Positions 1-64,000 of a stretch of 64,000 bases of DNA are shown one piece after another. The notes below the pieces were generated by a model that was given only the letters and a program-made list of their open reading frames with translations, searched no databases and was not told the origin of the DNA. A program made the position numbers and the translations under genes. The DNA is from Arenibacter certesii DSM 19833 (GTDB taxonomy: Bacteria > Bacteroidota > Bacteroidia > Flavobacteriales > Flavobacteriaceae): assembly GCF_000429545.1 (NCBI RefSeq), contig NZ_KE386914.1:282977-346976 (forward strand). The letters run 5' to 3'. Positions within the stretch are counted from its first letter, which is position 1. Every line of letters begins with the position of its first letter.

Positions 1-207
1 GTAGTTGATATTTAGTATAGAAAGATACCAAATTTATTGAAGGTAGATGTGGGTAATGAAATATGAGTATTGAGATTGGGTCAGTGATCAGTAACCGGTG
101 AACAGTTAAATCAGTAGTGAGTCCAATCCACGGGCCGGCCAGAGAACACGAATATTAGCTAACATAAGTTTGGGTGATTTTATTGTGGTATACTGTTTAA
201 GAGGCGA

Positions 208-395
208 AGCAAAACTTCCTTATCCGCAGAATAATGGACCAAAGCTTCGAGAGCAGGAGCGGAGGAACGTAGCGACGCGGAGTTTGGCCCATGGTTTTTC
301 GACCTCGTTGTCGAAAAAATTCATCGGAGATGGCGCCTTTTTCTTTGTTTCGTTTCTTTTGGGCGAGCAAAAGAAACCGACGAAGGAGGTTCATG
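208..395. repeat. Hairpin-bearing GC-richer element
   Basis: Two perfect hairpins lie 33 bases apart. The first is at 295-318, with a 9-bp stem (TTTTTCGAC / GTCGAAAAA) and 6-base loop. The second is at 352-377, with a 10-bp stem (GTTTCTTTTG / CAAAAGAAAC) and 6-base loop. The GC content is higher than in the surrounding DNA. This looks like a dispersed non-coding repeat or remnant element. Its family is not identified, and its outer limits are approximate. Confidence 0.5.
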
Positions 396-597
396 AATAC
401 CTTTAAAAAGGAAATAGAAAGCAATGAACTAAATGAAAGCAAGTAGGTTAGAGAAATTGATAAAAAGCACTTATGATTCAATTACAAAACTAACAACATA
501 ATGCATACCCAATATATGCTTAGATATTACCCTAAAAAACTGAAATATGAAATAATAAACACTTCAAAACCAATTCTTTATAGGTTTTATTACATGA

Positions 598-720
598 TAG
601 ATTGGGTCAGTAGTCTGTTCAATTAACAATAACCAATTAGCAATAACCAGTGTTCAGGAATTAGTAAACAGACGTCTGTCAAGCTCTATAAACAATAACC
701 AATTAGCAATAAACAATTGG
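598..720. repeat. Period-7 word repeats (CAATAAC/CAGTRA type)
   Basis: Degenerate 7-base words follow one another, of the kinds CAATAAC, CAATTAG and CAGTGTT, interrupted by unrelated bases. The same word families recur at about 80-125, 808-901, 1070-1100, 7855-7965, 8100-8200 and 9741-9961. They were not noticed in spacers after 10.5 kb. Confidence 0.6.
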
Positions 721-798
721 GTAGGCCCTTTATAAATCAAGGGATGAGTAAAACCTACAAAGCGCTTAGTCAGTTCGAATGAACGATAGTGAAGAGAA
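700..798. repeat. 99-bp direct repeat, copy A
   Basis: Positions 700-798 match 881-979 over their full 99 bases with about two mismatches (ccctttataaatc versus ccatttatgaatc). The copy starts in a period-7 block (CAATTAGCAATAAACAATTGG) and ends inside the left arm of the REP-like element (GAAGAGAA). In this copy the rest of the inverted repeat is missing. Confidence 0.85.
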
Positions 799-880
799 CT
801 ACGGGAACAGTGGTCAGTAATCGGTGAACAGTAAAATCAGTAGTGAGTAGTGATCAGTAAAAAGTAATCAGTAGTCTGTT

Positions 881-979
881 CAATTAGCAATAAACAATTG
901 GGTAGGCCATTTATGAATCAAGGGATGAGTAAAACCTACAAAGCGCTTAGTCAGTTCGAATGAACGATAGTGAAGAGAA
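881..979. repeat. 99-bp direct repeat, copy B
   Basis: This is the second copy of the 99-bp repeat, 181 bp from copy A start to start. Unlike copy A it runs on into a complete REP-like inverted repeat. A third, diverged and partial copy is visible at about 1079-1153 (same opening words, then ATCTACAAAGCG and TTTAGTCA). Confidence 0.85.
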
Positions 980-1059
980 ATCGCACAAGTAGCTAACTCC
1001 ATTACCCTAGCATATGTGATTTCTCAATCGTTGCGAAGAGCAACTCATTTCGAAATGAC
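950..1059. repeat. REP-like imperfect inverted repeat
   Basis: The left arm at 950-986 begins GTCAGTTCGAA and ends GAGAAATCGCAC. The right arm at 1016-1059 begins GTGATTTCTC and ends TTTCGAAATGAC. The reverse complement of the right arm matches the left arm at both ends, with an interior insertion. The shape, two complementary arms around about 30 unpaired bases, is that of a non-autonomous palindromic intergenic repeat. Copy A of the 99-bp duplication carries only its left end. Confidence 0.65.
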
Positions 1060-1190
1060 ATTTACATCTAACCTTAACCAATTAGCAATAAACAAAATGT
1101 AAGCCCCTTATTAATTAGGAGAGGATTAAAGAATCTACAAAGCGGGTTTAGTCAAAAAATAAAAGCCAACTATTTGCCTAATACCACCAA

Positions 1191-1297
1191 TCCTCCGCTA
1201 GCGCGAGCATTTTGTTCGTGCCAGCATGAGGAGGCAGATATACTTTAAGTGGGATACGAACGTAAGGCTTGCCCGACAGCAAAGGCGGGCATGCACC
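1191..1297. repeat. Dispersed element copy 1
   Basis: The blocks CTAGCGCGAGCAT, ATGAGG, AGATATA and GGGATACGA, and the closing GGCAAAGGCGGGC type sequence, occur in the same order at 4908-5035. This copy sits just beyond the 3' end of the TonB receptor gene. It includes a small hairpin around GCGAGCATTTTGTTCGTGC. The frames that run through both copies give similar nonsense peptides because the DNA is repeated. Confidence 0.7.
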
Positions 1298-1325
1298 AGC
1301 TAGGGAATCAAATTCTGGTCCGTCT

Positions 1326-3209
1326 TTAACCCTGTCCCCATTGATAGGTAACACCCAATCCAAACCAACGTGTGGGCATAGGTACGGCACCCGCTTCTTT
1401 GTAAGTGGCATTGAATAGGTTGGTTATCTCGGTGTATAAAAGGAAGTTTTGAACTTTGTAATTTAGGCGAACATCGGCAACGTTATAGGCATTGGCAAGT
1501 TCGCGCTGTAACCACCTGTTTTTAATATGAAATGAAAAGTCGTTGATACGATAATGAACACCTGCCACTAACTGATGTTTCAAAGACTCTAATATATATT
1601 TCGATTGAATTTCCGTTGAAGTCTCCATGGAAGGGCGCAAATAATTATAGCTCACCTGATATCCAAAAGATTGCTTCCCAGCCAATTCAAAGTCCTGCTG
1701 TACTCTTCCGTAAACGCCCTGCATGGTATTTTTCCCCAAATTAATTGGAGAATAAGGTGTTGAGGCATCTTCTCTTACCCAATCGATAAATTCAGAAATT
1801 TGGCGATAAAAATAACCGGTTTTCAACTGCAGGTTTCCATTTTGGTACTGAATATTCCCCTCATAGTTCCATGCGTTTTCAGGTTGAAGCAAGGCATTTC
1901 CAATATTCCCAGGTCGCTGATCAAGGTATAAGTCCGTGAACGAAGGGATGCGTTGCCCAGAACCCATACTCGCAGCTATTTTCCAGTGGTGATTGATAAG
2001 GTATGCCAAATCTAACCCTGGATACAGCTGATGGCCAAAATCCGTGTTATAGTTGCCATATAGACCGATAGTTCCTCTTAGTTTTTCACTTAGAAAGCTT
2101 TTTAATTCTGCATATACACCGTGATTATCGCGCTCATGTTCACCAATATTTGAACTGTTAATTTTTTCTAATCGGGACTCCCAACCAAAACCAAAAGTTC
2201 CTATTCCTGTTTTAAGGCTACTATTCAATTCAAGCATCAGCGCGTTGGTATAGTGTATAGACCGCCCTCTACTTAAATCATCTTTAAAATATCGGTAGTC
2301 ATCTTCCCCATAGCGATCACTAATTCTAGGAGAAAGTGTAAAATCACCCCAAGTATGCTTAGAGGACAGACTAAAAACAGATGATTTTACATGTTCTTCC
2401 GAATTAATATCACCCGGAGCAGCATAAAACCCGTTGGCACCAAACTGGCTTTGAGCGTAGCCTGCCATTGCCTGAATGCTGTTATTTGCATTAAAATCAT
2501 AATTTCCGCTATAAAAAAGACGCGTATTTTTTGATGCCGAATTGTAGCGCTGTCCGTTAGAGTTGCTTTGGGTCAATGAAAAAAGTTGACTCTGGTTATC
2601 AGATCCGTAAACTCCTGTAACCTCCGCTGCTCCGCCTCCGTAAATTCCTGCACCGTCACCTTCCTCCTTGCCTTTAAATGAACTTCCAGCCCTTATATCT
2701 GCAATTACAGTTGAGCGTTTGCTCTTTTTGGTAACAATATTAATAGCTCCAGTAAGGGCATTGATTCCATAAACCCGAGCTGCAGCACCTCTTATGACTT
2801 CAATATGATCTATGGCGCTTAAAGAAACAGGAATATTCATCATATTATGGGCAGTTTGGGAGTCTAACATTTTTACCCCGTTAATCAGCACCAAAGTTTG
2901 CTCCGAAGTTCCACCATCAATAGAAATATCGCTCTGTGTCCCAAACGGACCACGCTGCCGAATGTCCACACCACTTATAAAAGATAAAACCTCGTTGAGC
3001 GATTTCGCAGGAAGCGCCTGAATTTGCTTTTGGGTAATGACCTGAATATCCCGTGTGGACTCACTAAAAGGAGTTTGCAATCGGTTTCCCTGAATAATAA
3101 CTTCATCCAATTCGTTAATTTCCAGGTCTGGATCGGTAAGGGTATTTTTTTGTTGCGAGAAGCTAGGTATGGCAGCTAATAGTATTAATGTCGCTAACAG
3201 TTTTTTCAT
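1326..3209 (-). CDS. TonB-dependent outer-membrane receptor (BtuB/siderophore type)
   Basis: This is an outer-membrane gated channel that imports a scarce ligand using TonB energy. The 627-residue product begins with a Sec signal (MKKLLATLILLAAIPSFSQ). A TonB-box-like stretch ELDEVIIQG lies near residue 33, the plug domain spans about 45-165 (with IEVIRGAAARVYG and LTGAINIVTKK), and the rest is a 22-strand type barrel. Length and absence of a carboxypeptidase-like N-terminal domain fit BtuB/siderophore receptors rather than SusC. The start is ATG. It is transcribed away from a MocR regulator only 84 bp away, which suggests that regulator controls it. The ligand cannot be named: no cobalamin riboswitch or cofactor-biosynthesis gene is adjacent. 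Vitamin B6 or an amino compound would fit a MocR partner, but that is inference. Confidence 0.88.
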   Translation of the reverse strand: MKKLLATLILLAAIPSFSQQKNTLTDPDLEINELDEVIIQGNRLQTPFSESTRDIQVITQKQIQALPAKSLNEVLSFISGVDIRQRGPFGTQSDISIDGGTSEQTLVLINGVKMLDSQTAHNMMNIPVSLSAIDHIEVIRGAAARVYGINALTGAINIVTKKSKRSTVIADIRAGSSFKGKEEGDGAGIYGGGAAEVTGVYGSDNQSQLFSLTQSNSNGQRYNSASKNTRLFYSGNYDFNANNSIQAMAGYAQSQFGANGFYAAPGDINSEEHVKSSVFSLSSKHTWGDFTLSPRISDRYGEDDYRYFKDDLSRGRSIHYTNALMLELNSSLKTGIGTFGFGWESRLEKINSSNIGEHERDNHGVYAELKSFLSEKLRGTIGLYGNYNTDFGHQLYPGLDLAYLINHHWKIAASMGSGQRIPSFTDLYLDQRPGNIGNALLQPENAWNYEGNIQYQNGNLQLKTGYFYRQISEFIDWVREDASTPYSPINLGKNTMQGVYGRVQQDFELAGKQSFGYQVSYNYLRPSMETSTEIQSKYILESLKHQLVAGVHYRINDFSFHIKNRWLQRELANAYNVADVRLNYKVQNFLLYTEITNLFNATYKEAGAVPMPTRWFGLGVTYQWGQG

Positions 3210-3226
3210 AAATTATTCTTTAACCG

Positions 3227-3305
3227 TAGTATTTAAAATTGATGGCAAAGGTTTGGATTAAAATAGTATTTTTGGTAGTCCGAAATGTAAATAATGAGTA
3301 GTCCG
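3227..3305. promoter_or_regulatory. Candidate MocR operator/promoter region
   Basis: The divergent spacer contains two direct repeats: TAGTATTT at 3227-3234 and 3264-3271, and GTAGTCCG at 3275-3282 and 3298-3305 (the latter overlapping the first codons of the regulator gene). TATTTTTG at 3267-3274 fits the Bacteroidota -7 pattern TAnnTTTG for rightward transcription. MocR/GabR-type regulators are known to bind direct repeats. Assigning these repeats to this protein is inference. Confidence 0.35.
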
Positions 3306-4769
3306 GTTATAGTCCCTTTTAATTCCTTCATAAAAATAGATCGTCGCAAAAAAGAGGCGATCTATATGCAAATTGTTTATCAGTTTATTAATGCCGTAAA
3401 AAGCAACCTATTGGAAGATGATGACCGACTTCCTGGCAGTAGGAAAATTTCCGAAGAGCTTCAAGTACACAGAAAGACAATTGTAGCCGCTTTGTCAGAA
3501 CTACAAGAACAAGGGTGGATAGAAACGCTACCAAACATTGGTTCTATCGTTAGAAACCCTGAGCTTTCCCCCACTCAAACCAAAAAAACCAAAGCTTTTC
3601 AGCATCCTCCAGAAAAGGCTGCCTTTCATTTCAAGAAGGATTTTATATTGGATACCCCGATAGAAAAAAAACAAGAAAAATTATATTTCACTGATGGCAC
3701 GCCAGATTATCGCATTATTAAATCGGAGGAACTAGTTCGTTTTTACACTTCGGTAATTCGAAGAAAAAAACAATCAGGTCCCTTCTTAAATACCATAGAT
3801 GACAGTCTGTTATTTAGGGACCAACTCAGTTATTATCTAAATTTAACCCGTGGCTTTCATTTGTCTAGAGATTTTCTGCTACCGGTAGCCGGATCGGAGC
3901 AGGTTCATTCCATTTTATCGCGTTTACTGATCAAAACAGGCGATATTGTTTTGGTGGAAGAGCTCAGTTACTTTTTACCCAATATGATTTATAGTCAAGC
4001 GGGGGCCAAAATGAAAACAATTCCGGTGGATGCGGACGGAATGAACATTGATTATATTCAAAACCATTATAAACCCGGCGAGATACGATTGGTTTATATC
4101 AACAGCTCATGCCAATATCCCACCTCCGTTCGTCTTTCCAAAAGGCGGAAAAAGCAATTGCTAGATTTGGCAGAAGCATACAATTTCATTGTAATTGAAG
4201 ATGATAGGGATTTTGAATTTTCTATGATAAAAAACAAAAAAGAATCGCTGTTTAGAATAAACGGCAGCAATCGCATCATTTATGTTGGCACTTTCGGACG
4301 GTTTTTAAATCCCGGTTTTCAAATGAATTTTTTAATAGCTCCTAAAGACCTTTTGCAGGAAGCAGCAAAATACCTAAATATCTTTGGTAAACCAGATACA
4401 ATGATGGAAAAAGCATTAAGAGAGCTCATTCACCAAGGAGACATTCATCGATACCAAAGAAAATCCAAAAAAGTAATCGCTGAGCGGAAAGAAATGTTTG
4501 CCCAACTACTCAACACGCATTTTAAGAACAACATTCTATTTACTATACCGCAAGCTGGTTTAGCTTTTTGGATTCGATTTAACACCTCATTTTCTTTGAC
4601 GCAATTGCAAAAAAAAGCAGGAGAAAAAGGACTCTTTATTCCGAGTATTTGCCTCTATCAAAATCGATCGATAACCGCTCTAAGACTGGGATTTGCACAT
4701 TTTAATCAGCAGGAAATGGAAGAAGCCGTGAAAGTCCTAGGTGAGGCTTATTGGGAAGTGGTTAAGTAG
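3294..4769 (+). CDS. MocR-type regulator (GntR helix-turn-helix plus aminotransferase fold)
   Basis: The 491-residue product is a transcription regulator with an N-terminal GntR winged helix (about 15-80; SRKISEELQVHRKTI) and a large class I aminotransferase-like domain (about 125-490). Family members such as PdxR, GabR and TauR bind PLP through a lysine in a GTFSK-type motif. Here the corresponding motif reads VGTFGRFLNPG, so the Schiff-base lysine is Arg336. Other fold landmarks remain: IEDDRDFEF near residue 300 and ALRLGF near the C-terminus. It therefore probably cannot hold PLP as an internal aldimine and may sense its ligand differently. The divergent TonB receptor is the likely target. 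The family is clear; the effector is unknown. Confidence 0.88.
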   Translation: MSSPVIVPFNSFIKIDRRKKEAIYMQIVYQFINAVKSNLLEDDDRLPGSRKISEELQVHRKTIVAALSELQEQGWIETLPNIGSIVRNPELSPTQTKKTKAFQHPPEKAAFHFKKDFILDTPIEKKQEKLYFTDGTPDYRIIKSEELVRFYTSVIRRKKQSGPFLNTIDDSLLFRDQLSYYLNLTRGFHLSRDFLLPVAGSEQVHSILSRLLIKTGDIVLVEELSYFLPNMIYSQAGAKMKTIPVDADGMNIDYIQNHYKPGEIRLVYINSSCQYPTSVRLSKRRKKQLLDLAEAYNFIVIEDDRDFEFSMIKNKKESLFRINGSNRIIYVGTFGRFLNPGFQMNFLIAPKDLLQEAAKYLNIFGKPDTMMEKALRELIHQGDIHRYQRKSKKVIAERKEMFAQLLNTHFKNNILFTIPQAGLAFWIRFNTSFSLTQLQKKAGEKGLFIPSICLYQNRSITALRLGFAHFNQQEMEEAVKVLGEAYWEVVK

Positions 4770-5183
4770 CTATTATCCGATGTTTAGAAATAATATTGCT
4801 GATTTTTTGAGTTTGAATTCCGCTTAGCCAAAACCTAAGGTTCGAGGCTTCATATCATTAATCCTTAGACTTCCTGTCTAGGCCTATTATAAATTACATG
4901 GATGGACTCCTCCACTAGCGCGAGCATCTTGCTCGTGGCAGAATGAGGTAGTAGATATAATTTACTTGGGATACGAGTGTGCCGCCCGTATGCCGACAAA
5001 GACAGGCCTGCCCGACGGCAAAGGCGGGCTCGCACACTGAGGTTAAAAAAAATCTCAATTCTCACATCTCAATACGCACTACTATTATATCATTTGTTTT
5101 GGTTAAATTAGACATCTCAAAACCGCATTAAATTTACAAGAACTGTTTAACAATAACCAACCTAGTAACACCAAATAAAAAAC
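4770..5183. other. Spacer with dispersed element copy 2
   Basis: No gene was found. The spacer carries the second copy of the dispersed element (4908-5035) and a short piece of the word repeats near 5140-5165 (AACAATAACCAA) before the next start codon. No clear terminator for the regulator gene was recognised. Confidence 0.6.
4908..5035. repeat. Dispersed element copy 2
   Basis: This is the same ordered blocks as at 1191-1297 (CTAGCGCGAGCATCTTGCTCGTG, ATGAGGTAG, AGATATA, GGGATACGA, GGCAAAGGCGGGC) in the same orientation. Here CGAGCA-TCT-TGCTCG forms a clean hairpin, and the copy has an extra GC-rich insertion (GCCGCCCGTATGCCGAC). The two copies bracket the TonB/MocR gene pair. Confidence 0.7.
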
Positions 5184-6191
5184 ATGAAATACATAGTATG
5201 TGAAGAACCCGGTAACTTTCAATTAAAAGAAAAAGAGCCTCCAATAAGAAAGCCTGGGGACGCTCTTTTAAAAATCAACAGCGTAGGGATTTGTGGGACC
5301 GATCTACATGCCTATAGCGGAAATCAGCCTTTTTTTACCTATCCTAGAATATTAGGGCATGAACTGGCGGCTCAGGTACTTGAAATAGAAAACAACAGTA
5401 AGGGCATACAGGTTGGCGACAAAGTGGTGGTGATGCCTTATTTAAGTTGTGGCCATTGTATTGCCTGTAAAAACGGGAAAACCAACTGCTGTACCCAAAT
5501 TCAGGTTCTGGGGATTCATACTGATGGAGGAATGCAAGAGCAAATCACTGTTCCTATATCCATTTTACTGCCCGCCAATAATTTAACCGACAATCAGATG
5601 GCTATTGTAGAACCATTGGCCATTGGTTCCCATGCCATTAAGAGGGCTCAACTAACTAAAGGTGAAACCATTGTGGTAGTAGGATGTGGTCCCATAGGAA
5701 TCGGGATTATGAAATTGGCACAGCTGGAAGGTGCAAAAGTAATTGCAGTGGATATGAATGAGGACCGACTCCAATATGCAAAGGAAAAAATAGGAGTCGA
5801 TTTTATTGTGAATGCCAATAATGACGCAATAAATCAGATTTCTGAATTTACAAATGGTGACCTGGCTACCGTAGTCTTTGATGCTACTGGTCACAAAGGA
5901 GCCTTGGAATTAGGCCCCTCTTATATGGCACATGGCGGACGCTATGTTTTAGTGGGACTCTCCAAAGGGGAACTCACCTTTAAACATCCTGAAATTCACG
6001 CTAAAGAAACTACCTTACTATGTAGTAGGAATGCCACGGTGGCCGACTTTGAATACGTTATTTCCATGATCGATCAGTTCCCTACTGAATCCTTCATTAC
6101 CCATAGCGTACACTTTACAGAGATGAAAGAACACTTTAATAATTGGCTAGATCCTGCTGCTGGAGTTATAAAAGCGACAATCGAATTTTGA
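5184..6191 (+). CDS. Zinc-dependent sugar-acid dehydrogenase, candidate L-galactonate 5-dehydrogenase
   Basis: The 335-residue product is a medium-chain NAD(P)-dependent alcohol dehydrogenase. Catalytic zinc ligands are visible at Cys37 (GICGTD), His59 and Glu60 (GHE). The structural zinc cysteines are at 89, 92, 95 and 102/103 (SCGHC..C....CC). The Rossmann motif VVGCGPIGIG is near 166-176. It lies 11 bp before uxaA, so it is in the same transcript as altronate dehydratase. Homologues in such operons (for example E. coli LgoD/YjjN) oxidise L-galactonate to D-tagaturonate, which the next two gene products would take to 2-keto-3-deoxygluconate. L-idonate, L-gulonate or another polyol are alternatives. 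The fold is certain; the substrate is inferred from context. Confidence 0.8.
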   Translation: MKYIVCEEPGNFQLKEKEPPIRKPGDALLKINSVGICGTDLHAYSGNQPFFTYPRILGHELAAQVLEIENNSKGIQVGDKVVVMPYLSCGHCIACKNGKTNCCTQIQVLGIHTDGGMQEQITVPISILLPANNLTDNQMAIVEPLAIGSHAIKRAQLTKGETIVVVGCGPIGIGIMKLAQLEGAKVIAVDMNEDRLQYAKEKIGVDFIVNANNDAINQISEFTNGDLATVVFDATGHKGALELGPSYMAHGGRYVLVGLSKGELTFKHPEIHAKETTLLCSRNATVADFEYVISMIDQFPTESFITHSVHFTEMKEHFNNWLDPAAGVIKATIEF

Positions 6192-6202
6192 AAATATCAT
6201 CT

Positions 6203-7855
6203 ATGTCCACAACCTTTCTACAAATACACCCTGAAGATAATATTCTTGTCGCGCTACAAGAGTTGCGTCAAGGTCACCCAATTACATTTAATGGCGATAC
6301 TTTTCCACTAACCGCCAAAATCTCTGCTAAACACAAATTTGCGCTAAAGGATTTTAAGCCGGAGGACCCTATTTTAATGTACGGGAACTTAATTGGAAAA
6401 GCGACCACGTTCATCGCCAAAGGGGAAACCATCACCATAGAAAATGTGGTGCATGCCTCTTCCGACTATAGCGTAGGAAAACAACAATCAGAATGGATAG
6501 CTCCTGATGTCTCCAAATGGAAAGACCGCACTTTTATCGGCTACCATCGCGCCGATGGCAGTGTAGGCACTGCCAACCACTGGTTAGTAATTCCCATGGT
6601 GTTTTGCGAGAACAGAAATGTAAATGTATTGCGTGACGCCTTATTGGATTCACTAGGCTATAGCACCTCAAAAGAGTATTTGGTAGATGCAGAAGTCCTA
6701 GTTTCCAAATATAAAGCTGGTGCCAGTAAAGAAGAACTAATGGCGGCAACTATCATTAAAACCCCAGAAGAAATTAAAGAGAACCGCACCTTCCCCAATG
6801 TAGATGGAATAAAATTTTTAACCCACGATGGAGGATGCGGCTGTGACCGGGGTGACTCGGATACTCTTTGTAATTTATTGGCTGGTTATATTACCAACCC
6901 CAACGTAGCTGGGGCAACCATTCTTAGTTTGGGATGCCAAAACGCACAGGTGAAAATTCTAACCGATGCCATTGCAAAACGAGATCCCAACTTTTCTAAA
7001 CCCCTACATATTCTAGAACAACAAAAAAGCAAAAGCGAACGCCACTTTATGGAAGATGCCGTAAAACAGACCTTTTTAGGTCTTATAGAAGCAAATAAAG
7101 TAAAGCGAGAGTCCGCACCCTTAAGTAAACTCACCTTAGGACTGGAATGTGGAGGTTCTGATGGATTTTCTGGTATCTCTGCTAACCCTGCCCTTGGTTA
7201 TACTTCCGATCTTTTGGTGGCCTTGGGTGGCGCCACGGTACTTGCTGAATTCCCCGAATTGAACGGGGTAGAACAAGAACTCATCAACCGATGTGAAACA
7301 GCAGAAAATGCGGAGAAATTCGCTACCCTTATGCGTGCCTATTCGGATAGGGCAATAGCCATTGGCTCGGGCTTCGAAAATAATCCGTCTCCCGGAAATA
7401 TTAAGGACGGACTCATCACAGACGCTATGAAATCGGCCGGAGCAGCCAAAAAAGGGGGCACTTCCTTGGTAAAAGATGTGTTGGAATATACAGAACCGGT
7501 CACTAAAAAAGGATTAAACCTTCTTTGCACCCCGGGGAACGATGTGGAAAGTACTACCGGACTAGCAGGCTCTGGTTGCAATATAATCGCCTTTACTACA
7601 GGATTGGGCACACCCACAGGGAATCCTGTGACGCCCACTATTAAAATCTCCAGTAATAACGCCTTAAGTGAACGCATGAAAGACATCATCGATTTTAATG
7701 CAGGTACCATTATTACTGGGGAAGATACTATAGCGTCTAAAGGAGAGGAATTATTGGAGTATATCATAGAAGTTGCCAGCGGTAGCATTGTCCCAGCCGC
7801 AGTGCGATTGGATCAGAACGATTTTATTCCTTGGAAAAGGGGGATTTCGTTGTAA
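6203..7855 (+). CDS. uxaA: Altronate dehydratase UxaA
   Basis: This enzyme dehydrates D-altronate to 2-keto-3-deoxygluconate in hexuronate catabolism; it is cytoplasmic and iron-dependent. The 550-residue product has the N-terminal SAF-like domain (about 1-100) and the large UxaA/GarD-type domain. Its hallmark cysteine motifs are GGCGCDRGDSDTLC, SLGCQN, LECGGSDGFSG, LCTPGNDVESTTGLAGSGC and TPTGNPVTPTIK. The ATG at 6203 was chosen because an earlier in-frame ATG at 6143 lies inside the upstream dehydrogenase gene and adds a non-conserved tail. It is co-transcribed with the zinc dehydrogenase. A 436-bp repeat-filled spacer separates it from uxaB. Confidence 0.93.
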   Translation: MSTTFLQIHPEDNILVALQELRQGHPITFNGDTFPLTAKISAKHKFALKDFKPEDPILMYGNLIGKATTFIAKGETITIENVVHASSDYSVGKQQSEWIAPDVSKWKDRTFIGYHRADGSVGTANHWLVIPMVFCENRNVNVLRDALLDSLGYSTSKEYLVDAEVLVSKYKAGASKEELMAATIIKTPEEIKENRTFPNVDGIKFLTHDGGCGCDRGDSDTLCNLLAGYITNPNVAGATILSLGCQNAQVKILTDAIAKRDPNFSKPLHILEQQKSKSERHFMEDAVKQTFLGLIEANKVKRESAPLSKLTLGLECGGSDGFSGISANPALGYTSDLLVALGGATVLAEFPELNGVEQELINRCETAENAEKFATLMRAYSDRAIAIGSGFENNPSPGNIKDGLITDAMKSAGAAKKGGTSLVKDVLEYTEPVTKKGLNLLCTPGNDVESTTGLAGSGCNIIAFTTGLGTPTGNPVTPTIKISSNNALSERMKDIIDFNAGTIITGEDTIASKGEELLEYIIEVASGSIVPAAVRLDQNDFIPWKRGISL

Positions 7856-8170
7856 ACAATTAACAGTGAACAATTAGCAATTAACAATTTAATAGATTTG
7901 AGTACAGTGAATTAGTATTGAGAATTGAGTAGTGCGTATTGAGACGGTTCGGTAATCAGTGAAAAGTGAACACTAGGTCCATAAATTTGATATCCTTGGT
8001 AAAAGAATGTGACCATGTGGAAAAACTAGGAAAAGGTCGGTGGCAGAGCGGAGCCGAAGCTACGCTTCAAAAGCATAACTTCTGAAATTCAGTGGCTTTA
8101 ATTAACTATTAACAATAAAATAGATATGAGTACTGAGTATTGAGAATTAGTATTGAGAATTGAGATGGGA

Positions 8171-8198
8171 TCAGTGATCAGTGAACAGTAAACAGTCT
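8171..8198. repeat. In-phase heptad run (WCAGTRA)
   Basis: Four consecutive 7-base units keep exact register: TCAGTGA, TCAGTGA, ACAGTAA and ACAGTCT. It is preceded by GAGTACT/GAGTATT/GAGAATT heptads from about 8126. This is the best example of the 7-bp periodicity of the region 1 spacers. Confidence 0.75.
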
Positions 8199-8208
8199 AG
8201 TTTAGATA

Positions 8209-8256
8209 TCACATCTCCAAATTGACTAATTTTCAAATCACCAAATCAACTCATTG
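8209..8256. repeat. 48-bp shared upstream segment, copy 1
   Basis: It begins TCACATCTCCAAATTG and ends with CAAATCACC followed by AAATCAACTCATTG, with 9 variable bases between. The same arrangement, 48 bp long, is found at 10354-10401. This copy lies 35 bp before the uxaB start codon. Confidence 0.75.
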
Positions 8257-8291
8257 GTACATTTACAAATTAATAAATCAACAAATTAACC

Positions 8292-9746
8292 ATGCAAACC
8301 TTAAACCGTAATCTCATAAAAAAACCAACCACTCCCCTACCAACCAAAATACTTCAATTTGGAGGTGGAAATTTCCTAAGGGCTTTTGTAGATTGGATGG
8401 TACAGATCCTAAACGAGAAGACCGATTTTAATGCGGGCATAGCCATTGTTAAGCCAACGGAATATGGGGATTATCAGGAATTAAAGGATCAAGGCGGACT
8501 TTTCACCGTGATTCTAGATGGTGTTAAAAACGGACAACAGATTCAGGATATTAAACGGGTAGATTGTGTGAACTCCATCATCAACCCCTACACCGAATGG
8601 GAACGTTATTTGGAACTTGCCAAAGATCCCCATCTGCGGTTTGTGGTTTCTAATACCACCGAAGCCGGAATCAAATTTAATCCCGAGGACGAATTTCAAC
8701 ATACTCCTCCCAAAGAATTCCCTGCAAAACTAACCCTATTTCTATACCATCGATTCCAGTTTTTTAATCAAGATCCGTCTAAAGGAATGATTCTATTGCC
8801 TTGCGAGTTAATCGAGAATAACGGACTCGCACTACAAAAAGCAGTGTTGGATTATGCCAACCATTGGGAGTTGGGATCCGAATTCACCTCTTGGATAGGT
8901 ACCGCCAATCACTTTTGTAGCAGCTTGGTAGATAGAATCGTATCCGGATATCCAAAAGATCGCGCCAAAGACATAGAAACAGAATTAGGATACAGAGACC
9001 CCATGATGGTCTCCGGGGAATACTATCATAGTTGGGTGATTCAGGCTCCAGAATCGGTACAAAAAGAACTCCCCTTTTCCCAAACCGACCTCAACGTGCA
9101 GTTTGTAGAAGACCTAGTCCCCTATCGTGAAATGAAAGTGCGGATTTTAAACGGTGCCCATACCGCCTTAGTACCTGTAGCTTATTTAGCAGGAGCCAGA
9201 TTAGTGGATGAAGCCTTGGGACAACCTGAAATAAGTCGATTTATAAATGAGCTATTGTTACAAGAAACCATCCTAACATTAGATTTTCCAGAGACAGTAA
9301 AACAACAGTTTGTTTCCGATGTCTTAGATCGATTTAGAAACCCCTTGCTAAAACACCAACTGATCAGTATTGCCCTTAATAGCACCTCCAAGTTTGTTGC
9401 CCGGTTGTTGCCCACCCTCAAAGATTACCTTGCCTTGGAGAACACACTACCTAAAAGGATTGTTTTTGGATTGGCCGCCCTCCTCTATTTCTACAGAGGA
9501 AACTATAATGGGGAGAAAGTCGACCTGAAAGACGACCCAAAGGTGCTCTCCTTTTTTAAAGAATGTTGGGATCAGTACAATCAACAAAACACCTCTCTGG
9601 AAGAAACCATCAACCAAATCCTGGCAAGTACCGATATCTGGGGGGAAAACCTCAACATGATTCCAGGCATGACCGAAATGGTTGTTGGTTTTATTGGTTC
9701 TGTAGAAAAACAGGGAATCTTAGTAGCTCTTCTTAGTATCCAGTAA
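8292..9746 (+). CDS. uxaB: Tagaturonate reductase UxaB
   Basis: This enzyme interconverts D-tagaturonate and D-altronate with NAD(H), the step before UxaA. The 484-residue product is a mannitol-dehydrogenase-family polyol dehydrogenase. It has an N-terminal nucleotide-binding region (ILQFGGGNFLRAFVDWM, about 20-37) and the C-terminal family signature (REMKVRILNGAHTALVPVAYLAG, with Lys, Asn and His catalytic candidates). Length fits UxaB (about 480). The start is ATG. The final codons, CAG TAA, coincide with the first bases of a 77-bp repeat, so the stop codon lies inside the repeat. A separate promoter within the upstream spacer is likely but was not located. Confidence 0.92.
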   Translation: MQTLNRNLIKKPTTPLPTKILQFGGGNFLRAFVDWMVQILNEKTDFNAGIAIVKPTEYGDYQELKDQGGLFTVILDGVKNGQQIQDIKRVDCVNSIINPYTEWERYLELAKDPHLRFVVSNTTEAGIKFNPEDEFQHTPPKEFPAKLTLFLYHRFQFFNQDPSKGMILLPCELIENNGLALQKAVLDYANHWELGSEFTSWIGTANHFCSSLVDRIVSGYPKDRAKDIETELGYRDPMMVSGEYYHSWVIQAPESVQKELPFSQTDLNVQFVEDLVPYREMKVRILNGAHTALVPVAYLAGARLVDEALGQPEISRFINELLLQETILTLDFPETVKQQFVSDVLDRFRNPLLKHQLISIALNSTSKFVARLLPTLKDYLALENTLPKRIVFGLAALLYFYRGNYNGEKVDLKDDPKVLSFFKECWDQYNQQNTSLEETINQILASTDIWGENLNMIPGMTEMVVGFIGSVEKQGILVALLSIQ

Positions 9747-9817
9747 TCGGTAAGTAGCTGTTTCAATAAACAGTAATCAATAAAATAGATATGAGTACAA
9801 AGTAGTGAGTAGTGAGA
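9741..9817. repeat. 77-bp direct repeat, copy 1
   Basis: It begins CAGTAATCGGTAAGTAGCTG and ends GTGAGTAGTGAGA. It matches 9885-9961 over all 77 bases with only a few substitutions and no length change. It includes the last sense codon and stop codon of uxaB. Internally it is built from the same CAGTAAT and GAGTA words as the other spacers. Confidence 0.85.
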
Positions 9818-9884
9818 GCGGTTCAGTAATCAGTAATCGGTGGGTAGTAAACAATTGGCAGTAATTTCAATTAGCGATTTTCTT

Positions 9885-9961
9885 CAGTAATCGGTAAGTA
9901 GCTGTTTCAATAAATAGTAACCAATTAAATAGATATGAGTACAAAATAGTGAGTAGTGAGA
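9885..9961. repeat. 77-bp direct repeat, copy 2
   Basis: This is the second copy of the 77-bp unit, 144 bp downstream of the first. The differences seen are ATAAACAGTAATCAATAAAAT against ATAAATAGTAACCAATTAAAT, and CAAAG against CAAAA. Confidence 0.85.
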
Positions 9962-10080
9962 TGCTTACTTGGGCCTGCCAAATATTACAAACTTCAGATA
10001 GCTTAAAATTGTGTGATGTTATGGGATTCAGAACTTATAAGGTAAAGGTTTGCATTTAATAACCTTCACTGTAATGCCAG

Positions 10081-10117
10081 AAAAGTCATTACCCCATGCC
10101 CTAAAGGGTGGACTTTT
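10081..10117. repeat. Stem-loop (AAAAGTC...GACTTTT)
   Basis: The outer arms AAAAGTC (10081-10087) and GACTTTT (10111-10117) flank an inner CCC-TAAA-GGG pairing. It could be transcribed as a structured RNA or be the end of a lost element. It lies more than 300 bp after uxaB, so it is not its obvious terminator. Confidence 0.45.
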
Positions 10118-10140
10118 GCTAGCATAGTTTAGATGTAAAT

Positions 10141-10196
10141 TGAATTTTCGATCCCTTTTATTCCGATTGCTCTCGGAAGGGGTTAACGAAAATTCA
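10141..10196. repeat. Long stem-loop (TGAATTTTCG...CGAAAATTCA)
   Basis: The perfect 10-bp outer arms are at 10141-10150 and 10187-10196. A perfect 6-bp inner stem, TTCCGA (10161-10166) and TCGGAA (10173-10178), encloses the loop TTGCTC, with extra CCC/GGGG pairing between. Nothing like a T-run follows, so it is not a standard terminator. Confidence 0.6.
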
Positions 10197-10353
10197 GCGT
10201 AAATTAACGATCATTTTTATGACAATTGAAGTATGTGCTGATTTTCAGACAAGCTTATTAATACCTGATAATCGGAGAATTGAACATTTAATTAGACGAT
10301 GTGTTTTCAACTTTTAACATCCAGGTAAAACTGTAAACTCTAATTTGAGAAGG

Positions 10354-10401
10354 TCACATCTCCAAATTGTCAAATTTACAAATCACCAAATCAACTCATT
10401 G
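10354..10401. repeat. 48-bp shared upstream segment, copy 2
   Basis: This has the same two conserved blocks as 8209-8256, separated by the same 9-base gap. It lies 142 bp before the dnaE start codon. Its presence upstream of two unrelated genes suggests a mobile or recombining spacer block rather than a gene-specific operator. Confidence 0.75.
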
Positions 10402-10543
10402 CTATATTGATCAATTGATACATTTTCATATTAACTCATTGGTACATTAATCCATCTCCAAATCAATTTGGATTGATCCAACAAATCCTCCTACGTAAAG
10501 AATCAAACCTTTAACTTTGGGATTAAAACTGAAACTTATCCCA

Positions 10544-13516
10544 ATGTATCTAAACTGCCATACCTACTACAGCCTTCGTTTTGGAACTATTTCCGAAACG
10601 GAGTTATTGGAATTGGCGCAAGAGATGCAGGTAACGCAACTGGCACTTACCGATATCAACAACACCTCCGGCTGCCTAAATTTTGTAAGGAAAGCTCAAG
10701 AACATAATATTAAACCCATTTTGGGAATAGATTTTAGAAATGGGGTGGATCCATGCTTTGTAGCCCTAGCTAAAAACAACGAAGGGTATCGAGAAATAAA
10801 CAGTTACCTCTCCCAACACCTGCACGAGGAGAAGAAAATTCCGGCCATAGCGCCGGCTTTTAAAGACGCTTTTGTCATTTATCCTTTTCAGAAAGCGTTA
10901 CTCAATGAGCAGCATACTTTACAAGAGCATGAGTATATCGGTATTTCCATCACCGATCTTAGACGACTGCCCTTTACCAAGCTTGCAGAACTCAAGGATA
11001 AACTAGTAGTACAACAAGCTGTTACTTTACGTAATAAGCGCGACTTTAATGCGCATCGACTGCTACGAGCTATAGATAACAACCTATTATTGAGTAAATT
11101 ACCAAAAACAGAGGAAGCCAATCCCGAGGAAAAAATGAAACCCATAAAGGAATTGTTTGAGGTGTTTTCTGAATATCCCTATATTTTAGAAAATACGGAG
11201 CGTATCATGAATTTTTGCACCATCTTCTTCGATTTCTCCGACAACCGCAAACCCCAAAACCTAAAAACCTATTTGGGGAATACCGCGGAAGACGAAGCGC
11301 TACTAGAAAAGCTATGCAAAGAAGGCCTACCCTACCGATATCCCAAAACCGATACCGTAATATTAGAACGACTCCAAAAAGAAATGGACCTCGTTAAAAA
11401 AATGGGGTTTGTTTCCTATTTCCTCATCAATTGGGATATTGTTTCCCATGCCCGTAAACAGGGTTATTTCTACGTGGGGCGTGGTAGCGGTGCCAATAGC
11501 ATTGTAGCTTATTTACTCCGAATTACCGATGTAGACCCCATAGAACTGGATCTGTATTTTGAGCGGTTTATAAACCTCTATCGAGTTAATCCGCCCGACT
11601 TTGATATTGATTTTTCATGGAAAGATAGGGAAGCCATGACCCAGTATATTTTTGAGCGTTTTCCCCATGTTTCCCTTTTGGGGACCTATGTTACCTTTCA
11701 AGAAAAAGGAGCCATCCGGGAATTGGGTAAGGTGTTTGGACTTCCCAAGGAGGAAATAGATATGCTCTGCAATAGGGATTACCATATTTCTCAACTAGAC
11801 GATATTTCAAAATTGGTGCTTAAGTACGCCCAGTTTATCCAAGGAAAGCCCAACTACCTCAGCATTCATGCAGGGGGGATACTCATTACAGAGAAACCCA
11901 TTGAATACTTTTCTGCCACCCACCTACCTCCAAAAGGATATCCCACTACGCAATTTGATATGGTGATAGCAGAAGACGTTGGGCTTTTTAAATTTGATAT
12001 CCTATCCCAACGTGGACTAGCAAAAATTGCGGAGGCCTTGGAAATCATTGCCTATAATCAGCCCAAGGAAATCAGGACTTTCGACATTCACGATATTGGA
12101 AAGTTTAAAACAGATCCCCATATAAATTCTATCTTAAAAAGTGCACAATGTATGGGCTGTTTTTATATAGAATCTCCTGCCATGCGTATGTTGTTAAAAA
12201 AGCTGGAGGTGGATACCTATTTGGGGCTGGTAGCGGCAAGTTCCATTATACGTCCCGGAGTGGCTAAAAGTGGAATGATGCGCGAATATATTCTACGACA
12301 TCGGGATCCAGAAAGGACCAAAGAAAAAGCACACCCCGTAATGTTGTCTATTATGCCAGAAACCTATGGGGTAATGGTATACCAAGAAGATGTGATAAAA
12401 GTAGCCCACTATTTTGCCGATCTTACCCTCGGCGAGGCCGATGTGCTTAGAAGAGGAATGAGTGGCAAATTCCGATCCAGAGAGGAATTCCAAAAGGTAA
12501 AAGACAAGTTTGTAGATAATTGTCGGGCAAAAGGATACGAGGACACCCTTATTTTTGAGATTTGGGACCAAGTGGCCAGTTTTGCTGGCTATGCCTTTGC
12601 CAAAGGGCATTCTGCATCCTATGCCGTGGAAAGTTATCAGACCCTATTTCTAAAGGCCTATTACCCTCTGGAATATATGGTGGCCGTGCTTAATAATGGT
12701 GGCGGATTCTACAGTGCGGAATTCTATATACACGAAGCTAGGATGCTAGGGGCTAATATTCACCCTCCCTGTATCCACAATAGCTTTATAGTGAATCATA
12801 TCTATGGCAAGGAGTTGTACTTGGGGTTGATGTACCTACGGGAACTGGAAGAAAAGGTGGCAGAGCGCATCTTAAAAGAAAGAGTAACCAACGGCGATTT
12901 CTTATCATTGACCGATTTTATTGACAGAGTATCCATTTCCGTTGAACAACTAAGTATTCTGATTCGGATAGATGCCTTCCGATTTACGAAAGTGAATAAG
13001 CACGAACTATTATGGCAGGCACACTTGTCTCTGTCCAAAAGTACAAAGTTGGAACACCCTAAGCTTTTTTCGCCCAAACAACCACATTTCCAAATTCCTA
13101 CCTTATACACTACTGACTTGGAGACGGCCTTCACCCAGATAGAACTTCTAGGTTTTCCGCTATGCAGTCCGTTTCATTTATTAACCGAAGTTCCCGAGAA
13201 TGAGAACGGTAAAAAGGACTTGGAAGCTTACCTCGGAAAAAACATCGATATCTATGGATATTTAGTAACCGTAAAAAACACCAAGACCCATAAAGGAACC
13301 CGAATGAATTTTGCCACCTTGGTAGATCAACATGGTGAGGTTTTTGACACGGTGCTGTTCCCTCCTATTGCTGCAAAATACTTTTTTCGCGGTAGAGGCA
13401 TTTATAGGTTTTATGGAAAAGTAGTGAGCGAATTTGGGTTTCTAAGCATAGAAGTGATTAAAATGCAAAAACAAGATTATATTCAAGATCCCCGGTATGC
13501 GGACAAAAAACCATAA
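10544..13516 (+). CDS. DNA polymerase III alpha subunit, DnaE2/ImuC-like stand-alone type
   Basis: This is a C-family replicative-type DNA polymerase of 990 residues, clearly shorter than housekeeping DnaE (about 1,160). In order it has an N-terminal PHP domain, the polymerase palm (GRGSGANS; PPDFDIDF with catalytic aspartates near residue 365), the GVMVYQED and LRRGMSGKFRS motifs, FAKGHSASYA and a C-terminal OB region. The PHP motifs are altered: NCHTYYS where active PHP has HxHTxYS, and LTDINN where it has TDHG, so PHP catalysis is probably lost. Size and neighbourless position suggest the damage-tolerance DnaE2/ImuC class, but no polymerase Y, ImuA or LexA gene is adjacent. ATG at 10544 is preferred to the TTG at 10517. 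Confidence 0.85.
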   Translation: MYLNCHTYYSLRFGTISETELLELAQEMQVTQLALTDINNTSGCLNFVRKAQEHNIKPILGIDFRNGVDPCFVALAKNNEGYREINSYLSQHLHEEKKIPAIAPAFKDAFVIYPFQKALLNEQHTLQEHEYIGISITDLRRLPFTKLAELKDKLVVQQAVTLRNKRDFNAHRLLRAIDNNLLLSKLPKTEEANPEEKMKPIKELFEVFSEYPYILENTERIMNFCTIFFDFSDNRKPQNLKTYLGNTAEDEALLEKLCKEGLPYRYPKTDTVILERLQKEMDLVKKMGFVSYFLINWDIVSHARKQGYFYVGRGSGANSIVAYLLRITDVDPIELDLYFERFINLYRVNPPDFDIDFSWKDREAMTQYIFERFPHVSLLGTYVTFQEKGAIRELGKVFGLPKEEIDMLCNRDYHISQLDDISKLVLKYAQFIQGKPNYLSIHAGGILITEKPIEYFSATHLPPKGYPTTQFDMVIAEDVGLFKFDILSQRGLAKIAEALEIIAYNQPKEIRTFDIHDIGKFKTDPHINSILKSAQCMGCFYIESPAMRMLLKKLEVDTYLGLVAASSIIRPGVAKSGMMREYILRHRDPERTKEKAHPVMLSIMPETYGVMVYQEDVIKVAHYFADLTLGEADVLRRGMSGKFRSREEFQKVKDKFVDNCRAKGYEDTLIFEIWDQVASFAGYAFAKGHSASYAVESYQTLFLKAYYPLEYMVAVLNNGGGFYSAEFYIHEARMLGANIHPPCIHNSFIVNHIYGKELYLGLMYLRELEEKVAERILKERVTNGDFLSLTDFIDRVSISVEQLSILIRIDAFRFTKVNKHELLWQAHLSLSKSTKLEHPKLFSPKQPHFQIPTLYTTDLETAFTQIELLGFPLCSPFHLLTEVPENENGKKDLEAYLGKNIDIYGYLVTVKNTKTHKGTRMNFATLVDQHGEVFDTVLFPPIAAKYFFRGRGIYRFYGKVVSEFGFLSIEVIKMQKQDYIQDPRYADKKP

Positions 13517-13682
13517 CTACTATAATTCTTTACGACATTGACTTAATTTAGGTGGGGAAAATCTGTAATCCAAGGCCTTAATCAAAAGTATTTTTACTAG
13601 ATTGGAGGGGTGAAAAATGTAGAAGTCCATTAGGTAGAGAAAATGATGATTTGTCCCCCCTAAAGGCACAACCCAAATCAAA

Positions 13683-14531
13683 ATGAAACGCATAACCAAA
13701 CTTATAAACCAAAAAATTCCCTATTTAGATAAAACCAAGAACAAGCTTATTTTAATTGGCTTTATCTGTTTGTATTCTTTTATATTCATAAAAATATATG
13801 ACCCCTACGATATCAATGAATGGGGAAAGACCTATTATTTAGAATTTGTCTTATTAGGGTTAGGAGTATTCCTATTTTCCCAATTTATTCTCCATCCCCT
13901 ATTTAAGATCAAAAGATTCAAAGTTTACAGTTTAATGCTATGGGGGCTTATGGAAATGCTCTTAATTGCAGCGGTATTCGAATTAGTATATAGTCCGCCA
14001 ATAAATAGCTTTCAAGAACAAATTGTTGAGTATTTAATAACTGTAAAGCAAATAGTGCTAGTAGTGGTTGTGCCTTACACGCTATTTTTGTGGTATACCC
14101 AAATACAATTGAAACTATCATCCTATAAAGAGGTTCGTCCCAATACGGTAGCAACCAATGATGATAAAGGGAGTGATTTATTGGTAATCAATGGGGAAAA
14201 TAACAAGGTTCTACTAGCTATAAAGTATCCAAAGCTTCTATACATTAAATCTGCAGGTAATTATTTGGAAATCTTTTACCTATCTGGGGAAAAGCTTACA
14301 AGGGAATTAGTAAGAATGAGCTTTAAGGAATTAGAGGGAAAAATAAATGACCCTAATGTAATCCGTATCCACCGTTCTTATATGATAAATACCATCCATA
14401 TTTCTTCTCTAAAAAAGACCAAAAAAGGGTATGCGCTACGCGTACAAAATATTCCTGAAGAAGTTATCCCAGTATCATCAGGATACAAGGAAGCATTTGA
14501 GAAATCCTTAGAGCCCGGAAGGTCCCATTAA
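13683..14531 (+). CDS. Membrane-bound LytTR transcription regulator
   Basis: This 282-residue protein has about four transmembrane helices in its first 150 residues (for example LILIGFICLYSFIFI and YLEFVLLGLGVFLF). A C-terminal LytTR DNA-binding domain (about 170-275) contains LLYIKSAGNYLEIFY and IRIHRSYMIN, typical of LytTR. There is no receiver domain or kinase, so it belongs to the orphan membrane LytTR type, which may sense the membrane or a bound ligand directly. It stands 215 bp upstream of the cytochrome/SusCD operon in the same orientation and is a plausible controller of it. That link is inference from position. Confidence 0.82.
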   Translation: MKRITKLINQKIPYLDKTKNKLILIGFICLYSFIFIKIYDPYDINEWGKTYYLEFVLLGLGVFLFSQFILHPLFKIKRFKVYSLMLWGLMEMLLIAAVFELVYSPPINSFQEQIVEYLITVKQIVLVVVVPYTLFLWYTQIQLKLSSYKEVRPNTVATNDDKGSDLLVINGENNKVLLAIKYPKLLYIKSAGNYLEIFYLSGEKLTRELVRMSFKELEGKINDPNVIRIHRSYMINTIHISSLKKTKKGYALRVQNIPEEVIPVSSGYKEAFEKSLEPGRSH

Positions 14532-14746
14532 TCCCAAATAGGGATTTTCTATCACAAAACCATGAAGATATGATAGGCTGAAAGCAAACTACCCTTAATT
14601 TGGTGGTAAACTCAACCAGCAAAAGAACAATCTGTTTTTAGTCGGATTTCATCGTGAGAAGTAACAAGATGTTAAAGATGACTCTGTAGAACTAAAACAG
14701 AACAAGTTTTAATAAGGTTGCAAACCACAAATTAATTCTAAGTAGT

Positions 14747-15943
14747 GTGAGTAAAAACAGCATTCTATTTATGGCGGTAATTATCAGCCTCTTTATTGGA
14801 GGCTATGCCCTTGTTAAAAATTCAGGGGCACAACCTCCTATATATTATGATGTTCCGCAATTAAGCAGTACTTGTCCGCCAGGATTTAAATTAAATGAGC
14901 GGAACGAGTGTATTTCTCAAAATTTGTACAAACTATACACCACCGATAATGACCCTGGTGTAGGTGGGTTAAAAACCGCCTTGCCAGAAGTTAGGGACGG
15001 TTTTTCCCCACAAGAGATAGATTTGGGGAGGTATTTGTTCTTTGATCCCGCCCTTTCGGGTAACGGCACCATCTCTTGTGCCACTTGTCACGATCCCAAT
15101 AAAGGGTTTAGCGATGGCCTGCCTAGAAGTAGAGGAATGAACAATCAAATATTAGATAGGGCAGCTCCTACCCTATGGAATGTAGCCTATCTAAAGAGTT
15201 TCTTTTGGGATGGGAGAGCTAGTACATTGGAAGAGCAAATGAAGGGTCCACTATTTGCAGATGATGAAATGGCCAATACTCCAGAAAATCTTATACAAAC
15301 AATGAATTCCATTGATAATTACAAATTCTTGTTTGCCGAGGCTTTTCCAAATAGAAGTAAAAACGATTCTATAACCATAGATGAAATCTACCGCTCTATT
15401 GTTGCTTTTCAATCCTCCTTAGTTTCCCTAAACAGCAAGTACGATCAATATGCGCATGGATATCATAAAGCGCTGAATCAAAAGGAAATAGAAGGATTAA
15501 ATATATTCCGATCCTTTGTGGCTAGATGTGCCGAGTGCCATACCCCACCACTCTTCACCAATCAGCAAATAGCGGTATTGGGTGCTCCCGAACCCAATGG
15601 ACTCCCTTTTGACCCAGGAGCCGAAGTCCCATTTAAGGACAAAACATTAAGAGGCGGATTTAAAGTACCTAGCCTAAGGAATATTGAAAAAACAGCGCCT
15701 TATATGCATTCGGGAATGTTTCCGACCCTTAGAGAAACAGTACAATTCTATACGGATGGTCGCGGACATGCAGTCCCAGAAGATGAGGATTTAATTCTGC
15801 ATTGGCATATCTGGGAGCCCAATTTAACCGACTATGAGCTAGATAGGGTGGTTGATTTTCTGAGAACCCTGACAGATGAATCTTTTATGCCAAAAATACC
15901 AGATGTAGTACCTTCTGGCCTAACCACAATGAACAACCAATAA
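14747..15943 (+). CDS. Di-haem cytochrome c peroxidase (CcpA/MauG family)
   Basis: This is a periplasmic di-haem enzyme that reduces hydrogen peroxide or, in MauG-like members, oxidises protein residues. The 398-residue product has an N-terminal membrane anchor/signal (about 9-24). The first haem site is CATCH at 111-115 and the second is CAECH at 261-265, with the family sequence AAPTLWNVAYLKSFFWDGR between them and a C-terminal LRTLTDE end. A cysteine pair in CPPGFKLNERNEC (about 43-55) precedes the domain. The start is GTG (14747); ATG at 14771 is an alternative. Only 14 bp separates it from the beta-helix cytochrome gene, so the two are co-transcribed and may exchange electrons. Confidence 0.88.
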   Translation: MSKNSILFMAVIISLFIGGYALVKNSGAQPPIYYDVPQLSSTCPPGFKLNERNECISQNLYKLYTTDNDPGVGGLKTALPEVRDGFSPQEIDLGRYLFFDPALSGNGTISCATCHDPNKGFSDGLPRSRGMNNQILDRAAPTLWNVAYLKSFFWDGRASTLEEQMKGPLFADDEMANTPENLIQTMNSIDNYKFLFAEAFPNRSKNDSITIDEIYRSIVAFQSSLVSLNSKYDQYAHGYHKALNQKEIEGLNIFRSFVARCAECHTPPLFTNQQIAVLGAPEPNGLPFDPGAEVPFKDKTLRGGFKVPSLRNIEKTAPYMHSGMFPTLRETVQFYTDGRGHAVPEDEDLILHWHIWEPNLTDYELDRVVDFLRTLTDESFMPKIPDVVPSGLTTMNNQ

Positions 15944-15957
15944 ATACAACTTAAGAA

Positions 15958-17466
15958 ATGAAAAAAAAATCTGGATTTTTAAAAATAATCGGTTTGATCC
16001 TAACGCTGGCCGTTGGTGTTTTTATCGGGAAAACATTTTTTACCAGTAGCCCCTCGGAAACCGTTCCTATGCCCACCACCATGAAATACAGAAATGTGGG
16101 ACTCACCAAGGATAGCACACAGACAGCGATGAGTGAAGAGTTTACTGGTACAATCATTCAGGTTAAAAAAGGGGAATCCATCCAAAAGGCCGTACAGGCA
16201 GCCAACCCCGGAGACCTAATTCAAGTTTTCCCAGGTACGTATTATGAAACGGTGTATATAGACAAGGACAACATTAGTGTGCAGGGAATAATTATAAAAG
16301 GAGAATGGCCCACCTTAGATGGAAAAAAAGAACTAAATGACGCGTTCTTATATTCAGGAAATAGCATCCATATAGAGAACTTTAAAATCATGAATTATAA
16401 GGGCAATGGCATTATGGGTCAGGCTGGAAATAATTTTGTCCTAAGGAACAATTGGATAATGGATGCTGGAGTATATGGAATTTTTCCTCAGTATGGGAAG
16501 AATGGGTTAGTTGAACACAATGTGCTCAGTGGAATTGAAGACGCTGCTATTTATGTTGGAATGTGTGATAATATAGATGTACTCCACAATGAGGTCTTTA
16601 ACAGTGTGGCGGGAATAGAAATTGAAAACTCCCGACATGCGTTGGTGGAAAATAATTACGCTCACAATAACACTGGCGGTATCTTAGCATTTATTACACC
16701 AGGATTACCCATTAAAACGGCGTATGATATCATTATCCGAAATAACTTTATTGTAAATAACAACCATCCCAATTTCGGTGCCCCAGGTTCTATTGTAGCT
16801 GGGATTCCCCCTGGAACCGGTATTCTAGTTATGGCGGCCGACGATGTTATTATAGAAAATAATATTATATCCGGAAATGATAATGCAGGGATTACCATTG
16901 TAGACCTCGCCACCGGTGGTAGCACCTCCAATGATAGAAATTCCGAGCCCAATCCAGATCGAATTGTTATCCTAGATAATTTTATGCATAACAATGGTAA
17001 CAATCCTACCGGGGAGATAAAAGCCCTAATGCTCACCCAATTATCCACCAAAGGACCAGATATACTTGCTATGGGCGGCGGAGTTGGCAGTACAATAAGG
17101 GACAAGAATAGATATCGCACCTTTGGGTTGGATGATTTTGGACCGGCACAAATAACCGATACCAAAGACGTAACCAGCTTTTTATTGGACGCTCCTGTAG
17201 CACCAAGATCGGTTTCCAAAGAAGAAGTAGGGCAACTTACCTACTACGGGGTATGTGCAGGCTGCCATGCATGGGAAGAGCGACTAATAGGTCCGCCTAC
17301 CCAAATTATACAAGCCATTCACGCCAATAATCCTCAGGGTATTGTAGACTATATCACTAATCCGAAAAATTTAAGAAAAGATTATCCAGAAATGCCTCCT
17401 CAAGATTACCTGTCCGACGAAGCTAAAATGGCCGTGGCAGAATATATTTTGGCCATGAAAGAATAA
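15958..17466 (+). CDS. Parallel beta-helix (NosD-like) protein with C-terminal cytochrome c domain
   Basis: The 502-residue exported protein has an N-terminal hydrophobic signal/anchor (LKIIGLILTLAVGVFIGK). A right-handed parallel beta-helix spans about 60-390, with repeated IIIRNNFIVNNN and VIIENNIISGND type coils starting after KGESIQKAVQAANPGD. A small class I cytochrome c domain has its haem site CAGCH at 433-437 and a likely methionine ligand in YPEMPP. The beta-helix resembles NosD or carbohydrate-binding/lyase scaffolds. Lyase activity cannot be claimed from sequence alone. Fusion to a haem domain beside a di-haem peroxidase suggests a redox role at the cell surface or in the periplasm. 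Confidence 0.82.
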   Translation: MKKKSGFLKIIGLILTLAVGVFIGKTFFTSSPSETVPMPTTMKYRNVGLTKDSTQTAMSEEFTGTIIQVKKGESIQKAVQAANPGDLIQVFPGTYYETVYIDKDNISVQGIIIKGEWPTLDGKKELNDAFLYSGNSIHIENFKIMNYKGNGIMGQAGNNFVLRNNWIMDAGVYGIFPQYGKNGLVEHNVLSGIEDAAIYVGMCDNIDVLHNEVFNSVAGIEIENSRHALVENNYAHNNTGGILAFITPGLPIKTAYDIIIRNNFIVNNNHPNFGAPGSIVAGIPPGTGILVMAADDVIIENNIISGNDNAGITIVDLATGGSTSNDRNSEPNPDRIVILDNFMHNNGNNPTGEIKALMLTQLSTKGPDILAMGGGVGSTIRDKNRYRTFGLDDFGPAQITDTKDVTSFLLDAPVAPRSVSKEEVGQLTYYGVCAGCHAWEERLIGPPTQIIQAIHANNPQGIVDYITNPKNLRKDYPEMPPQDYLSDEAKMAVAEYILAMKE

Positions 17467-17543
17467 TCAGGAATAAACCACCTGCGAAATAGACCATTTC
17501 CCGAGGGAAAAAAAACTAACTAAACCACCAAACTTTAAATTAT

Positions 17544-20500
17544 ATGAACAAACTATTCTTTTTACTGATCGCAATAGGGTTTTCCCTATCTGCATCAGCG
17601 CAACGGTCTATATCGGGCCAGGTACTAGAGAAAGAGACCAATGTCCCCCTCTTGGGAGTGTCCATATTAGTGAAAGGAAGCAGTAAAGGAACTACATCCG
17701 ATTTTGATGGAAACTATGAACTTAATAATCTGGACGATAATACCGTATTAGTGTTTTCTTATCTAGGGTATACTACTCAAGAAATTATAGTAGGTAACCT
17801 GAGTACTATCAACGTTTTGTTGGAAATCAATGCCCAGCAAATGGATGAGGTGGTTATTACCGCTCTAAATATTCAGAGGGATAAAGAATCTTTGGGATAT
17901 TCCATCTCACAGGTCTCAGCGGAAGAAATTAATGTGGCTCGGGAAAATAATGTTATGAACTCGCTTTCTGGAAAGGTATCCGGCCTGCAAATCACCCAAT
18001 CCAATACCGGTGTAGACGGATCTAGTCGGGTTTTACTTAGGGGTATTACCACTATAAACGGATCTAACCGCCCTTTGGTGGTAGTAGACGGAATTCCCAT
18101 CAGCAATGGAGGTAGCGGTGGTTCTTCGTGGGGAGGAGTAGACCGTGGGGATGCGCTGTCTGATATTAATCCAGACGATGTAGCCTCTATCAGTGTCCTT
18201 AAGGGAGCTGGTGCGGCTGCTGCCTATGGATCTTTGGGGATGAACGGGGTTATTCTTATTACTACTAAATCTGGTATTAGAAAGAAGGGAGTAGGTATAT
18301 CCTTTAATTCCACCTTTACCTTTACCGATATTGCCCTAACTCCAGATTTACAGAACGAATATGGAACTGGTGCCTTTGGCGATTTTGCTCCCATGGCAGG
18401 AAACGGAAGACCTATTTTGGACTATCCCTTTTCTTGGAGCTGGGGTCCGAAAATGGAAGGCCAAGCCTATACTGATTGGTTGGGTCGTCCGGGAGTTTAT
18501 TCTCCAAATTCCAATGGTAATCCATATAAGGAGTTTTATAATACGGGTTATTCCCTCTCAAATTCTGTTTCTTTTGATGGGGTGAATGAAAATGGATCTT
18601 TTAGAGTTTCCATAACCGATGAGGACGGACAAGGAATAATTAGCAATAATACCATATCCAAACAAACATTAAACCTTAGGGGATCATCCAAATTGACCGA
18701 TAAGTTTAGTATAGATGGTAAGATGACCTATATCACCTCTAAAGTGAAAAATAGGCCAGAATTAGCGGAAGGCAGTGCCAATACCGCATTACAGCTCTCC
18801 TTAATGCCAAGAGATATACATCTTTCCGATGTAAAAAATAATATTGTAAACCGGAACGGAGAGGAAATTAAATGGAATCTAGACAATACATTTAACAACC
18901 CTTATTGGTCTAATAGGTATGTCCAAAATTTGGATGAAAAGGACCGTTTTCAAGGCTTTATTTCTGCCAATTGGGAAATTAGTGATCATTTTAATCTTAC
19001 CGGAAAAACCGGAATGGACTATACCGTATATGATTATGTGTCCCATGGAGCAAGAGGAGCCCAGGCTATTAGCAATGGCCTAGGAAGTTATTCGCACAAT
19101 AGTGGTAAGAGCAATATCTGGAATTCGGATATCTTAGCAACTTATACTACAGATATAGCTGCATTTAAAATAACCACTAGTTTGGGCGCCAGCTATAGAA
19201 ATGAATATAGCAGCTATAATAATATTTCGGGTAACGATAGTAAGGTGCCCCATTTTTATCAAATCAGTAACTACAAAAATTCATTTAGCTCAGAAGGAAT
19301 ATCAGAAAAAGGAATCTATTCCTATTACGGATTGGGACAGATAAGTTATGGCGGATTTTTATATTTTGATGTCACCCTAAGAAACGACAATTCCTCTACC
19401 CTACCCAAAGAAAACAATTCCTATTGGTACCATTCGGAAAATATGAGTTTTCTATTTCCTAAACTGTTGGGGATAAATGACAATATTCTAAGTTTGGGTA
19501 AAATTAGAGGCTCATATGCCAAGGTAGGTAACGACACTAGCCCATACCGTTCCCAGGCTGTGTATAACGTAGACCAGACCGTAACGCTTCCCTATACCGT
19601 TGGATCTATTCCCAGTAGTCTCCCGTCGTTTGACCTTAGACCTGAAACGTCAAAATCTTGGGAAGTAGGCACGGAACTTGGATTCTTTGAAAATAGATTA
19701 CAATTTGATTTTACGTATTACGAAACCGAGACTACAGATCAGATTATGGCAGTCCCCTTATCTGGTTCCACTGCTTATTCTAGTAAGGTAATTAATGCTG
19801 GAAATATTGAGAACAAAGGATACGAACTTCAATTTAATGCAATTCCTTTTACTTCCGATAATTTTGAATGGAACCTTGGATTCAATTTCACCAAGAGTAA
19901 TTCCAAGGTGGTGGCCTTAAATGAAGGTTTGGAAGCAATCACCCTAAATACACTTTGGAACGTTTCTGTTGAGGCCAGACCTGGAGAAGAATTTGGTAGC
20001 CTTTATGGCAACGATTTCTTAAGAGATAATTTTGGACGTAAATTAATTACCAATGATGGATATGCCCAAAGAGGTGACCGTGCGAAGCTGGGAAATATAA
20101 ATCCAGATTGGTTTGGCGGTATCACCTCCAACATCAGATATAAAAACCTATCCTTAAGTACTCTCATCAGTATTCAACAAGGTGGGGAGTTTTATTCTTA
20201 CGGTCGTGCTTATAGAATGTTCTTTGGTACCGATGAACGCAGTTTACTGGGAAGGGAATCCGGAATTGTTGAGGAAGGTATTAATGAAAATACCGGCTTT
20301 GACAATACCACGCCTGCAAATGCTATGCTAAAACAATTCTCAGATGTTTTTACCAACGAAATTGCCACAGATCAAATATTAGATGCTAGCAATGTTAAGC
20401 TAAGGGAAGTGGCACTGACCTTTGATTTCCCCAGTTCCATGTTACACAATACCTTTATTCAATCAGCCAGTTTATCGGCAATAGGTAGAAACCTCTTCTT

Positions 20501-20630
20501 TTTCTATAATGCTGCAGGAGATATAGATCCCGAAGCTAGTTATAGCAGTGGTCCCGCAGGTACAGCGTTTGAACACTCCTCGCTGCCTTCAACGAGAAGC
20601 TATGGTCTTAACCTAAAAATCAACTTTTAA
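17544..20630 (+). CDS. SusC/RagA-family TonB-linked outer-membrane transporter
   Basis: This is the outer-membrane channel of a SusCD importer. The 1,028-residue product has a signal peptide ending at ASA-Q (about residue 20), a carboxypeptidase-D regulatory-like domain (about 21-100; ISGQVLEKETNVPLLGVSI), a TonB-box-like DEVVITAL, a plug with the SusC signature RPLVVVDGIPI near residue 180, and a C-terminal barrel ending GLNLKINF. The SusD partner follows after 9 bp. Substrates of SusCD pairs are oligosaccharides, peptides or other bulky ligands. No glycoside hydrolase, lyase or sulfatase gene accompanies this pair; its companions are haem proteins, so a glycan substrate is not assured. Confidence 0.93.
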   Translation: MNKLFFLLIAIGFSLSASAQRSISGQVLEKETNVPLLGVSILVKGSSKGTTSDFDGNYELNNLDDNTVLVFSYLGYTTQEIIVGNLSTINVLLEINAQQMDEVVITALNIQRDKESLGYSISQVSAEEINVARENNVMNSLSGKVSGLQITQSNTGVDGSSRVLLRGITTINGSNRPLVVVDGIPISNGGSGGSSWGGVDRGDALSDINPDDVASISVLKGAGAAAAYGSLGMNGVILITTKSGIRKKGVGISFNSTFTFTDIALTPDLQNEYGTGAFGDFAPMAGNGRPILDYPFSWSWGPKMEGQAYTDWLGRPGVYSPNSNGNPYKEFYNTGYSLSNSVSFDGVNENGSFRVSITDEDGQGIISNNTISKQTLNLRGSSKLTDKFSIDGKMTYITSKVKNRPELAEGSANTALQLSLMPRDIHLSDVKNNIVNRNGEEIKWNLDNTFNNPYWSNRYVQNLDEKDRFQGFISANWEISDHFNLTGKTGMDYTVYDYVSHGARGAQAISNGLGSYSHNSGKSNIWNSDILATYTTDIAAFKITTSLGASYRNEYSSYNNISGNDSKVPHFYQISNYKNSFSSEGISEKGIYSYYGLGQISYGGFLYFDVTLRNDNSSTLPKENNSYWYHSENMSFLFPKLLGINDNILSLGKIRGSYAKVGNDTSPYRSQAVYNVDQTVTLPYTVGSIPSSLPSFDLRPETSKSWEVGTELGFFENRLQFDFTYYETETTDQIMAVPLSGSTAYSSKVINAGNIENKGYELQFNAIPFTSDNFEWNLGFNFTKSNSKVVALNEGLEAITLNTLWNVSVEARPGEEFGSLYGNDFLRDNFGRKLITNDGYAQRGDRAKLGNINPDWFGGITSNIRYKNLSLSTLISIQQGGEFYSYGRAYRMFFGTDERSLLGRESGIVEEGINENTGFDNTTPANAMLKQFSDVFTNEIATDQILDASNVKLREVALTFDFPSSMLHNTFIQSASLSAIGRNLFFFYNAAGDIDPEASYSSGPAGTAFEHSSLPSTRSYGLNLKINF

Positions 20631-20639
20631 TCCCCAGTT

Positions 20640-22112
20640 ATGAAAAACATACAAACCACCATAATAAAAACAGCTGTTGTCATAGTCATAGGATTGAGTT
20701 TCTTTTCATGTGAAAAACACTTAGACGACCTAAGAGACAATCCCAATGCCGTTACTCAAATAGACGATGCGGCCTTATTTACCAAAGCGGTCAGAAGTCT
20801 TTTTCAAGGCACCACCGATCAGTCCGTATCCCGTTTTGCCGGTCAATACGCCCATTATTTTGTTGCAGGAAGTACGTCCAGACCACCAGATCAGTACGGA
20901 GATGGATTTGATGAAAACTACAATGAAATGTTTACCGGGATGTACGGAGGTACTATTCGACATATTGAAGAAGTATTGGAGATTACCTCTGCTTCGGAAA
21001 CAGAAAACGAAGTAAGACATGCCATGGCCCAAGTTATAGCCGTTTTAGGGTATGCCCGACTCACAGATGCTTTTGGAGATATACCCTATACCGAAGGTGG
21101 AAAAGGAAAGACAGAAGGTATTTTACAGCCCAAATACGATACTCAGGAGTTTATTTACCAGGATATGATTAAGCGTTTGGGAGCGAGTGTAAACGTGCTT
21201 AAGAATGCAGATCCTGCTATGGGGTATCCTAATTCGGATCCTATTTTCAATAACGATCTTGAAAAATGGACACGCTTTGCCAATAGCATAAGATTGCGAT
21301 TGGCCATGCGTTTAAGGGAGGCAGACAATAGCCTATCTATGCAAACGGTTAGTGAATGTATAGCAAATCCTTTAATGGAAGATAACAGCCATAACGCTAC
21401 CATGATTGAAACAGAAGGTAATGGCAATGCGTGGTTTGGGAACCGCACCGGTCACCCATCTATAAAAATGTCTACTAAACTTATAGATCAGTTACAGGGA
21501 ACAAATGATCCTAGATTAGCAGTTTATGTCAGTAAGGATCAACAAGGCAATTATTCCGGTATGATCAATGGTCTTGGTGATGTGGCCTTTGGAAACTCTA
21601 ATTTCTCTGCCAAATCCGATATGGGCCTAGCCCTATCATCTAGGGACAGTGAACTATACCTAATGAACGCTGCGGAAGTATGGCTCTTACGTGCCGAAGC
21701 TGCACTAGTTTACGATAATGATCCTGCGACGGCCAATACACTCTATAGAAAAGGTATAGAGACCTCTTTGCTGCAGTGGGATATAGAAAATACAGATATA
21801 ACTACCTTTTTATCCTCCCCTACCGCTACGCTTTCTGGTAGCAATGATGAAGAACAAATAGGAGTTCAAATGTGGCTTGCACTTACCCCTAACTTCTATG
21901 AATCTTGGAGCTATATACGTCGCACTGGATTTCCTGTTATTGAAGAAAGAACAGATCCTAAATTAAGCAGGGGTGTTACAAATGGTATTATGCCCAAGCG
22001 ATTTTTATATTCCTCTTTTGAACTAAGTTCTAATAATAACAATGTAACGCAGGCCATAGAACGGCAGGGCGGTAATAAGATTAGTGTTCCCGTATGGTGG
22101 GATAAAAATTAA
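20640..22112 (+). CDS. SusD/RagB-family surface lipoprotein
   Basis: This is the substrate-binding lid of the SusC channel encoded just upstream. The 490-residue product has a lipoprotein signal ([10 protein letters not shown], cysteine near residue 23) and an alpha-helical TPR-like fold with the type-2 SusD opening ([12 protein letters not shown]). Further conserved regions are [19 protein letters not shown] and [13 protein letters not shown]. Length is normal. It lies outside the outer membrane, anchored by lipid. The next gene, a PKD lipoprotein, probably serves as an accessory surface binding protein. Confidence 0.92.
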
Positions 22113-22195
22113 GCACCTACTAGGTAACCGTATTGGTAATCGGATAAAAATTCAATAAGGTTTATAAAACCTTGATTAATAAAAAATATAAATAT

Positions 22196-23083
22196 ATGAA
22201 ACTCATCAAATTAATTAGTCTGGCTGTGCTTCCCTTCTTCCTAATTAGTTGCAGCGACGATTCCCCTGCAACTCCTTTGGCAGATTTTCAATTTATGGTA
22301 GAAGGTACCCAAGTTACTTTTAACGGAACTGTTGAGAACGCCCAAACTTTTCACTGGGACTTTGGAGATGGAACAACTAGTACCGAAGAAGACCCCGTTT
22401 ATGCCTATTCTGATATAGGGACTTTTAAGGTAGTACTTACCGTAACGGGTGAGAATGGAAGCTTTTCTGAAACCAAAGAGGTGACCATCCTTCCATCAAC
22501 CGAAATTTTATTGACCGGTGGACAAGCGAGAACGGAAGGCAAGTCCTGGCGATTAAAAAAGGCATATACCTCTGGAAAAGAAGGAGCAGGAATGGTAGAT
22601 AATGAATTGGGGCTTTTACTTCCCTCTCAAGAGAATTTATTAGATCTTGTGGGATTAGGTGCATCCTATGAGGACACCTTTACCTTTTACCATGATGGTA
22701 GGTATGTAGTAGATAATGTAGACGGACAGAGTTTAATGGGGCTCGTATATGCTAGTATTTTTCATGCTGAGCAAATAACGGGCGTTTCTTATGATGTTAA
22801 TAATGTGCCTTTGGCACACGCCCTCTATACGCCGGCCACTGATGCTACTTGGGAAATTATGAAAGGTGATTTTACTGTTGATGGTGCAGCGGGTCCCGTC
22901 AATTTCACCAACAAAACGCAGCTTATCCTTGGTGAGTATTTAGGTTTCAAGGATAGTAAGGTATTGGTAATCCTTAAGGATATTACTGAGACCACAATGA
23001 ATGTGGCACTAGGAATTCATACTGAGCCCAGTGTTTATGATAAACCAACATTACTGTTCCATTTATCATTAGAATCTTTATAG
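22196..23083 (+). CDS. PKD-domain surface lipoprotein, SusCD accessory
   Basis: The 295-residue lipoprotein has signal MKLIKLISLAVLPFFLISC (lipobox cysteine at 19). One PKD domain spans about 28-105, with the signature FHWDFGDGTTSTEEDPVYAY. A C-terminal region of about 180 residues contains no domain I recognise (starting at GKSWRLKK). The ATG at 22196 was chosen over a TTG at 22172 because the lipoprotein signal starts there. Proteins of this layout, a PKD then a WRL-containing C-terminal domain, are found after SusD genes and likely bind ligand on the cell surface. It is the last gene of the operon and is followed by a clear terminator. Confidence 0.8.
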   Translation: MKLIKLISLAVLPFFLISCSDDSPATPLADFQFMVEGTQVTFNGTVENAQTFHWDFGDGTTSTEEDPVYAYSDIGTFKVVLTVTGENGSFSETKEVTILPSTEILLTGGQARTEGKSWRLKKAYTSGKEGAGMVDNELGLLLPSQENLLDLVGLGASYEDTFTFYHDGRYVVDNVDGQSLMGLVYASIFHAEQITGVSYDVNNVPLAHALYTPATDATWEIMKGDFTVDGAAGPVNFTNKTQLILGEYLGFKDSKVLVILKDITETTMNVALGIHTEPSVYDKPTLLFHLSLESL

Positions 23084-23129
23084 GTTACGCATAGTAATTA
23101 AACACACTTTCCATTTTTCTATAAATCGG

Positions 23130-23160
23130 CCCAGTCTTGTTCAAGACTGGGTTATTTTTT
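23130..23160 (+). terminator. Rho-independent terminator of the SusCD operon
   Basis: A perfect 10-bp stem, CCCAGTCTTG / CAAGACTGGG (23130-23139 and 23142-23151), with a 2-base TT gap, is followed by a T-rich run at 23152-23160. It lies 46 bp after the PKD lipoprotein stop codon. Confidence 0.85.
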
Positions 23161-23226
23161 AAACCTATTTTAAAAGGGTTTTCCTAAAATAGACTTATTA
23201 AGAAAACTAAAAGTGAGAAAATAGAA

Positions 23227-23254
23227 AAACCCTGTCCAAAATAGAACAGGGTTT
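23227..23254 (-). terminator. Terminator of the small convergent gene
   Basis: The 9-bp stem arms AAACCCTGT (23227-23235) and ACAGGGTTT (23246-23254) enclose a 10-base loop. On the minus strand the stem is followed by a T-rich stretch. It lies 24 bp past the stop codon of the minus-strand 75-residue gene. Confidence 0.75.
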
Positions 23255-23278
23255 AAACTAAAACTATAAAGTAATGGC

Positions 23279-23506
23279 TTATACAGCCACATTAACGACT
23301 TTTCCGTTTTTCATTTCTCCTAAAACGGTTACATCTTTACTTTTTTTATACTCTTCGTAGGCATACATCATTTGTTCTTCTGTATCCCTTCTGATTTTTA
23401 TTCCTCCCGATTTTTGGTTCTTGTTACGAACTTCGATATAATAACCATCTTTTAATTCTGTCGGTCTTGTAGCCGGTCTCCCCAATCTACCTCTAGATCT
23501 AGTCAT
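23279..23506 (-). CDS. Small conserved basic protein of unknown function
   Basis: The 75-residue product starts with ATG, is rich in arginine and lysine at its N-terminus (MTRSRGRLGRPATRP), and continues with a compact segment (GYYIEVRNKNQKSGGIKIRR) and an acidic/aromatic helix (EEQMMYAYEEYKKSKD). There is no signal peptide or membrane segment, so it is cytoplasmic. The basic AT-hook-like GRPATRP and overall charge suggest nucleic-acid or ribosome association, which is speculation. A dedicated terminator and clean start support a real gene. I recognise it as the kind of short protein conserved among flavobacteria, without a known role. Confidence 0.65.
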   Translation of the reverse strand: MTRSRGRLGRPATRPTELKDGYYIEVRNKNQKSGGIKIRRDTEEQMMYAYEEYKKSKDVTVLGEMKNGKVVNVAV

Positions 23507-23807
23507 AAATAATATCTATTTTTAATAGTTCAACATTATTATTTGCACATTAAATTCGCTTTATTGTATCAACATAAAAAAATTTAATGTTATAATCGGG
23601 CATTATATCTCTTATTCCATATTAATCCTAATATTTATAGTCTTTTAACACAAACTTAGCACCAATCTTCCCTAAAAAATGGGTTTATTTGCGATTTTTG
23701 AATTTAGTCATCCTTTTTCACGTTACATCTCAGCAAATCTGTAATCTATTTTTTACATGTGTGCTATGCAATTTATGTACGTTCAAAAGGATGATTTAAA
23801 ATTATTT
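23507..23807. other. Spacer with separated inverted repeat
   Basis: No gene was found. It contains the promoter side of the 75-residue gene and the 3' side of the large cytochrome lipoprotein gene. Arms TCATCCTTTTTCACGT (23708-23723) and ACGTTCAAAAGGATGA (23779-23794) are complementary apart from two central positions and are 55 bp apart. It could form a large stem at the end of the minus-strand operon. Confidence 0.45.
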
Positions 23808-26800
23808 TTATTCTTCCATGGGATGTGCTTTTAGTAATTCTTCAGAGGAATAAAATCCTTTTTTATCCTTAGTTGCTTCACGGATCTGTTTCACCTTATT
23901 AGGATCTATAACTGACGCCTTATTTCCAAATGCATTCCGAACATAAGTAAGAACGGCAGCCATTTCTTCATCGTTTAGCATACCACCAAATGGGGTCATA
24001 GGCACCTGCCCAGGATATTTTTTCCCTAATACCTCAATAGGACCCATCATACCACTTAGCGTTATTTTTATCAAACGGTCTTCACTGCCTGTTACCCAAC
24101 GTGATCCTGCAAGTGGTGGAAACCCAGAACTCTCCAGTCCTTTCCCATTCGGTTGATGACAAGTAACACAAAATCCTTCTCTAGCATAGATTTCTGCTCC
24201 TTTAATAAAAGCTTCCCGATTTTTGCCTGTTAGTTTGGTATTAACTTTATTAGCTTCGGGATCTTCTCCCAGTTTATGTCCGTTTAAATGTGCAATTGCT
24301 GCTTCATAAGGTTTTTGCATCCAACTATCCAATGGCTTCTTTCCAGCTTCTTCCACAATGGGCAGTCCTATTTCCTTATCTAACCAAGATGCAGCCACCA
24401 ATGCTTCTAACCGGACCCTAGGATGCTCATCTTGTGCAGCTTTCATTAAGATTTCGCCTTGATTTGCTAATTGATGTCCGCCATATCTTGCTACTCTTAC
24501 GGCTGCGGCACGGGCTCTAAAGTCCTTCGATGTTAGGACTTGCGTCAAGAGATCTTCATTTATCTTATTTAATCCCCAACTTACCCATAGCCCCTCTAAA
24601 AGATGGTGCTCATATCTGGGATCATTTTTATCCAAGTTATTTGTCCATTCCTTCAGTTTGCTCAGAACCTCATCAGCATCTCTTCCTCTTAACTCCAATC
24701 TTGTTCTTTCCCTAGTGCGAAATTCGGGCAACTTCAGATTGTCCAAAAGCTCCACTATGCTAGCATCCGTAATTTTAGCAGGTTTAACCAGTGGTCTAGA
24801 TGGATAGGTAATTCTATATACCCTTCCGTGTACGTGATCTCTAAGCGGATCCCTTGCATTGTGCTGCATATGTCCGATCAACACATTGTGCCAATCCAGA
24901 AAATATAAAGATCCATCTGGTGCAAACTCCATATCGACTGGACGGAAATTAGGATCGGTAGATTTCACCAAATCTAGGACATGTTTGCTTAGGTAACCCG
25001 CAGAATCTGGATCGTCCTTCATAGAATGCTGTTTTGTTCCTAAAAATCCAATAGTATTATTTATAATGATATCACCCTGCGCCTCTTCTGGAAAATGCCT
25101 GCTGGATATAAACTCCAGTCCCGAAGTGGGTCGAACTCTATGTGAATCCTCTATTAAATTTTTAGGTAATGGGCTTGCTACTCCGTAGCGCGATTTTATA
25201 GATCCTGGCATCATCCAAGTCATATCAGGACCTGAAGTATGGGCAAAGAAATTCTGTCCCCACTCATCAAACGCAATTCCCCATGGATTAGGAATGGAGA
25301 GCTGAGCAGTTCGCTCCAGGTGATTCCTCTGCGGACTGTACCTATAGAATCCGCCATTAGTACCTCTCACAGGACCATAGGCAGTTTCTACATTAGTGTG
25401 TAGAAATACACCTTCACCCATATAAATAGCTCCTGAAGGATCCGTAGCAAAAGCACTAATTGCGTGGTGCGTATCATGATCATCAAAACCACTTAGTATT
25501 ATTTCCTTTACATCGGCCTTATCATCACCGTTAGTATCTTTTAACAGTACTAAATTAGTGCCTTGAGAAACATACACCCCTTCTGGTGCAAATGCAAACC
25601 CTATCGTTAGATGCAGACCATCTGCAAAAACGGTTTGTTTATCTGCTTTCCCATCATTATTTGTATCTTCTAAAATTAGTAGTTTGTCATTTGGTTTACT
25701 ATCTCCAGGTTTATAGTGGGGATAGCTGGGCATAACACCTACCCATAAGCGTCCTTTATTATCAAAAGTCATTTGTACCGGATTGGCCAGGTCCTCAAAT
25801 TCTTCTTCAGAAGCAAATAGCTCTAATTTATAACCTTCCGGCACCGTTATTTCATCAACGGCTTCCTGCCCATACAAGTACTTTGGATCCCCATTTTTAT
25901 TACTAGGTCGGTAATTTGTCTCCACCTCTGGAAGCTCTGGTGTTTTAGCATCCGCAGCAGCCAAATCCATGGTTTCGCCTTTAGCAACCTTCCAAATAGC
26001 GGTATCCCGTATGGCGGTCATCTGCCTAATTTTTTCAACTTCAAAAGGATAATTGTCTGGTCCAAAGGGATCATATCGTCTTCCATAGGCATGCACCCCA
26101 TTTGGAATTTTAATGTCATTGTGCCAAAACCAATTTTTTTCCATTACGGCATCATGTACTACGCTTCTGTTTTCTTCAGCAATAGCTTTTTCCTTACCAA
26201 ATAGGCCATCTGCCAATAATTTGGCGAACTTTTGATATCCTAAATCGTTCAACTGAAAACCATCTGCCGTTAAATTCTCCTTCTCGGAACCGTACCATTT
26301 CTGGGTAGGTGAGAAAGCATCAAGAAAAAGAACGCCATTATTAGCAGCAACCTCCCTCATCGCATCGGTATACATAGAAAGGTTTTCATTCTCTTTAACC
26401 CCGTTAGGTAAATCTCTTTCTGAGGATAGGTCTTCAAAGGCAATAGGCGATATTAACGCTAATTTTGGCGCCTCTGTCCCGTTGTATTTTTGTTTTAAAG
26501 TATGCTGAATAAAAGCATTGAGTTCCTCTTTAAAATTTTCTAAACCTTCTTTTCCCTCAAAAGATTCGTTATATCCAAAAAACGCAAGAACAATATCCGC
26601 TTTTAGTCGGGTTAGCCACTCGTCCTCGGTATCGAAATGCCCAATACTTCCAGAAGGCTGCGCTAATTCGGTTTGAAAAACTTCAGCTCCTGGAAAGGCC
26701 CAAGGCGAATTTCGAGAAGAATGAGGCCTAAATCCAGGAGTATTACCACCATCGGCCATATTTCTGATAACCAATAGACTATCCGGATATCTCAATTGCA

Positions 26801-26987
26801 TCTCCGTTTCAAAATGTCCAAAATTCATCATCCTAGAACTTAGGTTATTACCTATAAGCACTATTCGTGATTCTTTCTGTAGAGGTATGCCTTCTCCCCT
26901 ATCCTTATCCCCACAGCTATACGCTATAATTGCTATTAAGAACGCTAGGCTAATTCTCCCTAGGATCCACTTTTTATTTAACTTCAT
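23808..26987 (-). CDS. Lipoprotein fusing SGNH hydrolase-like, PVC-type propeller, HEAT and cytochrome c modules
   Basis: The 1,059-residue lipoprotein (signal ending AIIAYSC) has several modules. First is an SGNH/GDSL-like domain (about 38-275; IVLIGNNLSS, GYNES, and LTADGFQLNDLGYQKFA as the C-terminal block). Next is a PVC-type dehydrogenase beta-propeller (about 370-740; VQMTFDNKGRLWVGVMPSYPHY, MEFAPDGSLYFLDWHN). A HEAT region (about 740-890) follows, then a cytochrome c domain with CVTCH near 939-943. Such haem propellers are thought to be periplasmic dehydrogenases of sugars or alcohols. It is the last gene of the six-gene operon and begins 28 bp after a Gfo/Idh/MocA gene. Substrate is unknown. 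It may pass electrons from an outer sugar oxidation step to the respiratory chain. Confidence 0.85.
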   Translation of the reverse strand: MKLNKKWILGRISLAFLIAIIAYSCGDKDRGEGIPLQKESRIVLIGNNLSSRMMNFGHFETEMQLRYPDSLLVIRNMADGGNTPGFRPHSSRNSPWAFPGAEVFQTELAQPSGSIGHFDTEDEWLTRLKADIVLAFFGYNESFEGKEGLENFKEELNAFIQHTLKQKYNGTEAPKLALISPIAFEDLSSERDLPNGVKENENLSMYTDAMREVAANNGVLFLDAFSPTQKWYGSEKENLTADGFQLNDLGYQKFAKLLADGLFGKEKAIAEENRSVVHDAVMEKNWFWHNDIKIPNGVHAYGRRYDPFGPDNYPFEVEKIRQMTAIRDTAIWKVAKGETMDLAAADAKTPELPEVETNYRPSNKNGDPKYLYGQEAVDEITVPEGYKLELFASEEEFEDLANPVQMTFDNKGRLWVGVMPSYPHYKPGDSKPNDKLLILEDTNNDGKADKQTVFADGLHLTIGFAFAPEGVYVSQGTNLVLLKDTNGDDKADVKEIILSGFDDHDTHHAISAFATDPSGAIYMGEGVFLHTNVETAYGPVRGTNGGFYRYSPQRNHLERTAQLSIPNPWGIAFDEWGQNFFAHTSGPDMTWMMPGSIKSRYGVASPLPKNLIEDSHRVRPTSGLEFISSRHFPEEAQGDIIINNTIGFLGTKQHSMKDDPDSAGYLSKHVLDLVKSTDPNFRPVDMEFAPDGSLYFLDWHNVLIGHMQHNARDPLRDHVHGRVYRITYPSRPLVKPAKITDASIVELLDNLKLPEFRTRERTRLELRGRDADEVLSKLKEWTNNLDKNDPRYEHHLLEGLWVSWGLNKINEDLLTQVLTSKDFRARAAAVRVARYGGHQLANQGEILMKAAQDEHPRVRLEALVAASWLDKEIGLPIVEEAGKKPLDSWMQKPYEAAIAHLNGHKLGEDPEANKVNTKLTGKNREAFIKGAEIYAREGFCVTCHQPNGKGLESSGFPPLAGSRWVTGSEDRLIKITLSGMMGPIEVLGKKYPGQVPMTPFGGMLNDEEMAAVLTYVRNAFGNKASVIDPNKVKQIREATKDKKGFYSSEELLKAHPMEE

Positions 26988-27015
26988 AAGTCTGGTTGTT
27001 TATTTAAAATAGTTT

Positions 27016-27987
27016 TTATCCGAAATTGACGTGGATTCCCTTATCCACAGATTTCTCACAAGCTTCAATGATTTTCTGACAACTAATCGCATCATCTAAA
27101 CTAGAAAGCGGTTCCTCATTAATTCGTAATACCTTATCCACAAAATGTGTCGTCGTATTTTTTATGGATTCTGGATAGCATTCATAAGTTTGTGAATGGG
27201 CTCCGTTACGAGAATTTACTACCCAATCCCTATAACTGTAACGTGTACTTCCCTTGGTTCCAATTACTTTTATAATGCAGGTCCAAGGATCTCCAGCATG
27301 ATCGTCATTGGCAAAACTAGCCGATAAATGGCTCAGGCTTCCGTTCTGCATTTGGATATTTGCCATAGCCACATTTTCCTGTGGGGCAAGACTTGGATCT
27401 ACCGTGTGTTTTAAACAAGAGATTGTTTTTGGCATTCCTGCCAAGTATAACATCGTATAGCTATGGTGAGTTAATATCTGGCGGATAACCCCAGGGTATC
27501 TTGCACGGATATCGTCTGCATGATGAATATTATACATCATATAAAACTGGGTAATCTCTCCCAATCTTCCCTCTTGGATCATTTTTTTGGTCCTTTGGAT
27601 TCCGTCTTCGTAAATATAGTTGTGCACAGGCATACATTTCACCCCGGCTTCTTCTACGGCCTTTTTCATTTTTTCCAGCTCAGCAATAGTAGAGGCTGCT
27701 GGTTTTTCTACTAAAATATGCTTACCTGCTTTGGCGGCCCTAATGGTATAATCACAATGGGTTTCCATATTGGTGAGTATAAAAACCGCATCTATTTCTG
27801 GATCTTGGAGGAGTGCATCCACCGATTTATAGGTCTTACACCCATATTTCTCCGCTTTTATAACCCCTTTTTCTGGTGTCCTGTTCCATAGACCGACCAA
27901 TTCTGCCCCTGGAAGAGAATTAATTGCCTCAGCATGTAAATTGGCTATATCCCCTGCCCCCAGCAATCCTATTTTTATGGTTTTCAT
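27016..27987 (-). CDS. Gfo/Idh/MocA-family NAD(P)-dependent sugar dehydrogenase
   Basis: This is a 323-residue cytoplasmic oxidoreductase. The Rossmann start is IGLLGAGDIANLHAEAI (about 5-21) and the family catalytic EKP motif is in HILVEKPAAS near residue 95. A C-terminal alpha/beta domain carries the histidine-rich RQILTHHSYTMLYLAG region, at the place of the usual catalytic histidine/aspartate pair. The gene overlaps the upstream epimerase gene by 4 bp (ATGA), which shows translational coupling. It is one of two paralogous dehydrogenases in this operon; the other is at 30194-31348. Likely substrates are a sugar, inositol or 3-keto sugar, but the exact one cannot be read from the sequence. 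Confidence 0.85.
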   Translation of the reverse strand: MKTIKIGLLGAGDIANLHAEAINSLPGAELVGLWNRTPEKGVIKAEKYGCKTYKSVDALLQDPEIDAVFILTNMETHCDYTIRAAKAGKHILVEKPAASTIAELEKMKKAVEEAGVKCMPVHNYIYEDGIQRTKKMIQEGRLGEITQFYMMYNIHHADDIRARYPGVIRQILTHHSYTMLYLAGMPKTISCLKHTVDPSLAPQENVAMANIQMQNGSLSHLSASFANDDHAGDPWTCIIKVIGTKGSTRYSYRDWVVNSRNGAHSQTYECYPESIKNTTTHFVDKVLRINEEPLSSLDDAISCQKIIEACEKSVDKGIHVNFG

Positions 27988-29003
27988 GAGCCTTGTTCCG
28001 AATAGTTTAATATTCCCTTTTCTGCCATTTCCATAAATTCCTTTAGGGATTTCCGAACCCCTTCTCCTATTGGAGTTAAAGGCAACCCATTAAAAGTACG
28101 GTCAATTTTTTCGTGACTAAGATCAGAAACAAAGAGGTTGGGCTCTGCTCCCTCAGCTATAGATAGTTGTGCATATTCTCCTATGCCCATCCCTTTTGCT
28201 TCTTGTTCAACAATTTCCAAAAAATCTTCTATAGCTATAGTTTCGCCTTTGATATTAAAAGCTCCAAAACCAGTATAATCAGCAAGTGCACATGTCGCAA
28301 AATGAGTTCCCACATCTTCTACAAAATGGTAATTTTCACGTCCCTGATAGGGCATTTCAAAAGGCATCACTTCTCCTTTTACCGCTCCCATGGCAATAGC
28401 CTTAAGTGCATTTGTAGGCGCAGAGGTCTTTCCTTTGTCCCTTCCCTTCCCATAGGTGGTATTGATCCTTAGACAAACCGTAGGAATTTTGGTATTGTCA
28501 TGAAATAATCTAGCCAAATGCTCTCCAGCAAGTTTCCAAATTCCGTAATGGTTAGGAGGTGCCAATTGTGCATCCTCTGTAATACCCGGATTTGGATACA
28601 TAGCACGCATTCCATAAACAGCTGCGGAACTGGCAAATACAAATCGCTTTAAATTGCGTAGTTTTTCTGCTACATCAAATAGGGCCATAGTACCTCCAGT
28701 ATTAATTTCCATACCTCTGATATGGTACTTAGAGCAATCAGGACTTTGATATGCTCCCAAGTGAATAATATGAGTGGGATTTATCCGTAATAGGACCTCT
28801 TCCATAGCCTTATAATCGGCTACATCTAAAGTTTCAAATTCCAACCTTGGGTCCAAATCCTCCCCTAACCACAATTTTAAAGAATCCGTATTGTTAGCGC
28901 GTGTAGCTACAATTATTTTGGAAACCTCTTCGGATTCCAATAATTTAAAAATCGTCGCAGATCCTATACAGCCTGTACCACCTGTTATAAATATTGTATG
29001 CAT
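27984..29003 (-). CDS. NAD-dependent epimerase/dehydratase (extended SDR)
   Basis: The 339-residue product has the extended short-chain dehydrogenase fold. The nucleotide motif is TGGTGCIG (about 7-14), the catalytic serine is in VFASSAAVYG near 125, and the YxxxK pair is in HYGIWKLAGE near 160. Relatives act on nucleotide sugars (GalE-like) or oxidise free sugar acids (uronate dehydrogenase-like). With no glycosyltransferase nearby and several sugar dehydrogenases in the operon, a catabolic role is more likely. It overlaps the following Gfo/Idh gene by 4 bp and starts 15 bp after the zinc dehydrogenase. Confidence 0.85.
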   Translation of the reverse strand: MHTIFITGGTGCIGSATIFKLLESEEVSKIIVATRANNTDSLKLWLGEDLDPRLEFETLDVADYKAMEEVLLRINPTHIIHLGAYQSPDCSKYHIRGMEINTGGTMALFDVAEKLRNLKRFVFASSAAVYGMRAMYPNPGITEDAQLAPPNHYGIWKLAGEHLARLFHDNTKIPTVCLRINTTYGKGRDKGKTSAPTNALKAIAMGAVKGEVMPFEMPYQGRENYHFVEDVGTHFATCALADYTGFGAFNIKGETIAIEDFLEIVEQEAKGMGIGEYAQLSIAEGAEPNLFVSDLSHEKIDRTFNGLPLTPIGEGVRKSLKEFMEMAEKGILNYSEQGS

Positions 29004-29018
29004 TATTTTCTTCTGTTA

Positions 29019-30131
29019 TCAGTTCATTTTCACGACCGCCTTTACATTGGTGGCTTTTATAGAGTCTTCAAATGCTTGTGTGATGTCCTTAAAATCATAG
29101 AAATCCGTGTAGTGTTCCGTTGGAAATGCACCAGTTAGCATCAGTTTTTGGGCCACCATATAATCTGCTCTGCAAGAACCCATAGATCCTCTCATATTTA
29201 GGGAGGTCCTAGTAAGGTGGGTGGCATTAATTTCTACTTCCTTACCATAGGTCGCTATAACACAGATATCCCCTTCGGGACGTACAACACTAATGGTTTC
29301 AGACAGAACTTGGGGAACGCCCGAGCATTCTATCAGTAGATCTACTTTGCCTTTTTTACCAAACGCCAATCCGTTTAAATCTGTAATTCCTTCTTGCAAT
29401 TGGGCAGTTAAGGTATTTTCTGGGGATACCTCAATGGTAATAAACCCTCTTTCCCTTGCTTTTTTTAATCGGGTATCCCTATCATGGGCAATTCCGGTGA
29501 TGGCAACCCTTGCCCCAGCAGCACGAGCCACCTCAGCAGACATTAGTCCGATAATACCACAGCCCGTTACCACTACATCGTCACCAGGTTTGATAGCACA
29601 TTTATTATATAGGGCATTTACCACTACAGATAGGGGCTCTATTAAGGCGCCTTGCTCTGGCCTTAATCCGTCCATTAATACTACAGCGCGATCCGACTCC
29701 AATACTACTCGTTGACCAAATCCACCGTTTCTATGGAAGCCTATAATCTCTTTGGACGGACATAGGTTCCATTTAGATACGCTACAAGCGGGACACTCTT
29801 CATCTTGACAGCCCAACATGGCCAGTGGGGTGAAAATGTCTCCTACTTTTAAATCTCCGTGGTCTCCTGGACCCAATTCTAGCACCTGTGCACTAAATTC
29901 GTGCCCGATGACCCTTGGACGCTCTACCCAATCAAAATTGGCTTTCCCCAAAGCGGCGCTATTGTCCGAACCACAAATTCCGGTAAATAAGGTCTTTGCC
30001 AGAATCTCTCCTTCTTTCAATCTAGGGATGTCCATTTCTACTACTGAGGTGTTCCTGGTAACCAATCCATCCGAATTGGGCATTATCTTTTCCCTTCCGT
30101 GAAGACAAAAGCCTTTTATTTTTTCACTCAT
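29019..30131 (-). CDS. Zinc-binding medium-chain dehydrogenase
   Basis: This is a 370-residue NAD(P)-dependent alcohol/polyol dehydrogenase. The catalytic zinc ligands are Cys53 (GICGSD) and His77-Glu78 (GHEF). The structural zinc cysteines are at 108, 113, 116 and 124 (CQDEECPACSVSKWNLC). The Rossmann motif VVTGCGIIGLM follows near 190. It is about 35 residues longer than the zinc dehydrogenase at 5184-6191 and belongs to another subgroup. It is the third gene of the minus-strand sugar-oxidation operon, 62 bp after a Gfo/Idh/MocA gene. Confidence 0.86.
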   Translation of the reverse strand: MSEKIKGFCLHGREKIMPNSDGLVTRNTSVVEMDIPRLKEGEILAKTLFTGICGSDNSAALGKANFDWVERPRVIGHEFSAQVLELGPGDHGDLKVGDIFTPLAMLGCQDEECPACSVSKWNLCPSKEIIGFHRNGGFGQRVVLESDRAVVLMDGLRPEQGALIEPLSVVVNALYNKCAIKPGDDVVVTGCGIIGLMSAEVARAAGARVAITGIAHDRDTRLKKARERGFITIEVSPENTLTAQLQEGITDLNGLAFGKKGKVDLLIECSGVPQVLSETISVVRPEGDICVIATYGKEVEINATHLTRTSLNMRGSMGSCRADYMVAQKLMLTGAFPTEHYTDFYDFKDITQAFEDSIKATNVKAVVKMN

Positions 30132-30193
30132 TTTTCCTTGTTTATTACAATCGATAAAAGATTAGGGTATTCATTGAATACCCCTTTAAACCA

Positions 30194-31348
30194 TTACCAA
30201 TTAACTCCAGTATCTTTCCACTGTCTGTCTTTTGCTGAGTCCAATACGGCCTCGCAAACTTTTTGTGTTTCCTGAGCTTCTTTAAAGGTAGGGGAACAAA
30301 CTGAATCGTCCTCTAAACTTTTAAAGAAATCCGCTGCTTGATGTATAAAGGTGTGCTCATACCCCACACTTAATCCAGGTACCCACCATTTGTCCATATA
30401 AGGATGATCGCCATCCGTAACGTGTATCGATCGCCATCCTCTTTCCATAGATTCATCCCTATGATCAAAATACTCCAATCTGTTTAAATCGTGTAGATCC
30501 CATCTTATAGAGGCATGTTCTCCGTTTATCTCAAAAGTTTTTGCTGCTTTATGTCCGCGGGCGTAACGCGTAGATTCGAATACCCCTAAAGATCCATTAT
30601 CAAAATGGCAATGAAAGATACAGGCGTCGTCTATACCCACCTTTTGTACTTCCCCCGTTCCGGTATGAACACGTTCTTTTACAAATGTTTCTGTTACTGC
30701 AGACACATCCTTAATTCCCCCATTAAGCCACATGGCCGTATCTATACAGTGTGCCAATAAATCTCCTGTCACCCCAGATCCTGCAGCGTCATTATCCAAG
30801 CGCCAAGTACTTTCCCCTCCTTGGGGCACATCTGGACTTATAGTCCAATCTTGCAAAAAGTTTGCTCGATAATGGAATATTCTACCCAATTTCCCCGCAT
30901 CTATAAGATTTTTTGCAAGAGTAACCGCAGGCACTCTACGATAGTTGTACCACACTGTATTTTTCACTCCTGCTTTCTCCACGGCATCTACCATAGGCTG
31001 AGCCTCTGCTACGGTTCTGGCCAAAGGCTTTTCACATAGCACCATCTTCCCTGCTTCTGCCGCTGCAATCGCGATCTCTGCATGCATATTATTAGGCGTA
31101 CAGATATCTATAGCGTCAATATCGTCCCTTGCGATTAATTTTCTCCAATCAGTTTCTATAGATTCGTATCCCCATTGATCCGCAAAGGCCTGCACCCTTT
31201 CTTTGTTACGTGCGCAGACCGCCTTCAATACGGGTCGGAATTTTAAATCTGGAAAGAAGTTAGCCAATCTATTGTAGGCATTGGAATGGGTACGTCCCAT
31301 AAACCCATAACCTACCATTCCTATTCTGATTATATTTTTATCTGACAT
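30194..31348 (-). CDS. Gfo/Idh/MocA-family dehydrogenase, long form
   Basis: This 384-residue oxidoreductase has the N-terminal Rossmann motif [17 protein letters not shown] (about 8-24), catalytic [12 protein letters not shown] near 100-110, and [17 protein letters not shown] near 195 with the family HxxD pair. The C-terminus is tryptophan-rich (YMDKWWVPG). It is the longer subtype that often neighbours TIM-barrel isomerases in inositol-like and glucoside degradation clusters. It shares only family-level features with the 323-residue paralogue downstream, so the two probably act at different steps. Confidence 0.86.
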
Positions 31349-31414
31349 TCTAATTTGCTTTTATTTTTTAATGAAAATTATTTAAGTACTTATTCCTTGT
31401 AATAGGGCGTCCTA

Positions 31415-32464
31415 CTATTCGGCTTCGTACCAACCGTGTTGTTTTCGCACCTTAATCATTGCTGCTAGGATATCGTTCCAAGTTTTTGGTTGCATCATCA
31501 CCTCATTAGGGAACATACAACCATCCCAACAAATATGCTTGAATTTTTTGGTTAGTATTCCATTTTCATCACGTAACCAGAATCCCGCATCCTCTGCAAT
31601 ATCTAATTTACCATTGGGATCTGACGCCAAACAGTGTCGACCTGTTTTATCGTGTGAACCCGCACCAAACACGGTTCCATCATTCTGGGCAACATGGAAA
31701 TCTATAGTCCATGGCCTAAGGGCAGCCGTCAAGGTTTTTAATCCCTCTTTAAGCGTCTCCCTATCTTCCCATTTAAAGTCTTCAGGCAAAATTCGCTCAT
31801 CGGGTTTATTGTAACCTAATAGGTATAATAAAGTATGGGCCATATCGGCTTGAAATCCAATATTGGGTCTATCTACTTCTTCCAATGTATTTATCATTGT
31901 TTTCCATCCGTGCATCCCTCCCCAACATATTTCTCCTTCGGCAGCTAAAGATTCACCATAATCTGCTGCTACGTCACAGGCTTCCCTAAATGTTTGGGCA
32001 ATTAGTTTGGTGTTGGCTACCGGATCGGCTGCCCAACTAGCAGGATCTACAGAAGAATCTATACGAATAATCCCATGAGGCCTAACCCCAATGTCCCGAA
32101 GCTTTTTACCAATAATACAAGCTTTTTTCACTTGGGTCACAAACTGGTCCCGCTCTGCTTTGGTACCCATTGCAGAACCTCCGCCAGTTCCTGCCCAAAC
32201 TGGGGCTACTAGGCTACCGATTTCAAGGTTTTTTGCACTTGCCTTATCCGCCATCCTCTTAATACCGTCATCGGTAGAATCTATATCCATATGAGGATCG
32301 GAAACAAAGAGATCGAATCCGTCAAATTTTACCCCATCTACCTCCGCATTGGCTGTAAGGTCAATAAGGGTGTCCAACGAAACTGGTGGTTCAGAATCTG
32401 GTCCTTTTCCCACTACGCCTGGCCAGGAGGCGTTATGAAGCTTAGGAAAGTTGTTTTCTTGCAT
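31415..32464 (-). CDS. TIM-barrel sugar isomerase/epimerase (AP endonuclease family 2 fold)
   Basis: The 349-residue product looks like a xylose-isomerase-like TIM barrel. Metal-ligand candidates are in [34 protein letters not shown] and the [11 protein letters not shown] region. It has no signal peptide, so it is cytoplasmic. It is the first gene of the six-gene minus-strand operon and faces the AraC regulator across 253 bp. The start is ATG. Such barrels in Gfo/Idh-containing operons isomerise or dehydrate keto-inositol or 3-keto sugars. That specific reaction is inferred, not shown. Confidence 0.8.
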
Positions 32465-32677
32465 AATTTTTGATTTTTTATAAATTGGTGTTAGCTGTAT
32501 TCCTTTGGTGGAAAAAGCTAACCAGGTTTACAGGATTAAGATGCAACTCACGATATAGGCAATTAAAAATTACCTGATAAATAAGTCTAAATATATCAAT
32601 TAAATATGAGCACATCAATCGACTCCTACAAATCTAGAATACATTATTACTATATATTTCCTGTATTTTACTAAATA

Positions 32678-32685
32678 TTGATACT
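32678..32685. promoter_or_regulatory. TTGATACT motif in the AraC divergent region
   Basis: TTGATACT lies 33 bp before the AraC start codon. It matches the core of the tandem TTTGATACTCA repeat in front of the ThuA gene and resembles TTTAATACTT at 35357-35366 in front of the epimerase gene. It is a candidate regulator site, with low confidence because it is short. Confidence 0.25.
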
Positions 32686-32717
32686 TTTCTGTCTTATATT
32701 AGAGGCTTTCAAATAAA

Positions 32718-33614
32718 ATGAGAGAATTTATGAGTAACCCGAATATTGAAAAAACACTTACCAATAAGCAAACCTTTATTTTTAAGGATTTGGTTGGCCC
32801 TTATTTCAACCCCAATTGGCATTTTCATCCAGAATTTCAAATTTCAATTATTGCTGAAGGGAAGGGCACCCGCTTTGTAGGCGACCATGTACAGTCATTT
32901 GAAAAAGGCGATCTAGTAATTACAGGCCCTAACCTTCCACATTTATGGCGTAGTGACGATGCCTATTTTGAAAAAGATAGTGATCTTACTACCCGAGGTC
33001 TAGTTATTTATTTTGATAATGAATTACTAAGCGAGTCCCTTTTAGAAAAGGAAGAGTTTTATAATATCAATAAATTAGTAGAAAATTCGGTGAGGGGCAT
33101 GGAATTCTATGGAGAAACCAGACAGAAGGTTAACCAATTAATGCCGGAAATAGCAGAGGAACGGGGCTTTTCTAGAATCATGAAGTTGTTAGAAATATTA
33201 GATATACTTGCAAATTCTGAAGAATATAACCTTTTAGCAAGTCCGGGTTATGTAAATGTATTTAAGGGGGACGATGCGGAAAAAATGCAAATAGTTTACG
33301 ATTATGTAATGGACAATTTTAAAACGAAAATCTCTTTGGAGGAGATTGCCAGTTTGCTAAACATGACCCCTACCTCATTCTGTAGGTATTTTAAGCCCCG
33401 CGCCAATAAAACTTTTACCCGTTTTGTAAACGAAATACGTATAGGTCACGCCAGAAAATTATTATTGGAAGACAATTTTAATATTTCCCAAATTAGTTAC
33501 GAATGTGGTTTTAATGCCCTATCCAATTTTAACCGACAATTTAAATCCATTGTAAAAATGAGTCCGCATGAGTTTAGAAAGCTCTTTTTAAATATTAAAA
33601 CCAGCATATCCTAA
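32718..33614 (+). CDS. AraC-family transcription regulator with N-terminal cupin
   Basis: This is a 298-residue ligand-responsive activator. The cupin-like sensing domain (about 15-120) contains PNWHFHPEFQISII, EGKGTRFVGDH and GDLVITGPNLPHLW. The C-terminal domain (about 195-295) has two helix-turn-helix units, including SLEEIASLLNMTPTSFCRYF and ISQISYECGFNALSNFNRQF. It is divergent from the sugar-oxidation operon and precedes an MFS transporter, an epimerase and a ThuA gene, and probably controls all of them in response to a sugar. The ATG at 32718 is used; ATG at 32730 is an alternative. Confidence 0.9.
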   Translation: MREFMSNPNIEKTLTNKQTFIFKDLVGPYFNPNWHFHPEFQISIIAEGKGTRFVGDHVQSFEKGDLVITGPNLPHLWRSDDAYFEKDSDLTTRGLVIYFDNELLSESLLEKEEFYNINKLVENSVRGMEFYGETRQKVNQLMPEIAEERGFSRIMKLLEILDILANSEEYNLLASPGYVNVFKGDDAEKMQIVYDYVMDNFKTKISLEEIASLLNMTPTSFCRYFKPRANKTFTRFVNEIRIGHARKLLLEDNFNISQISYECGFNALSNFNRQFKSIVKMSPHEFRKLFLNIKTSIS

Positions 33615-33964
33615 TTAAGGTATGTTATTATTTAGGTGTAACTTATTAAGGAGCAATATATTTTAGTAAATCGTACTTTCCCCAATAAATAGTTCTTATA
33701 TGTCTTAAATATCAATAAACGATCAGGTCAAAGACAAAATAGTATTGTTCTTTAACAAGAAATAGGAAGCATGCAAATTCTTTAAAGTTTAGATTTGTTG
33801 AGGTAAATCCGAAATAGCAAGTACAAACCATCAATTTTGGTATTTTACGAAGCGAATTAAAAAAATGCCTATCCTTGTCAATAGGATAGGAAAATTATAA
33901 AAAAGTGTTTAATCTTATAGAATCTTATCAATTAACCAAACAATCAATATAAACTATTAACTCG
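33615..33964. other. Spacer upstream of the MFS gene
   Basis: No gene, strong hairpin or recognised promoter was seen in this 350-bp AT-rich stretch. It presumably holds the promoter of the transporter gene. Confidence 0.5.
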
Positions 33965-35263
33965 ATGGAAAAAACAACATCTATTTTACACCCTAATGCG
34001 AACAGACTATTTTTGGGTAGCTGCCTCGCCTTAATTACAACAGCATTCTCCTTTAGTATTAGAGCTGGAATTTTACCACAGCTTGGTGAGGAACTAAGCT
34101 TAAGTGGAGAACAATTGGGCTTCATTAACTCCATGTGGTTTTTAGGTTTCCCTATTTCTATGGTTATTGGAGGGTTAATTTACCATAAAGTGGGAGGAAA
34201 AGCCATTATGCAATTTGCATTTTTCGCACATACAATAGGTATAATAATGACGATTTATTCTGGCAGTTATACCGGCCTTTTAGTATCTACTTTACTCATT
34301 GGTTTAGGTAACGGTTGTACTGAAGCTGCTTGTAACCCTATGATTGCGGATGCCTACCAAGGTGTTAGGATGAGTAAAATGATGAACCGATTCCATATGT
34401 GGTTCCCTGGTGGGATTGCTATAGGTAGTGTTATCTCTACCTTTATGTCTGACGGATTTAATATTGGTGGAAGTTTATTAGGCGGAGGTATGAGTTGGGA
34501 GAGTCAGATTTGGGTTATCCTTATTCCTACCTTAATATACGGTTTTATTTTCCTTGGTCAAAAATGGCCTGAAGCTAAAGTAGAGGAAGCTGCTACCCTT
34601 AGCGGTAACTTAAAAGCGATGTTATCCCCGCTATTTATTTTTATGATTTGCTGTATGGCATTGACTGCAATCTCTGAATTTGGTCCCCAGCAATGGTCGA
34701 GCCTTATCTTAGAAAAGAGTGGTGCCAACCCTATGCTTATTTTGGCCTTGGTAACAGGGTTAATGGCAGTTGCTAGATATTTTGGTGGAAGTGTAGTGAA
34801 GCAGTTTGACCAGACAGGGGTTCTATTAGGGTCTGCTGTTATCGCTACAATAGGTATTTTCTTATTTAGCACTCAAACAGGGGCAATGGCATATGTAGCT
34901 GCCATATTCTTCGCTTTGGGAGTTGCCTATTTTTGGCCAAATATGATTGGTTTTGTGGCTGATAAGATTCCGAAAAGTGGTGCTTTGGGAATGTCCATTA
35001 TTGGTGCGGTAGGAATGTTCTCAACCTCAATTTTTCAACCGATTATAGGACGCTGGATCGATGCTGATAAAGCTGAAGCTGCAGCGGCAGGGCTTACTGG
35101 GGATGAATTGGAGTTGGTAGCCGGTCAAGCTACTTTGAGTACAATGGTTTCGTTTCCCGCGATCTTGATTGTACTATTCACCATATTATGGTTCTGGATG
35201 AGAAAGCGCAATCAGACTTCGCCAGCGGAAGCAGCAAGTGGGCAACCCGTAACTGAACTATAA
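33965..35263 (+). CDS. Major facilitator superfamily transporter (sugar-type)
   Basis: The 432-residue inner-membrane permease has about 12 hydrophobic helices. An MFS-like motif (GGLIYHKVGGKAIM) lies between helices 2 and 3, and the second half has PIIGRWIDADK. A cytoplasmic tail (MRKRNQTSPAE) ends the protein. A charged insert with repeated alanine and glutamate (ADKAEAAAAGLTGDELELVAG) sits before the last helix pair. Position between an AraC regulator and sugar-modifying enzymes suggests uptake of the sugar or sugar acid handled by this locus. A terminator follows 27 bp downstream. Confidence 0.86.
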   Translation: MEKTTSILHPNANRLFLGSCLALITTAFSFSIRAGILPQLGEELSLSGEQLGFINSMWFLGFPISMVIGGLIYHKVGGKAIMQFAFFAHTIGIIMTIYSGSYTGLLVSTLLIGLGNGCTEAACNPMIADAYQGVRMSKMMNRFHMWFPGGIAIGSVISTFMSDGFNIGGSLLGGGMSWESQIWVILIPTLIYGFIFLGQKWPEAKVEEAATLSGNLKAMLSPLFIFMICCMALTAISEFGPQQWSSLILEKSGANPMLILALVTGLMAVARYFGGSVVKQFDQTGVLLGSAVIATIGIFLFSTQTGAMAYVAAIFFALGVAYFWPNMIGFVADKIPKSGALGMSIIGAVGMFSTSIFQPIIGRWIDADKAEAAAAGLTGDELELVAGQATLSTMVSFPAILIVLFTILWFWMRKRNQTSPAEAASGQPVTEL

Positions 35264-35289
35264 AACCTAACAATTTTAAAATAAGTTAT

Positions 35290-35320
35290 CCCCGAGGCAC
35301 AGACCTCGGGGTATTATTTA
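35290..35320 (+). terminator. Rho-independent terminator after the MFS gene
   Basis: The perfect 8-bp GC-rich stem CCCCGAGG / CCTCGGGG (35290-35297 and 35304-35311) has the 6-base loop CACAGA and is followed by TATTATTTA. It separates the transporter from the next gene, which must have its own promoter. Confidence 0.85.
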
Positions 35321-35415
35321 AAATATATAATCCATACCAATAAATTTTTTTCGCCGTTTAATACTTCCTGATAATATATATCATTTAGGCGAAATTGGTT
35401 TTAAAACTATAATTT

Positions 35416-36255
35416 ATGAAAATTGGAATGAATATGTTGCTTTGGACCAACCATGTTACAGAGCAGTACTTTCCCATTGTGGAAAAAATAAAGGCTACCG
35501 GTTATGATGGTATAGAGTTATTCCTTGGTGAAGGCGATGAAAGCCATTATTCTAAGCTCGGAACCTTCCTTAAGTCGCAGGAACTAGGTGTTACTGCGGT
35601 TGCAAGTTTAGCACCTGATGAGAATATAGCAAGTCCGGATGCCAAAACAAGAGAAGCTGGATTGGAAAAATTAAAATGGTCTATAGACATGGGCGCGGCA
35701 TCAAACGTAGAAGTTATATGTGGCCCCTTTCATTCTAGTTTTGCTCATTTTACCAGACAACCTCCTACTTCATCGGAAAGAAAATGGAGTGTAGAAATGC
35801 TTCAAAAAGCAGCAGAATATGCTGGCTCTGCAGGGATTGTACTTGCCCCTGAAGCCTTAAACAGGTTTGAATGCTATTTGTATAATACCATGGCCGATTT
35901 AAGGACCTTGGCCGAACAAGTAAATCATCCAAATTTAGGCGCCATGTACGATAGTCACCACGCGCATATAGAGGAGAAAAGTCAGGCAAATGCCATAAAA
36001 ACCATTGCACCATTTCTAAAGCACGTTCATATTAGCGAAAATGATCGTGGAACACCTGGTAGTGGACAGGTTCATTGGGAAGAGGTTTTTAGCACTTTAA
36101 AAGAAGTAGGGTATGATGGTTGGCTTACCATTGAAGCTTTTAGCACGGTTATTCCCGAATTTGCGAACGCCATTAACGTTTGGAGGGATTATTCCCCATC
36201 AGAAGAAATCTATACCAAAGGCTTTACCTTGATAAAACAAGGGATGAAACCTTAG
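35416..36255 (+). CDS. Ketose 3-epimerase-like TIM-barrel protein
   Basis: The 279-residue product resembles D-tagatose/D-psicose 3-epimerases. It opens with MKIGMNMLLWTNHV and carries the characteristic EALNRFECYLYNT block (metal-binding glutamate near residue 155), LGAMYDSHHAHIEE, HVHISENDRGTPGSG and WLTIEAFS, which supply the usual Glu-Asp-His-Glu metal site. It is cytoplasmic. It is preceded by the MFS terminator and followed by the ThuA gene in the same orientation. It probably interconverts a keto sugar produced by the dehydrogenases of this locus. Confidence 0.85.
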   Translation: MKIGMNMLLWTNHVTEQYFPIVEKIKATGYDGIELFLGEGDESHYSKLGTFLKSQELGVTAVASLAPDENIASPDAKTREAGLEKLKWSIDMGAASNVEVICGPFHSSFAHFTRQPPTSSERKWSVEMLQKAAEYAGSAGIVLAPEALNRFECYLYNTMADLRTLAEQVNHPNLGAMYDSHHAHIEEKSQANAIKTIAPFLKHVHISENDRGTPGSGQVHWEEVFSTLKEVGYDGWLTIEAFSTVIPEFANAINVWRDYSPSEEIYTKGFTLIKQGMKP

Positions 36256-36309
36256 GCAAATATTCGCAACCAATTGCGTCCTTTCCCTTAATGAAAGCTT
36301 ATATCCTAG

Positions 36310-36331
36310 TTTGATACTCATTTGATACTCA
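36310..36331 (+). promoter_or_regulatory. Tandem 11-bp direct repeat before the ThuA gene
   Basis: TTTGATACTCA is repeated perfectly and without a gap at 36310-36320 and 36321-36331, ending 18 bp before the ATG. Eleven bases is about one helical turn, so a dimeric regulator could contact the same DNA face twice. AraC proteins bind such direct repeats. Assignment to the AraC protein at 32718 is inference. Confidence 0.45.
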
Positions 36332-36349
36332 CACTATTTAAAAAAGATC

Positions 36350-37462
36350 ATGAAAAATTATTTATACCTATTACTTACTACCCTAATTGTCTCCTGCGGC
36401 GGGATAAAAGCTAAACAGGAAAAAAACAAATTGGCAACAGAGGAGCCTATACAATGGTTAACATTTAATGGAAAGAACAAAAATGCAAAGCACATTGTTT
36501 TTATATCTGGTGATGAAGAGTACCGATCTGAGGAGGCACTAACACAAATGGCAAAGATTCTAAGTACCCATCACGGGTTTAAGTCGACTGTTTTATATGC
36601 TCAAAATCCAGAAAATCCAGGAGTAATAAATGCCAATTACGGGCAAAATATTCCAGGTTTGGAAGCATTGGAATCAGCAGACATGATGGTCATTTTTACT
36701 AGGTTCCGTGCGTTACCAGACGAACAAATGCAACATATAGACAACTATTTAAAGACTGGGAAGCCGGTAATGGGTCTCCGTACGGCCACCCACGCCTTTA
36801 ATTTTAAGCCTGAATCCAATTCTAATTTTAAACATTACGGCAATTACTATAATGGTGAAAAAACAGAATGGAAAGACGGTTTTGGCCGATTTATACTAGG
36901 AGAAAATTGGATAAACCATCACGGACATCACAAGCATCAAAGTACAAGAGGTATAATTGCAGATGGAGCTGATGGACACCCTATTACTAACGGAATAGAG
37001 GATGGGGATATTTGGGGCCCTACCGATGTATACGGAGTGCGATTGCCACTTCCTGGAGATTCCCAGCCAATTATATTAGGGCAGGTAGTAAACCGTGCGG
37101 GAGCATTTGATGAGAAAGATATTTTTTATGGGATGAAACCTACGGATGATGACGTGGCAAAAACAAATGACAAAGGAACCGATCTTAACAATCCAATGAT
37201 GCCTGTGGCCTGGACAAAAAGTTATCAGCTGCCAAACGGTAAAAAAGGAAAGGTGTTTACATCTACAATTGGAGCGGCGAACGACCTATTGATTGAAGGC
37301 ACACGCCGACTCTTGGTAAATGGTGTGTTCTGGTCTATGGATCTACCCGTACCCGCAAAAGCAGATGTTACTTTGGTAGGAAATTATAAACCTACTACCT
37401 ACGATTTTAGAAAAGACGAATATTGGGATCAGAAACAACTTAAAATATCTGATCTTAAATAA
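36350..37462 (+). CDS. ThuA-domain lipoprotein
   Basis: The 370-residue product has a lipoprotein signal ending LIVSCGG (cysteine near residue 16). A ThuA-like domain (about 45-310; HIVFISGDEEYRSEEALTQM, MMVIFTRFRALPDEQMQ, GLRTATHAFNF) has the flavodoxin/glutamine-amidotransferase-like fold. ThuA proteins are linked to trehalose or 3-keto-disaccharide use. Being lipid-anchored, this one acts in the periplasm or at the surface. It probably works with the large cytochrome lipoprotein of the divergent operon on an oxidised sugar. That is inference. Confidence 0.83.
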   Translation: MKNYLYLLLTTLIVSCGGIKAKQEKNKLATEEPIQWLTFNGKNKNAKHIVFISGDEEYRSEEALTQMAKILSTHHGFKSTVLYAQNPENPGVINANYGQNIPGLEALESADMMVIFTRFRALPDEQMQHIDNYLKTGKPVMGLRTATHAFNFKPESNSNFKHYGNYYNGEKTEWKDGFGRFILGENWINHHGHHKHQSTRGIIADGADGHPITNGIEDGDIWGPTDVYGVRLPLPGDSQPIILGQVVNRAGAFDEKDIFYGMKPTDDDVAKTNDKGTDLNNPMMPVAWTKSYQLPNGKKGKVFTSTIGAANDLLIEGTRRLLVNGVFWSMDLPVPAKADVTLVGNYKPTTYDFRKDEYWDQKQLKISDLK

Positions 37463-37879
37463 AAAGCATACCTAACTATACTGCACCGCCTTTAGAATCT
37501 AATCCGCTCCATAGGAAGGTTTTTAGGCGCTGCAGCGATAGTAATTCCTACCTAACTACAACCCAGCAAAAGAAGCAGGAAAACGTGTTGATGAAAAATC
37601 CTGCACACCGCACCTACATAAGTAAACCTGAAAAGGATACATTTTAAATAGACTAATCTCATGCTATTTAAGGCCGTTCTTATTGCCATTTTTTTCTAAA
37701 TCAGTTGACTAACTGAGGATTACAAACTAAGACCCTTAAATTTAATTTCCTTATTTCTTACAATAAATTTCATTTTATCAACGTTTTTATAGAAGTAATT
37801 CTTTTAGGTTTAAAGTACTATTTATCCGACAAACAGAAAGAATTATGTATTTTTGCTGCAGTAGCCCAACTTCTATTCT
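37463..37879. other. Spacer before the hybrid kinase gene
   Basis: No gene was found. At 37848-37855 TATTTTTG fits the Bacteroidota -7 consensus TAnnTTTG and lies 24 bp before the kinase ATG. No convincing -33 TTTG partner sits at the usual distance, so this is only a weak promoter candidate. Confidence 0.4.
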
Positions 37880-40800
37880 ATGTCTAACCCCTCTATTTTA
37901 AAGAAACAGTTAACTAACCTAATTCAATATAATCCCACCCTTTTTAGTTGGACAACGGAAAAACCAATTGATGGATTATGGTTTTTTAAAGCGAATAGAA
38001 ACGACCATTTTTGGGTGAGTCAATCTTTTTGGAAGAGCTTAGAGTATAGCCTAGCAGAATCTGAATACTTTGGGTCATTTTTAAATGAAAAACTGAATCC
38101 ATTCCCCAGTGAAAACCTTCAGGAATATATAACAGCCTTAAGCAAGGAAAATTCTGAAAACTCCTCTACTACTCTTTCGATAAAGGATGCCTCGGGCAAG
38201 CGAAGGGATTTTTCTGTAGAAGCTTATCCCATAAAAGACAAGGAAAACAATCTATTTTATTTGTTGCGGTTTAATACACTAAAAAATGGGTTTGAAGAAA
38301 CAACAAATAGCCTAAATAAACTTATCGATGTTTATGAGGAAACAAATGAAATTGCACAAATTGGTGGTTGGGAAATTGATTTATTGAATTACAAAATACT
38401 TTGGACAAAGGTAACCCAAGACATTCATGAAGTAGATAATGATTACGTGCCCGAATTCGAGGAAGCTATCAACTTCTACAAAGAAGGATGGAGTAGGGAT
38501 ATTATAGTTAACTCGTTTAATGATTGTATTAACAAAGGCACCCAGTTTGATTTAGAATGTAAATTAATCACTGCAAAAGGGAAGGATATTTGGGTCCGCG
38601 CATTTGGGAAACCAGAATTCAAAGATGGAAAGTGTATACGGGTATATGGAGCATTCCAAGATATAGATAAAAAAAAGAAACGGGAAATTGAATTAAAGGA
38701 AGCTAGGGAACAGTTTGAGAAAATTTTTGAAAGTTCCACCATTGGGATTCTTTTGGTCAATAAAGACAATAAAGTTGTTGATATTAATCCGGCCAGTATA
38801 CAGATCCTTGGGTTTGAAAACCAGACTAAGGAGGAAATATTACAGCTTACATTTAAAGACGTTATACATCCCGATAATCTAGCTACGGTCACTGATTTTC
38901 GCAATAAACTTATAAGTGGTGAACTCACCAGTTATAAAATAGAGGTAAAATGCATTCATACTTCTGGTAAGATTATTTGGTGCAACCTAATCAGCTCCTT
39001 AATTCCTGGAGCCAACCATCATCAAGACCTTATTATATCCCAAATAGAAGAAATTACAGAGCAAAAGGAGTTACAGCGATTGGCTAAGGAGAACGCGGAC
39101 AAGTTTATAAAGGCTTTTGATAATTCTCCAAATGGGATGGGCGTAATAGGACTAGATCGGAAGTGGGTAATGTTCAATAACAAGCTTGCAGAAATGATAG
39201 GGTATTCTAAGGAGGAATTCACTAAGCTGAGGTTTAGGGATATTATACACCCCGAGGACCTAACCAACGATCGTCACTTAATTAAAAAACTCATTAAGGG
39301 GGACATTGAAAAATATAGTGTAGAAAAAAGATACATTCATAAGAATGGGGATATTGTACACTGTCATTTTCATGTTGCCGGTATTTATGATGAAGAAGAA
39401 AACGTTATTTCTCTTATTGGGGAGGTTGTAGATATGACCGAAAATATATTGAATCAGAAGGCCTTAGAGCGAAGTCTAAACGAACTAAAGGCCTTAATGA
39501 ATGCTACTACCCAGATATCGATTATAGAGACCGACCTTAACCTCTCCATTAGGAAATTTAACAAAGGTGCCGAAAATCTTTTAGGGTATTCTGCCGATGA
39601 AGTAGTTGGAAAATCCAATGCGGCCATTTTTCATCTAGAGGAAGAGATCCTCGACCGTGTTAAAGAACTTTCTGAGAAATATGGGTATCCTATAGCTCCA
39701 GAGGCTGCCTTCAGCATAGATGTAGAACATGGTATTATTGAGCCTAAAGAATGGAGCTATGTCAGAAAAGATGGAACTACGTTTCCAGTTCAGCTTATAG
39801 TCACCCCTATCCAAGATAACACCGGCAACACTACTGGTTATTTAGGAATCGGGACCGATATTTCTGATCTAAAAGCAATGGAAGAGTCGCTTATAACAGC
39901 TAAAGAAACTGCAGAAATGGCTAGTAAATCGAAATCAGATTTTCTAGCAAATATGAGTCATGAAATTAGAACACCATTAAATGGGGTAATTGGTTTTACA
40001 GATCTTTTAATGAAATCAACGCTATCAGACAGTCAACTAAATTATATGAAGACTGTTCATATTTCTGCTATATCATTGTTAGACCTAATCAACGACGTAT
40101 TGGATTTCTCCAAAATTGAGGCTGATAAGCTGGAATTAAATATAGAAAAAACGGACATAGTGCAGCTTTGTGGTGAGGCAATAGATCTTATTAAACATCA
40201 AGCACATGATAAGGACCTAGAAGTACTAATTAATATTTCACCTAAAATAAAACGTTTTATTTACGCCGATACCGTTCGTTTAAAGCAAATTATTGTAAAC
40301 CTTCTTGGGAATGCCGTGAAATTTACACATCAAGGAGAAGTAGAATTAAAAGTAAAGGCAAATACCACAAATATAGAAGGGGATCAAATGTTATATCACT
40401 TTTCCATACGCGATACTGGAATTGGGATTGCCCCTCAAAACATGGATAAAATTTTCCATGCGTTTGACCAAGAAGACGCGTCAACTACCCGTAAATTTGG
40501 TGGTTCTGGCCTTGGCCTAACTATTAGCAACCGCTTACTGCATCTTATGGATAGCAAACTCCGAGTAAAAAGCACTCCAGATGTGGGAAGTGTATTTTAT
40601 TTTGATGTAGCTTTTAAAACGGAGTTGGAACAAAATCCGAATAAGACCATTGGTACCCGCAGCGTTACGGAAGTTTTAGTGGTAGACGACAATTCTAACA
40701 ACCGTACTATACTGAACGACATGTTAGCCGTGGAAAAAATTAACTCTACCCTATTGTCCAATGGAATTGAAACTATAAACACCTTACAAAAAGGTGAAAA

Positions 40801-41497
40801 ATTTGATTTGGCCATTATAGATTACCATATGCCATATCTAAATGGGCTAGATCTTATAAAACATATACGAACCGTATTGAAAATTTCAGAAGACGAGCTA
40901 CCCATTATCTTATTGCACAGTTCTGGGGATGATATTAAGGTTAGGCAGGAGTGTGCCGAATATCAGGTACAGTTCAATGTGGTAAAACCCATACAAATGA
41001 ATGTGCTTTTTAACCTTATTTCACAAGTTCAAAATCAGGAGATTCAAAATTCAATAGCCCCATCTAACAATGGGCAAATAATTATCTCCGACAATAATTT
41101 TAAGATTATGGTAGCGGAGGATAATGTGATTAACAAGCATTTAATTCGAACCATTCTTAAAAAGCTGCTTCCCAAGATAGAGCTGATAGAAGTAGATAAT
41201 GGAGAAGAAGCTATTGAAGCTTTTATGACTAATGAGATCGACTTAATTTTAATGGATATTCAGATGCCGATTTTAAGTGGTTATGAAGCATCTAGGCAAA
41301 TAAGAAAAATAAAAAATGATGAAAACAGGGTTCCTATTGTTGCATTAACGGCAAGAACAGTGTCCGGAGAACGCCAACGATGCCTTGAAAATGGCATGGA
41401 CGATTACGTTACCAAACCTGTAGTTTTAGAAACGATTAAACAAATTATACTTAACTATTTAATAGATTCGGAAAAGCAATCTCTGGACCTAAGCTAA
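37880..41497 (+). CDS. Five-PAS hybrid sensor histidine kinase with two receivers
   Basis: The 1,205-residue soluble-looking sensor kinase has no transmembrane segments. PAS or PAS-like domains lie at about 15-115, 150-260, 275-390, 400-515 and 535-665. A HisKA domain has phosphoacceptor His694 (MSHEIRTPLNG). A HATPase_c domain spans about 800-915 (LLGNAVKFTHQG, DTGIGIAPQ, GGSGLGLTIS). Two receivers follow: one at about 930-1045 (VLVVDDN, AIIDYHMP) and one at about 1070-1195 (IMVAEDN, LILMDIQMP, YVTKP). It heads a co-directional set that adds an HPt protein, a lone receiver and glycan-synthesis genes, so it probably controls polysaccharide production in response to an intracellular or redox signal. 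Confidence 0.92.
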   Translation: MSNPSILKKQLTNLIQYNPTLFSWTTEKPIDGLWFFKANRNDHFWVSQSFWKSLEYSLAESEYFGSFLNEKLNPFPSENLQEYITALSKENSENSSTTLSIKDASGKRRDFSVEAYPIKDKENNLFYLLRFNTLKNGFEETTNSLNKLIDVYEETNEIAQIGGWEIDLLNYKILWTKVTQDIHEVDNDYVPEFEEAINFYKEGWSRDIIVNSFNDCINKGTQFDLECKLITAKGKDIWVRAFGKPEFKDGKCIRVYGAFQDIDKKKKREIELKEAREQFEKIFESSTIGILLVNKDNKVVDINPASIQILGFENQTKEEILQLTFKDVIHPDNLATVTDFRNKLISGELTSYKIEVKCIHTSGKIIWCNLISSLIPGANHHQDLIISQIEEITEQKELQRLAKENADKFIKAFDNSPNGMGVIGLDRKWVMFNNKLAEMIGYSKEEFTKLRFRDIIHPEDLTNDRHLIKKLIKGDIEKYSVEKRYIHKNGDIVHCHFHVAGIYDEEENVISLIGEVVDMTENILNQKALERSLNELKALMNATTQISIIETDLNLSIRKFNKGAENLLGYSADEVVGKSNAAIFHLEEEILDRVKELSEKYGYPIAPEAAFSIDVEHGIIEPKEWSYVRKDGTTFPVQLIVTPIQDNTGNTTGYLGIGTDISDLKAMEESLITAKETAEMASKSKSDFLANMSHEIRTPLNGVIGFTDLLMKSTLSDSQLNYMKTVHISAISLLDLINDVLDFSKIEADKLELNIEKTDIVQLCGEAIDLIKHQAHDKDLEVLINISPKIKRFIYADTVRLKQIIVNLLGNAVKFTHQGEVELKVKANTTNIEGDQMLYHFSIRDTGIGIAPQNMDKIFHAFDQEDASTTRKFGGSGLGLTISNRLLHLMDSKLRVKSTPDVGSVFYFDVAFKTELEQNPNKTIGTRSVTEVLVVDDNSNNRTILNDMLAVEKINSTLLSNGIETINTLQKGEKFDLAIIDYHMPYLNGLDLIKHIRTVLKISEDELPIILLHSSGDDIKVRQECAEYQVQFNVVKPIQMNVLFNLISQVQNQEIQNSIAPSNNGQIIISDNNFKIMVAEDNVINKHLIRTILKKLLPKIELIEVDNGEEAIEAFMTNEIDLILMDIQMPILSGYEASRQIRKIKNDENRVPIVALTARTVSGERQRCLENGMDDYVTKPVVLETIKQIILNYLIDSEKQSLDLS

Positions 41498-41538
41498 GAT
41501 CCACCTCATAGAATTTAAACTAAACTCCCTAATACCAA

Positions 41539-42258
41539 GTGTATAATAAAAAAATCTTATTAGTAGAACGTCAAGACGACGAACGCGGAATTTTAAAGAA
41601 AATTTTAACCAACAGTTCGTTTGAAGTTCTGGATTTTAGTGACAGCATGGGCGCTATTCAGTGGGTCATGGAAAACGGCAATCCCAAATTGCTCATTTTA
41701 GAAGAATTCGCTGTTCCGTTAAACGGCTGGCAAACCATGGATTACATGCGCAGCGAGCTTAAAAAAGACCATCCAACACTAATTGTATTAGATGCCGATA
41801 CCAAAACATCGAATAAGAAATTACAGGGCTATTTAAGAAAACCTTATTCGGATAAAACCCTTGTGGAAATACAAAGTTTTTTAGATAATCTAAAAACACC
41901 AGATGAAATTGAGGAATTGTCCAAAGCCTATTCTCTTGACTATTTAATAGATTTATCTGATGGAAATAAGGAGTTCATTTCAGAATCACTTGAACTGTTT
42001 AAGGATTCCGTTTCAGAAAGAATAACTGCGCTTCAAGCTGCTATCGATCAACAGCAATTTGGAGAAGTAAGAAAAATTGCCCATAGTATAAAACCCTCAT
42101 TTCACATGCTTCTAAATCATAAGGGAAAGGAACTGTGTCAAGCTCTTGAGCATTGTAAAATTGATAATGAGTTATCCGTTTTAGTGCAAGAACTCAAATT
42201 AGAGTACGAACTAATTCAAAACCAAATAACTTTAGATTCTCCAATAGAAAAGATATAA
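41539..42258 (+). CDS. Pseudo-receiver plus HPt phosphotransfer protein
   Basis: The 239-residue product has an N-terminal receiver-like domain (about 3-120) and a C-terminal HPt domain (about 140-225). The receiver is degenerate: the phosphoacceptor position in LLILEEFAVPLNGW is Glu56 instead of Asp. The acidic pocket is VERQDDE, and the switch threonine region reads VLDAD, although the lysine in YLRKPY remains. The HPt histidine is His182 in KIAHSIKPSFHML, close to the usual AHSLKG motif. It can therefore relay phosphate from the hybrid kinase while its own receiver is fixed, perhaps permanently active-like. The start is GTG. It is 1 bp from the next response regulator. Confidence 0.8.
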   Translation: MYNKKILLVERQDDERGILKKILTNSSFEVLDFSDSMGAIQWVMENGNPKLLILEEFAVPLNGWQTMDYMRSELKKDHPTLIVLDADTKTSNKKLQGYLRKPYSDKTLVEIQSFLDNLKTPDEIEELSKAYSLDYLIDLSDGNKEFISESLELFKDSVSERITALQAAIDQQQFGEVRKIAHSIKPSFHMLLNHKGKELCQALEHCKIDNELSVLVQELKLEYELIQNQITLDSPIEKI

Positions 42259-42259
42259 A

Positions 42260-42643
42260 ATGAAGAAAAAAATATTGGTCATAGAAGACAACCCAATGGT
42301 GGTTAAGTCACTTGAGTTTAAGCTTTTAAAAGAAGGCTATGATGTTGCTACAGCAATAGACGGAAGAAGGGCTATGGAACAATTAGAAACGAACAGTTTT
42401 GATTTAATTTTAACCGATTTAATGTTGCCTTTTGTCTCTGGTGATCAACTGATAGAACATATCAAGATAAATCACCCCAATATCCCCATTATTGTGCTTT
42501 CTACATCTACCCAAGAAGATATTATTACCAATGCCTTTACTATGGGCGTTGATGATTTTATAACCAAACCTTTTAGTCCAAATGAATTGGCTTTGCGGGT
42601 CAAAAGAAGTATTGGCTCACTTAAAAAAACAACTAACCGATAA
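42260..42643 (+). CDS. Single-domain response regulator
   Basis: This is a 127-residue CheY-like receiver with all key residues: acidic pocket VIEDN, phosphoacceptor aspartate in LILTDLMLP (near residue 53), VLSTS and the lysine of ITKPF. There is no output domain, so it acts by protein contact. It follows the HPt gene by 1 bp and precedes the HEAT-repeat membrane protein by 7 bp. It is the natural end point of the phosphorelay, and the HEAT protein is its most likely partner. Confidence 0.9.
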   Translation: MKKKILVIEDNPMVVKSLEFKLLKEGYDVATAIDGRRAMEQLETNSFDLILTDLMLPFVSGDQLIEHIKINHPNIPIIVLSTSTQEDIITNAFTMGVDDFITKPFSPNELALRVKRSIGSLKKTTNR

Positions 42644-42650
42644 ATAAAAC

Positions 42651-43724
42651 ATGCCAATAGGCCCTACCTGTATCTTTTTTATGAACATATCATTATCCAT
42701 TACGGATTTACCTTCCGTTTTGGAAATTAATCTGGTATTGTCCTTGGTATTTTTTATTCTCGCAATTTCGGTAATAAGCCTTATTCTTTATTTACGGGTC
42801 CATAAAAACATTAGCAATCACAGAAAAGATAAATTGGATATTTTACTAATCGATTTTATCAACAACTATTTGTTCAATGATGACTTTGATAAATCTAATG
42901 AAATGGTCAATTTTAAAAATAAGCATCTTAAAACTACGCTGGATAAACAAGTAGCAACAAAACAAATATTAGTTTTTGCGGAAAATTTAAAGGGTGAATC
43001 TTCGGCCGTCATAAAAGAAATATTTTATGGTTATGGCTTATACGACTTTCTTATCCAAGACTTAACAAACAAGGCTTGGTTTAGAAAGGCTAGAGCACTA
43101 AACGTTGCTTATCAATTAGCCCTAAACCTCCCAAGTTCCTTAGTCGACTCATTAATTAATGCTAAAAATAAAGACGTAAGACAACAGGCTTTTTTTTACT
43201 TTCTTCATAGGTCTACTGACAACCCATTGGGATTTCTAGACAAGGTTACTACCCCATTAACGCTTTGGGAACAAATTCATATTGAAAATGGTCTTAAGAG
43301 TTATGAAGGGGAAACACCTGATTTTTCGAATTGGATCAATCATGAATTAATTAGTGTGAGAGTTTTCAGTATGAAAATGATTGCTGATTATAACCAATAT
43401 GAACATACCCCTATCCTGTTAGAGTTTTTAAATCATAAAGAACACGAAATTCGACTACAGGCTATAATTTCCTTACGGAAAATGGAAGCTCCTGAAATGA
43501 TACCCACTTTAATTAAAAAATTCTCTAGGGAAAGCATACAAATTAAACAAGAAATCTTTAAAACTATAGGAAGAATTGGCCATGTAGAAGACCTGAAATG
43601 TTTAGCTCCATATATTCAACAGGAGGATACGGTCCTTAAAGTTGAATATCTGAAAATAGCGCGACATTTTAACCCACGAATATCAGCAGAAAAAATAGAT
43701 GAATTTAGAAATATCACTTTATAA
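42651..43724 (+). CDS. HEAT-repeat membrane protein
   Basis: The 357-residue product has one strong transmembrane helix (about 28-48; SLVFFILAISVISLILYLRV) and a long cytoplasmic alpha-helical region. HEAT-like repeats are clearest at about 230-345 (ISVRVFSMKMIADY, IRLQAIISLRKMEAPEM, KQEIFKTIGRIGHVEDL). HEAT solenoids bind proteins, so this may carry the signal from the single receiver to the adjacent membrane glycosyltransferase. The start may be 42651 or ATG 42681; the second leaves a typical N-terminus before the helix. Confidence 0.75.
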   Translation: MPIGPTCIFFMNISLSITDLPSVLEINLVLSLVFFILAISVISLILYLRVHKNISNHRKDKLDILLIDFINNYLFNDDFDKSNEMVNFKNKHLKTTLDKQVATKQILVFAENLKGESSAVIKEIFYGYGLYDFLIQDLTNKAWFRKARALNVAYQLALNLPSSLVDSLINAKNKDVRQQAFFYFLHRSTDNPLGFLDKVTTPLTLWEQIHIENGLKSYEGETPDFSNWINHELISVRVFSMKMIADYNQYEHTPILLEFLNHKEHEIRLQAIISLRKMEAPEMIPTLIKKFSRESIQIKQEIFKTIGRIGHVEDLKCLAPYIQQEDTVLKVEYLKIARHFNPRISAEKIDEFRNITL

Positions 43725-43819
43725 AAACATAAGCAAATTTAGATCATTTTTAGACCAGTAAACTCGGGAACAAAAAATCATATTTTCGCCAACATCCACA
43801 TAAAAAAACTTAATCACTT

Positions 43820-45256
43820 TTGAATTTTAACCTTTTCGAATTTATAGATATAGCAAGTTTGCTGTTTTTAACCTATGGTTTAATCATCATTTCAGGCTAT
43901 ATTTTTTTGGCTTTATTTTCCTTTTTAGAATTACGGGATTATAAACGTAAATATAATTTTAGAGATGAAGTTCCTTTATTGCAATCTTCCCATTTACCTA
44001 AAATTTCTGTTCTGGCCCCCGCTTACAACGAGGAAGCAAACGTCATTGAAAACGTAAGGTCATTGCTTACCCTTGACTATCCTTCTTTTGAAATTGTAAT
44101 CATTAATGATGGGAGTTCCGATAACACTCTGCAAAGTTTAATCAGCACCTTTGACCTTTATTTAGATGATGTACTTTATTTTCCTCATATCCACACTAAA
44201 AATGTTCGAGGGATATATTCCTCAAAGCAACAGTCCTATAAAAATTTAAAAGTAATTGATAAAGAAAATGGTGGTAAAGCAGATGCATTAAATACTGGGG
44301 TTAATTGCTGTAGTCATGATATCATTTGCTGTATAGATGTAGATTGTATTTTAGAAAGGGATGCGCTGCTAAAACTAGTTAAACCATTTTTAAACAACGA
44401 TAAAAAAGTAATAGCCTCTGGAGGGATTATCCGTGTTGCCAATTCCTGTATTATAGAAGACGGCAGGATTATAGAAGTTAGATTACCAGACACCTTTCTT
44501 GCCCGCGCGCAAATACTAGAATATTTTCGAGCTTTTTTAATGGGTAGAATGGCGTGGTCCCGTGTAGATGGCTTACTACTAATTTCTGGAGCATTTGGTA
44601 TGTTCGATAAAAAAACAGTCATAGAATCTGGCGGTTATAACCCTAATACCGTAGGCGAAGACATGGAACTACTTGTGCGTATGCGACGCTTAATGCGAGA
44701 TAAGAAGATACCTTACACAGTAAGCTTTGTCCCCGACCCATTATGTTGGACGGAAGTACCCCAAAGCTGGAAGGTCCTATACAGGCAAAGAAACCGTTGG
44801 ACACGGGGTACAATAGAAACCTTAGGCTTGCATAAGGGATTGTTATTTAACCCCAAATACGGTGTTTTAGGAATGCTTAGCACCCCCTATTGGATGTTTT
44901 TTGAATGGTTTGCACCCCTAATAGAATTTGCTGGAATCATATTTTTAATTTTAATGTTTCTTTTCGGCCAATTAAACCTGCACGTATTTCTAATATTTTT
45001 TGGGGTTGTCTATACCTTCTCTATTTTATTTTCCATAACAGCCTTATTTTTTGAAGAATTTTCTTTTCAACAATATAAAAAGCCCAAGTACATGGTACGT
45101 TTGCTTCGCACCGCTTTTCTAGAGCCTCTATTATATCACCCTTTTGTAATGTGGGCTGCGGTGAAAGGAAATATAGATCTAATATTGGGGAAAACCTCCT
45201 GGGGAAAGATGACAAGAACAGGTTTGTCTAACCCCTCAAAAACAAAACCTAAATAA
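43820..45256 (+). CDS. Processive family 2 glycosyltransferase (PgaC/BcsA-like)
   Basis: The 478-residue inner-membrane synthase has an N-terminal helix (about 12-35) and a GT2 domain (about 60-310) with all signature motifs: INDGSSDNT, GGKADALNTG, the DxD-type CIDVDC, GAFGMFDKK, GEDME and the processive QRNRWTRG. Three or four C-terminal helices (about 345-460) should form the export channel. Similar enzymes make beta-linked exopolysaccharide such as poly-N-acetylglucosamine. The start appears to be TTG at 43820, 95 bp after the HEAT gene. No deacetylase gene or PilZ domain is present, so control by the phosphorelay is likelier than by cyclic-di-GMP. Confidence 0.88.
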   Translation: MNFNLFEFIDIASLLFLTYGLIIISGYIFLALFSFLELRDYKRKYNFRDEVPLLQSSHLPKISVLAPAYNEEANVIENVRSLLTLDYPSFEIVIINDGSSDNTLQSLISTFDLYLDDVLYFPHIHTKNVRGIYSSKQQSYKNLKVIDKENGGKADALNTGVNCCSHDIICCIDVDCILERDALLKLVKPFLNNDKKVIASGGIIRVANSCIIEDGRIIEVRLPDTFLARAQILEYFRAFLMGRMAWSRVDGLLLISGAFGMFDKKTVIESGGYNPNTVGEDMELLVRMRRLMRDKKIPYTVSFVPDPLCWTEVPQSWKVLYRQRNRWTRGTIETLGLHKGLLFNPKYGVLGMLSTPYWMFFEWFAPLIEFAGIIFLILMFLFGQLNLHVFLIFFGVVYTFSILFSITALFFEEFSFQQYKKPKYMVRLLRTAFLEPLLYHPFVMWAAVKGNIDLILGKTSWGKMTRTGLSNPSKTKPK

Positions 45257-45272
45257 TTATTATCTATTGATT

Positions 45273-46526
45273 ATGGCTAAATATAAAGCTCAACTTCTTT
45301 TGTTATTTCTCTTAGCATTTAAGTTTGTTCCGCTTTCTGCACAAACAGAACTATCAACAGACGAACTCTATACCAATGCAAGAACGGCTGCCTTTGATGA
45401 AGACAACTATAAAAAAGCAATTTTCTTGCTTAAAAAAGCATTGGATAAAAGTCCAAATTATTTGGAAGTAAGTGTATTTCTAGGCCGTTTGTATACCTAT
45501 ACCGATAGCCTTCCAAAAGCTAGAATGGTTTTTGAGGAAGTGCTACAAAAAGAAGCAGGACACGAAGAAGCATCACTAGCTTATGCCAACCTTGAATATT
45601 GGAATTCCGACTCCCAAAAAAGCTTAAGTTTTCTTAATTCAGGTTTAAGCCAAAATCCTAATTCAGAAAAACTTGGATTGTTAAAGGCTAAGGTTCTAAA
45701 GGATTTAAAACGGTATGACGAATCTAGAACTGTTATAGATCAGTTGCTAAGAAATAATCCTGAACTCACAGAAGCGAGAAGTTTATTAGGAAGCATTAAT
45801 AATTCTGCAGCAAAAAATAGTATTGGACTAACCTACGATTTTATTTATTTTGACAAACGATTTGATGATCCATGGCATTTAGCTAGCGTAAACTATAGCA
45901 GACAAACAAAATTAGGCTCTGTGATTGCCCGTTTTAATCATGCGAATAGATTTACAACCAACGGTGCACAGTTTGAAGTTGATGCATATCCAAGAATATC
46001 AAATCTTTTTTATGCTTATGTCAGTGGTGGAATTTCCGAAAACAAAGGTATCTTTCCACGGTACCGTGCAGGCTTTTCTTTATATGCCAACCTTCCTTCT
46101 TCCTTTGAGGCAGACGCAGGTTTTCGCTTTTTAGCCTTTACTGGAAATACTTGGATCTATACCTTAGGAGTAGGTAAATACTATAAGAGTTATTGGTTTA
46201 ATTTACGAACCTACCTCACTCCATCAATCAATTCTATCTCCCACTCCTACTCTTTAACTACCAGATATTATTTTGGGGGAGCAGATGATTACCTCAGTTT
46301 TAAAATTGGTACTGGGGTGTCCCCAGATGATAATGTAAACAGCCTAGCCTTTGATCCAGAAAATATCTATAAACTTAAGTCAATAAATATGGCATTGGGG
46401 TATAGAAAGCTTCTCTGGGATACCCATGTGATTAGTTTTCAGGCTTCATTGGAAAATCAGGAATATGCACCAGAAACAAAAGGAAACCAAATTTCCCTTA
46501 GTGTGGGATATAGTAAACGTTTTTAA
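45273..46526 (+). CDS. TPR plus YaiO-type outer-membrane beta-barrel protein
   Basis: The 417-residue exported protein has a signal peptide (LLFLLAFKFVPLSA-Q). TPR repeats at about 25-170 (LFLKKALDKSPNYLEVSVFLGRLY-like units) are followed by a C-terminal barrel at about 180-417 (YDFIYFDKRFDDPWHLASVNY, ending GYSKRF). This is the YaiO family layout. TPR-barrel proteins beside processive synthases (PgaA, BcsC) guide polysaccharide through the periplasm and outer membrane, and this is the likely role here. The ATG at 45273 is preferred to the TTG 6 bp earlier. It follows the glycosyltransferase by 16 bp. Confidence 0.84.
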   Translation: MAKYKAQLLLLFLLAFKFVPLSAQTELSTDELYTNARTAAFDEDNYKKAIFLLKKALDKSPNYLEVSVFLGRLYTYTDSLPKARMVFEEVLQKEAGHEEASLAYANLEYWNSDSQKSLSFLNSGLSQNPNSEKLGLLKAKVLKDLKRYDESRTVIDQLLRNNPELTEARSLLGSINNSAAKNSIGLTYDFIYFDKRFDDPWHLASVNYSRQTKLGSVIARFNHANRFTTNGAQFEVDAYPRISNLFYAYVSGGISENKGIFPRYRAGFSLYANLPSSFEADAGFRFLAFTGNTWIYTLGVGKYYKSYWFNLRTYLTPSINSISHSYSLTTRYYFGGADDYLSFKIGTGVSPDDNVNSLAFDPENIYKLKSINMALGYRKLLWDTHVISFQASLENQEYAPETKGNQISLSVGYSKRF

Positions 46527-46529
46527 TCT

Positions 46530-47696
46530 ATGGCAAAAAGAATCATAGGACTACTACTTTTTCTTATTATCGCAACTCCCATAATCATGTGGGTGACTTG
46601 GTTGGCTACGCCCAAAAAGAAATTGGTAATAGCTTTGGTAGATAAGACCGTATTAACCACCAAAGGCCAAGAACACATTTCATTAGGATGGATTTTAAAT
46701 CATAACCGTTATACCAAAACTTCTAACAAACCCTATAAAATAGGTGAAGATTATTTTGGATTTTTCCCATTAAAAGATGAAAAGTTTCGATTAAAAGGTC
46801 TAGAAAGGTTTACTGAAGACCAGTTACATAAATTAAGTGACGACGCCGATATGGTGTATTTTACCGATACCTACGGAATCTATAATAATGAATGGTATAA
46901 GCAAGGCGATGAAGGCGCCCAATCAGGAATGCTCTATGGTGGCTTAAGCAATGACGATATTATCTTTCTAAAAGCCGTAAAAGATCGTCGTAAACTTATA
47001 ATTACCGAGTTTAACACCATTGGCTCCCCTACTCGATCTGATAATAGAAGAAAATTTGAAGAATTGTTCCAGCTATATTGGACAGGATGGACAGGCCGAT
47101 ATTTTAACAATCTAGATCCTACTAAAAACTTAGAAATTCCTCGATGGCTTATTGAGAATTACAAAAAATCCCATAATGGAGATTGGCCATTTACCCGTGC
47201 CGGTCTTGTTTTTGTAAATGATAGTGACCAGGTAGTAATTTTAGAAGAGGGCACACACGTTGATAATGCCCTCCCATATATACACGCAACTCCTGAAGGA
47301 CAAAGCAAATGGCATTTGCCAGAAAGAACAAAATATCCATTTTGGTTCGATGTTATGATACCTAACTTAGAGGTGAATACGGTTGATGCATCTTATAATT
47401 TAAGCCTATTGCCAGAAGGCAGTAAAGAACTGGAAAAATACAGCATACCGGAAACTTTTCCCGCAATTACTCGCCATTTGGGGGATGACTATCGCTTTTT
47501 TTATTTTTCGGGCGACTTCAGTGATAATCCAATTAAATTTAACAGCTCCTATTTTAAAGGCATCGGTTTTTTTAAAGGATTCTTTTTTGACGACCGCGAT
47601 CCTTTAGAACGAGGTAGTTTCTTTTGGAATTTTTACAAACCCATGGTCACGCAAATTTTGGAAAATGAAATGAAATTGATAAACCAAAATCAATAA
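46530..47696 (+). CDS. Unrecognised membrane-anchored protein of the glycan operon
   Basis: I do not recognise a family for this 388-residue protein. It has one N-terminal membrane helix (about 4-26; IIGLLLFLIIATPIIMWVTWLA), with the rest predicted outside. An alpha/beta start (KKLVIALVDKTVL, near 31) follows, then DDADMVYFTDTYGIY, KLIITEFNTIGSPT and WTGWTGRYF, with many aromatic residues and late FYFSGDFSD and FFKGFFFDDRDP segments. The early strand-turn pattern could suggest a Rossmann-like or amidotransferase-like fold, but no catalytic triad was found. It starts 3 bp after the YaiO gene and overlaps the convergent sulfatase-like gene by 7 bp. The context suggests a role in making, modifying or exporting the polysaccharide. 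Confidence 0.7.
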   Translation: MAKRIIGLLLFLIIATPIIMWVTWLATPKKKLVIALVDKTVLTTKGQEHISLGWILNHNRYTKTSNKPYKIGEDYFGFFPLKDEKFRLKGLERFTEDQLHKLSDDADMVYFTDTYGIYNNEWYKQGDEGAQSGMLYGGLSNDDIIFLKAVKDRRKLIITEFNTIGSPTRSDNRRKFEELFQLYWTGWTGRYFNNLDPTKNLEIPRWLIENYKKSHNGDWPFTRAGLVFVNDSDQVVILEEGTHVDNALPYIHATPEGQSKWHLPERTKYPFWFDVMIPNLEVNTVDASYNLSLLPEGSKELEKYSIPETFPAITRHLGDDYRFFYFSGDFSDNPIKFNSSYFKGIGFFKGFFFDDRDPLERGSFFWNFYKPMVTQILENEMKLINQNQ

Positions 47697-49723
47697 TTAG
47701 CGTTGTGTTTTTTATAAATAGAGTCGGGTACCAAAGGTGCTCCTTCAATAATCTGTCTATTACGTCGTTTAAAAGCCTCGAAAGCGGCCTGCAATTCTCG
47801 CTTTTTTTCGGGATTGTCAACTAATACCTCTCCCATATTTTCATTCAACTTATACAAGGTATTTCCATTAAGATGATAATCGCCCATTACAAAATCTACC
47901 AAATCTGTCTTTGTTTGCATCAATGGGATTTGTTGAACATTTCTAAATTTTCGGACCGTGTCAAGACCATTACCCATAAAACTCACCTGTTCCGGGATTT
48001 GAAACTTGTGGTTATTCCCCAAATAGTTTAATAAACTAGGGGCAATATCAAAATGACTTGACACCGATGCAATTTCTGCCCTCCTTGTTAACATAGGAGA
48101 ATAAATCAACAAAGGCACATGATAGCGATCTATTTTAGTACTCATAGGAATCTCAGGAATACGATGGTCACCGGTAATTAGGAAAATAGTATTTTTATAA
48201 TCTTCCCGTTTTTTATATGCTTCCATAAAAAATTTAATAGCATCGTCTGCATAAAGTAGGGTAGCATATTGCTTGGCATAGCCAGCGTATTCTTTCTTTT
48301 TCTCATTATTAAAACCTAAGTCTTCCATGCGTTGTTCAAACTTCTTCTTGTAATACTCATTATTGTGCACTAAAAATGGACTATGTGTAGCAACAGTAAG
48401 TAATATATTAAATTTAGGTTTTGTTAAGGTATCTTCCTTTTGGCTATGTAAATAAAAACGATATAGTTCTTCATCCCCATAGCCCCAAGTGAAATTATTA
48501 TTTGCAGGTAGTTTGTTATAGGTTCTGGGGAATGTTCCTTCATCAAAAATATGATCTATCCCATTTTTTTTAAGATAGCCTTTCATCTCATCAAAACTAG
48601 CATCCCCTCCATAATAAAAATTAGCTTCGTATCCATGATTTTTTAATACACTCATCAGTGAATTTTCATTGGGCATCTTATCACCCAATGCTAAAAATCC
48701 GTTCTCAGCAAAAGGAAGTGATCCTATAATTGAGGGCAATACAGCAAAGGTTCTCCCTCCATTACTCAAGAAATTTTTCCAATAAAGACTTTTTTGGGAT
48801 AAAGAATCCAAATAGGGAGTGAAATTACCCAAATAAGCATCCTCATTAGTAAAAGCCCTCCCTAAACCTTCTACTACAATAATAACGATATTAGGACGCT
48901 TCAGTTTAGGCTTAAAAAATGGGGATAGTACGTCGTCTTGAGACCTAGTATGCAAAAAAGGATAGGCATTATCTAAAAAGTCCACAGTTTTTAAACCAGC
49001 TAATTGTTCGGCGCCTGGTCCCCCTAAATAGTCTTCGGCATAAATATCTACTTCATAACCATCACTAAAAAAGTAATTTGCTGCCTCACTATAGAAATGC
49101 TCCGATTTATTAATTATCATGTTATTGGCAAATTCTGTGCTTAATTGAGGCTTTGCAATTACACTGGCAATCCCCGTACTATAAAACAAGAAGGAAACTA
49201 CAGGTAATGCAAAAGCTAAGACATTGGGGGCCTTCCATTTTTTAGGTATAAAATAAAGCGCCAATAAAAATGGGATCAGTACGATGAGTAAACTTATGAC
49301 TGACATAAATGATACGCCACCAGAAGCCCCTACTGTCTGTTTAATATCTTTTATAGAATACCCAAAAAGGTCGGCGCCAAGTAAAACAAGTGATGTATTG
49401 TAGTAATTTATTAAGCTTAAATGGATAATAAATAGGAGAACCAATATGGACCCTAACAAAATCTTTGCAATTTTTTGATGTAAGATGAAAATGACTGTGA
49501 AAATAATAAAAGGAATAAAAACCCATTGTACCCAGAATACCGTATCAATAAGCAAGCTAGATTTCAACAAGCTAAAGTACCCTATTGGTAAATAGTGACT
49601 TTCCTTATAAATAAAGAGTTCTAAAGCACTAATAACCCACAGGAAAAACAGCGCAATAAGGGCATAGATACTAAAGGATTGTAAGGCTTTAAATAAGGAC
49701 GATTTTAATGTACTTAAGGTCAT
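47690..49723 (-). CDS. LTA-synthase-like sulfatase-fold membrane enzyme
   Basis: The 677-residue membrane protein has about five N-terminal helices (about 15-220) and an extracytoplasmic alkaline-phosphatase/sulfatase domain (about 285-600). Metal-site landmarks are VEGLG, the nucleophile threonine in NGGRTFAVLPS, and ITGDHR. Relatives transfer phosphoglycerol or phosphoethanolamine to glycans. Gram-negative members decorate envelope polysaccharides. Because it converges on the glycan operon, with the two 3' ends overlapping by 7 bp, it may modify that polymer. The ATG at 49723 is used instead of the TTG at 49735. Confidence 0.84.
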   Translation of the reverse strand: MTLSTLKSSLFKALQSFSIYALIALFFLWVISALELFIYKESHYLPIGYFSLLKSSLLIDTVFWVQWVFIPFIIFTVIFILHQKIAKILLGSILVLLFIIHLSLINYYNTSLVLLGADLFGYSIKDIKQTVGASGGVSFMSVISLLIVLIPFLLALYFIPKKWKAPNVLAFALPVVSFLFYSTGIASVIAKPQLSTEFANNMIINKSEHFYSEAANYFFSDGYEVDIYAEDYLGGPGAEQLAGLKTVDFLDNAYPFLHTRSQDDVLSPFFKPKLKRPNIVIIVVEGLGRAFTNEDAYLGNFTPYLDSLSQKSLYWKNFLSNGGRTFAVLPSIIGSLPFAENGFLALGDKMPNENSLMSVLKNHGYEANFYYGGDASFDEMKGYLKKNGIDHIFDEGTFPRTYNKLPANNNFTWGYGDEELYRFYLHSQKEDTLTKPKFNILLTVATHSPFLVHNNEYYKKKFEQRMEDLGFNNEKKKEYAGYAKQYATLLYADDAIKFFMEAYKKREDYKNTIFLITGDHRIPEIPMSTKIDRYHVPLLIYSPMLTRRAEIASVSSHFDIAPSLLNYLGNNHKFQIPEQVSFMGNGLDTVRKFRNVQQIPLMQTKTDLVDFVMGDYHLNGNTLYKLNENMGEVLVDNPEKKRELQAAFEAFKRRNRQIIEGAPLVPDSIYKKHNANY

Positions 49724-50140
49724 AGGGAACTTCAAATTATTTACTTCAACTACCGGTCTTTATTTTATTACTTTGAAATTAACATTTTGCTTGATGATTT
49801 AAATTCAAGTGAGTCTGTAGTTTATCTAATACGACAAATATAAGTTTGTATTCTTAAAAAATCTCTATCGCTATAGTTTTAATAAATGACTAAACAATCT
49901 ACTAAAGGTGAATAGTAAGAGCATCTATTATCTCAGAGAAAGTAGCTGCGACCTCTGATGGAACTAGTAACATGTAAACGCCCGTTCGGGCAGGCTTGCC
50001 CGAACGGGCGGGATTGTGTTAGAGTAATAACCTCAGTTATTAATAATGTACTACCCTATAACACTTAAAAGAAACTGTTGTAGGTATTAGAATCCAGTAA
50101 CGGAGCTTTTACAACCAGAACCCTGAATAGTTTTATAAAG
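49724..50140. other. Spacer with GC-rich hairpin
   Basis: No gene was found in this 417-bp stretch. Its only strong feature is the perfect 14-bp hairpin at 49979-50010. The hairpin lies about 130 bp past the sigma factor stop codon and about 255 bp upstream of the sulfatase-like gene. Confidence 0.5.
49979..50010. repeat. Perfect GC-rich hairpin
   Basis: Arms of 14 bp, CGCCCGTTCGGGCA (49979-49992) and TGCCCGAACGGGCG (49997-50010), are perfectly complementary around the loop GGCT. The GC content is far above that of the flanking DNA. No T-run follows on either strand. The motif GGGCAGG..TGCCCG resembles the GC-rich parts of the dispersed elements in region 1. Confidence 0.8.
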
Positions 50141-50830
50141 CTAATTCTGAACTAGACCTCTAATTTTATCCATTACACTTTGTACCAAAAGGTCGCATTT
50201 AGAGTTTCCAAATTCGAAAGCATTTTTAGCATTGGTAAGTTTAAGAATGGAATCTTGCATCATTTTTCTTGCCCTGTGCAGTCGCACCTTAACATTACTT
50301 ATACTTAGGTCTAGGCTTTGTGAAACCACGGAAATCTCTAGCCCCTGGACCTCCTTTAACATATAAACAATCCGATACTTTTCTGGTAATTGGGCTATTG
50401 CTTTTTCCGCAATATGGACGGATTCTGAGTACATTGTTTCTCTCTCTGGATTCATAATGGAGGTATCAGCAATTTGAAAAATTCCTTTTTCGTTGTTAAT
50501 ACTTATTATTTTATTTCGTTTGAATTTCCTTTTCCGTTGTAATACCTCATTAATACCTATACGTATCAACCATGTGGAAAACAGGGCTTCATTTTTAAAT
50601 TGATATAACTTCTGAAATGCCTTAATATAGGTATCCTGCATTACATCATCTATGTCTGATGGTCTGTCCATGTAACTCCTTATTGTCCTAAACAACAATT
50701 GGTTATACCTTCTCAGCAAAATCTCAAACAATTCGGTTTCACCTCCTAATACTTTTTCCACCACTACCTCATCTGGCAAGGTGGCATAAGGAGATCTTTG
50801 CAGTTTTCTTACGGGTCTACAGCTGTCCAT
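50141..50830 (-). CDS. ECF-type RNA polymerase sigma factor
   Basis: The 229-residue sigma-70-family factor has region 2 at about 35-100 (LLRRYNQLLFRTIRSYM, IDDVMQDTYIKAF, FSTWLIRIGINEVL) and region 4 at about 140-195 (IAQLPEKYRIVYMLKEVQGL, ISNVKVRLHRARKMM). A C-terminal tail FGNSKCDLLVQSVMDKI carries one cysteine. No anti-sigma gene is adjacent. Its own promoter candidate matches that of the divergent DUF4142 gene, indicating autoregulation. The ATG at 50830 is preferred because transcription from that promoter would begin at about 50840, leaving no leader for the ATG at 50839. Confidence 0.88.
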   Translation of the reverse strand: MDSCRPVRKLQRSPYATLPDEVVVEKVLGGETELFEILLRRYNQLLFRTIRSYMDRPSDIDDVMQDTYIKAFQKLYQFKNEALFSTWLIRIGINEVLQRKRKFKRNKIISINNEKGIFQIADTSIMNPERETMYSESVHIAEKAIAQLPEKYRIVYMLKEVQGLEISVVSQSLDLSISNVKVRLHRARKMMQDSILKLTNAKNAFEFGNSKCDLLVQSVMDKIRGLVQN

Positions 50831-50846
50831 TTCTATCATTTTATAA

Positions 50847-50874
50847 TTTGATGCCTTGGAACAAGAAAGGTTAC
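50847..50874 (-). promoter_or_regulatory. Candidate ECF promoter of the sigma gene
   Basis: On the minus strand GTAACC (50869-50874) is followed after exactly 14 bases by GCATCAAA (50847-50854). The same two blocks with the same 14-base spacing stand in front of the divergent DUF4142 gene (51043-51070). The GTAAC-type -35 box and the spacing are typical of ECF promoters. Confidence 0.75.
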
Positions 50875-51042
50875 AAAATTGGTGCTCACTGTTTTTTTTA
50901 GGTGATTTAATAAAATCATACCAAAAGCACCTAGAAATCTAAATATCAAACTATTACAAGTTACAGAATTGGCCAACCAAATCTCATATTAATCTGTTAA
51001 ATCGGTTATCAACCTAAATTAAATCTTGATTTTACTCTAATT

Positions 51043-51070
51043 GTAACCTTTTTTCAATTGCTGCATCAAA
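51043..51070 (+). promoter_or_regulatory. Candidate ECF promoter of the DUF4142-cupredoxin operon
   Basis: GTAACC (51043-51048) and GCATCAAA (51063-51070) are separated by 14 bases, identical in sequence and spacing to the pair in front of the sigma gene. The -10 block overlaps an in-frame ATG at 51070, so that codon and the TTG at 51058 cannot be used on this transcript. This supports the start at 51097. Confidence 0.75.
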
Positions 51071-51096
51071 TGGGTAAACAGTTAAACACAGAAAAG

Positions 51097-51642
51097 ATGA
51101 AAAAGTTTGCAGATTACATCAGAGGGTTAGGAATCTTGTCATTGTTATTATTAGCCATTCCCATTCATGCCCAAGAATCGCCCCAACTTACCGATCCAGA
51201 AGTAGCCTCGGTTGCAGTAGTAGCCAATCAGATCGATATTGACTTCGCCAAGATTGCTTTAAAAAAATCAGATAACAAGGAGGTTTTGGATTTTGCGAAG
51301 CGTATGATAGAAGACCATACAGCTGTTATAGGGCAAGCCGTAGAATTAGTAACAAAATTAAAGGTTACCCCAATGGACAATGCTGTTAGCCAGTCCCTAC
51401 TAAAACAAGCGGAGGATACCAAGGCCAACTTAAACAACACTAAGAAAAAAGATTTTGATAAATTCTATGTAGACAACGAAGTTGCCTATCACAAACAGGT
51501 AATTGGTGCGGTAAACGACCTTTTAATACCGCAATCCAAAAATGAAGAACTTAGAGAACTTTTGGCGACTGTAGTCCCCGCCCTGGAAATTCATTTAGGC
51601 CATGCCGAGATGTTACAAAAAAAAATGAACTCTAAGAAATGA
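51097..51642 (+). CDS. DUF4142 exported protein
   Basis: The 181-residue product has a signal peptide (GILSLLLLAIPIHA-Q) and a DUF4142 four-helix, ferritin-like-shaped domain. The domain includes VANQIDIDFAKIALKKSDN, VLDFAKRMIEDHTA and NEVAYHKQVIGAVNDLLIP, with the paired DH and YH histidines common to the family. The biochemical role is not established; related genes respond to envelope or oxidative stress. The start was set by the promoter just upstream. It overlaps the cupredoxin gene by 4 bp (ATGA), so both are made together under the divergent sigma factor. Confidence 0.85.
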   Translation: MKKFADYIRGLGILSLLLLAIPIHAQESPQLTDPEVASVAVVANQIDIDFAKIALKKSDNKEVLDFAKRMIEDHTAVIGQAVELVTKLKVTPMDNAVSQSLLKQAEDTKANLNNTKKKDFDKFYVDNEVAYHKQVIGAVNDLLIPQSKNEELRELLATVVPALEIHLGHAEMLQKKMNSKK

Positions 51643-51983
51643 AACAGTTTCAGTATTACTTCCGTAACGTTTTAATAGCATCGATTCTACTACTAGGTGG
51701 CTTTGGATTAAAAGATAATATCATCCAAGAACCACAAGTGCATACAGTAGAAATTATAAAGATGAAGTTTGTTCCGCAACACCTTACAGTAAAAAAAGGA
51801 GACAAGGTAATATGGATCAACAAAGATTATATTCTACACGATGTTACCGATGAGAAAAACGGAAAATGGACCTCAAAACCATTCGGTAAAGGCAAAAATT
51901 GGAGCAAAATAATTACCCATGACGAGGATTATTTCTGCAGCTTGCACAAGGTAATGAAGGGTACTATAAAAATTAGTTCTTAG
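51639..51983 (+). CDS. Cupredoxin (plastocyanin/amicyanin-like blue copper protein)
   Basis: The 114-residue exported protein has an N-terminal hydrophobic segment (VLIASILLLGGFGL) and a cupredoxin domain (about 35-114). The type 1 copper ligands are all present: His67 (ILHDV), Cys100, His103 and Met106 (FCSLHKVM). It is a small periplasmic electron carrier, probably amicyanin- or pseudoazurin-like. Translational coupling to DUF4142 and the shared ECF promoter suggest both act in a copper or oxidative-stress response. A terminator follows 20 bp downstream. Confidence 0.88.
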   Translation: MKQFQYYFRNVLIASILLLGGFGLKDNIIQEPQVHTVEIIKMKFVPQHLTVKKGDKVIWINKDYILHDVTDEKNGKWTSKPFGKGKNWSKIITHDEDYFCSLHKVMKGTIKISS

Positions 51984-52003
51984 TTGGTGTTTACAGTGAG
52001 GAT

Positions 52004-52043
52004 AAGAACCAACCAGCAGCAATCTAGTTGGTTCTTAATTTTT
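52004..52043 (+). terminator. Terminator of the DUF4142-cupredoxin operon
   Basis: The perfect 10-bp stem AAGAACCAAC / GTTGGTTCTT (52004-52013 and 52027-52036) has a 13-base loop and is followed by AATTTTT. Confidence 0.8.
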
Positions 52044-52230
52044 AGCACCAAACAGCTACCATCAAAATATTATTTCCCTTTATGAATTGTAGGCTGACTT
52101 CTGTCATGGAAATTGCTTATATATTAAATTATCTTCGTGTAGAAGCACAAAACGATTTCCTCTTATTTAGAAAATAGATTTAGGGAGTGTTTTTTATGCT
52201 ATTGACACCATATTGATAATATTAAAAACT

Positions 52231-53040
52231 ATGACAATGAAGAAAACTATAGTAATTACTGGGGCTAGCGGAGGTATTGGAATGGCTTGTGCCAACGCTT
52301 TAAAGGAGTGCAAATTGGTATTGACCGATTATTCTGATTCGGTAGTAAAAAAGGTTACAGACCAATTTTCACAACAAGGATTTGATGTAACTGGAATTGC
52401 ATGTGACATTACCAAGAAAGAAGATGTAGAAAAGTTAAAAGCATTCGTGCTAAAACAGGGGAATTATGGTGGAATGGTGCATACCGCAGGAGTAAGCGGA
52501 AGCGCACAGGATCTTAAAAAAGTTTTTGATATAGATCTAGTAGGCACGGATATTATAGTTGATGCATTTTATGAGCTTGCCAAAGAGAATACAGCTGTAA
52601 TCCTTTTTTCCTCCATGATGGGCCATGTAGTTCCACCGAATCCTGAATATGACGATGCATTAAGAAATCCGCAGCAAGAAGGTGCTTTTAATAAAGTAGC
52701 CTCATTCGTAAATGGTGATGCAGATACCATGTACAACTTTGCCAAGAGAGGGGTGCAATTACTGTGTCAGGACAATGCAATGCGATATGGAGAAAAAGGA
52801 GGCCGAATTATCTCCCTCTCCCCTGGTGTTATTATGACGCCAATGGCAGTGAAGGCCGCCGAAGAACATCCAGAGACAATGGATAGGATGAAAAAAATAA
52901 CCGCCTTAAAACGCAATGGCACTCCAGAAGATATATCTGATGTAGTACAGTTTTTACTTAGCGATAAAGCCCGTTTTATTAGTGGTAGTGATATTCTTGT
53001 GGATGGAGGGATTCTACCCCAATTATTAAAGTCTTCCTAG
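52231..53040 (+). CDS. Short-chain dehydrogenase/reductase
   Basis: This is a 269-residue classical SDR. The cofactor motif TGASGGIG is near residue 9, followed by CDIT, HTAGVSG and the catalytic serine in ILFSSMMGH. The YxxxK pair is in MYNFAKRGV, and a C-terminal SGSDILVDGG is present. Between serine and tyrosine it has a longer insert (VVPPNPEYDDALRNP) than most SDRs, as in 3-alpha-hydroxysteroid or carbonyl-reductase-like members. It is monocistronic, with its own terminator. ATG at 52231 is used; a TTG at 52213 is less likely. Substrate is unknown. Confidence 0.86.
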   Translation: MTMKKTIVITGASGGIGMACANALKECKLVLTDYSDSVVKKVTDQFSQQGFDVTGIACDITKKEDVEKLKAFVLKQGNYGGMVHTAGVSGSAQDLKKVFDIDLVGTDIIVDAFYELAKENTAVILFSSMMGHVVPPNPEYDDALRNPQQEGAFNKVASFVNGDADTMYNFAKRGVQLLCQDNAMRYGEKGGRIISLSPGVIMTPMAVKAAEEHPETMDRMKKITALKRNGTPEDISDVVQFLLSDKARFISGSDILVDGGILPQLLKSS

Positions 53041-53069
53041 GGCTAACTATGTCCAAAAGAACTAAAGTT

Positions 53070-53097
53070 CCTTTCCATGATGGAAAGGGGCTTTTTA
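53070..53097 (+). terminator. Terminator after the SDR gene
   Basis: The stem CCTTTCC / GGAAAGG (53070-53076 and 53082-53088) with loop ATGAT is extended by AAG/CTT pairing and followed by CTTTTTATAA. Confidence 0.75.
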
Positions 53098-53137
53098 TAA
53101 GACAGGTGTTCGTATTTTTGCGAACATCATCTTATAA
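53095..53137. repeat. Nested inverted repeat between convergent genes
   Basis: Outer arms TTATAAGA (53095-53102) and TCTTATAA (53130-53137) and inner arms TGTTCG (53107-53112) and CGAACA (53121-53126) can form one interrupted stem. It lies between the SDR terminator and the 3' end of the minus-strand nuclease gene. It may help end that transcript, though no minus-strand T-run follows directly. Confidence 0.5.
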
Positions 53138-53183
53138 GGTTATTACTTTAGTATTAGCCCATCTCGGCAAGAAACCTAGGAAA

Positions 53184-54569
53184 TCACTGTAATATCTTTT
53201 GGGTTGGTTCTAGGACTATGCTCTTATTATCCTTTTGCCTTAAATATCTTCTTAAAATCTTATGCACGTCATTATTATCTTGCATGCGTATAATGTACGG
53301 CACGTATTCTTCAAATTGGGCTAAATTCTTCTTTTTCGGCAAATAACCAAACCCTTTATAAACTCCATTCTCAACCATCACAAAGGATTTCTCATCTTTA
53401 TGTCTTCCCTCATCTTTAATTATATAAGAGGTATAGGGTTCAACGGTTTGCTCCAAGGCTTTCTCTACCCGTTTATTATAGGATTGCACTGACTCCGCCC
53501 CTATACATACTCCATTACAGCTCTTTAAGTGGAAATGGAAACAGGCCCCGGATCCATTTTGCAACTTGCAATACTTAGGGCAAAGATTATAATCCTTACA
53601 GAATTCTTCTAAGTAAGCGCGACATTCAGCTTGACTGTAAAAATTAAAAATTGGTGTTTTTAGGTTGTTTAATCGGTCATAGCTTAGGTTCTCTATCCCA
53701 TTTTTATCTATATAAGTACCTATCCCGTATCGATAACCTGACCTTTTTTGAGCACGGTTATATTTTGGAAAGTGCTTTTTAATTTCGTCTGACTCCAGTA
53801 AAAAGGCTACTAGTTCGCTCCCCGTAGGCCTATACTCTATTTGTGCCGTTTCAAAACAGAGTCGCAACTCTTTAAACTCCTTACTATAACTATGACTAAG
53901 AACACGCTGTTTTATATCCTTGGCCTTACCGATATAGATAATCTCTCCAACAGAATTTTTAAAGTAATACACTCCTGTTGCATTGGGTAGCTCGTTTACG
54001 GTAGATTTAGGCCATAATGGGGGTTTTACTAACTTGGTGGTCCGGGTCCTCAGTAAAAACTGAAACGAACTATCTTTATCTATCTTCCATAATTTTTCCA
54101 ATAATGCAAGCGTCGCCTCTGCACTACCTTCTGCACCCTGCGTACTACAAAAGTTGATTCCCATATGGCTACACATAGCCCCAAGACTATAACTTTGCTG
54201 CCCTGGAATAAGTTTACGCGATAATCTAGCCGTACATATCCTAGAACGTTTGAACTCCCCTCCTAGCGAGGTAAATTCGTTTTTTAAACATTGATGAGTA
54301 TATTTTACAAAGTGAGAAATTATTATACAATCCTGCGTTAGCTCAACTACCCTTTTGGCAATCTCATAGAACTTTGGGGCAGAAAGTAGCATCTCGTCAG
54401 AAATTTCCGAATTTAATGACGGACTGAAACTAATTGGAATTTCAGGATTCACCAAAGTAGAAAATCGGTCTACAACTTTTATTCCATCGTGAATAAGGAT
54501 ACAGATCTCCGTTATCTTATTATTCTCCCCTCGAAGCCCGGTTGTGGCTATGTGAACAATGGCATACAC
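53184..54569 (-). CDS. GIY-YIG nuclease fused to a catalytically dead DEDDh exonuclease domain
   Basis: The 461-residue protein joins an N-terminal exonuclease-like domain (about 1-165) to a UvrC/Cho-like GIY-YIG domain (about 195-275) and a C-terminal region with conserved cysteines. In the exonuclease part every DEDDh residue is replaced: DIETTG reads HIATTG (His6, Ala8), the AHNxxFD block reads SHFVKYT (Thr91), and the RHRAxGDA block reads TQGAEGSA (Gln144, Ser149). The GIY-YIG site looks intact: GVYYF, IYIGKAKDIKQR with Arg222, His226, a glutamate in the 252-259 stretch and KYN. Family relatives have active exonucleases and are thought to act in DNA repair. This one may use the dead domain for binding only. 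The start is GTG; the usual family N-terminus begins exactly there. Confidence 0.85.
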   Translation of the reverse strand: MYAIVHIATTGLRGENNKITEICILIHDGIKVVDRFSTLVNPEIPISFSPSLNSEISDEMLLSAPKFYEIAKRVVELTQDCIIISHFVKYTHQCLKNEFTSLGGEFKRSRICTARLSRKLIPGQQSYSLGAMCSHMGINFCSTQGAEGSAEATLALLEKLWKIDKDSSFQFLLRTRTTKLVKPPLWPKSTVNELPNATGVYYFKNSVGEIIYIGKAKDIKQRVLSHSYSKEFKELRLCFETAQIEYRPTGSELVAFLLESDEIKKHFPKYNRAQKRSGYRYGIGTYIDKNGIENLSYDRLNNLKTPIFNFYSQAECRAYLEEFCKDYNLCPKYCKLQNGSGACFHFHLKSCNGVCIGAESVQSYNKRVEKALEQTVEPYTSYIIKDEGRHKDEKSFVMVENGVYKGFGYLPKKKNLAQFEEYVPYIIRMQDNNDVHKILRRYLRQKDNKSIVLEPTQKILQ

Positions 54570-55171
54570 TTAATATTCTACTCTTTAGATTCTGTTTGCT
54601 CACATAGTGAGAATTTAATTTGGCTACGCTAACCAGCCCGTTCCATTCAGGCAGGCCTGCCTGTTGCATTTAACCAGCGTCCAATCGTTATCGATCTGCT
54701 TTATCCTATGGATCATTGGCAGTAAAAAAAAGGAAAATACTGGATAAAATTTTAAATAAAACAATTTACCTCAACCGATCAATAAACATCTACGATCAGG
54801 TTACATTATGGTACTGGATGCTTAATCAGTTCATTCTAGTCTAGTCTTACCGATAAAAAGCAATGATTCACCCTTTCAATAACTTCTCAATACATCAGTA
54901 AGAAAAGTTTTGCAAAATGTAGACCACTATTATTCAGCACCGCGTATTTTGGTTTACATAAAAAAAGTAGTATAAAACCAATTCATACAGGTTAAACAAA
55001 GTGGGTCACAACACTTATTTCACGTTTCACAACAAACCGAAGTTTCCGTACAACATAACCCAAGATTATAGCAATATACTTTATATCCTTACCGTTATAG
55101 AGTCTTTTCCTACAGTTGGTAAAAATAGCATTTTATATAACGCTATTATAAAAGTAAAAGAGTCGATTATC
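54570..55171. other. Spacer with palindrome before the giant surface protein gene
   Basis: No gene was found in about 600 bp. A 16-bp perfect palindrome lies at 54648-54663. An upstream in-frame GTG at 55001 would extend the next gene by 57 residues, but that stretch precedes a clear signal peptide and is not protein-like. TATTTTGG near 54945 is close to a -7 box but lacks a partner. Confidence 0.5.
54648..54663. repeat. 16-bp GC-rich palindrome
   Basis: CAGGCAGGCCTGCCTG is a perfect palindrome in AT-rich surroundings. The GGCAGGC/GCCTGCC core also occurs in the GC-rich hairpin at 49979-50010 and near 5003-5012, hinting at one family of small GC-rich insertions. Confidence 0.6.
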
Positions 55172-58100
55172 ATGATGAAAAACTCCATAAAATTAGTGCT
55201 TTCCATATTCTTGTTAACCGCAAATATATGGAATGGAAATGCTCAGCTTACTACTAATATAGAAAATTCCAGTTTTAATAGCTGCGGAGCCAACTTACCC
55301 ACTAACGAACTAAATCTTGGTAGTTTAGTTCTCACAGAAGCCGTGGCAACAGATTTTAAAAATGGCACTTACTCTTTTTTTATAGAAGCACCCTCCACTT
55401 TTAATATTAATGCAGGTGCAGCCCCTAAAAATGGGAGTGACCTTACATCGGTTTCTGTAATGCAAGATCCTAATGACACATCCAGATTAAAAGTAACTGT
55501 TACTGCAAATGCCCAAACTTCCTTAGACGTTATTACAATAGATAATGTTCGCATACAATTAATTTCGCCTGAGACTACAACAGACGGGAAGTTAAAATAT
55601 AGTCTAGACGGCAATACCAATAATATTAACGGTTTAGAGGATGGCGATGTAATTGCTACTGTTGGGTTTACCCCATTAAATGGTGGAAACGGAGTAAACC
55701 AACAGGTTTGTGCCCTTTCTAACGTACAAGCTATTGGTATTACAGGGTCTAATATTACTCAATCTAGAAATTATGTTTGGGAAAAGGAGATAGACGGCAC
55801 CTGGACTACTATTACAGATTCCAATTATGAAACCTTACCTCTTACTATTGCCAATGTAACCAATGGAATAAACAAATATAGACGTTCAACCATCTTTAAT
55901 CTATATGGGCAGTCCTGTACCCAAGTAAGCACCCCGGCAACAATTACCATAAATCAAATTACTCCTGGCCGTATTACGCAAGGAGCCTCGCAAACCATTT
56001 GTACGGGTGAAACTCCTGAATTGCTAAGCACCCCTGGCGCAGGTGATTTAGCAGTAACCCCGGGTGGTGAACATAGCTATCAATGGTATAAAAATGATTC
56101 GGGATCTTGGGAAGAGATTTCCAACGCTACAGAAAACTTTTATCAGCCCCCCGCCTTATCTTTTACTACCTCCTATAAAAGAAGGGTAACCAACGTTTTA
56201 AACGGATTTAGCTGTTATAAAGAAACACCTTCTATCACTATAACTGTAAGCTCCTCAATTTTAGGAGGTACGGTATCTAATCAAAACATCTGTTCTCTAG
56301 ATCAGCTCCAGCTGTTAACTGTTAATAATGGGGACAATGGAACCTATCAGTGGCAAAAACGCAATGGAGATAATTGGGAAGACATTAGTGGCGCTACCAA
56401 CATAAGTTACAATGCTGCTAATAACCTAACCCCTGGAGTTCAAGAATTCAGACGAATTACCACTGTTTCTGGAGCCAGCTGCCAGGGTATTAGTACCGTA
56501 GCTACCATTACATATACCAGTTTCACTGTAGGAAGTATTACCGGTGCCGAAACCATTTGTTATAATCAGATTCCTTCTAAGTTAACCTCGGAAACTAATG
56601 CATCAGGATCTGGTTCCATTTCCTACCAATGGGAACAATTTGATGGCAATGGATGGATGGTTATTTCCGGTGCCAACAATGCGGAATACCAACCTACTGC
56701 ACTTACACAAACTACGCGATACAGAAGACAGGACAAAATAGAACTAAACGGACATAACTGTTTCGATTATTCCAATGAAATAGAAATTACCGTTCTCCAA
56801 AAAATCCTGGGAGGAACTGCTAGCTCAGATCAAACCCTTTGTAATGGAGAATACCCTGAATCAATTACTGTAATCAACGGCACTCCCCCTGGAACCAATA
56901 TTACCTACCAATGGCAATCTATGACTACCGGGAATTTTACCAATATTAATGGGGAAACTAGTGCTACTCTTAGTTTTGCCAATACTCTGGAGACTACTAC
57001 CACCTTTAGAAGGCAAACTATAATATCTGATAATAACAGTGTCTGTTACGAAAATTCTACAGAAAGCACGGTATATATTAACCAGATAAGTGTTGGAACA
57101 ATAGGAAACAATCAGGATGTATGTGAGGGACAGCAGCCAGCTACAATTATTGCGCTAGGCAAAACAACAACGCCTGGAAATTTAACCTATGCCTGGGAAG
57201 CATCTACGGATAACGGACTGAGTTGGTCAACTATTCCCACAGCTATAGGAACTACCTATACACCAGAAATCCTAACGATTTCCACTAAGTTTAGGCGGAA
57301 AGATTCAAGCACATATAATGGCACACTTTGTACGAAAAATACTAATGAAGTGGTTATTAACGTAGCTGGAGCAATCTCTGGCGGAGAGGGATCCAAAGAT
57401 CAAGTGGTATGTGAAGGCGAAGCTCCTGAAAGCGTAACCATTGTTAATGGTACCCCTGCTGGAACAGGTATAAACTTCCAGTGGTATTCTTCTATCGATA
57501 ATATTAATTATTCAATAATTAAAGGTGAAACTGGGGAAAAACTAAATTTTGCAAATGGACTAACGAAATCTACCTATTTTAAAAGACATATAACCAATAC
57601 AAACAATGGTTTTGCCTGTGAGGCATTTAGTACACCTACATTGGTTACTTTACTAAGTTTAACACCTGGAAGTATAGCAGATACTCAGACCGTTTGTGGC
57701 ACTGAGAACATTCCTCCGCTTATCAGTATTGAGAATGCAACTTCTAATGGAACCATTACTTATTCTTGGCAAAGTTCCGCTGATGGGGAGATTTGGGAGG
57801 ATATTGCCAATGAAAATCAACCAACCTATACCCCTAACAATTCTGGGGAAATACAAACCTATTATAGGAGGATTGCTACTAGTACCTTGGAGTTAACCAC
57901 TTGTGAAGCCATAACCACGCCAATACTAGTTTATCTTAATAAATTTAAAGATCCAGAGGCTCACAGAATAACCTTTTCTTCAGGTGGAACAGGAAGCACC
58001 ACTGTATGTAACGAAGGTGATCCACAGCCTTTTAGCGTGAATTTTCCGCTTATCGCTTCTGGTGAATTAACGCATCAATGGCAAATTTCCGCTAATAATA

Positions 58101-61100
58101 TAAGTTTTACCAATATTGCTGGAGCCACCGATAGTTCTTATGATCCACCAATCGTAACTCAGGACAATTACTATAGAAGAATCACTACCTCTACTTTAAA
58201 CGGCGTCACTTGTAGCCATACCAGCAACGTTCTTCTAATTTTAAACGGTGGAAATGCTACGGGAGGAATCATTGGAACAACTCACGCCAACGGAAGTAAC
58301 GGCACAAATGAAGAAGTGATCTGCAAAGGGGATATTCCAAGTGAAATTGAACAACTGGAAGCTTCTACCGGAGATGATATTATTACCCATAAATGGTTTG
58401 CTAATGGTAGCTTAATACCTGGAGCCACCAATGTAAACTATATTCCTACAAATCCGGTAAATAAAACTACAACCTATATAAGAGCAACTACCAACACTGA
58501 TATTAATGGTGTAGAGTGCACTGTAAACAGTAACCCTATCACTGTTTTGGTACCACAGGCCGATAACCTAGGTCCAGACATCACTTTATGTTATAATGAT
58601 ACATTACCCCCTTTGGGCAACATTAGCGCCATAGAAGGGCTCCCTTATTTAAATTTTCAATGGTACCAATCTAATGACAACATTGTATTTACCCCAATTG
58701 TAGGGGCAACAAATGCCACGTATTCACCTGGGAGCGTCCTATCAGCAGACAAATATTACCGTAGGGATTACCAAGCTACTGTAGATAATATTATATGTGG
58801 CCCTTATGTACAAAGCAATGTCATTAGAGTTTTCATTAATGATGTGGATGGAGGTACTATTTATGGAGATCAGAAAATTTGCTTTGGGGACGACCCTAGC
58901 TTATTGGGAAGTACGGTTGATGGAACTGCCGACGGAGTTCTAAAATATCAATGGTATTCCTCTGTTGATAACGCAACTTGGGGGCTAATAAAGGGGGCAA
59001 TTAACGGTACTTATGACCCTAAACCTGGCAACTACCCAACAACTTATTTTAAAAGAACCACTATATCAACCCTCAACAGAGTAGTATGTAAGGAAGATAG
59101 TAATGTAATAGTAGTGCAAGTTGCAGATGAACTATTACCAGGCACTCTTAGCAACGATCAAACTATTTGTGAAGGCAATGTCCCAAACACCTTATCTGTT
59201 TCTGGAGCCAGCAATTTTCCGGATCAAAGTTATAAGTGGTTGGTTTCTATAGACGGTAATACTTGGACCGATACTGGTGCAACTACTGCAACCTATACCC
59301 CACCTACGCCTACCGAAACAAAATATTACAAGCGAACGATTACTAGGACTACATTAGGTGATATAACCTGTACGGTAGAAACAAATCCGGTTAAAATATC
59401 GTATAACGTGGTTAATGCTGGAATAATAGCCGATAACCAATCTGTTTGTATGGGCGACCAGCCCCTTGCCATAGTAGAACTTGAATCTGCTATAGGAGCA
59501 GGTGTGTTAACCTATCAGTGGTGGTCCTCAGAAGATAACCAAACCTATAATCCGGTTACCAATGCCAAGCAACCAAACTATACTCCGCCTACTACTTTAA
59601 CAAAATCTACTTACTATAAGAGAGTAGTCACTAGTACCTTAAACGAAGTAGCTTGTTCTGATGAAACATCACCTATTTTAGTTACGGTTATTCCCTACCC
59701 CTTTATAAATAATGATTTAATAATAGCCAATGACATAACCAACGTTAGTTGCTTTGGTGGAAATGATGGAAGCATAATTATCCCAAACGACAGGATTACG
59801 GGTGGAAATAGCGCCCAAAAACAGATTAATACCATCTCTCTTTTTGGAAATCCCACTCTAGGCAATAAGTACAGCCTAATAATAAACGGAATTGCTTATG
59901 AACATCAGGTTACCTTAAACGGTATTAATCAGCCTCAAAATAACAATGAAGTTGCCGCTGCCCTTTCACAAAAAGTAAACATTGCCTCAGGAGCCAAAAT
60001 GAGCGCTGTAAGTGCAACCGCTAATTTCAACGAGATTATAGTAACCGCTAAAGTAGAAGGCATTAGCTTTACGGTGTATGCTAGTACAGGAAGCGACTCT
60101 AATGTAAGTGCTTCCAATGTACTTACCCAAGCGAATGGAGTTGCCAATACATATGAATGGACGAAAGTTGGGGATCCAGATTTTACCACATCAACCCTTA
60201 GTATAAGCGACTTGCAAGCAGGAGTATATCAATTAGCGGTTTATAACGAATTCTGTGGTACTACCTCCTTGCCTTACCTAGTGTCCGAGCCAGAGAAATT
60301 AACGCTTACTATTGGCGATACTTGTAATACGGTTATTACTGCGAATAGTACTGGCGGTGTTGCGCCCTTTACTTTTACATTAACTAGGCCAAATGGTACC
60401 ACTATGGTGCAAACGTCTAACAACCCCAATGTAACCTATACCGATTTAACAGGCGGTGCCAACTATACGGTTACTGTACAGGATGCTTCTTGCGATGTTT
60501 CTGTATCACAGGCTGTTACTCTGCCCATGGGGTTGAATTTTGATGAAGCATCCATAGAAGTGAAAAATGTGAGCTGTTTTGGTCAAAGTGACGGGTCAAT
60601 AAGCTTAAACATTGGCACTACCACAGTTACTGGCGGATTCCCTCCATATAATTTTAGCTGGACGGGCCCCAATAACACTACTTATACTACAGAAAACATT
60701 AAAAATTTATTGCCAGGTGTTTACGTTCTGTCCGTTACAGATCAGATTGGATGCTCTACCACTTATACCGCTAATGTGGCTTCTAAAGGGATCTTGGAAT
60801 TTAGTAGTGTGCAGGTAGTAAATGAACAATTACAGTGTGCTGGAGATTCTAATGCCGAAATTAACATTCAAATTAAGTCGGACCCAAGCAGTCAACTACA
60901 AATAAACTGGCTTAAGAATGGTACTAGCTATGCCACCAACACAACCCACATTAACCATTTAGGTGGTGGTACTTATGAGGTAGTGGTAACCGATACAAAT
61001 AGTGATCCCAACGCCCCATGTACTATCCGAAAGACATTTTCAATAAATGCTCCCGAAGTGTTCGATGCTTTTGAAGGGGGATCAAAGAGTACAAGTTGTT

Positions 61101-62692
61101 TCGATCTAAATGTAGGAAGGTCATTTACTATAAGGGTACAAGGTGGTACTGCTCCCTATCAATATACCTTAGATAATGAAACTGCGGTACTATTTAATAC
61201 CAAGGAAACCACTATAAATGGTCTTAATAACGATAGTCATATAATAACTGTAACCGATGCCAATCAATGTAAAGTAAAAAGCTTTCGCTTAGATGATTAT
61301 CAAGCATTGACTTATACGGGAACCAAGGATGTTACCTTAGCTCCGTGTGAAGTAGATTATGATTTTGTTTTAGATACCAACTTCGTAACGGGTGGTACTC
61401 CTTTTATGGACACCAATAATACTCCCTATTACTTATATGATTGGACAGGTCCCAATAACTTTATTGCCCAAGATGTTACCAGCTTTACAGCTATTCCGGG
61501 CACCTATACCCTAACTATTACCGATAGTAAGGATTGTACATCACAACAAATCCAGTTTAACTTTAAAACCGCCTATGCTCCACTTGTAGTTAATAAGGAT
61601 ATAACATCGGTAAGTTGTGGGTCTACAAAAGATGGCGCTATATCCATTGCCGTTAGTGGCGGATCTAGACCTTATTCTTTAATCTGGGAAAAGGAAGTAG
61701 CTGGTAACCCTGATCCAGAATTTGCAACCATAGGACAAAATATAACCCAGTTGAGTAATTTGGAGGAGGGAAGATACAGACTCACCATAACCAGTTCTAT
61801 TGATGGATGTACCAAGGAGAATCCCTCTTATTACTACAGAGAAATAATCCACATAAAGAAAACCGAGTCCCTAAAACTCTTGGACGGCCCATATTTAGAT
61901 GAAGCCTTATGCTTAGGAAATCCGGGGAAAATTTCAGTATCGATTTTTAATACTCAGGGTGGCGATTTAAGCTTCTACTATAACAACGCATTAATGCCAT
62001 CGGTAAAAACAGGCGCAGACACCTACAGCATTCAAATTGCAACTCCGATGGAGAATGCCATGCTAAACGTAGTGAACGATCAGGGATGTGGGTTTATACT
62101 CCCCATAAGTACTGGAGTAGCAGAACCCGTATTTAGTTATAATTCTGCTGAATTCGAAATTACCGGTCTCTTATTGGCTAAAGAAGAAATAAGATTCAGC
62201 ATTAATAGTGAAGGGTATAGTAGAGCAAGGTGGGATTTTGGTGACGGTACTCCTGTTATGGATATAAATCCGAACATTGAAGGCTCTTTGGTTTCACATA
62301 AATACAGCTATCCCGGTAAGTTTATTACTGCCCTAACCCTTTATAACGAACAGGGATGTAGTAAAACAGTACAGCAGACCTTACAGATTGGTAAAGGCTT
62401 TGATGTAATGTTCCCTAATGTATTCTCTGCCAATGCCGATGGTATAAACGATTATTTCCAGGGAGAGTTTACAGGACTAGCATCCTTTACCTTCCAAATT
62501 TTTGATATGTGGGGCAGCCTAGTTTATAGCGTAGCCTATGACTATAACAATATGCCGGTGAACTGGGGTTGGAACGGAAATTATAGTACTGGGAAACCCT
62601 ATGAAAATAAATCATTCCGATACTTGTTTATAGGGACTACCAAAGAAAATAATCAAATCACAAAAACTGGCGAAGCCTCAATATTAAGATAG
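55172..62692 (+). CDS. Giant T9SS type B surface protein with Ig-like and SprB-like repeats
   Basis: This 2,506-residue exported adhesin-like protein has a signal peptide at about 1-25 (LVLSIFLLTANIWNGNA-Q). A short N-terminal domain is followed by 14 tandem Ig-like modules at about 170-1510. Each is about 95 residues and built around VC.G..P, a YQW strand, and YYRR then C. SprB-like repeats marked by VSCFG..DGSI span about 1520-2250, and the first is interrupted by a roughly 100-residue insert (about 1551-1656). A PKD-like domain (ARWDFGDGT) and a gliding-motility/T9SS type B C-terminal signal (VFSANADGINDYF) end it. It is secreted by T9SS and probably held at the surface, where it may act in adhesion or gliding. 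The ATG at 55172 is chosen for the signal peptide. Confidence 0.9.
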   Translation: MMKNSIKLVLSIFLLTANIWNGNAQLTTNIENSSFNSCGANLPTNELNLGSLVLTEAVATDFKNGTYSFFIEAPSTFNINAGAAPKNGSDLTSVSVMQDPNDTSRLKVTVTANAQTSLDVITIDNVRIQLISPETTTDGKLKYSLDGNTNNINGLEDGDVIATVGFTPLNGGNGVNQQVCALSNVQAIGITGSNITQSRNYVWEKEIDGTWTTITDSNYETLPLTIANVTNGINKYRRSTIFNLYGQSCTQVSTPATITINQITPGRITQGASQTICTGETPELLSTPGAGDLAVTPGGEHSYQWYKNDSGSWEEISNATENFYQPPALSFTTSYKRRVTNVLNGFSCYKETPSITITVSSSILGGTVSNQNICSLDQLQLLTVNNGDNGTYQWQKRNGDNWEDISGATNISYNAANNLTPGVQEFRRITTVSGASCQGISTVATITYTSFTVGSITGAETICYNQIPSKLTSETNASGSGSISYQWEQFDGNGWMVISGANNAEYQPTALTQTTRYRRQDKIELNGHNCFDYSNEIEITVLQKILGGTASSDQTLCNGEYPESITVINGTPPGTNITYQWQSMTTGNFTNINGETSATLSFANTLETTTTFRRQTIISDNNSVCYENSTESTVYINQISVGTIGNNQDVCEGQQPATIIALGKTTTPGNLTYAWEASTDNGLSWSTIPTAIGTTYTPEILTISTKFRRKDSSTYNGTLCTKNTNEVVINVAGAISGGEGSKDQVVCEGEAPESVTIVNGTPAGTGINFQWYSSIDNINYSIIKGETGEKLNFANGLTKSTYFKRHITNTNNGFACEAFSTPTLVTLLSLTPGSIADTQTVCGTENIPPLISIENATSNGTITYSWQSSADGEIWEDIANENQPTYTPNNSGEIQTYYRRIATSTLELTTCEAITTPILVYLNKFKDPEAHRITFSSGGTGSTTVCNEGDPQPFSVNFPLIASGELTHQWQISANNISFTNIAGATDSSYDPPIVTQDNYYRRITTSTLNGVTCSHTSNVLLILNGGNATGGIIGTTHANGSNGTNEEVICKGDIPSEIEQLEASTGDDIITHKWFANGSLIPGATNVNYIPTNPVNKTTTYIRATTNTDINGVECTVNSNPITVLVPQADNLGPDITLCYNDTLPPLGNISAIEGLPYLNFQWYQSNDNIVFTPIVGATNATYSPGSVLSADKYYRRDYQATVDNIICGPYVQSNVIRVFINDVDGGTIYGDQKICFGDDPSLLGSTVDGTADGVLKYQWYSSVDNATWGLIKGAINGTYDPKPGNYPTTYFKRTTISTLNRVVCKEDSNVIVVQVADELLPGTLSNDQTICEGNVPNTLSVSGASNFPDQSYKWLVSIDGNTWTDTGATTATYTPPTPTETKYYKRTITRTTLGDITCTVETNPVKISYNVVNAGIIADNQSVCMGDQPLAIVELESAIGAGVLTYQWWSSEDNQTYNPVTNAKQPNYTPPTTLTKSTYYKRVVTSTLNEVACSDETSPILVTVIPYPFINNDLIIANDITNVSCFGGNDGSIIIPNDRITGGNSAQKQINTISLFGNPTLGNKYSLIINGIAYEHQVTLNGINQPQNNNEVAAALSQKVNIASGAKMSAVSATANFNEIIVTAKVEGISFTVYASTGSDSNVSASNVLTQANGVANTYEWTKVGDPDFTTSTLSISDLQAGVYQLAVYNEFCGTTSLPYLVSEPEKLTLTIGDTCNTVITANSTGGVAPFTFTLTRPNGTTMVQTSNNPNVTYTDLTGGANYTVTVQDASCDVSVSQAVTLPMGLNFDEASIEVKNVSCFGQSDGSISLNIGTTTVTGGFPPYNFSWTGPNNTTYTTENIKNLLPGVYVLSVTDQIGCSTTYTANVASKGILEFSSVQVVNEQLQCAGDSNAEINIQIKSDPSSQLQINWLKNGTSYATNTTHINHLGGGTYEVVVTDTNSDPNAPCTIRKTFSINAPEVFDAFEGGSKSTSCFDLNVGRSFTIRVQGGTAPYQYTLDNETAVLFNTKETTINGLNNDSHIITVTDANQCKVKSFRLDDYQALTYTGTKDVTLAPCEVDYDFVLDTNFVTGGTPFMDTNNTPYYLYDWTGPNNFIAQDVTSFTAIPGTYTLTITDSKDCTSQQIQFNFKTAYAPLVVNKDITSVSCGSTKDGAISIAVSGGSRPYSLIWEKEVAGNPDPEFATIGQNITQLSNLEEGRYRLTITSSIDGCTKENPSYYYREIIHIKKTESLKLLDGPYLDEALCLGNPGKISVSIFNTQGGDLSFYYNNALMPSVKTGADTYSIQIATPMENAMLNVVNDQGCGFILPISTGVAEPVFSYNSAEFEITGLLLAKEEIRFSINSEGYSRARWDFGDGTPVMDINPNIEGSLVSHKYSYPGKFITALTLYNEQGCSKTVQQTLQIGKGFDVMFPNVFSANADGINDYFQGEFTGLASFTFQIFDMWGSLVYSVAYDYNNMPVNWGWNGNYSTGKPYENKSFRYLFIGTTKENNQITKTGEASILR

Positions 62693-62694
62693 CG

Positions 62695-63693
62695 ATGAAA
62701 TATAATAATCTATTAACCTTTCTGTTTATTATACTATCGGTTGGGACTTACGCTCAGGAAAAATATGTGCATAATCTCAGCAAGGTTCCCGCCTCCCTAA
62801 ACCCTAGTTTTCATGCGTTTAAGGATAAGACTAGAGTGGGTGTTTTAGCTGAATTTGCTGGTCAGAATCAGGGCGCACAATCCCAACATAAATATGCCTT
62901 TGGTTCTACTGCTTTTGAGGAGTATAACTTTCAATTGGGTGTAGATCTTTTCAATAACAACCTCAACAACGAAGGATTTAAATATACTTCGGCGGCCATT
63001 AGTTATATGTACAGATTGAAACTCCCAAACGACTGGTTATTGTATCCCGGTATTACAGCGGGCTACAGTAACTATAGATACAATTTTAACAATCTTACTT
63101 TTCAGGATCAGATCAATATTTTTACTGGCCAAATAAGTGCTAACACTATAGACCCCATTACCGCATCGGAAAATGTTGGTTACTTGGATATGGGCGCTTC
63201 GGTTTTAATGCATAATGATATTAACATGCTATTTGGACTTTCGATGAAGCATTTAAATCAGCCGAGAATATCCTCAAAACAAAGTGATAACAACGTTAAT
63301 TTAAATATGCTTGTTTCTGGGCAATTTGGGTACGAGCTAGATATTAACAAATACGGGCAGGCGAAATTACCGGAATATTCCTACCTCTACCTTTTTAATG
63401 CGATATCTGTTCAAGGTCCCAATACCCGATTAGACTTTTATCAAGATGTTACCCTAGGTAATTTTAGTATCGGAATTAATGAGCATGTAAATTTTATGGA
63501 AGATATCACTTTTACAGAAGTTGGGTTTGCCACTAGTTTAACATTGGAAACTTTTGAATTTGGACTAAACTATAGATTGCCTTTTGGAGCCGAAGCCAAA
63601 CAGTTTATACCAAATTCCCTAGAATTATTTCTAGTGTTTGATATCTCCCGTTTTAAGGAACGCAGAAGATCTAATTACAGTAAATTTTATTAG
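62695..63693 (+). CDS. PorP/SprF-family outer-membrane protein
   Basis: The 332-residue outer-membrane protein has a signal peptide (LFIILSVGTYA-Q) and the PorP/SprF family features. The N-terminal region after cleavage reads YVHNLSKVPASLNPSFHAF, YMYRLKLPNDWLLYPGITAGYSNY follows, and the rest is a beta-barrel ending near YRLPFGAEAKQ. SprF-type proteins act with T9SS to export or retain type B proteins at the surface. The gene begins 2 bp after the giant surface protein gene, the usual pairing, so it almost certainly serves that protein specifically. Confidence 0.9.
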   Translation: MKYNNLLTFLFIILSVGTYAQEKYVHNLSKVPASLNPSFHAFKDKTRVGVLAEFAGQNQGAQSQHKYAFGSTAFEEYNFQLGVDLFNNNLNNEGFKYTSAAISYMYRLKLPNDWLLYPGITAGYSNYRYNFNNLTFQDQINIFTGQISANTIDPITASENVGYLDMGASVLMHNDINMLFGLSMKHLNQPRISSKQSDNNVNLNMLVSGQFGYELDINKYGQAKLPEYSYLYLFNAISVQGPNTRLDFYQDVTLGNFSIGINEHVNFMEDITFTEVGFATSLTLETFEFGLNYRLPFGAEAKQFIPNSLELFLVFDISRFKERRRSNYSKFY

Positions 63694-63884
63694 GAAGTTT
63701 AAATAAAGCTGGTTAGAGCAGAGGTCTTAAATCGCTATACTAATCATTTACTTACTTTGAAACAACTTAAGGCATATAATTTTCTAGAAAAAACACACTA
63801 TATTGTAGCCCAAAGCCTCTCATGAAAATAATAAGTCAGATTATTTTTCATAACTCTGAAAGGCTCCAAACTGTAAAAATAGGT

Positions 63885-64000
63885 ATGAAAAAGACCGTAT
63901 GTTTTTTGATCATTATTACCCTTTTTATTTCATGCAAACAAGTATCTAAGCAGAAGGAAAACCCCGAAACACCTTCTGCGGCTTCAATAGAAGCTCCTAT
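63885..64000 (+). CDS. Truncated lipoprotein gene at the window edge
   Basis: Only the first 38 codons are visible. They encode MKKTVCFLIIITLFISCKQ, a clear lipoprotein signal with its cysteine at residue 17, then a polar linker rich in Lys, Glu, Pro and Ser. An in-frame ATG at 63822 is less likely because the lipoprotein signal starts at 63885. Function cannot be told. It lies 191 bp after the PorP/SprF gene and may be a separate unit. Confidence 0.7.
   Translation, partial: MKKTVCFLIIITLFISCKQVSKQKENPETPSAASIEAP

Follow-up and report, generated by a model that had tools for sequence, protein, structure and literature searches.

A predicted ECF sigma factor promoter shared by a sigma gene and its divergent DUF4142-cupredoxin operon in Arenibacter certesii

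In a 64,000-nucleotide stretch of the Arenibacter certesii DSM 19833 genome (hereafter the window), an ECF sigma factor gene and a divergent DUF4142-cupredoxin operon are each preceded by the same two-block element. With a probability of nearly nine in ten, we read these elements as two divergent promoters recognized by the product of the ECF sigma factor gene (50141-50830), which would drive both its own gene and the operon. The blocks would serve as the -35 (TGTAACC) and -10 (CATCAAA) of each promoter. Active sigma factor would initiate transcription at its own promoter, resulting in positive autoregulation, and would also read the second promoter, from which DUF4142 and the cupredoxin would be transcribed as a two-gene operon. 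Across the lineage, the same promoter would precede most operons of a cluster comprising the sigma gene, a DUF4142-cupredoxin-dihaem (MauG-like) run, a reductase-FolE pair and a small membrane protein, and going by the motif searches only two local transcripts would remain in the window genome. Induction would most plausibly be sensed through the cysteine-bearing C-terminal tail of the sigma factor itself. From these sequence data we infer that the sigma factor binds the sites and regulates itself, and that the encoded products make up a periplasmic module for copper/haem redox or metal stress.

The element, GTAACC-N14-GCATCAAA, is present in two copies, at 50874-50847 (minus strand) and 51043-51070 (plus strand), each with zero mismatches and a spacer of 14 bases. 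The predicted ECF-type promoter of the sigma gene spans 50847-50878 on the minus strand, from TTTTGTAACC (-35) to GCATCAAA (-10), and that of the DUF4142-cupredoxin operon spans 51043-51070 on the plus strand; each is an exact match. A preliminary description of this DNA had reported identical blocks and spacing at both positions, and re-reading the window bears this out, while its remark that the intervening sequences are unrelated is mostly correct, except that TTT opens both spacers. The scan that it proposed, over the whole genome (4,989,751 bases, 83 contigs), finds the exact pattern at these two sites alone and no match for a reversed control pattern, the chance expectation being about 0.04 per genome (simple arithmetic for 14 fixed bases at equal base frequencies). 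When up to three mismatches are allowed, the window contains 8 matches vs. 6.05 expected, and matching this loose says nothing. The closeness of that count to expectation speaks for mere chance repetition of the 14-base pattern, a notion to which we give hardly any credence given that exact pairs occur nowhere else in the genome and are conserved at orthologous loci. Genome-wide, two mismatches yield 45 matches vs. 42 for the reversed control, and a refined pattern with one mismatch yields 8 vs. 2. Nine distinct extra places were examined (L003, L004, L018, L021, which is the same as L139, L137, L138, L140, L141, and L142), and none of them offers a further target, each lying inside a spanning open frame. 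Elsewhere in the window, a GC-rich inverted repeat (gcccgttcgggcaggcttgcccgaacgggc, 49980-50009) lies 3' of the sigma gene in AT-rich surroundings, and a repetitive protein of 2563 aa with the look of a surface adhesin is encoded downstream (55001-62692).

The minus-strand protein is an ECF sigma factor (sigma-70 family, group 4) by virtue of its regions 2 and 4. Pfam detects Sigma70_r2 (residues 41-107, 7e-13) and Sigma70_r4_2 (residues 145-194, 7.6e-14) only, with no region 3. The sigma protein of A. latericius is 94% identical to it. The best curated model, NF008888/PRK11922, scores 195.9 bits, which is under its cutoff of 204, and two orthologues tested, from Pontibacter (245.8) and Marixanthomonas (215.5), pass that cutoff (L068, L071). 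The first in-frame ATG, at 50839, gives a protein of 232 aa. Of 22 sigma rows, 16 place the first long ATG 15-18 nt beyond the sigma promoter (16 nt for L062, L063, L072, L033, and L034), and three place it at 25-30 nt (L066, L067, and L071). In the remaining three, the window, A. latericius, and L064, the distance is 7-10 nt, and all three offer a second Met in frame at 16 nt. Because of this second Met and the 15-18 nt spacing seen in relatives, and in keeping with the alignment, a start at 50830 is favored over 50839, which would make the sigma factor 229 aa long. Across all 64 site rows, the first long ATG follows at 15-30 nt in 46 and at other distances in 10, and eight have no long ATG open frame within 160 nt.

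On the plus strand, the first gene of the operon (51097-51642) encodes a DUF4142 protein of 181 aa (Pfam DUF4142, 1.6e-33) that appears to be exported, judging by its N-terminus. Its stop codon overlaps the start of the second gene (ATGA), which encodes a small cupredoxin of 114 aa (51639-51983; Pfam Copper-bind, 2.3e-7). This protein matches an amicyanin model below cutoff (2.9e-7) and, by eye, carries C-x2-H-x2-M with a His upstream. Two other candidate starts of the DUF4142 gene, TTG at 51058 and ATG at 51070, fall inside the promoter and 51097 sits 26 nt past it, while in seven DUF4142 orthologues counted outside the window and A. latericius (L034, L065, L067, L068, L070, L108, and L124) the site stands 24-30 nt before the ATG; 51097 is thus the favored start. 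The promoters had been said to fix both start codons, and the sites do help in this, with the promoter-to-ATG distances favoring 50830 and 51097. The DUF4142 protein also passes the Pfam DUF305 model, albeit narrowly (27.3 bits vs. a cutoff of 27), and since CopM is a DUF305 protein that binds copper, copper binding by the DUF4142 protein is, by analogy, a lead and not a result. CopM is described as a copper-binding protein of Synechocystis (PMC4335983).

Conservation of the motif was assessed at 19 loci picked by the sigma protein alone (the window included, duplicated genomes counted once each) by scanning 330 nt upstream of the sigma match. GTAAC-N16-CATC[ACT]AA faces the sigma gene at 16 of the 19, among them loci of Aequorivita, Marixanthomonas, Gelidibacter, Flagellimonas, and Pontibacter, and a divergent copy lies in the same stretch at 12, the test being partly circular at the [ACT] base, which was set after the loci had been viewed; the strict A form recurs at that position in several loci. 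Dinucleotide shuffles (200 per region) give 0 matches, and the motif was found in none of 19 regions upstream of paralogous ECF genes. As for the exceptions, L039 and L040 carry forms with two mismatches, and the most distant locus, L073 (39% identity), carries none. At another distant ECF locus, L127 (27% identity), GTAACA-type sites occur with the same spacing, perhaps representing a sister promoter code. The preliminary description had let its reading stand or fall with conservation of the motif before orthologous sigma and DUF4142 genes, and conserved it is; the autoregulated ECF sigma factor with a divergent DUF4142 operon that it envisaged gains support from the fixed spacing, from sites that face both genes, and from the way in which these follow the sigma factor across genomes. 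In a set of 61 different sites collected at 26 related loci, some of which are themselves motif-found, T precedes GTAAC in all 61, C follows it in 52, and G precedes CATC in only 32, and as the set was gathered with GTAAC-N16-CATC[ACT]AA fixed, the columns outside this pattern alone provide free estimates.

A conserved two-block element before several operons would also fit a transcription-factor site, in which case the blocks would be the operator of a conventional regulator and not promoter elements. This we consider very unlikely, since the element is asymmetric and gene-facing, with a single spacer length and a mostly narrow distance to the ATG, divergent pairs often consist of two distinct elements placed back to back, and at the loci listed no other regulator gene was seen constantly adjoining it.

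Co-occurrence of the motif with the sigma gene was assessed within the genus Arenibacter. An orthologue of the sigma factor (E 1.6e-103 or better) is present in 8 of 18 Arenibacter genomes, while the best match in the other 10 is a paralogue (2.4e-17 to 4.1e-22). The pattern TTGTAAC-N16-CATCHAA occurs at 26 sites in the 8 sigma-bearing genomes vs. 3 sites in the 10 sigma-less genomes, with 4 for the reversed control in all 18, these counts coming from related genomes and so not being independent. All 26 sites lie upstream of cluster genes (positions matched to the loci read), and of the three in sigma-less genomes, two fall within open frames and the third (L161) has no cluster gene nearby. 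In genome G010, a reductase gene located on a different contig has a site in front of it, as does the membrane-protein gene, which lies approximately 13 kb from the sigma gene; with sites kept at such displaced genes, the site goes with the gene and not with the place. An earlier pattern, TGTAAC-N16-CATCAAA, finds 20 sites in the sigma-bearing genomes, 17 at cluster genes and 3 elsewhere, with none in G010, and both of the off-cluster sites that were examined lie inside open frames. The same pattern has 8 sites in 7 of the sigma-less genomes (reversed control 2), and among the six examined four are inside open frames, one (L092) is outside, and one is in G009. The split of the genus is weaker with this pattern than with TTGTAAC-N16-CATCHAA. 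In the sigma-less G009 (L145:1780-1962), the motif precedes a 60-aa open frame corresponding to the start of the reductase sequence, and this remnant adjoins a gene like the GIY-YIG gene of the window. Motif and remnant are probably the relic of a lost cluster.

It could be argued that the sites are indeed ECF promoters but are read by another ECF sigma factor of the genome and not by the neighboring one. A search with the sigma protein gives 20 matches in the window genome, the -35 elements of ECF promoters are often alike, L127 carries its similarly shaped GTAACA-type sites, and the looser pattern still matches in 7 of the 10 sigma-less Arenibacter genomes. Nevertheless, we regard this as improbable: the sigma-less genomes are rich in ECF factors and yet hold just the three TTGTAAC-N16-CATCHAA sites, none at cluster genes, against the 26 of their relatives, and the site tracks the window-type sigma factor across genera while the 19 paralogue regions have none. 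Recognition by the neighboring sigma factor remains our preferred reading. A scan of 397 genomes of the family with TTTGTAAC-N16-CATCAAA finds 32 sites, spread over 30 genomes, against 4 for the control; 13 of the sites lie beside cluster genes. At the level of the phylum (247 genomes), TTTTGTAAC-N16-CATCHAA finds 12 sites (control 5), four of which lie beside the sigma gene or an orthologue, two of them in genomes that share only the phylum (G468 and G483). Given the low share at clusters in both scans, a bare motif match is often meaningless and constitutes weak evidence. Within Bacteroidota, the system is old yet patchy.

If cluster genes are taken as those with a site directly before them or before their run, the cluster is modular across Bacteroidota, being drawn from the sigma factor, DUF4142-cupredoxin, a MauG-like dihaem protein, FolE, an FAD/NAD reductase, and a small membrane protein. 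The dihaem protein (452 aa, two CxxCH by eye) resembles MauG but falls under the cutoffs, the GTP cyclohydrolase I is over the FolE cutoff, and FAD/NAD reductases are identified by Pfam among the site-preceded genes. For the small membrane protein, searched at E 5, two of four copies have a sub-threshold match to MauE (0.016 and 0.029). A DoxX-like label was dropped for this protein, the one copy scanned at 1e-3 having no Pfam or NCBIfam match. At L062, L066, and 51639-51983 of the window, resemblances to accessory proteins of methylamine utilization recur, all below cutoffs: the cupredoxin to amicyanin, the dihaem protein to MauG, and the membrane protein to MauE. Only the sigma gene was found at nearly all loci read and, as any of the other cluster genes can be absent from a locus, it alone constantly accompanies the promoter in the clusters seen. 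In the window genome, the dihaem and membrane proteins were unmatched in searches run without a positive control, and the motif searches place sites only at the sigma gene and DUF4142-cupredoxin.

Gene order offers a glimpse of how the present locus may have arisen. In G004, the order is sigma, reductase, folE, [site] DUF4142, cupredoxin, dihaem protein, and SDR (the latter by eye), and in the window it is sigma, [site] DUF4142, cupredoxin, and SDR. The window fits the loss of the intervening reductase and folE as well as the dihaem gene, which suggests a direction of change that is itself inferred. The DUF4142 promoter was probably brought beside the sigma gene through loss of the two genes between them. 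An origin of the divergent site as a duplicate of the sigma promoter was rejected, as the G004 run shows the DUF4142 promoter to look old and its own. In Allomuricauda and Flagellimonas (L066:4135-10627 and L067:4959-10627), globin genes and cytochrome-oxidase-like genes are found near the sigma and membrane-protein genes, which hints at a link to oxygen or NO; Pfam identifies one of the globins, and the remaining assignments come from tblastn or inspection by eye.

The sigma factor has a C-terminal extension, FEFGNSKCD... (minus strand, 50144-50218), which is supported by alignment, motif count, and a predicted helix. In the numbering of the 232-aa form, its cysteine is Cys215, encoded at 50195-50197. 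C215 and D216 are invariant in a 12-sequence alignment, where C215 is the sole invariant Cys, and the window protein has two Cys in all (C7 and C215) and no CXC. A tail of the form [FYL][ED]F...[KR]CD with the conserved Cys is seen by eye in 34 of 34 orthologue rows (28 distinct genomes by reading), and a narrower expression that requires F first matches 28 of the 34 and none of 21 paralogues. An AlphaFold model of the sigma factor predicts a helix at 212-231, after region 4; with a pLDDT of 70 and a pTM of 0.50, the domains are readable and the placement of the tail is not.

An anti-sigma factor encoded next to the ECF gene is common and not defining, as is an autoregulated ECF-type promoter. 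No anti-sigma gene was found beside the sigma gene among the window neighbors scanned by Pfam, among the part of the orthologue neighbors so scanned, or by eye beside the sigma gene at 13 loci. At L068, a second, distant ECF gene is followed by a membrane protein that is maybe the anti-sigma factor of that second ECF factor. The small membrane protein of the cluster was considered for such a role and is unlikely to be generally required, as it was undetected in the window genome (a search with no positive control) and is not at every cluster. Positive feedback with no visible anti-sigma factor needs another brake. The C-terminal tail is likely to be the regulatory input of the sigma factor, and its Cys may sense directly; alternatively, the tail may be structural, or an anti-sigma factor may be encoded at an unlinked site. 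It is tempting to go further and propose a Bacteroidota ECF lineage devoid of any anti-sigma factor, in which the conserved tail Cys is itself the sensor, of redox or of copper, and the sigma factor in turn activates its own gene together with a periplasmic module for copper/dihaem electron transfer that combines DUF4142 with parts resembling amicyanin, MauG, and MauE. This is a tentative proposal, and we would sooner bet against it than for it.

Bacteroidota encode many ECF sigma factors, but to our knowledge the promoter and regulon have been defined for few of them. In the present case, the sequence by itself yields a promoter code that can be tested, a small regulon, and better start codons, and the Arenibacter members with and without the sigma factor form a natural experiment. 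DUF4142 and the linked cupredoxin gain a regulatory context, and one Cys is singled out as a candidate sensor.

Among known systems, the closest solved relatives by both sequence and fold are Escherichia coli sigma-E (RpoE) and Pseudomonas AlgU, with which the two-domain ECF build is shared; Foldseek confirms the ECF fold and nothing beyond. The AAC-to-TC distance in the window (18 nt) and the TCAAA core match the sigma-E consensus. In contrast to sigma-E and AlgU, the window sigma factor has no visible RseA/MucA-like anti-sigma factor alongside, an extra conserved C-terminal tail, and an apparently tiny regulon. Filing it with SigF of Caulobacter crescentus, which belongs to ECF33, was rejected because its -10 differs and no DUF1109 (NrsF) was found among the window neighbors scanned. 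SigF reads a GTAACC-N16-CGAA promoter, controls a small metal-responsive regulon that includes a DoxX-family membrane protein, and has a membrane negative regulator, NrsF (DUF1109) (PMC3511200). The -35 GTAACC is thus common to both, whereas the -10 is CATC[ACT]AA in the window vs. CGAA, and the other targets differ. In open-licence literature, GTAACC together with an ECF sigma factor was found in this Caulobacter paper alone (PMC3511200), and nothing was found that combines DUF4142 with "ECF sigma factor" or that names PRK11922.

Other systems resemble the locus in single respects. CorE-like factors (ECF44/ECF238) are described as copper-dependent, with a C-terminal extension and no anti-sigma factor for activation (PMC8999054). 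They have a Cys-rich C-terminal domain and a CXC in the linker, however, whereas the window sigma factor has one invariant Cys and no CXC, and for this reason it was not filed as CorE-like. SigAb of Acinetobacter is an autoregulated ECF factor that controls three targets directly and responds to copper; in contrast to the window locus, AabA and AabB with anti-sigma activity are encoded in its operon (PMC12153292). The mll/mlu cluster of Methylorubrum extorquens contains a ferritin-like DUF4142 gene, mllJ, and a sigma factor (PMC11317620), but that sigma factor comes with an anti-sigma factor and a TonB receptor (cell-surface signaling), and the cluster makes a lanthanide chelator. In a sulfite-oxidation system, the ECF factor SnRpoE1 drives a DUF305 gene and is accompanied by an anti-sigma factor, and related SOE promoters have the consensus GGAAT/CGTC (PMC6527743). 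Overall, the window system belongs to a well-known kind, and its wider interest lies in the cysteine tail.
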